From Haliclystus octoradiatus (Eukaryota; Cnidaria; Staurozoa; Stauromedusae; Haliclystidae), in NCBI GenBank assembly GCA_916610825.1, contig OU744451.1, positions 22,518,349 through 22,582,348 of the forward strand: a stretch of DNA of 64,000 nucleotides. The letters run 5' to 3'. Positions 1 through 64,000 of this stretch are shown here, piece by piece; the first letter of the stretch is position 1; each line of letters starts with the position of its first letter. Below the pieces are notes generated by a model. The model was not told where the DNA came from. It ran no database searches and worked only from the letters and a program-made list of their open reading frames with translations. A program made the position numbers and the translations under genes.

Positions 1-326
1 CCTCTCAATCGTGAAAACTGGAATAGGCGATACTCCTGAAATACAGGAGCGTGTGGAGCATGATTTTCCATATGCTTCTCTGTTATTTTTGTTCATTTGG
101 AATTTTGGATTTTGATGTAAGAACATGATCAAAATACACAGTCAATTACCAATCAAGCAGTATAATTTCGTAACTTATAATAATTCATTATGCTAGGAAT
201 GACTATTTGAATACTTAAAAAACTTATTTTTTAGTCAATTTTATTGGTTTTTATGGCTGGGAAGTCACAGTACCAAATAATACAACCACAAAGTGTAAGT
301 AGTATTGTAGTAACGTATTCAAGTTT

Positions 327-506
327 GCAGCAGAACTTCAGGCTGAGCTCAGACTGTGAGCTGCTCTCGAATCAGCCTCGTTGAAACTTGCTGAGGAGAC
401 ACGCTTAAAGGATAGCTTCTCATGCAAAATTGTAGCAAGTGTTCTGCTAAACGATGGCACAGATAAGTTAAAAAATATACAAAACACTATCCTGCTATTG
501 CTTTAA
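327..506 (+). pseudogene. Degenerate coding remnant, unidentified
   Basis: A 60-codon frame reads as an amphipathic Ala/Glu/Leu-rich helix (AAELQAELRL, a stop, then ALESASLKLAEETRLKD), followed by a more hydrophobic tail and a TAA. One in-frame TGA interrupts it and no initiating ATG is visible. The coding-like composition in AT-rich surroundings suggests a fossil of a transposon or host protein. I do not recognise the family. It could also be chance. Confidence 0.25.
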
Positions 507-557
507 TTATATGCTAGATTTTTATGTATTTATTTAAGTAACTCTCTGGGTTTAAAT

Positions 558-700
558 TCATATACAATAATTATAACGGTTACCTATATATTGCGGCCAC
601 CTGTCTATAATGGTCACTCTTGCAATGTCTAAAATAGTATTTTCTATTGAATCAACCCTGTCTGCAAAGGCCAACTGTCTATAGTGGTCAATTAGGATAA
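558..700. repeat. Degenerate copy of the GGTCA/CTGTCTATAGTGGTCA repeat family
   Basis: Contains the phrases CACCTGTCTATAATGGTCAC, TATTTTCTATTGAATCAACC and CTGTCTATAGTGGTCA. The same phrases recur at 17344-17455, 18628-18770, 27553-27638 and 61828-62004. Better copies have TA-flanked inverted ends starting CAGT(G/C)AAACCTGT, so this is a decayed pogo/Tc1-like MITE without clear ends. Confidence 0.5.
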
Positions 701-1047
701 CGAAGTGGATAATGTTCCGGCAGCCTGGATCCTGGGTACTAGAGATAATGTTCCATTTGTCTTTTGCGCATGCGTAATTTGCTGTTTGCGTTTCTCTCAC
801 ATTCGTTCAAAATGCAATGGCGACGGACGGTCCTGTTCCTCGATCACGTTAATAACAATTATGTTCATCAATTTAATAATAGAATATAAAAGAGTTTGAA
901 ATGCAAATGCTAGAGGTTGAAAACACTTTATACGAGAGATTCACGACGCTAGATGCCAATTGGTAGGCATATAGCATCAATTACAGGATAGAGAGATGAC
1001 TACCCTTGCGAAAATCTTCATGTTTTTGTAAATTTTCATGAACTGTC

Positions 1048-1203
1048 TGTTGTGAATTTGTTAATTATGCTAATTATGTTCTTTATGTTTGTAAATGAGG
1101 CTACTTCATAAACACTCATTCCTTATCCACATGTTGTAAGATGGAGCTATCTTTTTGTTAAATAAAGCCTTATTCAGAGTTTAGTTACTGGCTATTCATT
1201 TCA
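1048..1203 (+). repeat. 5' LTR
   Basis: A 156-bp LTR that begins TGTTGTGAATT and ends TTCATTTCA, with TG...CA termini. It contains a polyadenylation-like AAATAAAG at 1160-1167. No TATA box is evident upstream of it. The segment 1148-1166 is the reverse complement, with one bulged base, of the sequence just downstream of this LTR. Confidence 0.95.
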
Positions 1204-1204
1204 A

Positions 1205-1222
1205 TTTATTTAACAAAAGATA
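1205..1222 (+). promoter_or_regulatory. Primer-binding site, self-complementary to the LTR
   Basis: TTTATTTAACAAAAGATA lies one base after the 5' LTR, where a tRNA-complementary PBS is normally found. It has no tRNA-like TGG start. It matches the reverse complement of LTR positions 1148-1166 (TTTATTTAACAAAAAGATA): 14 matching bases, one extra A, then GATA. This fits the self-priming mechanism known for Tf1-like elements. Confidence 0.7.
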
Positions 1223-1240
1223 TTTTTCAGACAGTTAGTC

Positions 1241-4200
1241 ATGGATAGATTTCTTAAACCAGAAAAGTTCAATACAGATCCTAATTCATCTACTGCCAAA
1301 AAGGAATGGAAACATTGGCATATGACCTTCACAAATTTCTTGGCAATGCTGGACAAACTCAAACCAGATAAACTACACACTTTAATTAACTATATATCAC
1401 CTACTGTTTATGAATATATTTCTGACTGTGATACCTATGAACTTGCTATTACTACACTTGAATCAATGTATGCTAAGGTCCCCAATGAAGTCTATGCAAG
1501 GTATTTACTTTCATCACGTCGACAGCAGCCATCTGAATCTGTTGATACATTTTTACAAGCTCTAAGTCTATTGAGTAAGGATTGTACATTCAAGCCACTC
1601 ACAGCTATTGAACACAAGAATATTGTTATCAGAGATGCTTTTATTAGTGGTTTACAATCAAGTCCGATGCGGCAAAGGCTGTTAGAAAATAAGAATCTTG
1701 ATCTAGACACTACAATTTTACAGGCTAGATCTTTGGAAGTTGCGCAGAAAAGTTCTGATGGATTTGCAATCCCCCAGCAAACGAACACTGTTGCTGCTGC
1801 CACAGAGTTATCACATGCACAAATTGACTCACACAACTCTGAAGAAAATCATATTGCAGCCATCAAAAGTGACAAAACAGGCAAATGCTTCTTCTGTGGT
1901 CAACAGCGTCATCCACGTAGTCACTGTCCAGCCAAAGATGTCAACTGTAACAAATGCTCGAGGAAAGGACATTATGCAAAAGTGTGTAGATCAAGTAATA
2001 ACACATACAATAAAACACAATCTTCTGCAATGCACTCTACCTACCTAGCTGCAACAAAACCATGCCAATGTGTCGCTGACGTCAAAGTGAATGGTACTGC
2101 AGTGAAAGCTCTGATAGACACTGGTAGCAATGACAGCTACATTTGTCCTAATCTTGTTAAACAAATGGGATTATCTACCATGCCCAAGCCTTCTGTGGTA
2201 TATATGGCCTCATCTGCACTACATGCCAAAGTTGAAAAGTCAACAAAGATTGATATTAATATGGATGATAAAGTATACAAGAAAGTAGAAGTATCTATTT
2301 TACAAGGACTTTGCTCAGATTTAATCCTTGGTCGAGATTTTTTACAATTACACAAACAAGTCACTTTCGAATTTGGAGGTGAAAAACCTACCTTAAATGT
2401 TTGTGCTTTGGCATCATTGTCAATAAACCCTCCTAAACTATTTGCAAATTTAGACTCCACATGCCAACCTATCGCAACAAAATCCAGAAAGTTCAGTGCA
2501 CCAGACAAAAGTTTTATCGACACAGAAGTGCAACTACTTTTGAAAGAAGGTATAATTGAGCCAAGCACCTCACCATGGAGAGCGCAAGTATTGGTCACAA
2601 CAAATGAGCGTCACAAGAAACGTTTGGTTGTTGACTACTCGCGAACTATTAACCGCTTTACAAATCTTGATGCGTATCCATTACCTAGAATCGAAGAAGT
2701 AGTCAACAACGTTTCAAAGTACAAGTTCTTCAGTACTTTGGATTTGAAATCAGCATATCACCAAATCCCAATCAATCAAGAAGACAAGATATACACTGCT
2801 TTTGAAGCTGCAGGAGAGCTTTACCAATTCTGCCGAATACCTTTTGGTGTGACAAATGGAGTTGCCTGCTTTCAGAGAATCATAAATCAGATTATAAAAG
2901 ACAATGATTTAAAAGACACTTTTGCTTATTTAGATGATATCACCATATGCGGAAAAACCAAAGAAGAACATGATTCAAATCTTGATCGTTTCTTAGTAAT
3001 TGCTAAGAAACTAAACCTTACTATTAATCATGCAAAGAGTACATATGCTACAGAAACAATTAATTTATTGGGTTATTTGATATCTCATGGAGAATTGAAA
3101 CCAGATCCTGATAGGTTAACCCCGCTAAAAAGTCTGCGGCTGCCATCATCCACTGATGAATTGAAAAGAGCTGTCGGATTGTTTTCCTATTATTCACAAT
3201 GGATCAAGAACTTCTCAGATCTAATACGGCCTCTAACTCAAAGTCACTCTTTTCCACTATCTGACTGTGCCAAAGAGTCTTTTGAAACCTTGAAATCAAA
3301 AATCGAAGAAGCTGTACTTCAACCAATTGATGAAACAGCGCCATTTACTGTTGAAACCGATGCATCAGACTTTGCTCTCGGTGCAACACTCAATCAAAAC
3401 GGCAAACCAGTAGCATTCTTCTCTCGTACACTAACAGATGGTGAGCAGAAACATTCTTCTATTGAGAAAGAAGCATATGCCATTGTAGAGAGTCTTAGAA
3501 AATGGAGACATTACTTATGTGCCCGTAACTTTACACTAATCACAGACCAACAATCGGTCTCATTTATGCTGAACCCCAAACTTGCTGGAAAAATCAAGAA
3601 TGACAAGATTCAACGATGGAGAATTGAGCTATCATCATATAAATTCAGCATTATCTACAGACCAGGAACAGAGAATGCACCGGCTGATGCCTTATCTCGG
3701 ATACGAACTACTCTTGGAGCAACTCAAGCACATCAAAGCTTATACGATCTACATGACATGTTATGTCACCCTGGCATCACAAGAATGCTACATTTTGTCA
3801 GATCAAGGAATTTACCTTACTCCGTTGCTGATGTCAAAAATGTAACATCATCATGCACAGTGTGCAATGAGTGCAAGCCACAATACATGAAGCCACCTGA
3901 CGCCCATCTTATCAAGGCTACTCAACCTTTCGAAAGACTGAATCTGGATTTCAAAGGACCACTTCCTTCTTCATCTACTAACAAATATATACTAACAGTT
4001 ATTGATGAGTTTTCGAGATTTCCATTTGCCATTCCATGCCATGATGTATCGACGACTACTGTTACCAAATGTTTGCGACAAGTATTTGCTATGTTTGGTA
4101 TGCCAATGTATGTACACTCAGATAGAGGTTCATCATTTATGTCTAACGATTTGAAGGTATTTCTAAGAAGTCATGGTATTTCTGCTAGTCGCACTACACC

Positions 4201-4807
4201 CTACAACCCTCAAGGCAATGGACAGTGTGAAAAATATAATGGCATCATATGGAAAGCAGTTTCTCTTGCATTAAAATCGAGAAGTTTATCGACATCTCAA
4301 TGGGAAGTTGTACTACCTGACGCCCTCCATTCAATAAGATCTCTACTATGTACTTCAACAAATGTCACCCCTCATGAAAGGATGTTTAACCATAATCGTA
4401 GGTCAACTACTGGTAATGCTATGCCTACATGGCTTTCTTCTCCTGGACCGGTACTGATGAGAAACCAAAATATGCAGAGCAAATATGACACACCTGTCCA
4501 GACTGTCACACTCATTGAATCTAATCCTAACTATGCACACGTCAGGCTCCCTAATGGGAAAGAAGCTACCGTGTCAGTTAGACATCTGGCACCATATGGC
4601 GTAGAGTCAGAACAGCCACATCGTGAAGCACCTCTGGATGAAAATGTACCACTGGATTCAACTGGAGATTCAAATATTGATTCTATTCAAAATTTACCAA
4701 ACGTTGATCAACCAATTGTAGCTGAAAACACTGATGTGGTCAAAGATGTAAATGAACCACGTAGATCTACTAGAATTAGACATGCTCCCAATAAACTAAA
4801 CATCTAA
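1241..4807 (+). CDS. gag-pol: Gag-Pol polyprotein of Ty3/gypsy retrotransposon
   Basis: An intact 1,188-residue single frame. Residues 1-215 are a Gag-like region. Two CX2CX4HX4C zinc knuckles lie at 216-229 and 236-249. The aspartic protease has DTGS at 293. The reverse transcriptase has YLDD at 563-566. RNase H has its TDAS aspartate at 707. The integrase has an HPG-type zinc-binding N-terminus near 843, then the catalytic triad D903, D961 and E997 (D,D-35-E). A basic tail ends in RRSTRIRHAPNK. No frameshift separates gag from pol, so processing must rely on the protease. The start is the first ATG of the frame, 38 bases after the LTR. All catalytic motifs are present, so the protein could be functional. 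Confidence 0.96.
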   Translation: MDRFLKPEKFNTDPNSSTAKKEWKHWHMTFTNFLAMLDKLKPDKLHTLINYISPTVYEYISDCDTYELAITTLESMYAKVPNEVYARYLLSSRRQQPSESVDTFLQALSLLSKDCTFKPLTAIEHKNIVIRDAFISGLQSSPMRQRLLENKNLDLDTTILQARSLEVAQKSSDGFAIPQQTNTVAAATELSHAQIDSHNSEENHIAAIKSDKTGKCFFCGQQRHPRSHCPAKDVNCNKCSRKGHYAKVCRSSNNTYNKTQSSAMHSTYLAATKPCQCVADVKVNGTAVKALIDTGSNDSYICPNLVKQMGLSTMPKPSVVYMASSALHAKVEKSTKIDINMDDKVYKKVEVSILQGLCSDLILGRDFLQLHKQVTFEFGGEKPTLNVCALASLSINPPKLFANLDSTCQPIATKSRKFSAPDKSFIDTEVQLLLKEGIIEPSTSPWRAQVLVTTNERHKKRLVVDYSRTINRFTNLDAYPLPRIEEVVNNVSKYKFFSTLDLKSAYHQIPINQEDKIYTAFEAAGELYQFCRIPFGVTNGVACFQRIINQIIKDNDLKDTFAYLDDITICGKTKEEHDSNLDRFLVIAKKLNLTINHAKSTYATETINLLGYLISHGELKPDPDRLTPLKSLRLPSSTDELKRAVGLFSYYSQWIKNFSDLIRPLTQSHSFPLSDCAKESFETLKSKIEEAVLQPIDETAPFTVETDASDFALGATLNQNGKPVAFFSRTLTDGEQKHSSIEKEAYAIVESLRKWRHYLCARNFTLITDQQSVSFMLNPKLAGKIKNDKIQRWRIELSSYKFSIIYRPGTENAPADALSRIRTTLGATQAHQSLYDLHDMLCHPGITRMLHFVRSRNLPYSVADVKNVTSSCTVCNECKPQYMKPPDAHLIKATQPFERLNLDFKGPLPSSSTNKYILTVIDEFSRFPFAIPCHDVSTTTVTKCLRQVFAMFGMPMYVHSDRGSSFMSNDLKVFLRSHGISASRTTPYNPQGNGQCEKYNGIIWKAVSLALKSRSLSTSQWEVVLPDALHSIRSLLCTSTNVTPHERMFNHNRRSTTGNAMPTWLSSPGPVLMRNQNMQSKYDTPVQTVTLIESNPNYAHVRLPNGKEATVSVRHLAPYGVESEQPHREAPLDENVPLDSTGDSNIDSIQNLPNVDQPIVAENTDVVKDVNEPRRSTRIRHAPNKLNI

Positions 4808-4814
4808 TAATTAC

Positions 4815-4824
4815 AAGGGGAGAA
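4815..4824 (+). promoter_or_regulatory. Polypurine tract
   Basis: AAGGGGAGAA directly precedes the 3' LTR TGTTG and follows the gag-pol stop by 7 bases. This is the expected site for plus-strand priming. Confidence 0.85.
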
Positions 4825-4980
4825 TGTTGTGAATTTGTTAATTATGCTAATTATGTTCTTTATGTTTGTAAATGAGGCTACTTCATAAACACTCATTCCT
4901 TATCCACATGTTGTAAGATGGAGCTATCTTTTTGTTAAATAAAGCCTTATTCAGAGTTTAGTTACTGGCTATTCATTTCA
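4825..4980 (+). repeat. 3' LTR
   Basis: A 156-bp direct repeat of the 5' LTR with no difference seen by eye. It ends TTCATTTCA and is followed by the CTGTC target duplication. Confidence 0.95.
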
Positions 4981-5038
4981 CTGTCCGCGAGTGTTCATGA
5001 ATTGTTCATGAACTCCTGAACTGTTTTTCGCAGGGGTA

Positions 5039-6283
5039 GGGGAGAGCGGGGTGAAATGGAACGGGGGTGAATCAGAATACACAACTTCTAAAGACTCAAA
5101 AATTACAAAATTGCAGCAGAACATTGTTCTTATAAAGTCTAAACATTGTGTAAAGTTTCATTTCGATACATAAAGTAAATAAAATATTATAAGCCTTTGA
5201 AAATTTGTACGCGCGATGCAAGTCATTCGCTTTTCACATCGCGTTTGATTTTATTTTCATTTCTTCACGCATCAGGTGTTATTGCATACCATTGTGTAGA
5301 GAATTTCCGTGTTATGACGTAGGCAGTTGTCATTTTTGTCTTTTCCAACAAACTTTCTAGTAAATAGTGTTTATGTTGCAAGATTCACAATGGGGTTGAA
5401 TGGAACACGGCGGGAAACATTTCAATCACAGTCTGGCTTCACACTGCTTTGCTTTGTTGTTGCTCCGCCTTTGATTTCACACCAAGAAGAAATCATTCAA
5501 ATTAATCCATTAAATTGGTTCAATTGCCTCTTTTCATTAGTAAATAGCCTTGTATAATTTCTCTGAACCATTGATCTTTTTGTTGTTTTATTTTCAACGT
5601 AAAATTAATGAGTTTGTATTGTCTTGTTTTGACTTATTATTTCCTTCGTGAATCAGTGTGAATTATAATGTAAACAAAACATTTGCATGAGCGGTTTCTT
5701 TGAATTTGACACCTTCGGAAGGAAAGTGACTTTGTCGAAGGACTGCATGAAATTAAATGTTGTTTTATTCATATTATATTGGTTAAATCTAATTAAAACC
5801 CATTTGAATGATTAACCTTACTCATATTCTCTCAATTATAATTGAAATGTGAAAAATTATACTAGTACGGGAAAATGTTATCGTGTTTTACGGAGACGCA
5901 TTTTTTTGAATGGAAAATAATAATCTTATAAATCTATATTTGGAAGTAAGTTTCTTTATCTATCTAATTTATTATTGTTGATATCAATTTTTAAAGGCTC
6001 AATAGCTATGATACTCAATTTATTTGAACAAATTCGATGAAATAATGGTAAATTTGTGGTCATTCCGTTATACCCCACATTTTCGCAAAATCGCGGTTTT
6101 GAAAAAATGTCATTCTTCCTTCAAACATTGTTTCAACTTTGATTTGACAATATTCAGGTATTTTGTATTATAAACTTCAGACAATTTCCTACAAATCGAT
6201 ACCAAAATTGTGAGTTTTGCGTGAGCCGTATTGGAGCAATAATTTTTTTAAGAAAATTTGTTCCAATTCACCCCGCTCTCCCC
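5039..6283. mobile_element. Non-autonomous TIR transposon, TA target
   Basis: Starts GGGGAGAGCGGGGTGAAATG and ends CAATTCACCCCGCTCTCCCC. The roughly 24-bp inverted termini (both continuing into GGAAC/GTTCC) are flanked by TA on each side (5037-5038 and 6284-6285). The 1.25-kb interior is AT-rich. It includes a 76-codon frame at 5327-5557 with no recognisable domain, which I do not call a gene. It sits directly against the end of an F1 MITE. Confidence 0.8.
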
Positions 6284-6598
6284 TAATAAGTAGGTTTCCC
6301 ACATCATTACAAATCACCAAAGTAAAGCTGTTTCGAATATTGTTACATAAATGTTATCTGAAACGACATTTTCAAATAAATGGCACGACACTCAAATATT
6401 TTTATTCCAAACCATCAATCCAAATACGGTGCTATGAATTATTTTACAAACTATTCAAGATTTAATTTGGATTGATCGACACAGCCATGTTTACTATCTA
6501 CATACGCATGCGCAAAGGACGCACAAAACATTATCTTTTGAGAACAGCTTTCTGGCAGCCGGAACAATATCCACCGTGTTGGATAACGCTCATAGATA

Positions 6599-6713
6599 CC
6601 CTTACGAAAAACATTTCAGAAGTTCATGAACAGTTCATGAACGTTAAATGGCCCCAAATTTTCATGAACTGTCCGCAAGTGTTCATGAACTCCTGAACTG
6701 TTTATCTCAGGGG
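6599..6713. mobile_element. F1 palindromic MITE
   Basis: Starts CCCTTACGAAAAACA and ends in CTCCTGAACTG...CAGGGG, with TTCATGAAC palindromes and a TTAAATGGCCCC core. It lies about 50 bp upstream of the first recognised RBM18 exon. Confidence 0.8.
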
Positions 6714-6761
6714 TGGCTGTTATATATAGATTTTACTGTATCATATAATCTTGTATTTCAG

Positions 6762-6820
6762 AATAAAGAAAGTCAACTAAGCAAATTATGGATTGGGAAT
6801 CTTGATCCAAGAGTCACTGA
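6762..6820 (+). CDS. RBM18: RBM18-like exon: RNP2
   Basis: Follows TTGTATTTCAG and ends before GTATGT. Encodes NKESQLSKLWIGNLDPRVTE and is left in phase 2. LWIGNL is the RNP2 motif. Confidence 0.88.
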
Positions 6821-9800
6821 GTATGTAAAGTATTATGAAAACATCATTGCAATTTACCCTGTGAAATTTCAAGAGCATTTCCCGAACAACATATATCGAC
6901 ATTTCATAAACAAGTAATTGAAAGTTTGTGAATTTGAAATCGCACACTTTTTCATGAAGTTATGAACTGTTAATCAACTCATTAAATCTTTAAGTCAAAG
7001 TTTATGTTGAATCAGATTTTCTGTAAATTAAACTTTGGCAACAAATAATCTGTAATACAAATCCGATTTGAATTTCGAGATAAAATTGATCTAATAAAAC
7101 CCTAAATGTTTTCATCATGAATCCGATAAAACTGATTTAAAAAAGTTTTGCATGATGTAGGCTAAGTTTACTATTTATTGAAGATGATTATTAATCATTC
7201 TACCATTCTCAATTTATTACCTTTTTCCCATTGAAATTGATCAACTTTTATTCAAATATCCTAGATTCCAGACTATTTTTATAATTTAAATTCTCTTGTC
7301 TGGTTTATATAACTCATGTTGAATAAAAGTGTTTAATATTGGTATAATAGAATGTCTCTCAATTTGACAGTGGACAGCGACAGGGCTTGAAATAAGCGCC
7401 GGTCATCCGTCAATGACCGGTACATTTTGGTGTTTGTCCGGCAAATCTGTTTGTTCTCCCGTCATTTATGACCGGCAAATATTTTTCGCAAATAAAAAAA
7501 ATGTTTTGAAATCAATGATTCTCTTCTCCGTAAAATGATTCATATTTCAAAACGTTGAAATACTATTATTTGCACAAGAATAAAAAGTAATCATCATTCT
7601 GTTTGAAAACAATAAATGTTTGTAATCGTGGTCATTTCAAAACAAACATTGTCTGAAACTGAGAAACCGTCGAGATTATTGACACTTCAGGTCATGTGCT
7701 AACTTTTTGAATGGTGTCAAATCACGTTGAAACAAAAGATTGAACAAAGTAGGAAACACGCGCATGCATTCTACATGTAAAATATAAAGGATCCGATCAG
7801 CAAAACAGCATAAATGATGTCAACAATTTGGAACAACTGTGTAGCCTACTGTACCCTGATGTAAATCTAAACAATCTGGATGAATTCAAATTGTCTGTAC
7901 TGGTTAACGTAAAATCAGATTGAATTTAACTGACGAAAACACGCTGTAACTGTTTGAAGAATTTGAACACAACACCATAGATCAGAAAATGTTTTAGGCT
8001 CTGATAATTACAAACATACAATAGCTACACTATCAATTCAAAATAATTTGTATTACTTGTATAGTTAGGCTACTGTTATGCTTTGAAAAAAAAGTGATAA
8101 TATTACATCAATTTCCATACGTTTTAGAAAAACTATTTTTGAAAAATTTCCTTTTACTGTTGTCCGGTAAATTTCCGGAGATGACCGGCAAATTGTCTGT
8201 TACATCCGCCACAGTGATCGGTAGAGTTCTGCCCGTTATTTCAAGGCCTTGACAGCGATGCTAAAGAGGCTACACTCTAGCCTAACATAGAATTATTCAA
8301 TGCTCTTATAATGGTATTCTATTCTACTTTAAGTTTTGAGTTGCTATGAATTTTAGATCATGTTACGAATTACAATTGTATAGTACTCTAGTACGTCTAG
8401 TAATGTAAATAATCTGTAGTCTAATATGAATCCGATCTGAATTTGAAGATAAAAATTGATCTAATAAAATACTAAATGTTTTCATCATGAATTTGATAAA
8501 ACCGATAATTTGGGAGCTTTTTCAGAAAGAGTTTTGTATATGTTGCAAATTTACTGTTTCTAGAGGATAATTAATAATAACCATAGCCTACTATGTAATA
8601 GTAATAATAATAGTAGGCTACGCAGGGTCCGACGAAAGTGGGAATCCTAGATTCCGGAAGGTTAATGCAAATTCACAAGAAAATTGATATTTTTAATGAT
8701 TTATTGGTCAAATGTCAGCGACAAACTTCAGAAGAAAATGTTGAAATGCCTCTAGGATTCCAGAAGGCTAGAGCAACTTCAGAAGAAAATTGATATTTTT
8801 TATGATTTATTGGTCAAACCTACGCAACAAAATTCGGAAGACAAATTTGAAATGCCTCTAGGATTCCAGAAGGCTAGAGCAACTTCAGAAGAAAATTGAT
8901 ATTTTTAATAATTTATTGGTCAAACTTACGAAACAAAATTCAGAAGAAAAAAAATGAAATGCCTCTAGGATTCCAGAAGGCTAGAGCAACTTCACAAGAA
9001 AATTGATATTTTTAATGATTTATTGGTCAAACTTACGCAACAAAATTCAGAAGAAAAAAAATGAAATGCCTCTAGGATTCCAGAAGGCTAGAGCAACTTC
9101 AGAAGAAAATTGATATTTTTTATGATTTATTGGTCAAACCTACGCAACAAAATTCGGAAGACAAATTTGAAATGCCTCTAGGATTCCAGAAGGCTAGAGC
9201 AACTTCAGAAGAAAATTGATATTTTTAATAATTTATTGGTCAAACTTACGAAACAAAATTCAGAAGAAAAAAAATGAAATGCCTCTAGGATTCCAGAAGG
9301 CTAGAGCAACTTCACAAGAAAATTGATATTTTTAATGATTTATTGGTCAAACTTACGCAACAAAATTCAGAAGAAAAAAAATGAAATGCCTCTAGGATTC
9401 CAGAAGGCTAGAGCAACTTCAGAAGAAAATTGATGTTTTTATTGATTTACCGGTCAAGTTTACGCAACAAAATTCAAAGGAAAATGTTGAAATGCCTCTA
9501 GGATTCCAGAAGGCTGAACCTTTTTTCGGCTCTTAATAATACGTCTACTGATTTCTTAATGTTGATTTCGTTATAGGTATCATCTTATTCAGATATTTAA
9601 AATATACGGAGAAATTTCTTCTTTCGACTTTCTGTTTCATCGGAGTGGTCCGTCAAAAGGTGAACCCAAAGGCTTTTGTTTTGTAGAATATAAATTCCAA
9701 AAGGTAAGTGCAATCCTGTGGTTTAATCTCCTGTAATGTTGTAGATTCATAAACAGTTGAGTAGTAGTATAAACTTTACGTAAACTGATCTTATGTTAGC

Positions 9801-12591
9801 CTGCGTACCTTGGCCCGAGGTTTGTTTCTAAAACCATAGGGTGGGTGAACTAATATGTGATCCCCAATTCACACACTGTCACAAAACATCAATTGTCATA
9901 AAAATCACAACTCTTCGTCAATCACGTCATAGTTGTCAGCCGCGACAATGATCTTAATGATAATACAACATAATGCATAAATTATATTCCAAACTCAGTG
10001 AACTTGTTGGACTGAATTTCACACATTAGTTCACAGACCCTATGGTTTCAAAAAAACCTTGGGGTTGGTACACCGGTTAATCTTATGCACAATCAGAGTA
10101 CGTTATTAGAAAATATATTAGCCATCAATGATAAACACATCAATTTCTAGTATTATCATGTGCCCATAGTGGAATCCATGTATGTTACGCCGGGTATATC
10201 CGGCGTAGAACTGAGTTGATTTTACGCCAATTTGATTTCTTTGGCGTGGAAATTTGATAATCTTCTATAGTTTTCAACTAAATTAGGACTTTTTGGCGTA
10301 TTCTTGAATGCTGACTTGGTGTAGCGTAATTTTGGCGTAAATATCCGGCGTTTCAAATTCAAGGATTCCACTATGGTCATGAGCTAGATCTTGTGTATGT
10401 TCCATATTTGAAATACCCATTTTAGTGTAAAGGTGTGGTCTTAAGGGAACACAATTGTAGGACTGTATAAAGCATTGATCTAAAGTTAACTCAAACATCG
10501 AGTCCTTAATACAAAGAATATTTTGAGGACTATATGATATTCAACAATTCAACAATGTAATTCCAATGGCTTACTCCCAAAAAATGCCTAATGCATATAC
10601 GTGCGTAATACAATTTATAGGGAATCTGGGCTGGCCCCAAATCCTCACCTACATAGAGTTTCAATATCTACTTTTAATTGATCACCAAATGTTTTCCTGT
10701 TTTATATGGCTCTGTTGACCAGTTCAGTAAAACTTTGCAATTATGGATTTATGATGGTATTTTCAACAGTAGATAATTATTCATAAGTTCATCAATGTCA
10801 GTTCATGAACTCTGCAGGGGTGACGACACAGGTTTTATGTGCCCGTTATTTGGAGGATAGATATTTGGCACATTATTAAATTTGACAATAAAAATATACA
10901 TTAAATTGCCTGTTTTCCAAAGACTTTTCATTAACAGTTTATGAGCTGATATTAAACGAGGTAATTCTATGAAGAATGAAAACTGGAAATCAGTTTTGAA
11001 TTCCAGAGGGAATTAAGAGTGAATTAGCACTGAATGAGACGACTGCATTATCTTTTATTTGTAAAGTCATTTCTATCATTTCTTACAAATGTCATTCTTT
11101 GCAGGATGCAGTTAATGCTAAACATCATTTAAATGGAAAAGTAATTTCATCCAGAGCCATTACTGTTGGTTGGGCACATGATAAACCTGTTGACCCTTTG
11201 GATGATTTATCAGAAAAGGTGAAACAACATAATTCCTTCTTGCTGCAAATCTAAACTCTGTGTGGTAGCATAGTACAACGTCAATATGTAATGCATTTTC
11301 TTGAGAACTGAATATTCCTCACCATGGCAACGTTAATTTGGTTTTTGAGCTCGAAACCGTCCAAGGTCCGGCAAAAGGTTCAGCCTACTGGAATCCTAGA
11401 GGCATTTCAACATTTTCATCTTAATTTTTTGTTGAGGTTTGACCAATAAATTATAAAATTATCAATTTTCTTCTGAATTGCCTTTCGTCCTAAATCTAGG
11501 ATTGTAGGATTCCTACTTTTGACGAACCCTCCTCCCTTCAATCCTTTATGAATTGAGTTTTGTTAGTGCTTGATTCTCCAGGGAACATAAAAAAATTCAC
11601 AAACACACAAATAACATGTGCTTAAAGACAGGGAATCGGGCATTGGCTTCCCACACTGCTGCAGGCACTCTACCACTGAGCTCACCAGTACACCGATGTA
11701 TTACGTTAAGCCATTCTCTTGTCAAAATGGTGTTGATTTTCATGTTTATGTAGTATTTTAGTATAAAAGATAGCGAAATGTGATGTCGATACGTTGTAAT
11801 AAACTTTATTGTGATTCTTTGTCGCTATCTTTCATGCTCAAATGTTTTTCTAAGAAACTTTTAATTACTATGTAATATTTGTATATGATTTTATGTGATG
11901 TTTTTCAGGGCGTTAATAAGAAACTTAATAATGATGACAAGAAAGATGCTACAATAGCTCCATCGAGGTAAATATTGCATTTCCACAATAATATGTATTT
12001 ACTTTAATTGACTATTTTTCTTAACTTTTGGTATTGCCAAGGTCTCATATTTATTCCTTTTCTACAAGTTCCTGGTATGTAGGCAGAGAACAATATAATT
12101 TTTCAAACTTGATCTGACGTTTAGTTACCCTTCAATTTAACACTTTTTCTTACAACGACAGTTGCTTTCATTTTTTGAACATGATTCATGAAAATATTGT
12201 AAAACATTTGCTACTTAACTTTCATGAAATTTCAATTAATTGTTTATGAAATTATTCATGAACGTTTCCATGGTTTAGTTTATAAAATTCATGAACTGTC
12301 AACTGTGTAGTAAATGTTTGTGAATTTATGAACTATTCAAGCAGTTCTGAAGAGTCTTCTGTAGGCCTACTCACATACTCATTTTTGTTATGTTTTGTAT
12401 TTCATAGGCAAGCGCAAATGTTTGCAATTGAACAGAAATTAAAATCATTGGAACAAAACAAAGAAACTTCTTTATCAAAACATCCGATTCTATTGCGGCA
12501 AGAAACATCTCAGACAACAACATCAAAACCATATGGTGGACATCTTAATAAACACAAAAATAAACACCGTGGTAAACCATATCAAAAATAA
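6762..12591 (+). CDS. RBM18: RBM18-like RNA-binding protein (exons 6762-6820, 9577-9703, 11105-11218, 11909-11967, 12408-12591)
   Basis: Five exons joined by GT-AG introns encode about 181 residues with one RRM domain. RNP2 is LWIGNL, followed by DPRVTEYHL in the first helix. RNP1 is KGFCFVEY, preceded by FDFLFHRSG. The C-terminus has AIEQKLKSLEQNKE, then a basic tail ending KHRGKPYQK. Order, spacing and length (human RBM18 is about 190 residues) fit RBM18, a little-studied putative nuclear RNA-binding protein. All junction phases agree: 2, 0, 0, 2. The first exon seen starts in phase 0 after a TTTCAG acceptor, so an upstream exon with the ATG exists but was not found. Intron 1 holds a hAT-like element and a tandem array. 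The gene converges on the AGBL-like gene. Confidence 0.9.
7381..8250. mobile_element. Non-autonomous hAT-like element
   Basis: Flanked by a perfect 8-bp duplication GACAGCGA (7373-7380 and 8251-8258). Termini are CAGGGCTTGAAATAA on the left and TTATTTCAAGGCCTT on the right, the CAGGG...TGAAA type usual for hAT elements. Subterminal GACCGG motifs occur in both orientations at each end. The interior has no transposase frame. It sits in RBM18 intron 1. Confidence 0.88.
8630..9525. repeat. Tandem-amplified repeat with TCTAGGATTCCAGAAGG boxes
   Basis: Eight copies of GCCTCTAGGATTCCAGAAGG occur at a spacing of about 102-108 bp. Each is separated by an AGAAAATTGATATTTTT...TTTATTGGTCAAAC segment. 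Three variant units form a higher-order repeat of about 320 bp present twice (about 8771-9090 and 9091-9411). Single copies of the parent family lie at 11380-11490, 15545-15775 and 37195-37415. Confidence 0.85.
9577..9703 (+). CDS. RBM18: RBM18-like exon: RNP1
   Basis: Acceptor TTATAG and donor GTAAGT. The first G completes the Glu codon of the preceding exon. Encodes YHLIQIFKIYGEISSFDFLF and the RNP1 motif KGFCFVEY, ending in phase 0. Confidence 0.92.
9799..10076. mobile_element. MITE with long inverted termini, TTA-flanked
   Basis: About 50 bp at each end are inverted copies: GTACCTTGGCCCGAGGTTTG...ACCATAGGG on the left, and the matching CCCTATGGTTTC...CCTTGGGGTTGGTAC on the right. TTA lies on both sides (9796-9798 and 10077-10079). 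A 3-bp TWA duplication would suggest PIF/Harbinger, but this is tentative. No coding capacity. Confidence 0.7.
10164..10376. mobile_element. 213-bp MITE with 8-bp target duplication
   Basis: Perfect 14-bp inverted termini CCATAGTGGAATCC / GGATTCCACTATGG. The flanks are TCATGTGC (10156-10163) and TCATGAGC (10377-10384), an 8-bp duplication with one mismatch, as for hAT elements. Internal TTACGCC / GGCGTAA motifs repeat in both orientations. Confidence 0.8.
10385..11104. other. RBM18 intron 2 remainder
   Basis: Unique-looking AT-rich intron sequence. The only recognisable feature is a short F1-derived remnant with GTTCATGAACTCTGCAGGGG near 10800-10820. Confidence 0.5.
11105..11218 (+). CDS. 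RBM18: RBM18-like exon: end of RRM
   Basis: Acceptor TTTGCAG and donor GTGAAA, 38 codons, phase 0 at both ends. Begins DAVNAKHHLNGKVISSRAIT and contains VGWAHDKP. This is the last helix and strand of the RRM fold. Confidence 0.9.
11380..11490 (-). repeat. Short dispersed copy of the GGATTCCAGAAGG repeat
   Basis: Read on the - strand it contains TTGATAATTTT...TTTATTGGTCAAACC followed by GCCTCTAGGATTCCAGTAGG and a CTGAACCTTTTGCC end. This matches the 8630-9525 family. Confidence 0.7.
11909..11967 (+). CDS. RBM18: RBM18-like exon: linker
   Basis: Acceptor TTTTTCAG and donor GTAAAT. Encodes GVNKKLNNDDKKDATIAPS and leaves phase 2, which the next exon completes to Arg. Confidence 0.85.
12408..12591 (+). 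CDS. RBM18: RBM18-like terminal exon
   Basis: Acceptor TTTCATAG; TAA stop at 12589-12591. Encodes QAQMFAIEQKLKSLEQNKE, a Ser/Thr-rich stretch and a Lys/His-rich basic end. No canonical AATAAA was seen before the F1 MITE at 12673. Confidence 0.88.
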
Positions 12592-12672
12592 TTTCTAGAA
12601 GGAGTTTAATTATATGGTGGAAATCCAATCAAGATTAACTTTGGCGCAACGATGGTAGTAATTTCACAACAT

Positions 12673-12847
12673 CCCCTGAGAAAAAAAGTCCAGGAATTCA
12701 TGAACAGTTTATGAACAGTTCATGAACGTTGAATGGCTCCAATTTTCCTGAACTGTTCATGAACAGTTCATGAAAATTTGGGGCCATTTAACATTCATGA
12801 ACTGTTCATGAACTGTTCATGAACTCCTGAACTGTTTTCGCAGGGGG
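12673..12847. mobile_element. F1 palindromic MITE
   Basis: Starts CCCCTGAG and ends CTGTTTTCGCAGGGG. The interior is multiple TTCATGAAC palindromes with two inverted TTAAATGGCCCC-type cores. The flanks do not show a clear 2-bp duplication. Confidence 0.85.
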
Positions 12848-13503
12848 TACCATGAAATATTGGTTCCTTGAAGTAAAATATAATGATTTCCTTGTGAAGG
12901 GCAGGATTGATGAATCAGCCCATTTTAATGACTTTGATGCTCTGTGACAAATTCACTGAGTTCATGAACAGTTCATGAACTCTACAAAAATTCACGAACT
13001 GTTCACAGACACCTCTGAACAGTCTTTGAATGTTACTACACGGCATGTTTTCATGAGAATTGAACCATTTAAGTGCTTGTAAACTGTTTATGTATTGTTC
13101 CGTTATGTTCATAAACTCGTATACAATCTAACTTAGTTAATTTAATATCTCTCATCTTGGTTAGTGTCCCCACATAAAACTGACGTCTGTGTTCGATTCT
13201 CCATACAAACTCTCACACTTCGACTTTGCTTAATATCAAGTCTCATCAATGTCCCACTTATCATCTGCACGAGAAGGCGGATATAATAAGCACGTTTGAA
13301 TACAAATATACGTGATTTGAGGAAATATAAATGTATTAATCAAAAACTTGATACAGCAATAATTATACAGATTTAAAATCTATTTGATGTATTTCTGAAA
13401 AAATATTGTTTTTTTATAACTTGTAATCTAAAGTTTTATAACATTCTTTACAATAACATGGTATATAATTTTATATTAAATTATTCTTATTTTTTAATAT
13501 ATT

Positions 13504-29409
<15,906 letters not shown>

Positions 29410-29487
29410 CTGATTATCAGTGTCACCGTTGCTTTCTTCTCGATTCTTGTCTTGGTGAAGAGTCAGATTCACAATGCTAGCTCCCCT

Positions 29488-29667
29488 CCCCTAAGAAAAA
29501 TAGTTCAGGAGTTCATGAACAATTCATGAATGTTAAATGGAAAATTTTCTTGAACAGTTCATGAACATCTCATGACATGAACAGCTCATGAAAAGTTCAT
29601 GAAAATTTGGGGCCATTTAACGTTCATGAACACAGTTCACGAACTCCTGAACTGTTTTTCACAGGGG
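29488..29667. mobile_element. F1 palindromic MITE
   Basis: CCCCTAAGAAAAATAGTTCA at the left and CTGTTTTTCACAGGGG at the right, with CT on both sides. Confidence 0.85.
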
Positions 29668-30677
29668 CTACAAGCTTCCGATGCATACCCGCTAAACACA
29701 TTACGTCGTTTCCGATCCGGAACGACGTCGGAAATATTCGGTCGGAAAGACGAAGTACTGTGGACACTACAATACGTAATTCCGACCAAATTTTCCGACC
29801 AGATCCGACTAATTTCAGGCCAAATTTAGACGCATTTCTGTTCAAATTTCGACCAAAATGATAAATTTCAGATCAAATTTCGACCAAATTCCGTTCAAGT
29901 TCAGACTAACTCCGAACAAAATGTGTAGGGTTACCGTCATTACGGATATCTAAAGCCGTTCCTCAGAAGTAGCATCAATAAGCCTCGTTTTGGTGACAAA
30001 TAAGATTGATTTTTATAAATAAAGCAACAAATTGTAGACAATATGCAATAGATTATAAAAAATTTATGTGAAAAACCAATCAATTAATAATAATGGTAAT
30101 TAAATTATATGATAATATATAAAAATGTTCTGTATGAATCATATATACAGTAACACTTCCAAAAATGTCATCATTCAAATTTCATCATTTTGCATCTCTG
30201 CTATTCTATATATAATAATGGCAAAATTTTATATTGATTAAGAGTAGGCCTAATCGAGTTGAGATTGAATAATTCCAGATATGTAATTGAGACGTTGTAA
30301 TTAGCTTGTCAATGATGTCTTCACTGCTATTATACTGTATAAGAAACACAGATATGAGGCTACTTTGATGCACCTGGAAAATAAAATTAGAAATTCATAT
30401 GTTTATAGTATGCCGTTACTATCTTTTCGGGGATTGGATTCTTGTCAAAGTCACCAGGATGCTTATTATACCCACATACATGCCGAAAAATAAAACATTT
30501 CATATATGCAATTAATGACACATTTTGACATTTTTTCTTGACCCATACCAAAATTATTACAATATTACATTCTCATATGACTAAGAGTATATCAAACATA
30601 TTAAGTAATTAAGGACTAATTAATTAAGATTTAGTAGAATAGATTCTAGATTAAGCTTAAATTAAGTTTTAAGATAT

Positions 30678-33600
30678 CCCCTGCGAAAACGTTCATGAAC
30701 TAGTTCATCAACGTTAAATGGCACAGAGTTCATGAACGTTCATGAACTCAAGTTCATGAAAGTTCAACAAAGTTAATGAACTAGTTCATCAAAGTTCATG
30801 AACTAGTTCAGCAAAGTTCATGAATTAGTTCATCAAAGTTCATAAACTAGTTCATCAAAGTTCATGAACGTTCATGAACAAGTTCATCAAAGTTCATGAA
30901 CAAGTTCATCAAAGTTCATGAAGCAGTTCATCAAAGTTCATTAAATCAGTCCATCAAAGTTTATCAAAGTTCATGAACGTTCATGAACTGTATAGTAAAT
31001 AACAGATTAAAACAAGAATAGGAAAAAGCAACTTTGAATGTTTGAACATTTAATTCACAAAAAATTGTAAAATGTGATATAGTAAGAGGAAATGAATACA
31101 TTCAAACAAATAAAATATATGATATAGAAATGTAGGAATTAGTATAGCTTGTTAAAATATCAAAGATTGTTTGAAGCCGATTGATAGCCTACTTTAAATA
31201 TGTCTAAAGTCAAATCAATTCTGCTCATTGAAGCCTAAAGCATATCAACTTCTGAAAGTGTGCTGTCCTTGAATGTCTTTTGATTTGAACGGATTTTTCC
31301 AGTTATGGAGCATGATTTAACTTTCTATTCTGTGTACATATCTCTCTAAGTCTTCAAATCATAATGTGAAGTCTTACCTTTTAAATGTATAGTTGTATGA
31401 GTATCTTACTATATTAAGGGTAAATTGGTTCTCTGTTGGGATATTCTTTTCTTGCCATGATTCATTTCAAAACTTATTTTATCATGTAATGATATTTGCA
31501 CCTACTTTAAGAAGTGCTTTTAATAATAATGATAATTAATATTAATATCAACCTTTGGATTGTATATGTTCAAGAGCTTGAAGTTGTGACATGTCCAGTG
31601 TTTGAATTGAAAATAGCAAGCAACACAAATAATTATACATTGAACTTCTTTATGTAGTTTTGTTGTGGGGGTAAATAAAAGTCTTGCAAAGCTTTGCATC
31701 TCTGATTCATCCTTTTGTGAATAATTAAAAGGAAATATAAAATCTGGCCTCACATTCTTTGCATGGTATTCAATGTATACACCAACACCAGATATGAGCA
31801 ACCAAACAACCATGTGGGGAGTAGGTCTACTGTAGTAAATTCTGTTTGAGTTTTGAAAACCACAGTTTCATCTAATTAGTATTCCAAAATCAAGCTTTAG
31901 TTTCACTTGGAAATCATCTTTTCAATCCTGTTGAAGCCATACATTTTTATGTAAAACTTTGTAGAATATCTATCCATCAGCTAAATTCTTCATATTACTG
32001 AATTAAACTCATTTTTCAAGTTTGCTATCTTTCTCTGGCTCAAGTAAACAAGCATCAAAAGTAAGGAATGATATAATTACTAACTGACTTCATAAGCCAG
32101 TTTTCTTTTGAATAACAATAGCTAGTACCCAGGTCCAAGCACCTAGTCTACATATAGACAGCTTATCACCTTACTATCAGCATGAGATGACAGCATGAGC
32201 TCAGCATGAATTTATTAGCTTCTCACTTAGACACCCACTTAGCACTTCCTGTTTGTGAGATTTGTCATTAAAAACTTACTTCTTCACACATTGGCTATTG
32301 ATGCTTCAGTTTGTTTGTTTTGATATTTTAGCTCAGGTTATCAATTTATTAAAATGTACAGGATAATCAACACACAAGAAGGGCCTACTCTCTATTGTGT
32401 GTATAATTAAAAATAAATTGAATTTTAATCAATTAAACTATTTATTCCATTAAAATTTAGATAGCCTAGTCACAGCACAGGATGTTTTAGGTTATATTCA
32501 ACACAATGTTAACATTATAATAAAAGTACAATCAAACTAACACATTAATGCATCAGACATGAAACAACAAACTTGAACAAGAACATTATCATTTCTGATG
32601 GATAAAACTCAGAAAAAAGTTAGCTGTAGATTTTACAACTAATTAACTTATAGACATTGTAATTAATTAACTTAAGTACATACATTGTCTTGACAAATGA
32701 AGACACATGTGTGTCTTCTGTCTTCTCCTAAACAATCTATCAGAAGGAGGGGGTCCTGGGAACCTGGTTCATTGAAGGCCAGCACAAAATCAGTAGGTTT
32801 TCAAATATAAGATTTACTTTTCAACATTATTATTCAAAGGCTTCACATTCATTTTGTATAAATATTTTGAAAACCCTAAAAGTGGAAAGTTTCCTATCTT
32901 ATCTGGAATTTCTGATTCCAGTAATGCAAACATTTTGTGACACCCTGCCCCTAAGGCATTGTCTATTTGTCATTAGTTGAGATCAATAATTTGCTGCTAG
33001 ATTTTATTGGCATTACTTATATACTGCCCTGATCACTAGGCAATAAGCTCCAAAATTGTTGACATGGTACCAGAAATGCTGCCAATTAGACCTGCATTGA
33101 TTTATGTTATCCTGCTAAAATAGCCCTTACAATTGTGTGTTAATACAGTTTCACACTTACTGTATCTAGTTGAGCTTTATTATGTATTTTGATCAGAATG
33201 TTTTTTTTTATCATGAAGTTTCATAAGCTAGGATTTCTGTTTCATTAATTCAGAATTAATGTCCATGAATTTCTACTACTGGTAGGGTTTACGAGAAATG
33301 ACTGCAAAGAATGAACATTGATTGAAGTTTATGAACGTTCATGAACTTGGAATATAGTTCATGGACTTGGAATACTGGTTAATAAATTTGGAATGTGGTT
33401 GTTGAATGATGACTTTTAGTTCATCAAAGTTCATGAACCTTCATAAACTCTGTGGGTCCATGAACTATTTGTTTACAAACTGCTATGATTAGTTCATGAA
33501 CATTCATGAACTTGAATAAAAGTTCAAGAACGTTCATGAACTTTCATGAACTTTGATGAATTTGGAAAACTAGTTCATGAACGTTCATGAACTTTTATGA

Positions 33601-33772
33601 ACTTGGACAACTAGTTCATAAACTTTGAGTGTAGTTCATGAATGGTGACTTTGATTGCATCAAAGTTCATGAACGTTCATGAACTGTAAGAGTTAGTGAA
33701 CCATATTTTTATGAACTATTCTTTACACTTCATGAACTGTTCATCAAAGTTCATGAACTTGTTTCGCAGGGG
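30678..33772. mobile_element. 3.1-kb long member of the F1 family
   Basis: Ends CCCCTGCGAAAACGTTCATG and GTTTCGCAGGGG match the short F1 MITEs, with AT on each side. The left arm (to about 30990) and right arm (from about 33330) are arrays of GTTCATGAACTAGTTCATCA-like units. The middle 2.3 kb (31010-33300) has no coding frame that I can support. This is either a foldback relative or a deleted master copy. Confidence 0.8.
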
Positions 33773-33779
33773 ATATAGC

Positions 33780-36650
33780 ATATATACTGTAGTCAGGCGG
33801 TGTATTAACAATAAATTAATATGAGGCTGTTTATATTTCTATTATTTAATTACTGTAAGGAGTGGTAGTAATTTGTATTGATTGAGTATATTCGTAGTTG
33901 GACATGGCGCTATCGGTCACGTCGTTAGTTTTAGTTTAATAGGTAGGTAAAATTAGTTTACATTTATCGTTTTGATAATATTTGTAATGTATTAAGAATA
34001 TTATTGAAAATAAAATCATCGAGTTCTTCTTCAGATATCTGTTTAATGGTTTTCCGTATCGACATCATCATCATCATCATCATTTATTTAGAAATACCTG
34101 AAACTCATAACAGTATTAAGACACATTTTCCTCACTGTCAATTAATGCGGATAGAGATCAGAAAATGTAGTAAAGATAGTGGAACCATAGAGGCGATTGG
34201 CGAGGTATTATTAATACAATTAAGTTTAAAGTTTAGCTGCTACACACTCTGCAATGCATTACTGACACAAGTGAAATTCTTAATCAGTAGGCTATAGTAT
34301 GAATTAATAATTTAGTATTCAAATTATCTTTAAGTTTTACGTGCACAAGTTAAGTATGGTTTCTCTAGCTTCACGATTGACAGATATATGGGAAATCTGT
34401 AGTTACCTGTAAAGTGATTATCCTGACTTGAAAACCTCTGAAATTCTAAAAAACACTAGGTAGATGTGTCAGACTTTCTAATTATAAATCTGTAATTGAT
34501 ACAAAAGTCAATTAATTAATTTTGTTGAAACAATCAACCAAAAATATTATCCCGTAAAACAATACACATATTTTTTATAGTAAACCAAGCGAACCCTGTA
34601 CTGTAGTACTAAAGTTTCATAAATTTTGAAGGATTTTAGTAATTTAGAGAGTTTCTTAAAATTTCCTTAATATTTATAGATCTTTAATAGAGGCAAAAAA
34701 TTAAAGCATGAACTTTAAACAACATTAAAGTACATACAGTGAATAGATACAAGAACAGGATGTATTAATTCTAACCAGAATAAAACACAAAAATAGCTGT
34801 TTTTACACTTCTACGCATTTTAATAGACGAACACAAAATATATTTACCGTTTGGGAAAAACATTGTTTACCAAGTTTCTTACAGAAACGGGTTTCTTTTA
34901 AAAAAAATAAGTGTAATATAAATTATGGAACAGTATTGTGTGATTTAGAACTTTATCAGAATATTTATACAAAATATGAGATGTATTTAAGAACAACAGC
35001 ATACAACTGTAAGAAATTTGTTGAGAGCGATTGGACTCAGTAAATAAATGAAACATTAATAGAAGAAAACTATACTAAAAATTATGATGAACATTGAAAT
35101 AATAATGACTAATATAGTACTTAAATTAAAACGAACATAGATGTTGTGTGGATAATAGCGTATAATTGAAAGTAGCATAATGATGTTATGTAGGATGACA
35201 AGGATAAAATATACCACGTAATGCTTATATGCCTACGCATTGTTTGCGTGACAAGGATGAAATACACCACGTTATGTTTAATATGCCTAAGTATTGTTTG
35301 CGTGGAACCTTACCTAATAATAGATATAGTTTAGTATAAATGCAAGACAAATTAACTATAAAGATGTGAAAGATAGAAAGTAAGAGTTGAATGTATACCA
35401 GAAGATTTATATATGTATGAGAATATATGTTTTATATGTTACGAAATCAAGAGAAATTATATATCAAATCAATATCAAGTTACAAAAGAAGAGAATTTGG
35501 TGTATTCATTGGTGTCACTCTATATATCTCTCCTGAAGCTGTCCTTGACACTTCGTATGTTATTGGTGAGTCTTCTTATCAATATAGTAAATAGCTTCAA
35601 TGTATGGGTCTCTAAGGAAGGTTTGTACAGTCCGCCTTCAAATTGAATAGAACCCGTACAAAATTCTTAATATTAGCATCCTGTTGGTATAACTGATTAG
35701 ACAATTTATTATTTATTACAATCTATCTATGACCGATTCCTTGATATTTTAAATGACCTATACCCATATGAATGAATCTTTATTTAAATGTTTATAGCAA
35801 TAAGGTTTTATTTAATTATTCGTAACACTTACATTGTAAAATTTAGCAAGTTTTAGAATTAACTAATAATATATCTTAAAATTAGGGAAATGATTACATG
35901 CATAATAACAATTAAGTCGGTTAAAATGAGTAATTTATTAATTGCCATACTATAAACATCTGATGCTAACTTCGCTATGGACCAGAAAACTTCATTCAAC
36001 AAAGCGTATTTTCTGTCAATGTTTCAATTTACTAATAACTTTGGAGATTGGTACACATCATAAATGACTCTGGAACAAGCCATCCGTAATTTGTTTACAT
36101 GCTTTCGCGGCAAGTGGTTGAATTATTAACTTGTATGTACAATTGTATATGTATAAAGCCCGACATAAAGTTTTGCATATTTTGAATCAAATTAAAAGTA
36201 CTACAAAATTTGAAATTACTTCTAAATAAAAAGCTAAATAGAACATGAAACTCACCGGTTATAAATCACCACGATGGTTGCTCTGCAGCTCTGCCATAAT
36301 TATGATATCTTTCATTATTTGAATTCTTTAAATTATATTCAAGTTTCAAGTTACTGTAAAACCATACTTAATCTTCGTCTCGGCTACTCGTTTTGTAAAA
36401 CTAAAATAAAGCTTTTTACTTCTTCAAAGTCTTGAAAACGTGGCTTAAGATTCCCGCGGAAATCAATGTAGTACCCAGTTCCCTTTTGAGACTTTGGCTA
36501 TTTGATAGTGTCATGGTTACGAAAATTGCGAGAAGTAAAGCTATTGCTGAAATCTTGAACAAAATCGTAAATTGGAGGAAATAAAGGAATATATCAACAA
36601 AATAGAATCAAAGAATACAAGAGTATTGACATTAAGGAGTATTAATCTAA
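33780..36650. other. AT-rich non-coding interval
   Basis: No gene or clear element seen. A CATCATCATCATCAT run lies near 34065-34084. On the - strand near 36300 a short ATGGCAGAGCTGCAG frame stops before a GTGAGT, which is too short to call. Confidence 0.4.
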
Positions 36651-36664
36651 CGTTTCGATACATA

Positions 36665-36910
36665 ATTTGAAGAAATAACTTTCCGACTGGGTTCCGGTCA
36701 AATTCCGACCAAATATTTCCGACTAAATTCTGACTGACTTCCGACCGGCAAACTCTTCGACCAAAAATCGACGGAGTTCAGACCAGTTGAATTTGTCCGA
36801 CGAAATTTCGACGGAGTTCCGACCAATTAACTTTATCCGACCACGTTCCGACCAGTTCCGACTTACATGGTGGTCAGATTCGGTCGGAACGACGTCATGT
36901 GTTTAGCGGG
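36665..36910. repeat. TTCCGACCAAATT-rich subterminal repeat
   Basis: At least ten degenerate CCGACCAAAT / CGACGGAGTTC motifs end in GGAACGACGTCATGTGTTTAGCGGG-type sequence. A related block lies at 29688-29940. Confidence 0.65.
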
Positions 36911-37035
36911 TACACATGCTACACAAATGCTGCCACCTTTTGGCAACTGTTGCTATACTCACAAAACCCATCTACCAAGCACCAATGTCAATGCTCATCT
37001 TCAGCGATTAGTGTGTTTTTAAGGCATGCACTCAC

Positions 37036-37161
37036 CTTTGCTGGATCTGGATCACAATAATCCATAAGAGTGTCACAGAAATGATATCCAATCAATTCAT
37101 AATCAGCAATTGAAAATTGATAGCCAGATAACTGTCCGATTGAACTGCCACAGAATGAAGC
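37036..37161 (-). CDS. AGBL-like exon: end of catalytic domain
   Basis: Acceptor TTCTTCCAG and donor GTGAGT; 42 codons, phase 0. Encodes ASFCGSSIG just after the catalytic Glu and then [18 protein letters not shown], the conserved CCP end of domain. Confidence 0.92.
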
Positions 37162-40100
37162 CTGGAAGAACACAGAAGCAATCAAAAGTATTGACAAAAG
37201 CGTGTAAGTCAGGGTCTGGGTATGACAAAAGCGTGTAATTCAGGGTCTAGGGTATGAAAAAAGTGGGGATCCTCGGATCTAGATCCCGGAGGGCTAGAGA
37301 AAATTCAGAACAAAATTGATAATTTTCTGATTTATAAGCCAAACATTAACAAAAAATCAGGAGAAAATGTACAATATTTTTCAAGATATCAGAAGGCTAA
37401 ACCTTTCGTCAAACACTGCTTAGGGTTGGATAAAAGGGGTTATTTTGAGATTTAGACCCCTGCAATAAACAGTTCAGGAAAATTGAGGCTGTTTAACGTT
37501 CATGGCCTGTTCATGAACTCCTAAACTAATTTTCGCAGGGGGAGTCCTGGAAGGCTGGAACAAATTCAAAAGGGAATAGCTGTATTCAAACTTTTTTAAT
37601 CAGAAGCCAAATATTTTGCATTCTTTTCTTTTTAATGTAAGTGAAATATTGTAGATTTGATCAATTTGTATGATAATAAACCCCAAAGTAAAAGAATGTT
37701 CACATGATTTAATTAACAACAAATTTGGAAGCAAAGCAAATCATTCTATCGGACCCTTAGATGCATAAAATTGTCCATCACGCCATGTGGGCTGTAAGTT
37801 GGAAAGTGAATGCCATTATTCAAGCCACGAGTAGTGTACTAAACCAGTGCATATTCGAAGACCAAACGCAAAGGCCACCGGTCAATTTTATGCCTTTAAG
37901 AATGCTAAAAATTAATTAAAATGCTGTTTGATGACATTTATTGTTAGGTATGTAGAGTTTTGTATAAGATTTATTTATTACATTTTGACTCTACATGTTA
38001 ACAACGAAAGAGAGTCATTACACATTACAATGATTGTTTACATGTAGAGAAAAGAGTACTAAACACAGAAGTCACAATAAAAAAAAGAATAATAAATAAA
38101 TCACTACAGTTATATAATCAATTTAATGAGAGCTATCCTTTGAAATGTAACTGCCATAGTTCATAAAAGTAATGTAGACGGTGTCGCCCTACCAAAGGCA
38201 CCCGTACCACTTCCCTTTCTCTAGAGGAGTGGCTACTTTCGCTAAGAGCAATGATTTTAAACGATCTTTACCGATCTCAGCAGAGACACTGCAGGTCAAT
38301 TTCAACAGATTTCATGGCAGACAGGGTCTTGATTGTCAATGCGCAACGATGCGCCGCAGCTACTCACAATGCAATTCCCTCCGGACCATTTCATCTGCTA
38401 TCCTCAGATGGTACTCATTTGATGTGTTAGATAAAGTCAAGGCTGAGTTGACCTTCGATTCAGGGGATCTGAACCACACTTGATCAGAAATGATCTGGTC
38501 TGAAGTTAGGTTGCTCTGCCATCCTGAGCTAATCCTCTTTTCATGAACAGTTCATGAACGTTAAATGGTCCCAAATTTTAAGTAACTTTTCATGAAAATT
38601 GGGCACGATTGGCTATTACGTCGAAAAGTTTTATGTCGAAAAGTTTAACGTCGAAAATTTAACGTCGAAAAAAATAAACCGCAAAAATGGATGTTTAATG
38701 TCGAAAAGCGGTTTTATTGCCATTTTATTTTTCTGCGTTTTTTTTAATTGGGAATAAACCCCCAGACGATCTTTACATATGTAGTAGAACTCGACGTGAA
38801 AAAAACAATGGCGTAATTTTTTGGTGTTTTGACCATAGACATAATAGATAGATTATATCTATTATGTCTATGGTTTTGACCCAAATGTCGCTTAGGAAAA
38901 AAAAGGGATTGGATCTAGCTTTATGACGACAAAGTCACAAGTCGTGCGGTTTTTCTAATAGACTTTAGATCGAATTAATCACGTGATGTTGCGTTTGAGA
39001 TGGCGTAGCTCTGTAACGGCAATCTATTTTTCTCTCTCACAAAACTGCAGGTAAGGAAAAACATATAAACTCAAGAGTAGCAAAATTCCAGATGATTTAA
39101 TGATTTCGAAGTTTACGAATTTGAAGAAAATAAAAATCAGAAAATGTTTTATTCGTGTTGCACGTTATACAGATTATATTTTGACGTATCATTCTCACAC
39201 ATATTTAACACATATCAAAAGATTCTCTGGTGACCACAATAGCTAGATAAGTAGAATTTATTGTTGTAAGCATGAGTCTGAACTGATAATGGAGTATTCT
39301 TTTGAGGGTAAGAATCATAGCGTATGGCGGGAAACGCTATAAGAACACCATAACCGTTCATTTTATAGTCCTCTTTTCACAGAAACGAAATCTGCTCATC
39401 TGATTTATCGTCTCTGTAGAAAGGTATTTTGTGCAAAGTATAGCTTCTGCACTGTACATTACCACATCCTATAAACTACAGATTGTGATATGAATGATGC
39501 TAACATGTTCTACTTTCTAGCCAAAGGAATGAATACTAGACTGGTAATACAATTTGGTGGCGTATGTATAATCAGGAACGAGACTTCACATTGCAAAACC
39601 CTAATTTTGTTAATCAGATAACGTTGGTAGAGAGGATAACAATTTATGCAATGAAGATATACCGCAAAACCGAAAAATGATAGAATATGCATAACCGTAG
39701 TTCTGGTATACGGCTGTAAACTTGAATAAGAACGTCCAAGCCCTCATATCATTGTTGTACTATTTTCCGATATTTTATAGAATTTTAGAGTGTAATGTAC
39801 TGAAGAATTTTCAATCGTTTTATAATAATTGAATGCTTGGTGAATGAATGATGAACACTTTGTTAGACTATTGAGTATAATATATCTATCTACAGTCGTA
39901 TAAACTATACGATTACATGGTTAAAGAATTACTAGACAGACATCAATTTCAACTTAAACTTTGAAATGATAATTGAAAAATGTCTATTTAATAATTTAGT
40001 AATACTTAAAGAAATCCGAAAAAGTACAATTAATACTTTGCAATACCAACTATTTCGAAAGAAAAGTTGTCTGTGCATGCCTGTGCAAATCGAGTCAGTT

Positions 40101-43100
40101 TACATTCACATTTAGATCAAGAAAAGGATATCTTGTAGAAATATTTACTCAAGAACAAATTCCAGATAGAGTTAAAAATAGTTATAACTTATTTATATAG
40201 CGTAGGACAAAGCTATTTCGAAGGGCATGTGTCTAATTAAGATTTGAAGAAGTACTGCGGTCACACAGAATACGTAACTAATATGTATCACTAGACTAGT
40301 CACAAAGGAACACTCGCACCGCCTGACATTTGTGTTTATCCGCAATCTATATCAGATTCTTTGTAAAGGTTTACTTGACATGAATTTCATGATGGTATAT
40401 GCGATAAAAAACACAATAATTGGCGCAACAGTTTCGATTTAATCTAAAATCATCTTCAGGCAATGTAAAAAGATAGAGTTAAAAAGTTACATGAATATTT
40501 ATATAAAAATCTAATTGATTTGTCTATTGAATTTATCGGAACGGTATTATACTTTTTAACAATGGCAAACAATAATTAGAGGAGAGATATTTTAGCACAA
40601 GAACTAATTACGAATATACGATACAAACACGGTGAAATAACAGTTACAATCAAAAATAGTTTAACAGCGGCAAAATGCTCTTTGGTATTATTCTTCCATT
40701 TTCTGTATTTCTTCCGGTCGTTGTTTAATATATTGCCGACCTGAGTGGTCGACATGACAGCATCGCGCATGTCACACAAGATAACAACAGTTAGATTTAG
40801 CGTAACTATGAATATGGAATAGTAATAGTTTAGAACAAATTGACAAACAGAAAAACTAAGTACGGATATACTTTAAGACAGATACAATGAAATAATTATT
40901 ACAAGCAAAAACAAATAATCCAAAATCCATTTATCAATGGCAAAATGTTCTATCAGATTGATTACCAACTTTCTGTATTTCCTCTGGTCGTTGTTGAAAA
41001 AATTGCCGATTTGATTGGCCGACATGACAGCATCGCGCATGTCACACAAGACAATAGACTAATTAATTAGATTTTTATATAAATATTCATGTAACTTTTT
41101 AACTCTCTCTTTTTACATTGCCTGAAGATGATTTTAGATTAAATCGAAACTGTTGCTCCAATTATTGTGTTTTTTATCGCATATACCATCATATATATCA
41201 GATTCATCGCGCTTAATGACGCTACGAGAAATTATTTCGACTGAGCGTTGCAATAGATTTTATTCTGCTCCTGTAATCACAAATTGCATCTTTTTACATA
41301 ATTCGGGAGTGTATATGTTTGTTCATGACTCAGCCTTGTCAGAAATTATTGTTGTGTGACCTCTCGGAGCTAGGTCACCTCAAAGATAGCGTCGCGTAAT
41401 CAGCCCACTCTAAAGTCTGTTAGACAAACTGCACGACTTGTGACTTTGTCGTCATAAAGCTAGCCGATCCAATCCCTTTTTTTCTCAGCGACATTTGGGT
41501 CAAAACACCACTTTGAAGGCATTTTTCACCAAGAAATAATTTCCAGATCGAAAAAAAAATTACGCCACTGTTTTTTTCACGTCGGGTTCTACTACATATG
41601 TAAAGATAGTCTGGGGGTTTATTCCCACTTTAAAGATAGTGCCGTATAACAGATAATAAATGTTAGTAATTATTTCCATTCAAAATACCACGGTTTTTAA
41701 ATATGAAGAATATTGCCAGCGTGCACCTATCGCAGGGGCGTGCACTAAAAACTTTTTAAATATGAAGAATACTACCAGTCTAGTATTAAATTAAATATGA
41801 AGAATACTACCAGCGTGTTCCTGTAGGAGGGCGTGCACTTTAAACTTTTAATAAAATATGAAGTGTTTTACCGGCGTGCACCTATCGTAGGGGCGTGCAC
41901 TTGAATACTTTTCATTTCAAAGAGCTTTTTCATCAAGTTATTCATTTTTGACATTAAACTTATCGGGACACAACGCCAACGCGATACAACGCAACAGTAA
42001 CGCATGAATTTGATTCATTACAAACTCCTGCTAAATAGCTATAATTAAAACTACAGACGAAGGTGTATATATATGTTATCTTTGTTTGGTATCCAATACT
42101 ATTCATTTTAAAGGGGTTTTTCATCGAGTTATTCATTTTCGACATTAAACTTATCGGGACACGACTCAGTACCTGTATCTATATAGGTGAAAGTTTTATT
42201 CTTCGAATGATATATCGTTTTCTATTACATCCTAGAAATTATTTGACATACAACTAATCGATATCGAACGATTATTTAATATAGAACTATTTCATAAATA
42301 TTTAACAACCTCATGTAAGTTCTTTATTTTATTATCAATTTATATGAAATCAACAAGAGGCTGACAAGGTAAATATGACAACGAAGAGAATATATATATA
42401 AAGTAATTTTATTGTATTTAATTGTAATTAGAGGATATATGATATTGTATATACAGGATATACATGTTAACTTAATATAAATTGTTATTAATAGAAAATG
42501 AAAAGTATTGGACACTGTAGAAAGGTAACATATAGATACACCTTCTTATGTAGTTTTAACTATCAATTATAGTTATTTAAGTAGAGTTTGTAATGAATCA
42601 AATTCATGTGTTATTGTTAGTGATGAAAATCGCGTTATGTCCCGATAGGTTTAATGTCGAAAATGAATAACTTGATTAAAAAACCTTTTAAAATGAAAAG
42701 TATTGGACACTGTAGAAACGTAATATATAGATACACCTTCTTATGTAGTTTTAATTATCAATTATAGTTATTTAAGTATAGTTTGTAATGAATCAAATTC
42801 ATGTGTTATTGTTAGTGATGAGAATCGCGTTCTGCCCCGATTGGTTTAATGTCGAAAATGAATAACTTGATTAGAAAACCCTTTAAAATGAAAAGTATTG
42901 GACACTGTAAAAAGATACCATATAGATACACCTTCTTATGTAGTTTTAACTATCAATTATAGTTATTTAAGTAGAGTTTGTAATGAATCAAATTCATGTG
43001 TTATTGTTAGTGATGAAAATCGCGTTATGTGAAAATCGCGTTGTGTCCCGATAGGTTTAATGTCGAAAATGAATAACTTGATTAAAAAACCCTTTAAAAT

Positions 43101-46100
43101 GAAAAGTATCGGACACTGTAGAAAGGTAACATATAGATACACCTTCTTATGTAGTTTTAACTATCAATTATAGTTATTTAAGTATAGTTTGTAATGAATC
43201 AAATTCATGTGTTATTGTTAGTGATGAGAATCGCGTTCTGCCCCGATTGGTTTAATGTCGAAAATGAATAACTTGATTAAAAAACCCTTTAAAATGAAAA
43301 GTATTGGACACTGTAAAAAGATACCATATAGATACACCTTCTTATGTAGTTTTAACTATCAATTATAGTTATTTAAGTAGAGTTTGTAATGAATCAAATT
43401 CATGTGTTATTGTTAGTGATGAAAATCGCGTTATGTGAAAATCGCGTTGTGTCCCGATAGGTTTAATGTCGAAAATGAATAACTTGATTAAAAAACCCTT
43501 TAAAATGAAAAATATCGGACACTGTAGAAAGGTAACATATAGATACACCTTCTTATGTAGTTTTAACTATCAATTATAGTTATTTAAGTATAGTTTGTAA
43601 TGAATCAAATTCATGTGTTATTGTTAGTGATGAGAATCGCGTTCTGCCCCGACAGGTTTAATGTCGAAAATGAATAACTTGATTAAAAAACCCTTTAGAA
43701 TGAAAAGTATTGGACACTGTAGAAAGGTAACATATAGATACACCTTCTTATGTAGTTTTAACTATCAATTATAGTTATTTAAGTAGAGTTTGTAATGAAT
43801 CAAATTCATGTGTTATTTGTTAGTGATGAAAATCGCGTTATGTGAAAATCGCGTTGTGTCCCGATAGGTTTAATGTCGAAAATGAATAACTTGATTAAAA
43901 AACCCTTTAAAATGAAAAGTATTGGACACTGTAGAAAGGTAACATATAGATACACCTTCTTATGTAGTTTTAACTATCAATTATAGTTATTTAAGTATAG
44001 TTTGTAATGAATCAAATTCATGTGTTATTGTTAGTGATGAGAATCGCCTTCTGCCCCGACAGGTTTAATGTCGAAAATGAATAACTTGATTAAAAAACCC
44101 TTTAGAATGAAAAGTATTGGACACTGTAGAAAGGTAACATATAGATACACCTTCTTATGTAGTTTTAACTATCAATTATAGTTATTTAAGTATAGTTTGT
44201 AATGAATCAAATTCATGTGTTATTGTTAGTTATGAAAATCGCGTTGTGTCCCGATAGGTTTTATGTCGAAAATGAATAACTTGATTAAAAAACCCTTTAA
44301 AATGAAAAGTATCGGACACTGTAGAAAGGTAACATATAGATACACCTTCTTATGTAGTTTTAACTATCAATTACAGTTATTTAAGTATAGTTTGTAATGA
44401 ATCAAATTCATGTGTTATTGTTAGTGATGAAAATCGCGTTGTGTGAAAATCGCGTTGTGCCCCGATTGGTTTAATGTCGAAAATGAATAACTTGATTAAA
44501 AAACCCTTTAAAATGAAAAGTATTAGACACTGTAGAAACGTAACATATAGATACACCTTCTTATGTAGTTTTAACTATCAATTACAGTTATTTAAGTATA
44601 GTTTGTAATGAATCAAATTCATGTGTTATTGTTAGTGATGAAAATCGCGTTGTGTGAAAATCGCGTTGTGCCCCGATTGGTTTAATGTCGAAAATGAATA
44701 ACTTGATTAAAAAACCCTTTAAAATGAAAAGTATTAGACACTGTAGAAACTTAACATATAGATACACCTTCTTATGTAGTTTTAACTATCAATTATAGTT
44801 ATTTAAGTAGAGTTTGTAATGAATCAAATTCATGTGTTATTTGTTAGTGATGAAAATCGCGTTATGTGAAAATCGCGTTGTGTCCCGATAGGTTTAATGT
44901 CGAAAATGAATAACTTGATTAAAAAAACCCTTTAAAGTGAAAAGTATTGGACACTGTAGAAAGGTAACATATAGATACACCTTCTTATGTAGTTTTAACT
45001 ATTAATTATAGTTATTTAAGTATAGTTTGTCATGAATCAAATTCATGTGTTATTGTTAGTGATGAAAATCGCGTTATGTCCCGATAGGTTTAATGTCGAA
45101 AATGAATAACTTGATTAAAAAACCCTTTAAAATGAAAAGTATCGGACACTGTAGAAAGGTAACATATAGATACACCTTCTTATGTAGTTTTAACTATCAA
45201 TTATAGTTATTTAAGTATAGTTTGTAATGAATCAAATTCATGTGTTATTGTTAGTGATGAGAATCGCGTTCTGCCCCGATTGGTTTAATGTCGAAAATGA
45301 ATAACTTGATTAAAAAACCCTTTAAAATGAAAAGTATTGGACACTGTAAAAAGATACCATATAGATACACCTTCTTATGTAGTTTTAACTATCAATTATA
45401 GTTATTTAAGTAGAGTTTGTAATGAATCAAATTCATGTGTTATTGTTAGTGATGAAAATCGCGTTATGTGAAAATCGCGTTGTGTCCCGATAGGTTTAAT
45501 GTCGAAAATGAATAACTTGATTAAAAAACCCTTTAAAATGAAAAGTATCGGACACTGTAGAAAGGTAACATATAGATACACCTTCTTATGTAGTTTTAAC
45601 TATCAATTATAGTTATTTAAGTATAGTTTGTAATGAATCAAATTCATGTGTTATTGTTAGTGATGAGAATCGCATTCTGCCCCGACAGGTTTAATGTCGA
45701 AAATGAATAACTTGATTAAAAAACCCTTTAGAATGAAAAGTATTGGACACTGTAGAAAGGTAACATATAGATACACCTTCTTATGTAGTTTTAACTATCA
45801 ATTATAGTTATTTAAGTAGAGTTTGTAATGAATCAAATTCATGTGTTATTTGTTAGTGATGAAAATCGCGTTATGTGAAAATCGCGTTGTGTCCCGATAG
45901 GTTTAATGTCGAAAATGAATAACTTGATTAAAAAACCCTTTAAAATGAAAAGTATTGGACACTGTAGAAAGGTAACATATAGATACACCTTCTTATGTAG
46001 TTTTAACTATCAATTATAGTTATTTAAGTATAGTTTGTAATGAATCAAATTCATGTGTTATTGTTAGTGATGAGAATCGCCTTCTGCCCCGACAGGTTTA

Positions 46101-49100
46101 ATGTCGAAAATGAATAACTTGATTAAAAAACCCTTTAGAATGAAAAGTATTGGACACTGTAGAAAGGTAACATATAGATACACCTTCTTATGTAGTTTTA
46201 ACTATCAATTATAGTTATTTAAGTATAGTTTGTAATGAATCAAATTCATGTGTTATTGTTAGTGATGAAAATCGCGTTGTGTGAAAATCGCGTTGTGCCC
46301 CGATTGGTTTAATGTCGAAAATGAATAACTTGATTAAAAAACCCTTTAAAATGAAAAGTATTAGACACTGTAGAAACGTAACATATAGATACACCTTCTT
46401 ATGTAGTTTTAACTATCAATTATAGTTATTTAAGTATAGTTTGTAATGAATCAAATTCATGTGTTATTGTTAGTGATGAGAATCGCCTTCTGCCCCGACA
46501 GGTTTAATGTCGAAAATGAATAACTTGATTAAAAAACCCTTTAGAATGAAAAGTATTGGACACTGTAGAAAGGTAACATATAGATACACCTTCTTATGTA
46601 GTTTTAACTATCAATTATAGTTATTTAAGTATAGTTTGTAATGAATCAAATTCATGTGTTATTGTTAGTGATGAAAATCGCGTTGTGTGAAAATCGCGTT
46701 GTGCCCCGATTGGTTTAATGTCGAAAATGAATAACTTGATTAAAAAACCCTTTAAAATGAAAAGTATTAGACACTGTAGAAACGTAACATATAGATACAC
46801 CTTCTTATGTAGTTTTAACTATCAATTATAGTTATTTAAGTATAGTTTGTAATGAATCAAATTCATGTGTTATTGTTAGTGATGAAAATCGCGTTGTGTC
46901 CCGATAGGTTTAATGTCGAAAATGAATAACTTGATTAAAAAACCCTTTAAAATGAAAAGTATCGGACACTGTAGAAAGGTAACATATAGATACACCTTCT
47001 TATGTAGTTTTAACTATCAATTATAGTTATTTAAGTGTAGTTTGTAATGAATCAATTTCATGTGTTATTGTTAGTGATGAAAATCGCGTTGTGTCCCGAT
47101 AGGTTTAATGTCGAAAATGAATAACTTGATTAAAAAACCCATTAAAATGAAAAGTATTGGACACTGTAGAAAGGTAACATATAGATACACCTTCTTATGT
47201 AGTTTTAACTATCAATTATAGTTAGTTAAGTACAGTTTGTAATGAATCAAATTCATGTGTTATTGTTAGTGATGAGAATCGCGTTCTGCCCCGATTGGTT
47301 TAATGTCGAAAATGAATAACTTGATTAAAAAACCCTTTAAAATGAAAAGTATTGGACACTGTAGAAAGGTAACATATAGATACACCTTCTTATGTAGTTT
47401 TAACTATCAATTATAGTTATTTAAGTAGAGTTTGTAATGAATCAAATTCATGTGTTATTGTTAGTGATGAAAATCGCGTTATGTGAAAATCGCGTTGTGT
47501 CCCGATAGGTTTAATGTCGAAAATGAATAACTTGATTAAAAAACCCTTTAAAATGAAAAGTATCGGACACTGTAGAAACGTAACACATAGATACACCTTC
47601 TTATGTAGTTTTAACTATCAGTTTTAGTTATTTAAGTGTAGTTTGTAATGAATCAAATTCATGTGTTATTGTTAGTGATGAAAATCGCGTTGTGTCCCGA
47701 TAGGTTTAATGTCGAAAATGAATAACTTGATTAAAACACCCTTTAAAATGAAAAGTATACGGAATGTCGCGTTGTTACTTGATAAGTTTAATTTCGAAAA
47801 CTAAATTTGAGATTGATCAAAAGTTTCTTCGTGAAACATTTCAGAGTGAAAGATAGCAACAAAAAACTACAAATAGATTATTTATTATACCATCGTCAGT
47901 TCAAAATAATAAATATTAATTTACAAATTATTTATAGGCTATAATGGATTTATAGACTTAACACATTGCAATTGTTATAATACTGCTAGAAATTAAACAA
48001 TGAAAAAGGAAGGAACCTAGTCAATTACAAATGTGCTATATTTATGCAGTACTTTACAAAAGGAGTCGGGAACGGTAGAGTCACTCTGAGTGCATTGTGA
48101 GGTTTTTTATCAAGGATAATTAACATTTCATGTACTACACAGTCGAATTTATTGCTGCATTTTTCTCTACTGAAAATAAATGTTGTGATTCATCCATAGT
48201 TTTATTGTGTGAATGTAAATGTCTTCCGATAATATCTTCCGTGAATGTAAAATTGTAAATGTATTTAAACTGACGATGGTATAATGAATAATACCGAAAT
48301 TTTTTTAACATCACTTCTTGTAGTTTTTTGTTGCTATCATTCACTTTGAAATAAATTTAAGATGGAATTGTAATAAAATAATACACCCTCGTATTAGGTT
48401 AATACTATAAGTTATTAGATATATATTTTTTTTTTTGGGGGGGGGGGTTTAACACGGTAATTCCAGCCTCTGCAAAGAACAAAACTTGAAAATGCTCCTA
48501 AAAAGTTCCTAAAATCCAACAAAATACGGTAATTTTTTATTTTTCCAATTCAAAGTTGATTTCTCAAAACTCTCAACAAATTTGAAAAGGAGATTAAAAT
48601 CTGAAATTTGCAATCCAATTTTTCTCATCGTAATCGTTTATCGGGGTGAACAATTTAATCCATCGTTTTATCACGTAGTTCTTTGTTTCACTATTACGTT
48701 TGACCATGGTTTGACTATTTCTCAAAAATGTAGTGTATTTCCGCAGTATCCTTTTGCCACCGGGATTGTGTCTGTTTAACAGTGGGGAATCTGTCATAAC
48801 AAAGCGAACAAAGTTAGTGTACGTGTAAATAAGATAAATTCAAATGTAATATAGTTAAAAGTTTCAAGTGCACGCCCCTGCTATATAGGTGCACGTTGGT
48901 TTAATAGTCTTCATATTTAAATTAAAATTTTGATTGCACCACCATGCGATAGGTACACGCCAGTAATATCCATATGTAAAAAAGTTTTTTAAGTGCGCGC
49001 CCTGCTATATGTGCACGCCGGTACTCTTCTATATATTTAGTTTTATGTGCACGCCCTGCTATAGGTGCACGCCGGTAATAATCTTCATATTTAAATTCAA

Positions 49101-52100
49101 GTTTTAAGTGCACGCCCTGCTATAGGTGCACGCTGGTAATATTCTTTATATTTAGTTTGATGTGCACGCCGGTAACATTCTTCAGATTTAAATTTAAGTT
49201 TTAAGTGCACGCCCTCCTATAGGTGCACGCCGGTAATATTCTTTATATTTAGTTTTATGTGCACGCTGGTAACATTCTTCATATTTAAGTTCAACTTTTA
49301 AGTGCACACCCTGCTATAGGTGCACGCCGGTAATATTCTTTATATTTAGTTTTATGTGCACGCCCTGCTATAGGTGCACGCCGGTAATAATCTTCATATT
49401 TAAATTCAAGTTTTAAGTGCACACCCTGCTATAGGTGCACGCCGGTAATATTCTTTATATTTAGCTTCATGTGCACGCCCCTGCTATGTACACGCCGATA
49501 ATATTCGTATTTAAAAAAGTTTTTAAGTGCACGCCCTGCTATAGGTGCACGCCGGTACTATTCTTTATATTTAGACGATACGATAGGGTGCACGCCGGTA
49601 ATATTCTCCATATTTAAATTCAAGTTATAAGTGCACGCTCATACGATAAGTGCACTCCGGTAATATTCTTATTTAGTTTTATGTGCACGCCCCTACTATA
49701 AGTACACGCTGGTGATATTCTTCATATTTAAATTCAAGTTATAAGTGCACGCCCATACGATAGATGCACGCCGGTAATATTATTCATATTTAAAAAAAAT
49801 TAAGTGCACGCCCATGAGATAGGTGCACGCTCTTAACATTTGAAAAATTTTACGTCCACGCCTCTGTTTTAGGTGCACGCTGTCGATATTTTAGGTTTTC
49901 GTTTCGTGTAAAATTGCGGTAACTATTTTACGTCCGCGGCAAATCGTGCCGGCTCCTTCTTGTATCTACGTCATTTCGTGCAAAATTGCGGCGACAATTT
50001 TTGCCGCGCGCCAAAATCTCGTAGATGCACGTGGAAAACGTACATTTTGGGATTTATGTCGAAAATTTAACGTCGAAAAAATTTTTTCGACGTTAAACTT
50101 TTCGACGTTATAGCGTACAATCAAATTGGGGCCATTTAACGTTCATGATCTGTCGATGAACTGTTTTTCGCAGTATTCCAGACATGGTTTGCATTTTTTT
50201 TTTTTTATTTCTGATTTGCAGATTACATGTTAAAAACTTCACTGGTTGATGAATTTCAAGATTAGTTATTTTAACGAAAACACAGGTTATTTATTGCTAG
50301 TAGGATATATTGTTAGCTACACTTAATGGATATTATCAAAATTTTAAAGAATTGTGCCTACCTCCATAGTGTAGCTGTTATGGATACCAAGTCTCCACAT
50401 GACTACTCTTCCAGTGCCCTCCTATAAGAATAGACATCCAAGGTTGATTATTCAGAAGCTGTATTTCGAATCATGTCGGTATATTTGGGGTTGCTCATGA
50501 CCCTATATATATATATACTAGTGAAGTGAACCCGCTCCACTGGGTGAAATTTGAAAATATTAAAATAGAAAACTGAATTGCTAGAAGTTAGCCCAAATGA
50601 TAAATAAACAATAGAACTGAAGGTCAGTCGGGTGTGAAAGATATTGCGTGACGAACATGAGAATGTAATTCGTTCTTTCTATGGAGCCGCAAGAGAAATC
50701 CTACGAAAAAAATGCGTTTGAGCCGTCAATTGAAGGAATATAAAGATATGAACATAAAACATGGCATATGTTGCCGCAAAAATATTCTAAGATACCCCAC
50801 GGAAAATATGGATTTGATACGGTTACTATGAGAAGCGTGAATCTCGAATACAGTAGATACAAAAAGGCATACATCGACGTTTATATAGTAGATTTATCAG
50901 GTATGCAGGGTATCTAACAAGTAGGCATTCAATTGCTGCAACCAAAAACTAAAATTAAATTAAAAGGAATAAGCTTGAGAAAACTAAACATTAAGATTAA
51001 AAACTAAAGATAATTAAATGATACATTACATTAAATGAAATGAAAGTGTGATAAACTTTTTGACTGATGCTGTGATGGTTCAAGTTGAAAGTAGTCAAAG
51101 CAAAGATATTAGGAATGCCACAACATGATTTAAAAATAGTGAAATCAGCATTAGAAAAATTTTCAGGCAGAAAGTTCCATATTAGTAACATATAGTGAAA
51201 TGGTATGTTGATTGATGCTTGAGGCAGCAAAAAAAGAATGTCATATGTTACACTGTTTTTAAAGCGAGGACGTAAGCGAGGTTCAACCCCCTGCGAAAAC
51301 AGTTCAGGAGTTCATGAACAGTTCATGAACAGTTCATGAACAGTTCATGAAAGTTAAATGGCCCTAAATTTTCATGAACTGTTCATGAACTGTCTGTGAG
51401 GGTTTATGGGGTTTATGAACTGTTCATGACCAGTTCATGAACAGTTCAGGAAAATTGGAGCCATTTAACGTTCATGAACTGTTCATGAACTGTTCATGAA
51501 CTCCTGAACTGTTTTTCGCAGGGGACATCATGCAGTAACATTGGTGACATCAGGAGGGAGATAGGTCAGACCATTTATTGAATTATAAAAGTTGTAAACA
51601 TGATTTGAATTCCTTGGTGCAGCCGAACATCATGATACTAAGTGAGTTGTGATATTAACCGTAGTGAATAGCTGAGTTTGATAGAAACCGTTTTTTAAAA
51701 ATTAATTGTTGTCCGTATTGTTTCAGTGTGTGAAACCATGCTGAAACTTGAAATTTCAAGCCATACCAAAGCCATGATTGGCATTGATCGTTGAATTTAC
51801 GCTAAGCTTAATTTAAGTTGAGCTTGCACCGACAAACGGGCAGTGCTGCTCCAGCAGATTGTGATATTAACAGTAGTGATATTAACGGGGCTGCACTGTA
51901 TAGAAAAAAGGTGATATTTTTTAGATGGTAATTTGATGGGGTATTAATAACAATGATTGATAGATGAGATAATTCTGAAGTAGAATATAAAGTCGTCATA
52001 TGGTAAGGAAAACTCTGTGTAATGTGCATATGTATATGATCTATGGTAGTAACTGTTCCTGGATACCTGGTTAATAATAATACCTGGCTATTTATTCGTC

Positions 52101-55100
52101 ATACCTTATTCTTTTTCAGACTAAATCGACATGAACTGTATGAAAACTGAAATGAGAAATAAATAATTAACATTAAATGTTGAAACATCCCCTGCGAAAA
52201 CAGTTCAGGAGTTCATGAACTGTTCCTGAACTGTCTGTGAGTGTTCATGAACTGTTCATGAACAGTTCAAGAAAATCGGAGCCATTTAACGTTCATGAAC
52301 TGTTCATGAACAGTTCAAGAAAATCGGAGCCATTTAACGTTCATGAACTGTTCATGAACAGTTCAGGAAAATCGGAGCCATTTAACGTTCATGAACTGTT
52401 CATGAACAATTCAGGAAAATCGGAGCCATTTAACGTTCATAAACTGTTCATGAACAGTTCAAGAAAATCGGAGCCATTTAACGTTCATGAACTGTTCATG
52501 AACAGTTCAGGAAAATCGGAGCCATTTAACGTTCATGAACTGTTCATGAACAATTCAGGAAAATCGGAGCCATTTAACGTTCATAAACTGTTCATGAACA
52601 GTTCAAGAAAATCGGAGCCATTTAACGTTCATGAACTGTTCATGAACAGTTCAAGAAAATCGGAGCCATTTAACGTTCATGAACTGTTCATGAACAGTTC
52701 AAGAAAATCGGAGCCATTTAACGTTCATGAACTGTTCATGAACAGTTCAGGAAAATCGGAGCCATTTAACGTTCATGAACTGTTCATGAACAATTCAGGA
52801 AAATCGGAGCCATTTAACGTTCATGAACTGTTCATGAACAGTTCAGGAAAATCGGAGCCATTTAACGTTCATGAACTGTTCAAGAAAATCGGAGCCATTT
52901 AACGTTCATGAACTGTTCATGAACAGTTCAAGAAAATCGGAGCCATTTAACGTTCATGAACTTTTCGTGAACAGTTCAGGAAAATCGGAGCCATTTAACG
53001 TTCATGAACTGTTCATGAACAGTTTTGGAAAATCGGAGCCATTTAACGTTCATGAACTGTTCATGAACAGTTCAGGAAAATCGGAGCCATTTAACGTTCA
53101 TGAACTGTTCATGAACTGTTCATGAACTCCTGAACTTTTTTGCAGGGGATGTAGTGTCACATTATAAATTATTGTCACGTTTGTATGTAGTTTCAATGTG
53201 CAAATAGTTGAGATTTTCAGAGTTGGAAAACTCTTCTCAGAAATTGGAGGTAAAACCCAACTAATCAAAATCCAATTGGTATTCAAAAATGACACAAATA
53301 TCATTTTGAGATTGGCAGGATCAAGCTTAAGAATTCAACAGATTTTAAAGATATAAACTTTAGTCAATGCTTGACATTTAATGAAAGACAACTTTTGAAA
53401 CCTCTCTATGAAGAGCTAAAAGAAAAGTTTCAAACGCTGCCCCTATGATGATTGTTATAAAAGTAAACAAATGATTGATGTATCAAATTTGACCATTGTA
53501 AAATACCACTACAAAGAACATCAAAATCCAAATAATAGTAATCCATAACAAGGGTCGTAGGCAATGATATTTAAACTTTTATTATTTCAATGCACGATCA
53601 TAAATGAAAAAAATTGGTTTATTTTGATTATTTACTTTCGTCTAATCATTATGATGTCATCGCTATCACAGAGACATGTAATGTAATGTAAGACGCGTTA
53701 ATTGCCCAACGTCATTATCATGTACTTAGTAGAAAAGACATAAATAAATTGACTAGCAGGGGAAGAGTTGCACTTCTGATACGTAAAGATTTGAAATTAA
53801 GATCACTACGGACAAAAGGAAATTTATGGGAGCTTCTTCAGATCAAACAACCTACTAACCAAATGTTGTGGCTAAAGCTTCGGACCTATGGCCTGAAGGA
53901 TGTTGGGTTTAATTCCTGATAGAAGCATTATTGGTTGGCGTTAGGAAGTGCAGCCGGTCATAAAATGAAACAATCATTTCAAACCACTAATCAAGTAACT
54001 ATTTATCCCGGTGAAAAAAAGCTTAAAACGTACCCAACTTAAAACGACAATTACTCCCCTGCGAAAACAGTTCAGGAGTTCATGAACGTTAAATGGCTCC
54101 AATTTTCCTGAACTGTTCATGAACTATTCATGAACAGTTCATGAACCCTCACAGACAGTTCATGAACAGTTCATGAAAATTTGGGGCCATTTGAAAAAAA
54201 AATCTACGTTCCTAACTTAGTTAACAATTAATTTCAGTATCATAGTATGGCAGCCAACTTATTTTTTTATAAATAGGTTTAAAAATATCAAATTACCTTA
54301 TTTGGAGTATTTTTTGCCATCATAAATGGAAAAACCTTTTGTTGATTTGCTGAGTTAGATTTATCTCTAAAAAAAATTAGATAGAAACAATAATAAAAAC
54401 TCACACTATGATCTTAATCATATTTCGCATGTCTTAAATTGTTTTTGTGAGATCATCTCATCAATGTTAAAAGGACCCATTTTCAAGAACAATTTGTTAA
54501 CAATTAATTTTTAAACATTTCCCCTGCGAAAACAGTTCAGGAGTTCATGAACAGTTCATGAACGTTAAATGGCCCCAAATTTTCAAGAACTTTTCATGAA
54601 CTGCCTGTGAGGGTCCACGAACTGCTCATGAACAATCCATGAACAGTTCAGGAAAATTGGAGCCATTTAACGTTCATGAACTGTTCATGAACTCCTGAAC
54701 TGTTTTTCGCAGGGGTTCATGAGAAGTTTATGAACTTCTAAAGAAGTATTCATGAACAGTTCAAATAATAGGTCATGCTAAATCAAATTACTAACATGAT
54801 TGTCCCAGCGACAGAGATTGTAATTTAACAAAACAAATTTGATGGTAATTGTGCTAGTATCGTGAAGCTAGAAATTATGAAGTGCATAGGCACTAAAAGG
54901 TTTCACTTAACAGTAATTTTTATTTCAATCATATTTTGAATGTAGCCCCTCGTAACCAAAATCTCCTACGAAGTTCATGAACGTTCAATAGGGGATAATT
55001 AACACATATGATGCCGTATCTGTATATATACGGGCTGGCAATGTGGTTTTTCCATCAGGGCTAAAAAACAATGGGACGTCTTTAGCAAAAACTTTTGTTC

Positions 55101-58100
55101 GATCTAGCCAATAGGATATCAGCTATTCAGGGAATCTTCTTTCCCACGATTCTATCGTGATCATACGATAGTATCTGAGTTTTAATTTTTCGACCAAATA
55201 CAAAATGGCGAGGTTTGGACAAGCTGTCGGTCGGGTGCTAATAAAACCAATAAAATGGACTGTTATAATTATACAGTACAAACATAATGAATATTTGGTA
55301 ATACAATTATATGATCACAAACTATTTTTTGTGGCTTTTGCCGGGTTTTATAGAACATCATTTCCTACATGACAACTATTAGGAAAGGAAATGATGGAAA
55401 GTAAATTATGCTCCTGTTTTCTGTTTGACATACCAAAGCTTGATTGACTGACGTATCGTCTTAAAACGGCAGGTGAGCTTGTACTATGGAATGAATTTTG
55501 TATAACTTACAAGTAAATATAAAGTTTATATAAAATGACGGTTTTTCACACCAAGGAAGGTAAATTAAACAATCCTTGCTTGGATTGAAAATCGTCATTC
55601 AAATTAGAAGGAACTATTGGCATAAATGTCTTTCGTGTAGCAACAAAATAGGTTGAAATAAGTTGAAATAAACTAATCTAAAATCTGGCGGCATCATAGT
55701 GGTAAAGTTCATGAACTGCATATCGAAAAAGAGAAAGAAATTGCTTACTTGTTTTCACATCCATAAATAAAAACATTTTGTCTTCTACTGTGACCATGTA
55801 AGTCACAGTAAAGTAGAACTTCTCGTTCTTGTTGTAGCCTGAAACAAAGCATAGAATAAATAACTTCCAAGGCACATTCCAAATTTATGTTTCCAAGAGA
55901 AACACAGTTCAGGAGTTATATCAGTTACATCATTTAAGAATACCTTTTGATCAATGCCCTAGCATGATAAGCTGGCGGGAAAGCATCTTTCAATATTGTC
56001 TTGTAATTTCGATTTAAATCTCTACCAGCTAACGAACAACGATAATTACCAACAACAACCCCATCTGGATTAATCATTGGAAGTAATTTGAACACAAAAC
56101 ATTTTCTAAGGATCTGAAAATAATAAGAGAATTGATACATTAAATGTTAAATGCCGTAGTATTGCAGTAATTTAAATTTGACTACAAGGGTATTTTATTG
56201 GTGCAATATATCACCTAAGCACACCTGCAAAACATTTATTTGAGTTTATGAAGAATTCATGAACTATGTTGTAGAGGCAGTCAATTATTTAGATATGTCG
56301 GTTAATTCAGCGATTATCACATCACAAGGTACCTCCCCTGCGAAAAACAGTTCAGGAGTTCATGAACATTTCATGAACAGTTCATGAACGTTGAATGGCT
56401 CCAATTTTCATGAACAAATCATGAACCCTCACAGACAGTTCATGAACCCTCACAGACAGTTCATGAACAGTTCATGAACAGTTCATGAAAATTAGGGGCC
56501 ATTTAATGTTCATAAACTGTTCATGAACTGTTCAAGAACTCCTGAACTATTTTGGCAGGGGCTCCTACTGATCTATTTATTTTCAGAGTTGATCTAAATT
56601 GCTACCTTTGCATCAGCGTGATTGCTTGTTAAGAAATCGATCAAACCCTTCATCATCCAACTTGAAACAGTTTCCCCAGGATGTACTCTTGCAGTCACAA
56701 CAACAACTCGCTTGTTCTGAAAAGTAATATTAAGCAAATATTAAACACTTTCTGTGCAATATGGTCTCTGTGAAAAACAGTTCAGGAGTTCATGAACAGT
56801 TTGTGAACAGTCTGTGGATGTTCATCAACAGTTTATGAACATCCTGTGAATGTTCATGAACAGTTCATGAAAATTGGGGCCATTTAGCGTTCCTGAAGTG
56901 TTTATAAACTCCTGAACTGTTTTTCCCAGGGGAACACTGCCCTTTAACATAAATGATTTGTAAGATGTCCAATTGTCCATGAATAGTTCATGATCTCATT
57001 ACCTTTTGTATGGGGCTGAAATTACATGAGCCTGATCTTCTTTTTTCAATTTGTTATAATGTATGATGGGACGCCTACTATGACACCTAGGTATCAAACA
57101 CCTACTACTGTACATTATTTTTTGTCTACGGTTAGCTGGGATTACCGGGATTTGTTTGCTTATCTCAAATATAAACCTTCCTCTGTATCAAGTTCTACTC
57201 AAATCTACTCAATTCAACAATATGGAAATATAAGGCTCCATGGGGCTAAGCACCACCATAAAATTGCCTGGTTAGCTCAGCGGTAGAGCATCTGACTTTT
57301 AATCAGAGGGTCGTGGGTTCGATCCCCTCATCGGGCTAAATTTTTAACGAAAAATATGGACAAATATAAATTAAAATTAAAAAAATGAATACATAATTAC
57401 AATGATAATCATTTTGCTGTCATTTGCTGATTTTAATTGTCTTCTCCAGAAGCAGCTCATAAGTACTCAATTAAACAATATGGACATGTGTATTACGAGT
57501 TAAATATAGTATGTTTCGATTTTGCTATTAGGCTCCATGGGGCTAAACACCACTATAACATCGCCTGGTTAGCTCAGCGGTAGAGCATCTGACTTTTAAT
57601 CAGAGGTTCGTGGGTTCGATCCCCTCATCGGGCTGAATTTTTAACAAAAGGTATTGGCAATTTTAAAGTAATATTAAAAAGTCAATAGTAATAACCATTT
57701 TTACATGTAATCTTTTTATCCTGTTGTATTTTATGTTAATGAGCTCCATGCAAATAAGCATTGTATTGGTTCTTGGGTTTTCAATAAAGTTGCTTATGAT
57801 AAAGTTCTTCGATTAAGGTATTATGAAAAATTGAGCACTGCTCCTGCAAAAAACAGTTCAGGAGCTCATGAACAGTTCATGAAAGTTAAATGGCCCCAAC
57901 ATTCCTGAGCTGTTCATGAACTGTTTATGAAAATTAGGGCCATTAAACGTTAATGAATTGTTCATAAACTGTTCATGAATTCTTGGACTGCTTTTGCAGG
58001 GGTACATGAATCATCTGAAATTAACCAGTTTAAAATTAATTCATTGTCAGTCCATTGACATTTCAATCAATAGTTCATGGATATTAGATAAAAATCAGGC

Positions 58101-61100
58101 CATCTCCAAATCCATATGAATTTTCTATGAAATATTCATGAATGGTTCATCAACTCATCATAGAGTGTTCATGAACTGGCAATAGTGTAATCAAAAAATT
58201 ATGAATTTTTCAAAGGAATGATTTACCTCAGAAATTATTCTTCGTTTTTCTTGGGATGTAATAGTTAGTATATAAACATGATTTCCAGCTAAAGTCTGAC
58301 AAAGAACGCGTTGTTTACAGAACTGCGATCGTTTTGAATCAGTGGCAATTCCAGTCAAATACAACTGAAAAATAAAACAAAATTAAGTTCAAGCAACCAT
58401 CGATCCTATTGACTGGATCAAATTTCCAAGATAGATCTTAACTTTATCTAGGCAAACTTTATGGTCAGGCATGTTACGCATGTGGGTTAAAACTTCAGAT
58501 TTAATGATAATCAAACTTGATCAAATGCGTAGTATGTAAAGTGTAAGTAATAATGACAATGTTGTAATTGGTTGTTTAAATTTCCAATATTTGTGTGTCT
58601 TCGTTAAAGCTTCCCTGTAATCCATGAGTATGGAATTGTGAGATGTTACTTGTATTTGTTAGAAAATTGTTAAGAAAGTCCCCTGCGAAAAATTAAATGA
58701 GTTCATGAACTGTTCATGGACTCCTGGACCGTTCATGGACAGTTCATGAACTGTTCATGAACACCTTATAAACAACTCATGAAATTATACCTTTGTGAAG
58801 GCCCACCCAAAGAACATCACAATCCAAATAATAGCAATCCAGTAGTAAAATATAGTAATTCACAACAATGGTAATGAACGTTGAATGGCCCAATTTTCAT
58901 GAACTTTTTCATGTTCATGATTGTGTTTATGAAGTTACAGGCCTTTGGTTTGGGGGCCTGCGCCTGGGGTCAGTCCGCCTTAGGATTTGTCAAAGAGGTC
59001 ACTTCATTCCCTTTAGTAACCTGTAGTAAAACTTGTAAAGAGAAAACACTTTTATCGAAGAACAGGAAGAAGCCCTTGACAAACCAATTATTAAATAAGT
59101 AATTTATATGTTTGAAGAAATTCGAACCAAAATTGATTACAAGAGAATCAATCCGATCCACCAATAAAAAATGCAATCTGAATCAGACAAAATCAGATCA
59201 GATCGAATTCAGGTTTTGATCAAACTCAGATCAGATTTGCAGACCTTTAATTAGAGAACCAGCTGTATTGAGTGACCTCTGGTTTCTTGTAATTGATTAA
59301 TCTTGTGTAAGATAATGGTTTCAATTACCTGCAGATCAGAGTATGTATATGGATATGAATGTGCAAAATAGCACACATCACCAGTAACATCAAATTGACA
59401 TGTCCAGGTGACAGAGTAATAATGACGCTCTTTGCCGTTATCTTCATACCTTGACGAAATAATTAAATTTCAATTAAATTTTTAACAAATAATATTTGTT
59501 GATAATACATCTCAAAAATTGCGAATTCAAATCACTTTTTTTCTCCAATGTTTCCGTTTGATCATAATGGATAATTTGAGACTTACTCCTGTGAAAAAAT
59601 CCATAAGTTCATGAACAGTTCAATCACAGTTCATGAACAATTCACAAAATTCATGAACAGTTCATAAACAACTTTTTGTTGGTTCCTGAACAGTTTGTAA
59701 ACAGTCACAAAGAATTGTGAAGACTTCATGAATCGGTTCACGAACTGGTTCATGAATGTGAAATTGCCTGAGAGTGTATGAACAGTTCCTGAATTTTTAT
59801 GAACTGTTTATGAACAGTTTATGAACTTTTTGACAGTTTCACGTGAGTGAGCTCATGAAATTTTTCCAAGGGGTAAACAAACTGGGTTATAAAGTTGCAA
59901 AATAAACAACCAAAACTAACATTTGGATTGACTAAACAAAACAGGTTGCAAAAATTTAAGACAATCAAAATTCTAAGCATTCGAAAATGCTTCAAATGTG
60001 AGACTCTGCATCTGTGAATCGAAGAAAGATAAAATATGAGGAAGACATGAAAAGAAAAATAAATCTCGTCAGTGAAGGTTGAATCCATTCAAATATAGTA
60101 AAACTACACAAAGAACGCCACAAATCACTGTCAGACATAGCTGACAAAGACCTGTAAAAAAACGTGTAAAAGTGGCTAAGTGGCAATCGTTAAATAGCCC
60201 AAAATTTTCATAAAGTGTTCATGAACTGTTCATTAACTGTCTGTGAAGGTTCATGAACTGTCAATAAAGGTTAATGAACTGTTCATGAAAATTGGGGCCA
60301 ATTAACGTTCATGAGCTGTTCAATAACTGTCTGTGAAGGTTCATGAACTGTCAATAAAGGTTAATGAACTGTTCATGAAAATTGGGGCCAATTAACGTTC
60401 ATGAACTGTTCAATAACTGTCTGTGAAGGTTCATGAACTGTCAATAAAGGTTAATGAACTGTTCATGAAAATTGGGGCCAATTAACGTTCATGAACTGTT
60501 CAATAACTGTCTGTGAAGGTTCATGAACTGTCAATAAAGGTTAATGAACTGTTCGTGAAAATTGGGACCAATTAACGTTCATGAACTGTTCAATTACTGT
60601 TCATGGATTGTTCAATAACTGTTCATGCCTCCTAAATTGTTTTTCCCAGGGGCTGTGTTTGGGTTCTCTGATACCACCACTGGAATGTTTGGAGAAAGTT
60701 GAAAGCTGAGTCGAAGAAACAATTAAATCTTACTTGATATTGTTCTTATAATAATTAATATCTTTTCCAGCTCTATGCCAACCAATTTGTTGATGTAATG
60801 CTTTATGTTCTGAATAAAGGAGGGGTTGCATACCTTGGTTATATAAACTGTTGCGCTGTGAAAGAAAAATTGAATTAATGCTTTAGGAATGGGTAAATTA
60901 TTACAAAAGTGTGGTATGCATTTGCATAAATAATTATGACAATCAATAGAGCATACACTAAAGCCCCGGCCAATGACTTTTTATTTCGCCAACATTGGTA
61001 AGATTTAATCGTATGGATGTTGTCGATTTTTGCAAAGCTAAAAGACTTTTTATTTCACCAATATTCATAGGAATTATTTTATTTCATTTTCATCAACATC

Positions 61101-62790
61101 AAAAATATTTTGAGGGTTAATGACTACATCAAACGAGCTACGTAAAAGCGGGAGTTTACGACCAATCAGAAGAATGCTGATATTTCACAAATCCTACCGA
61201 TGTTGGCAAATAGAAAAAGTCAGTTGCACACTTGGCCAACACCAGTAGGATTACGTTGAGATTTACAATCGAAAAATTTGCATAATCCTAGTGATGTTAC
61301 CAGCCCTACAAATTTGTGAATAACTTCAAAATCCCAAAAATTGAAAAACCACCCATCAAGCACTGATGCCAACGCTCATCTTCAGTGATGAGTTTAAGCA
61401 AAATAAAAAGTAATTTGGCCGAGGCTTGAAGTGTTTTCATATATGTCAACTATACCTTGAGTAAATTCATAATAGTAAAACGATACTTTACTCCAGCTTT
61501 TACGTTAGAAATTTTAAAGTAAAACCATTGTGTGTATTTCTTTGTGTAGAGATCAAATTGTAGTGACAGTTGATAATCAAAGTTGTTTCTATAAAATAAA
61601 TGTTATTATTATTAAAAGAGATTTTAAATTCAAATGTGATCTTAAATAATAGAATGCAGATAATTCCTAATGTTTAATGCTGTGACGGCATAACTCAGGA
61701 TAATAGGTTCAATGTGACATCATGATGCAATAATAGCTTCAATCAGACCTATTACGTCACATCAACTATAATCATCGCATTGGTTTCCTGACATGGACAT
61801 GTTTAGAATTGTTTAGGTTTGATACTACAGTGAAACCTGTATATAACAGCCAGCTATGAAAGGTAGATAACTTGACCACTATAGACAGGTGGCCTGTATA
61901 TACAGGCTTGATTCAATAGAAAATACTATTTTAGACATTGAAAGAGTGACTACTATAGGCAGGCGGTCGCTGTATAGAGGTTACCATTATAACAGGTTTG
62001 ACTATAATATGAAAATAGCAGAATAAGATACATGAAAGATTTGTTATCTTATCTGAAGTAGAATTGAAGAGTTTGTAGGATAGAAAAGGAATACAAAAAC
62101 CACAACACGGATAACTAAACAATGTATTGAAGTGTTTAATCAAATAGCTTAAATTTATAACTTGTAGGGAAGAAATAAAACAGATACGAAAGATGAACCT
62201 TTGAGCGAGTTTTTCTACATTAACGTTTGTTTCCTTGCATAATTTGATGTGATGAATAATAAACAATTATCAAGCTTGTTATTTTTCGTGACATTGAAGA
62301 ATTATTATCAGACGTCAAGGCTTCAAATTACGAATAATTCATGAACTCGGTAAATTTTTTTGCAGGAGATGACAGCCCATTGATTTTCATGGAGTTAATA
62401 AAACAATCGCGAACAGGTCACTGTAAGTTTGTGAATAATTTATGAGGTTTAAAAACAGTTCATAAACCGTTATCCATGAAACGTTACTCTTCGAACGTTT
62501 TTGCAAATAGCAGCCTTAGACATGTTAAATAACCTAATTATTGTGAACTGCTGATGAATTGTTAGTAAAATTTTCATGAATTCTTCAATACACAATTCAT
62601 AAATAACATATTTTACAGAGGTCAAAATTAAATACATAATATAATAATGCAATACATACACTTGAACGGCTTTCATCAAATTTCCACTTTCAAATCTTGA
62701 TTCAAATTGTAAGGTTGTATCTTTCGGTCCATTTAATGTGTACCATGGGGCTGGTGACACAGTTTTCCCTCCAACACGAGAATGCACAAA
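37036..62790 (-). CDS. Cytosolic carboxypeptidase, AGBL2/AGBL3-like, catalytic part (11 exons, partial)
   Basis: Exons on the - strand: 62790-62660, 61588-61456, 60855-60734, 59449-59329, 58364-58227, 56716-56606, 56113-55944, 55838-55749, 54366-54297, 50421-50362, 37161-37036. All adjacent phases agree. The N-domain has [25 protein letters not shown] and the GW...YYKNN segment typical of M14B enzymes. Zinc ligands are HPGE (exon 56716) and the His of DLHGHS (exon 55838). Substrate-binding Asn/Arg sit in GRDLNRNY (exon 56113). The catalytic Glu ends exon 50421 (NSYTME). CCP2/CCP3 remove glutamates from polyglutamylated tubulin in the cytosol and on ciliary axonemes. The 5' end lies beyond 64000. 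A conserved segment of about 15 residues normally between NTPNK and EGTGR was not found. The C-terminal extension is annotated separately. Confidence 0.92.
37195..37415. repeat. Copy of the GGATTCC/TTGATAATTTT repeat
   Basis: GGGGATCCTCGGATCTAGATC, GGCTAGAG, AAATTGATAATTTT and a TCAGAAGGCTAAACC end match the 8630-9525 family, diverged. Confidence 0.65.
37457..37541. mobile_element. F1 MITE, 85 bp
   Basis: CCCCTGCAATAAACAGTTCA at the left and CTAATTTTCGCAGGGG at the right, with GA on both sides. Confidence 0.85.
37545..38538. other. Intron sequence, nothing firm
   Basis: AT-rich. A 100-codon + frame at 38181-38483 lies in a locally GC-richer block but has no recognisable domain, no supporting splice structure and an unremarkable start. 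I do not call it. Confidence 0.35.
38539..38604. mobile_element. Left half of F1 MITE interrupted by the foldback element
   Basis: TTTTCATGAACAGTTCATGAA to CATGAAAATTGGGC. The F1 pattern resumes at 50123 with AAATTGGGGCCATTTAACG. AAATTGGGC / AAATTGGGG on the two sides is an imperfect target duplication. Confidence 0.8.
38605..38745. repeat. Left GTCGAAAA terminal repeat
   Basis: Four tandem (T/A)A(C/T)GTCGAAAA(G/A)TTT units at about 38616-38670, plus another GTCGAAAAGCGG nearby. Inverse of 50040-50122. Confidence 0.85.
38748..38975. repeat. Left arm of 2.9-kb nested inverted repeat
   Basis: GGGAATAAACCCCCAGACGA to GTGCGGTTTTTCTAATAGAC. It is the inverse of 41408-41626 at about 85-90% by eye, and it carries a 39-bp hairpin insertion that is absent from the other arm. 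Confidence 0.88.
38834..38872. mobile_element. 39-bp perfect-hairpin micro-insertion
   Basis: CATAGACATAATAGATA, loop GATTA, TATCTATTATGTCTATG (17-bp perfect stem). It is flanked by the exact 8-bp repeat GTTTTGAC (38826-38833 and 38873-38880). The opposite arm (41509-41516, inverse) has a single GTTTTGAC followed directly by CCAAATG, i.e. the empty site. Confidence 0.93.
38976..40388. other. Interior of the nested inverted-repeat element
   Basis: AT-rich, no frame longer than about 60 codons and no domain seen. Confidence 0.4.
40389..41192. repeat. Inner palindrome with duplicated core
   Basis: Arms 40389-40509 and 41069-41192 are inverted copies. Read outward they contain GCCTGAAGATGATTTTAGAT...AAATCGAAACTGTTG, similar to the 3' region phrase of Penelope-like elements. 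Between the arms, a block with CCGGTCGTTGTT...GCATCGCGCATGTCACACAA is directly repeated (about 40690-40785 and 40945-41052). Confidence 0.75.
41408..41626. repeat. Right arm of 2.9-kb nested inverted repeat
   Basis: Inverse of 38748-38975: TAAAGTCTGTTAGACAAACT through GGGGGTTTATTCCC. It lacks the 39-bp hairpin. Confidence 0.88.
41700..41910 (-). repeat. Left GTGCACG array (inverse orientation)
   Basis: Three to four units of TTTAAATATGAAGAATA-(C/T)-TACCAGCGTGCACCTATCG-CAGGGGCGTGCACTT. These are the reverse complement of the units at 48860-49880. Confidence 0.88.
41918..42175 (-). repeat. Inverted satellite unit
   Basis: One full and one partial unit of the 42490-47760 satellite on the other strand: ATCAAGTTATTCATTTTTGAC...ATTAAACTTATCGGGACAC...GCATGAATTTGATTCATTAC. 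Confidence 0.85.
42490..47760 (+). repeat. Satellite array, about 26 units of 195-213 bp
   Basis: The unit runs from AAAATGAAAAGTATTGGACA through AACTATCAATTATAG and GTGATGAAAATCGCGTT to TTTAATGTCGAAAATGAATA. Units come in a short (about 195 bp) and a long (about 211 bp) form. The long form has a duplicated GTGAAAATCGCGTTGT. The two forms often alternate, giving a roughly 407-bp higher-order repeat. The array is highly homogeneous and non-coding. Confidence 0.97.
47845..48350. repeat. Inverted repeat with GACGATGGTATAAT...ACCGAAA arms
   Basis: GTGAAAGATAGCAACAAAAA at 47848 and TTATTATACCATCGTCAGTT at 47880 are inverted at about 48270-48350 (AACTGACGATGGTATAAT, TTTTTGTTGCTATCATTCAC). A small foldback remnant inside the large element. 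Confidence 0.75.
48420..48452. repeat. Homopolymer T/G run
   Basis: A T-run followed by a G-run, a simple low-complexity tract. Confidence 0.9.
48860..49880 (+). repeat. Right GTGCACG array
   Basis: About 16-18 units of roughly 55-65 bp: AAGTGCACGCCCTGCTATAG-GTGCACGCCGGTAATATTCT-TCATATTTAAATTCAAGTTT. Each unit holds two GTGCACG boxes around a short spacer. The array decays towards the right (GTCCACG, GTACACG). Confidence 0.92.
50040..50122. repeat. Right GTCGAAAA terminal repeat
   Basis: Contains a perfect 26-bp palindrome at 50069-50094 (AACGTCGAAAAAA and its complement) and then AACTTTTCGACGTTATAGC, the inverse of the left end. Confidence 0.88.
50123..50172. mobile_element. Right half of F1 MITE interrupted by the foldback element
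   Basis: AAATTGGGGCCATTTAACGT through GAACTGTTTTTCGCAG. Pairs with 38539-38604. Confidence 0.8.
50362..50421 (-). CDS. AGBL-like exon: catalytic Glu
   Basis: Acceptor TTCTTATAG and donor GTAGGC; 20 codons, phase 0. Encodes [20 protein letters not shown]; the final Glu is the M14 catalytic base. Confidence 0.95.
50422..51287. other. Intron sequence with possible LINE tail relic
   Basis: The only coding-like stretch is on the - strand at 50997-51230. It contains [19 protein letters not shown], reminiscent of the C-terminal tail of LINE reverse transcriptases. Otherwise nothing is seen. Confidence 0.4.
51288..51524. mobile_element. F1 palindromic MITE
   Basis: CCCCTGCGAAAACAGTTCAG at the left and CTGTTTTTCGCAGGGG at the right, with AC on both sides. 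A near-complete copy with CTGTCTGTGAGGGTTTATGG in the middle and paired AATGGCCC / GGAGCCATT cores. Confidence 0.92.
52189..53148. mobile_element. F1 MITE with internal 48-bp tandem expansion
   Basis: F1 ends (CCCCTGCGAAAACAGTTCAG, TTTTTTGCAGGGG) with AT on both sides. They enclose about 18 copies of a 48-bp unit, AACGTTCATGAACTGTTCAT-GAACAGTTCA(A/G)GAAAATC-GGAGCCATTT. Because 48 is a multiple of three, frames of 221 and 84 codons stay open ([16 protein letters not shown] repeats). I regard these as by-products, not genes. A three-unit variant pattern is itself duplicated. Confidence 0.93.
53637..53924 (+). pseudogene. LINE endonuclease-domain relic
   Basis: The + frame reads [13 protein letters not shown], a stop, then [16 protein letters not shown]. 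This is the AITET...G.VALLI pattern of the apurinic-type endonuclease domain of non-LTR retrotransposons. One internal TAA, no RT follows, so it is a dead fragment in the AGBL-like intron. Confidence 0.7.
54056..54192. mobile_element. F1 MITE, right end missing
   Basis: CCCCTGCGAAAACAGTTCAG at the left; the copy stops after GGGGCCATTTG. Confidence 0.8.
54297..54366 (-). CDS. AGBL-like exon
   Basis: Acceptor TTTTTTTTAG and donor GTAATT; 1 leading base then 23 codons, phase 0 out. Contains [16 protein letters not shown], matching the CCP segment ahead of the missing F-x-VQK strand. Confidence 0.88.
54521..54715. mobile_element. F1 palindromic MITE
   Basis: CCCCTGCGAAAACAGTTCAG at the left and CTGTTTTTCGCAGGGG at the right, with TT on both sides. 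Confidence 0.9.
54720..55748. other. Intron sequence, nothing firm
   Basis: AT-rich, with a few stray GTTCATGAAC motifs near 54755 and 54975. No gene seen. Confidence 0.4.
55749..55838 (-). CDS. AGBL-like exon: third zinc ligand
   Basis: Acceptor TTGTTTCAG and donor GTAAGC; 1 leading base, 29 codons, 2 trailing. Encodes [20 protein letters not shown] and then NVFIYGCEN. The His of DLHGHS is a zinc ligand. A different frame is also open here but does not encode the conserved domain. Confidence 0.95.
55944..56113 (-). CDS. AGBL-like exon: substrate-binding motif
   Basis: Acceptor TTATTTTCAG and donor GTATTC; 56 codons plus 2 bases. Contains [20 protein letters not shown] and [11 protein letters not shown], the M14B signature with the carboxylate-binding Asn/Arg. 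Confidence 0.97.
56335..56561. mobile_element. F1 palindromic MITE
   Basis: CCCCTGCGAAAAACAGTTCA at the left and CTATTTTGGCAGGGG at the right, with CT on both sides. An internal ACCCTCACAGACAGTTCATG unit is duplicated. Confidence 0.9.
56606..56716 (-). CDS. AGBL-like exon: HPGE zinc motif
   Basis: Acceptor TTACTTTTCAG and donor GTAGCA; 37 codons, phase 0. Encodes [20 protein letters not shown] and MMKGLIDFL. His and Glu of HPGE bind zinc. Confidence 0.96.
56766..56932. mobile_element. F1 palindromic MITE, diverged
   Basis: Left end reduced to CTCTGTGAAAAACAGTTCAG; right end CTGTTTTTCCCAGGGG. Confidence 0.75.
57266..57337 (+). tRNA. tRNA-Lys (UUU)
   Basis: Cloverleaf: the acceptor GCCTGGT pairs with ATCGGGC, the D-arm is GCTCAGCGGTAGAGC, and the anticodon stem is TCTGA/TCAGA. 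The anticodon loop is CTTTTAA (anticodon TTT). The T-arm is GTGGGTTCGATCCCC. No intron. A T-run (TTTTT) follows as a Pol III terminator. It lies in an AGBL-like intron on the opposite strand. Confidence 0.95.
57563..57634 (+). tRNA. tRNA-Lys (UUU), second copy
   Basis: Nearly identical to the copy 297 bp upstream; the variable loop reads GAGGTTCG instead of GAGGGTCG. The same GGCTCCATGGGGCTAA flank precedes both, so they arose by local duplication. AATTTTTAAC follows. Confidence 0.95.
57841..58002. mobile_element. F1 palindromic MITE, left tip eroded
   Basis: CTCCTGCAAAAAACAGTTCA at the left and CTGCTTTTGCAGGGG at the right. Confidence 0.8.
58227..58364 (-). CDS. AGBL-like exon
   Basis: Acceptor TATTTTTCAG and donor GTAAAT; 46 codons, phase 0. 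Contains [20 protein letters not shown], the strand-rich start of the carboxypeptidase domain. Confidence 0.94.
58680..58790. repeat. F1 MITE, partial
   Basis: CCCCTGCGAAAAATT at the left; several TTCATGAAC units follow; no right tip. Confidence 0.65.
59329..59449 (-). CDS. AGBL-like exon: N-domain
   Basis: Acceptor TTTCGTCAAG and donor GTAATT; 1 leading base, 40 codons, phase 0 out. Contains [12 protein letters not shown] and [15 protein letters not shown], conserved in CCPs. Confidence 0.94.
59590..59870. repeat. Degenerate F1 copies
   Basis: Many diverged TTCATGAACAGTTC units. Ends are reduced to CTCCTGTGAAAAAA and TTTTTCCAAGGGG. Confidence 0.6.
60180..60652. mobile_element. F1 MITE with 90-bp internal tandem array
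   Basis: Four units start at 60241, 60331, 60421 and 60511, each with CTGTGAAGGTTCATGAACTG and AAAATTGGGGCCAATTAACG. They are almost identical. The right end is TTGTTTTTCCCAGGGG; the left end has no intact CCCCTGCG. Confidence 0.88.
60734..60855 (-). CDS. AGBL-like exon: N-domain
   Basis: Acceptor CTTTCACAG and donor GTAAGA; 40 codons plus 2 bases. Contains [20 protein letters not shown] and [17 protein letters not shown], typical of the CCP N-domain. Confidence 0.94.
60967..61255. repeat. Possible MITE with imperfect inverted ends
   Basis: GGCCAATGACTTTTTATTTC-GCCAACATTGGTAAGATT at the left is the imperfect inverse of AATCCTACCGATGTTGGCAA-ATAGAAAAAGTCAGTT at the right. No clear duplication. 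Confidence 0.5.
61456..61588 (-). CDS. AGBL-like exon: N-domain
   Basis: Acceptor TATTTTATAG and donor GTATAG; 1 leading base, 44 codons, phase 0 out. Contains [18 protein letters not shown] and [10 protein letters not shown]. Confidence 0.95.
61828..62004. mobile_element. Pogo/Tc1-like MITE
   Basis: TA then CAGTGAAACCTGTATATAAC at the left; TTATAACAGGTTTGACTA at the right. The internal TATTTTAGACATTGAAAGAG links it to the copy at 558-700. Confidence 0.72.
62660..62790 (-). CDS. AGBL-like exon, most 5' seen
   Basis: Acceptor ATATGTTTAG and donor GTATGT; 43 codons plus 2 bases. Contains [19 protein letters not shown] and [14 protein letters not shown], the conserved start of the CCP N-domain. 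Upstream exons lie beyond the window or were not recognised. Confidence 0.93.
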
Positions 62791-62860
62791 CTAAACATAT
62801 ATTCATCAAAAGGTTACTGTTATTTCTATATACATATGATTTTTACCTTAACTTGCTGTA

Positions 62861-63063
62861 CCTGCATATAACAATTCAAGAGTTCATGAACGTTAAGTGG
62901 CCCTAATTTTCATGAACTGTTCATGAACTGTTTATGAACTGTCCAGGAAGGTTCATTAACTGTTCATGAGTAGTTCATGAACCGTGAAGAAGATTTGAGG
63001 CCATTTAACTCTCATTGAGCTGTTCATGAATTCTTCGTGATCTCCTGAACTGTTCAGAGGGGA
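62861..63063. repeat. F1 MITE, diverged
   Basis: ACCTGCATATAACAATTCAA at the left and CTCCTGAACTGTTCAGAGGG at the right, with the usual interior. Confidence 0.7.
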
Positions 63064-63242
63064 TTCGTGCCTTGATTATTTTGTCACTTTTTACGACAAA
63101 TGGATAAATAGTTTTTAAGAAAAAGCCTTCAAAAAGTGACTGTTTCAAATCTTCAAAAAAAGAGATTAAAAATTAAGTGACGTCAGAATGTCTAATTGCT
63201 GATCACGACAAATGAGCCCGATTAGATCACGACAGATATGAA

Positions 63243-63318
63243 CCCTGCGAAAAACAATTCAGGAGTTCATAAACTGTTCATGAACTGTTCATGAACTCCT
63301 GAACTGTTTTCGCAGGGG
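63243..63318. mobile_element. Short 76-bp F1 MITE
   Basis: CCCTGCGAAAAACAATTCAG at the left and CTGTTTTCGCAGGGG at the right, close to a perfect inverted repeat with a minimal centre. Confidence 0.88.
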
Positions 63319-63700
63319 AATCATTCTTCCATAACAACATCACAATTTTCGAATTTTTCAAACTTTTTCAATTGCTCATAAACCATAAACCATTCAAGCT
63401 CATCAATCATATCAATTGGAAGTGTTCAAGTATATTTACAAGGTCTGAAAAACATAGAAACCTTGAAAGTAGGTTTGCTGAAGACTCCAGGGTTTAATTT
63501 GGAAGGAAAACAAAAATGCTGAATTATAAATTAAGAAGCATAACTCATCAACTCGCAAAGCAAACATTTGATTTGCACATGATCCCTTCGTAAAGAGTTC
63601 ATGGAGGTTAAATGACATATTTTCATAAACATCTCCATCAACCTTTCAAGAGCTGTTGTCATTCATTCAGCATTGTCATAAAACTGGGTAATTCAATGTT

Positions 63701-63870
63701 CCCCATGCAAAACAGTTCAGGAGTTTATGAACAGTGCATACACAATTCAGGAACAGTTAACAGTTCATGAACGTTAAATGACCTCAAAATTTCATGAATT
63801 GTTCATGAACTGTTCATAAACTGTCTGTGAGGGTTCATGAACTGAACTCCTGAACTGTTTTTCGCAGAGG
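63701..63870. mobile_element. F1 palindromic MITE
   Basis: CCCCATGCAAAACAGTTCAG at the left and CTGTTTTTCGCAGAGG at the right. Confidence 0.85.
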
Positions 63871-63944
63871 TCATGAACTGATTCTATAGGGTATATTACG
63901 ATTGGAGACCAAAATACGATGACTTGAAGTCATTATGAGGTAAT

Positions 63945-64000
63945 CCCCTGCGAAAAACAGTTTAGAGGTTCATAAAGAGTTCATGAACAGTTCATGAACG
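63945..64000. mobile_element. F1 palindromic MITE, cut by window edge
   Basis: CCCCTGCGAAAAACAGTTTA and the first TTCATGAAC units; continues past the window. Confidence 0.85.

Follow-up and report, generated by a model that had tools for sequence, protein, structure and literature searches.

Tandemly repetitive inverted ends are a feature of the Drosophila FB and sea-urchin TU elements, and the element described here has ends of this kind. Repeats of satellite size within inverted termini have been published for Tetris (PMC4079207) and Rehavkus-1_TC (PMC10218199). Tetris, a foldback transposon of Drosophila virilis, is described as having ∼220-bp tandem repeats in layered inverted ends, with arrays of up to 66 unit copies, duplications of 8–10 bp, and no autonomous copy found; its authors suggested that transposition may have suffered as arrays became larger (PMC4079207). 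Rehavkus-1_TC of Tribolium is a DNA transposon of 9.5 kb whose inverted termini contain a 164-bp satellite, TCsat23, mostly 5 and 8 units of it (PMC10218199, PMC6446971). Tm1 of Meloidogyne is a foldback family of the Phantom/Mutator type (PMC3169594), and the target duplications of Mutator-like elements (MULEs) are given as 8–11 bp (PMC6446971). The dispersal of satellite DNA, and whether long arrays stop the movement of transposons, are questions of the Tetris paper (PMC4079207). Both are testable in a single genome, that of Haliclystus octoradiatus, which holds target-duplicated copies of 239 bp to 30.9 kb, a near-identical 12-kb pair, and a copy inferred to carry about 115 satellite units.

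The window, a stretch of 64,000 nucleotides of contig OU744451.1, contains one member of a family that is much like a few elements known from flies, beetles, and nematodes. The family very probably consists of non-autonomous foldback-type DNA transposons: the inverted ends in the window are made of tandem repeats and are unequal in length, and fixed ends with a target-site duplication are found in 28 of 30 genomic pairs of ends (one with a mismatch). By comparison with published descriptions, it appears to be most like Tetris, Tm1, and Rehavkus. Tetris shares the lack of apparent coding capacity, the layered inverted ends, satellite-size repeats in variable copy number, and a repeat unit with a stretch in common with the outer end domain; its related short element, DAIBAM, is counted as a further likeness (PMC4079207). 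Compared by description, the window family departs from Tetris in combining two kinds of array with terminal units of 15 bp, in outer octamers that do not match each other, and in the presence at two unrelated sites of a 12-kb copy that holds 24 units. Rehavkus-1_TC is likewise a DNA transposon with a satellite in inverted termini, but Rehavkus is described with duplications of 9 bp and a transposase that has a PHD finger, whereas 25 of the 28 duplications here are perfect 8-mers and a transposase is not seen. Tm1 resembles the window family in its foldback ends of ∼14-bp tandem units, its MITE-like members, and the unmatched 7-bp motifs outside the tandem-unit inverted repeats; it differs in its 9-bp duplications and in one member with a putative transposase, and kilobase-scale satellite was not found in the description of Tm1 (PMC3169594). 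An earlier sequence-only reading of the window had not recognized the combination with a 26-unit satellite core from known elements; with the published termini of Tetris and Rehavkus-1_TC, which have satellite-size repeats, it is not unprecedented.

The element in the window occupies 38604–50122 (11,519 bp, plus strand), with ends that match other copies base for base and a perfect 8-bp target-site duplication, AAATTGGG, at 38596–38603 and 50123–50130. The sequence-only reading had delimited a single element from 38605 to 50122 with a near-perfect 9-bp flanking repeat. It is indeed one element, whose ends recur at the same bases elsewhere, but it starts at 38604, its duplication is 8 bp and perfect, and 38750–41629 is nested. 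The proposed insertion into an F1 MITE agrees with the finding that the window has many uninterrupted occurrences of F1 sequence similar to the right flank and to the two flanks joined together. The outermost 8 bp differ between the ends: the left octamer, CACGATTG (38604–38611, plus strand), has no mirror counterpart in the right one, GTACAATC (50115–50122, plus strand; GATTGTAC when read inward). The left sub-terminal repeat (38612–38745, plus strand) consists of GCTATTACG followed by ∼15-bp GTCGAAAA units, placed by TRF at 38618–38671, and 38604–38745 is found identically at 13 places genome-wide, the window copy counted. The right sub-terminal repeat (50040–50114, minus strand), delimited by repeat comparison and DNA folding, carries GTCGAAAA units in both orientations and forms a long hairpin (−21.2 kcal/mol, z −5.7 for 50040–50122). 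On the two strands of the window together, GTCGAAAA was counted 36 times within the element and twice outside it, GTGCACG 30 and 3 times, and TTTAATGTCGAAAA 27 times and never, respectively.

A search of the 262-Mb genome from which the window comes found the left end at 43 sites and the right end at 45 sites within two mismatches, while a reversed-pattern control found none. Left and right ends pair in concordant orientation in 31 cases, scattered over many contigs and spanning 239 bp to 30.9 kb between the same end bases. Among the 30 pairs with flanks read, 25 have a perfect 8-bp duplication, two a perfect 9-bp duplication, and one an 8-bp duplication with one mismatch; the sequence of the duplication differs between nearly all of these 28. 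A duplication is missing from the remaining two pairs, C1_10521 and C4_18045, the latter with an inverted core.

The interior of the window element is organized around two kinds of array. A left GTGCACG array of five motifs (41697–41912, minus strand) and a left satellite remnant of about one unit (41905–42165, minus strand) are followed by a spacer (42166–42494) that separates the two satellite halves and is also present in copies C7_7986 and C11_7605. The main satellite array (42495–47758, plus strand) comprises 26 units, mostly of 195 or 211 bp, as defined by TRF and unit analysis; beyond a right spacer (47759–48856) in which frame scans gave no convincing coding match lies the right GTGCACG array (48857–49900, plus strand; TRF and array comparison). 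Left and right arrays match well only when inverted, both for GTGCACG (E 3.7e-51 on the minus strand, 0.32 on the plus strand) and for the satellite (1.1e-66 and 6.4), which upholds the mirrored order of terminal units, GTGCACG array, and satellite that had been read from the sequence, as the 26-unit right satellite against its one-unit left remnant upholds the view that the right arrays are expanded and the left ones short. Across the copies compared, growth is confined to the right satellite half, and the left half has been lost or survives as a short remnant; the copies read contain 0–58 units each. Of 17 copies read from one end to the other, 9 lack the left GTGCACG array, which is thus not required for a copy with duplications. 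In C1_8110, from which 56 units were cut out, mean similarity has peaks between units that stand 25 and 39 places apart (0.987 and 0.986; median over offsets 0.969), as expected from block duplication. The 30.9-kb copy at C1:31654418–31685351, which has a perfect duplication, was sampled at 20 points, of which 16, all consecutive, proved to be satellite, and by this sampling is inferred to hold about 115 units.

No protein-coding gene was found in the window element, whose longest stop-to-stop frame is 98 amino acids, consistent with its earlier description as non-coding. Scanning 10 of its 47 listed frames gave only a Prok-JAB match (E 0.099), below the cut-off of that family. A 183-amino-acid frame common to eight fetched copies, shorter in some and absent from the window copy, resembled a non-LTR reverse-transcriptase fragment to the eye, but Pfam returned no family. 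In genome searches for transposases, none of 85 MULE matches, 128 P-type places, 34 KDZ places, or 150 listed hAT matches (150 of 335 candidates scored) falls within any of the 31 pairs. The P search scored 150 of 155 candidates and yielded 135 P-type RNase H matches; the comparison with the pairs covered all listed MULE and hAT matches, 128 of the 135 P rows, and 34 of 42 KDZ rows, the omitted rows being second fragments beside an included one. FLYWCH, the finger of Phantom MULEs, had no match in the genome, and the controls in the same search were equally silent. Three lone ends have transposase-domain matches at most 20 kb inward, five in all: one KDZ and one P match at C8:307923 (a partial right end, 85%), a P fragment and a MULE fragment interrupted by stops at C11:7611789, and one hAT match at C1:12104877. 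Inner sequence was read for 6 kb at the latter two, short of their transposase matches; all five are candidates and are not treated as partners.

The copies could be accounted for in ways that do not involve a transposon of this kind. Segmental duplication or ectopic recombination as the means of spread would accommodate the two read pairs without a target duplication, and the core of C4_18045 is inverted between two identical inverted 783-bp repeats; the explanation is nevertheless scarcely credible, and for most read copies already refuted, by 8–9 bp duplications of nearly always different sequence in 28 of 30 pairs and by a near-identical pair without matching flanks. These two copies, C4_7209 at C4:7211740–7223890 and C2_2223 at C2:2224786–2236938, lie on different contigs, measure 12,151 and 12,153 bp with 24 satellite units each, and are 99.87% identical (8 mismatches, 4 gaps), and their 1-kb flanks do not match at E 0.001, from which it follows that the satellite travels inside the element. 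Sequence comparison of the other copies thus shows that an element of this kind moved whole, apparently quite recently. A pre-existing satellite locus bracketed by inverted repeats, with ends and arrays as independent repeats that became joined, would suit the highly variable array length and the copies that lack arrays. Such an origin is already disfavoured and very improbable, given that an entire 12-kb copy is found again at an unrelated site and that, of 23 satellite loci grouped from the matches listed (23 of 94 candidates scored), 21 fall between paired ends and 2 inside a lone left end. Whether ends and arrays occur independently had been set beforehand as a check on the single-element interpretation, which emerges strengthened by the shared end bases, the duplications, and the placement of these loci. 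Helitron insertions lack target duplications, and the 28 duplicated pairs rule against a Helitron.

A MULE transposase is, with moderate confidence, the most likely driver of the foldback-type element, favoured by inverted ends with tandem units, unmatched outermost octamers, and duplications of 8–9 bp, which lie in the MULE range; a MULE transposase within a member with the same ends was found for none of the 85 matches. The usual 8-bp duplication suits P and hAT no worse than MULE. Second in rank, though rather unlikely, is the same architecture driven by a P-superfamily transposase, as for Galileo in Drosophila, which has foldback-like ends and additional transposase sites in tandem repeats (PMC3688188). 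The prevailing 8-bp duplication (25 perfect among 28) and the P-type RNase H matches in the genome, some with open frames of 458–822 amino acids, speak for such a driver; against it stand the absence of all 128 P-type places from the pairs, the perfect 9-mers in 2 of 28 duplications, and outermost octamers that are not inverted, and a P transposase is known for Galileo whereas none is linked to the window family. That a transposase of hAT or KDZ type moves the family appears improbable: the genome contains both types and hAT target duplications are 8 bp, but two duplications are of 9 bp, the outermost end bases are not mirrored, and no match of either type among those listed falls within a pair.

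With a MULE transposase as the favoured driver, an enzyme encoded elsewhere would act in trans by recognizing the terminal repeats and would cut and paste whatever stands between two ends, leaving the interior free to change. The right satellite array lengthens and shortens inside the element, at least partly through exchange of multi-unit blocks, and the left inverted half has stayed short or disappeared; other transposons have inserted into the element and are carried along. A more far-reaching proposal, which we consider improbable, is that the family acts as a self-spreading satellite factory, in which array growth would not block transposition, the units would help to recruit transposase, and insertions would seed the satellite stock of the genome and afterwards grow where they stand, reaching tens of kilobases. 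The satellite-unit consensus matches the left end over 15 bp, but this motif ranks 58th of 182 windows in conservation, and constraint therefore gives no support for transposase binding to the satellite.

A quarter of the 11.5-kb element is a separate nested stranger, a TIR element with a TTAA target site (38750–41629, plus strand) whose empty site is seen in five copies read. Its right TTAA stands at 41630–41633 and the left one is lost in the window copy; other copies have TTAA on both sides. The nested family is abundant, with 1105 matching ends within two mismatches genome-wide, and inverted-repeat comparison detects a further inverted pair inside it (40389–41192), with 141-bp arms at 40389–40529 and 41052–41192. 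Copies with and without the nested element reveal the layer-by-layer build-up of such elements. Three long copies, C11_2274, C8_1326, and C1_8110, were considered as possible gene carriers and set aside. C11_2274 has an insertion that begins with CACTA, C8_1326 has a TIR insertion within its satellite, and the length of C1_8110 is mainly satellite.

The element at 38604-50122 is a real, well-defined and recently mobile transposon, apparently non-autonomous. The genome searched for its ends comprises 262 Mb in 33 contigs, in which the window lies at C7:22518349-22582348. With at most two mismatches, the first 20 bases of the element (from 38604) occur at 43 places in its own genome and the last 20 bases at 45, and the same patterns reversed, as a control, occur at none. 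With longer probes the tally is 45 left ends and 48 right ends; these form 31 pairs spanning 239 to 30,934 bp, and the other 31 ends stand alone. Seventeen copies, including the window copy, were read end to end and the flanks of 13 further pairs were read, which covers all pairs except C4:14762672. Among these 30 pairs, 25 have perfect 8-bp target duplications, two have perfect 9-bp duplications, one has an 8-bp duplication with one mismatch and two have none; seven more one-ended loci were read in part. The sequence-only reading had proposed a single element, and this holds, as the same ends recur genome-wide, paired and with target duplications. Copies of 239 and 432 bp have target duplications as well, which suggests that ends with little else are enough, unless the copies shrank after insertion. 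The paired ends 17.4 kb apart at C1:10521526-10538948 lack a target duplication and may represent a hybrid or rearranged copy.

The mirrored order and opposite orientation of the three repeat kinds were likewise recovered, each where the sequence-only reading had placed it. In the window copy, the left and right halves of the GTGCACG array and satellite align well on opposite strands only. The main satellite array, defined by TRF and unit comparison, occupies 42495-47758 and consists of 26 units, mostly of 195 or 211 bp, the longer form carrying a 16-bp duplication (TRF period-16 rows). In DNA folding, the right terminus alone forms a strong hairpin (z -5.7) and the left terminus forms none comparable (z 0.7). 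A nested element with its own inverted ends and a TTAA target site lies at 38750-41629; without it, the layout is end units, GTGCACG array, satellite, spacer, satellite, spacer, GTGCACG array, end units. Five copies (C7_7986, C1_30889, C4_5834, C10_17393 and C11_7605) have the empty site around a single TTAA, and the filled copies C4_23380, C8_3998 and C1_8110 have TTAA on both sides. The left TTAA was removed by a small deletion in the window copy and in C2_6422, and is mutated in C8_7453; the right end of the nested element was not found in other filled copies. Allowing up to two mismatches, its end with TTAA was counted at 552 forward and 553 reverse places in the genome; the 100 places listed often form inverted pairs with a spacing of ~2 kb. 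The nested element is an abundant independent family that inserted into the larger one.

What makes the element interesting is that its copies still behave as transposons even when their satellite arrays are long. Copies C4_7209 and C2_2223, on contigs C4 and C2, each carry 24 satellite units, and over 12.15 kb their identity is 99.87%. Their perfect target duplications differ in sequence and no match was found between their 1-kb flanks; it follows that a long-array copy has moved. Of the 17 fully read copies, eight have the left inverted GTGCACG array, always with five motifs (one mismatch allowed), and nine lack it; the right half varies from 0 to 58 satellite units. In the 58-unit copy, mean similarity is highest for units 25 or 39 positions apart, as predicted by block exchange. 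A perfect 8-bp target duplication flanks the 30.9-kb copy, in which 16 of the 20 points sampled fall in satellite; if unbroken, this stretch would extend over at least 22.6 kb, or ~115 units. In random samples, satellite units are about equally alike between copies (similarity 0.965, 360 pairs) and within them (0.967, 660 pairs). The satellite search scored the best 23 of 94 candidates, and C1_8110, for example, is absent from its listed matches. Of the 23 satellite loci grouped from those matches, 21 lie between paired ends and two inside a lone left end; given this scope, some free satellite may exist as well.

Thirteen places, one of them in the window, share the first 142 bp of the element without a difference. 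Compared with C4_7209, the window copy has 28 differences in 1200 positions further in and none in the 82 positions of the right end. Other copies differ from the window at the left end (C8_7453, 2/142; C8_3998, 3/127; C4_8479, 1/142) or at the right end (C1_32244, 7/67; C1_23821, 2/82). Since the copies are not independent, these counts give only a hint that the ends may be better conserved than the interior. In C4_18045, which lacks a target duplication, the satellite-bearing core has the reverse orientation to the ends. The inversion is bounded by two 783-bp repeats, 100% identical and in inverted orientation; the repeat occurs once at the matching place in C4_7209. Nested insertions also occur inside the GTGCACG array of C11_2274 (CACTA-starting, from about 391 of the sequence read) and, with TGTCTGTGAAG inverted ends, inside the satellite of C8_1326. 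The short copy C7_7986 has its middle replaced by other sequence, including a fragment that reads like the GIY-YIG domain found in Penelope-like elements.

Closest in kind is Tetris, which is described (PMC4079207) as having satellite-size repeats in foldback ends, arrays of up to 66 units, a short relative, 8-10 bp duplications and no autonomous copy found. The Tetris unit and outer end have a stretch in common, as do the satellite unit consensus and left end here (15 bp, exact). Rehavkus-1_TC (PMC10218199, PMC6446971) similarly has satellite within inverted termini. In the literature searches, no element fitting this description is named in the listed titles and openings of abstracts; a species-specific report may have escaped them.

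What is established for this element is its defined ends, the target duplication, its dispersal, its movement as a whole and the variation of its arrays; a transposase in trans would act on its terminal repeats. The window copy showed no coding capacity. Among the best-scored transposase-domain candidates (for hAT, the best 150 of 335), none of the listed MULE, P, hAT or KDZ matches falls between the two ends of a pair in any of the 31 cases; five listed matches do occur inward of three lone ends, at distances of less than 20 kb. A MULE is the favored candidate driver because of the resemblance to Tm1 (PMC3169594), a foldback family of the Phantom/Mutator group, in the unmatched outer octamers, the tandem-unit inverted repeats and the duplications of 8-9 bp. 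The P superfamily, in which this genome is rich, is a serious rival to that assignment. The element is therefore classed as a foldback-type TIR transposon, its superfamily left unassigned.

Elsewhere in the window, palindromic F1 repeats (GTTCATGAAC), the MITE family interrupted by the window copy, occur at 52243-53126 and many other places, and include a 48-bp unit in 18.6 tandem copies. A 1197-aa frame free of stops at 1214-4807 (+) belongs to a retrotransposon, its domains being protease, reverse transcriptase, RNase H and integrase. A 310-aa frame at 23479-24411 (-) gave no match in a Pfam search, and a (TAA)156 microsatellite with 100% matches spans 22692-23159. Two tRNA-Lys (TTT) genes lie ~300 bp apart at 57266-57337 and 57563-57634.
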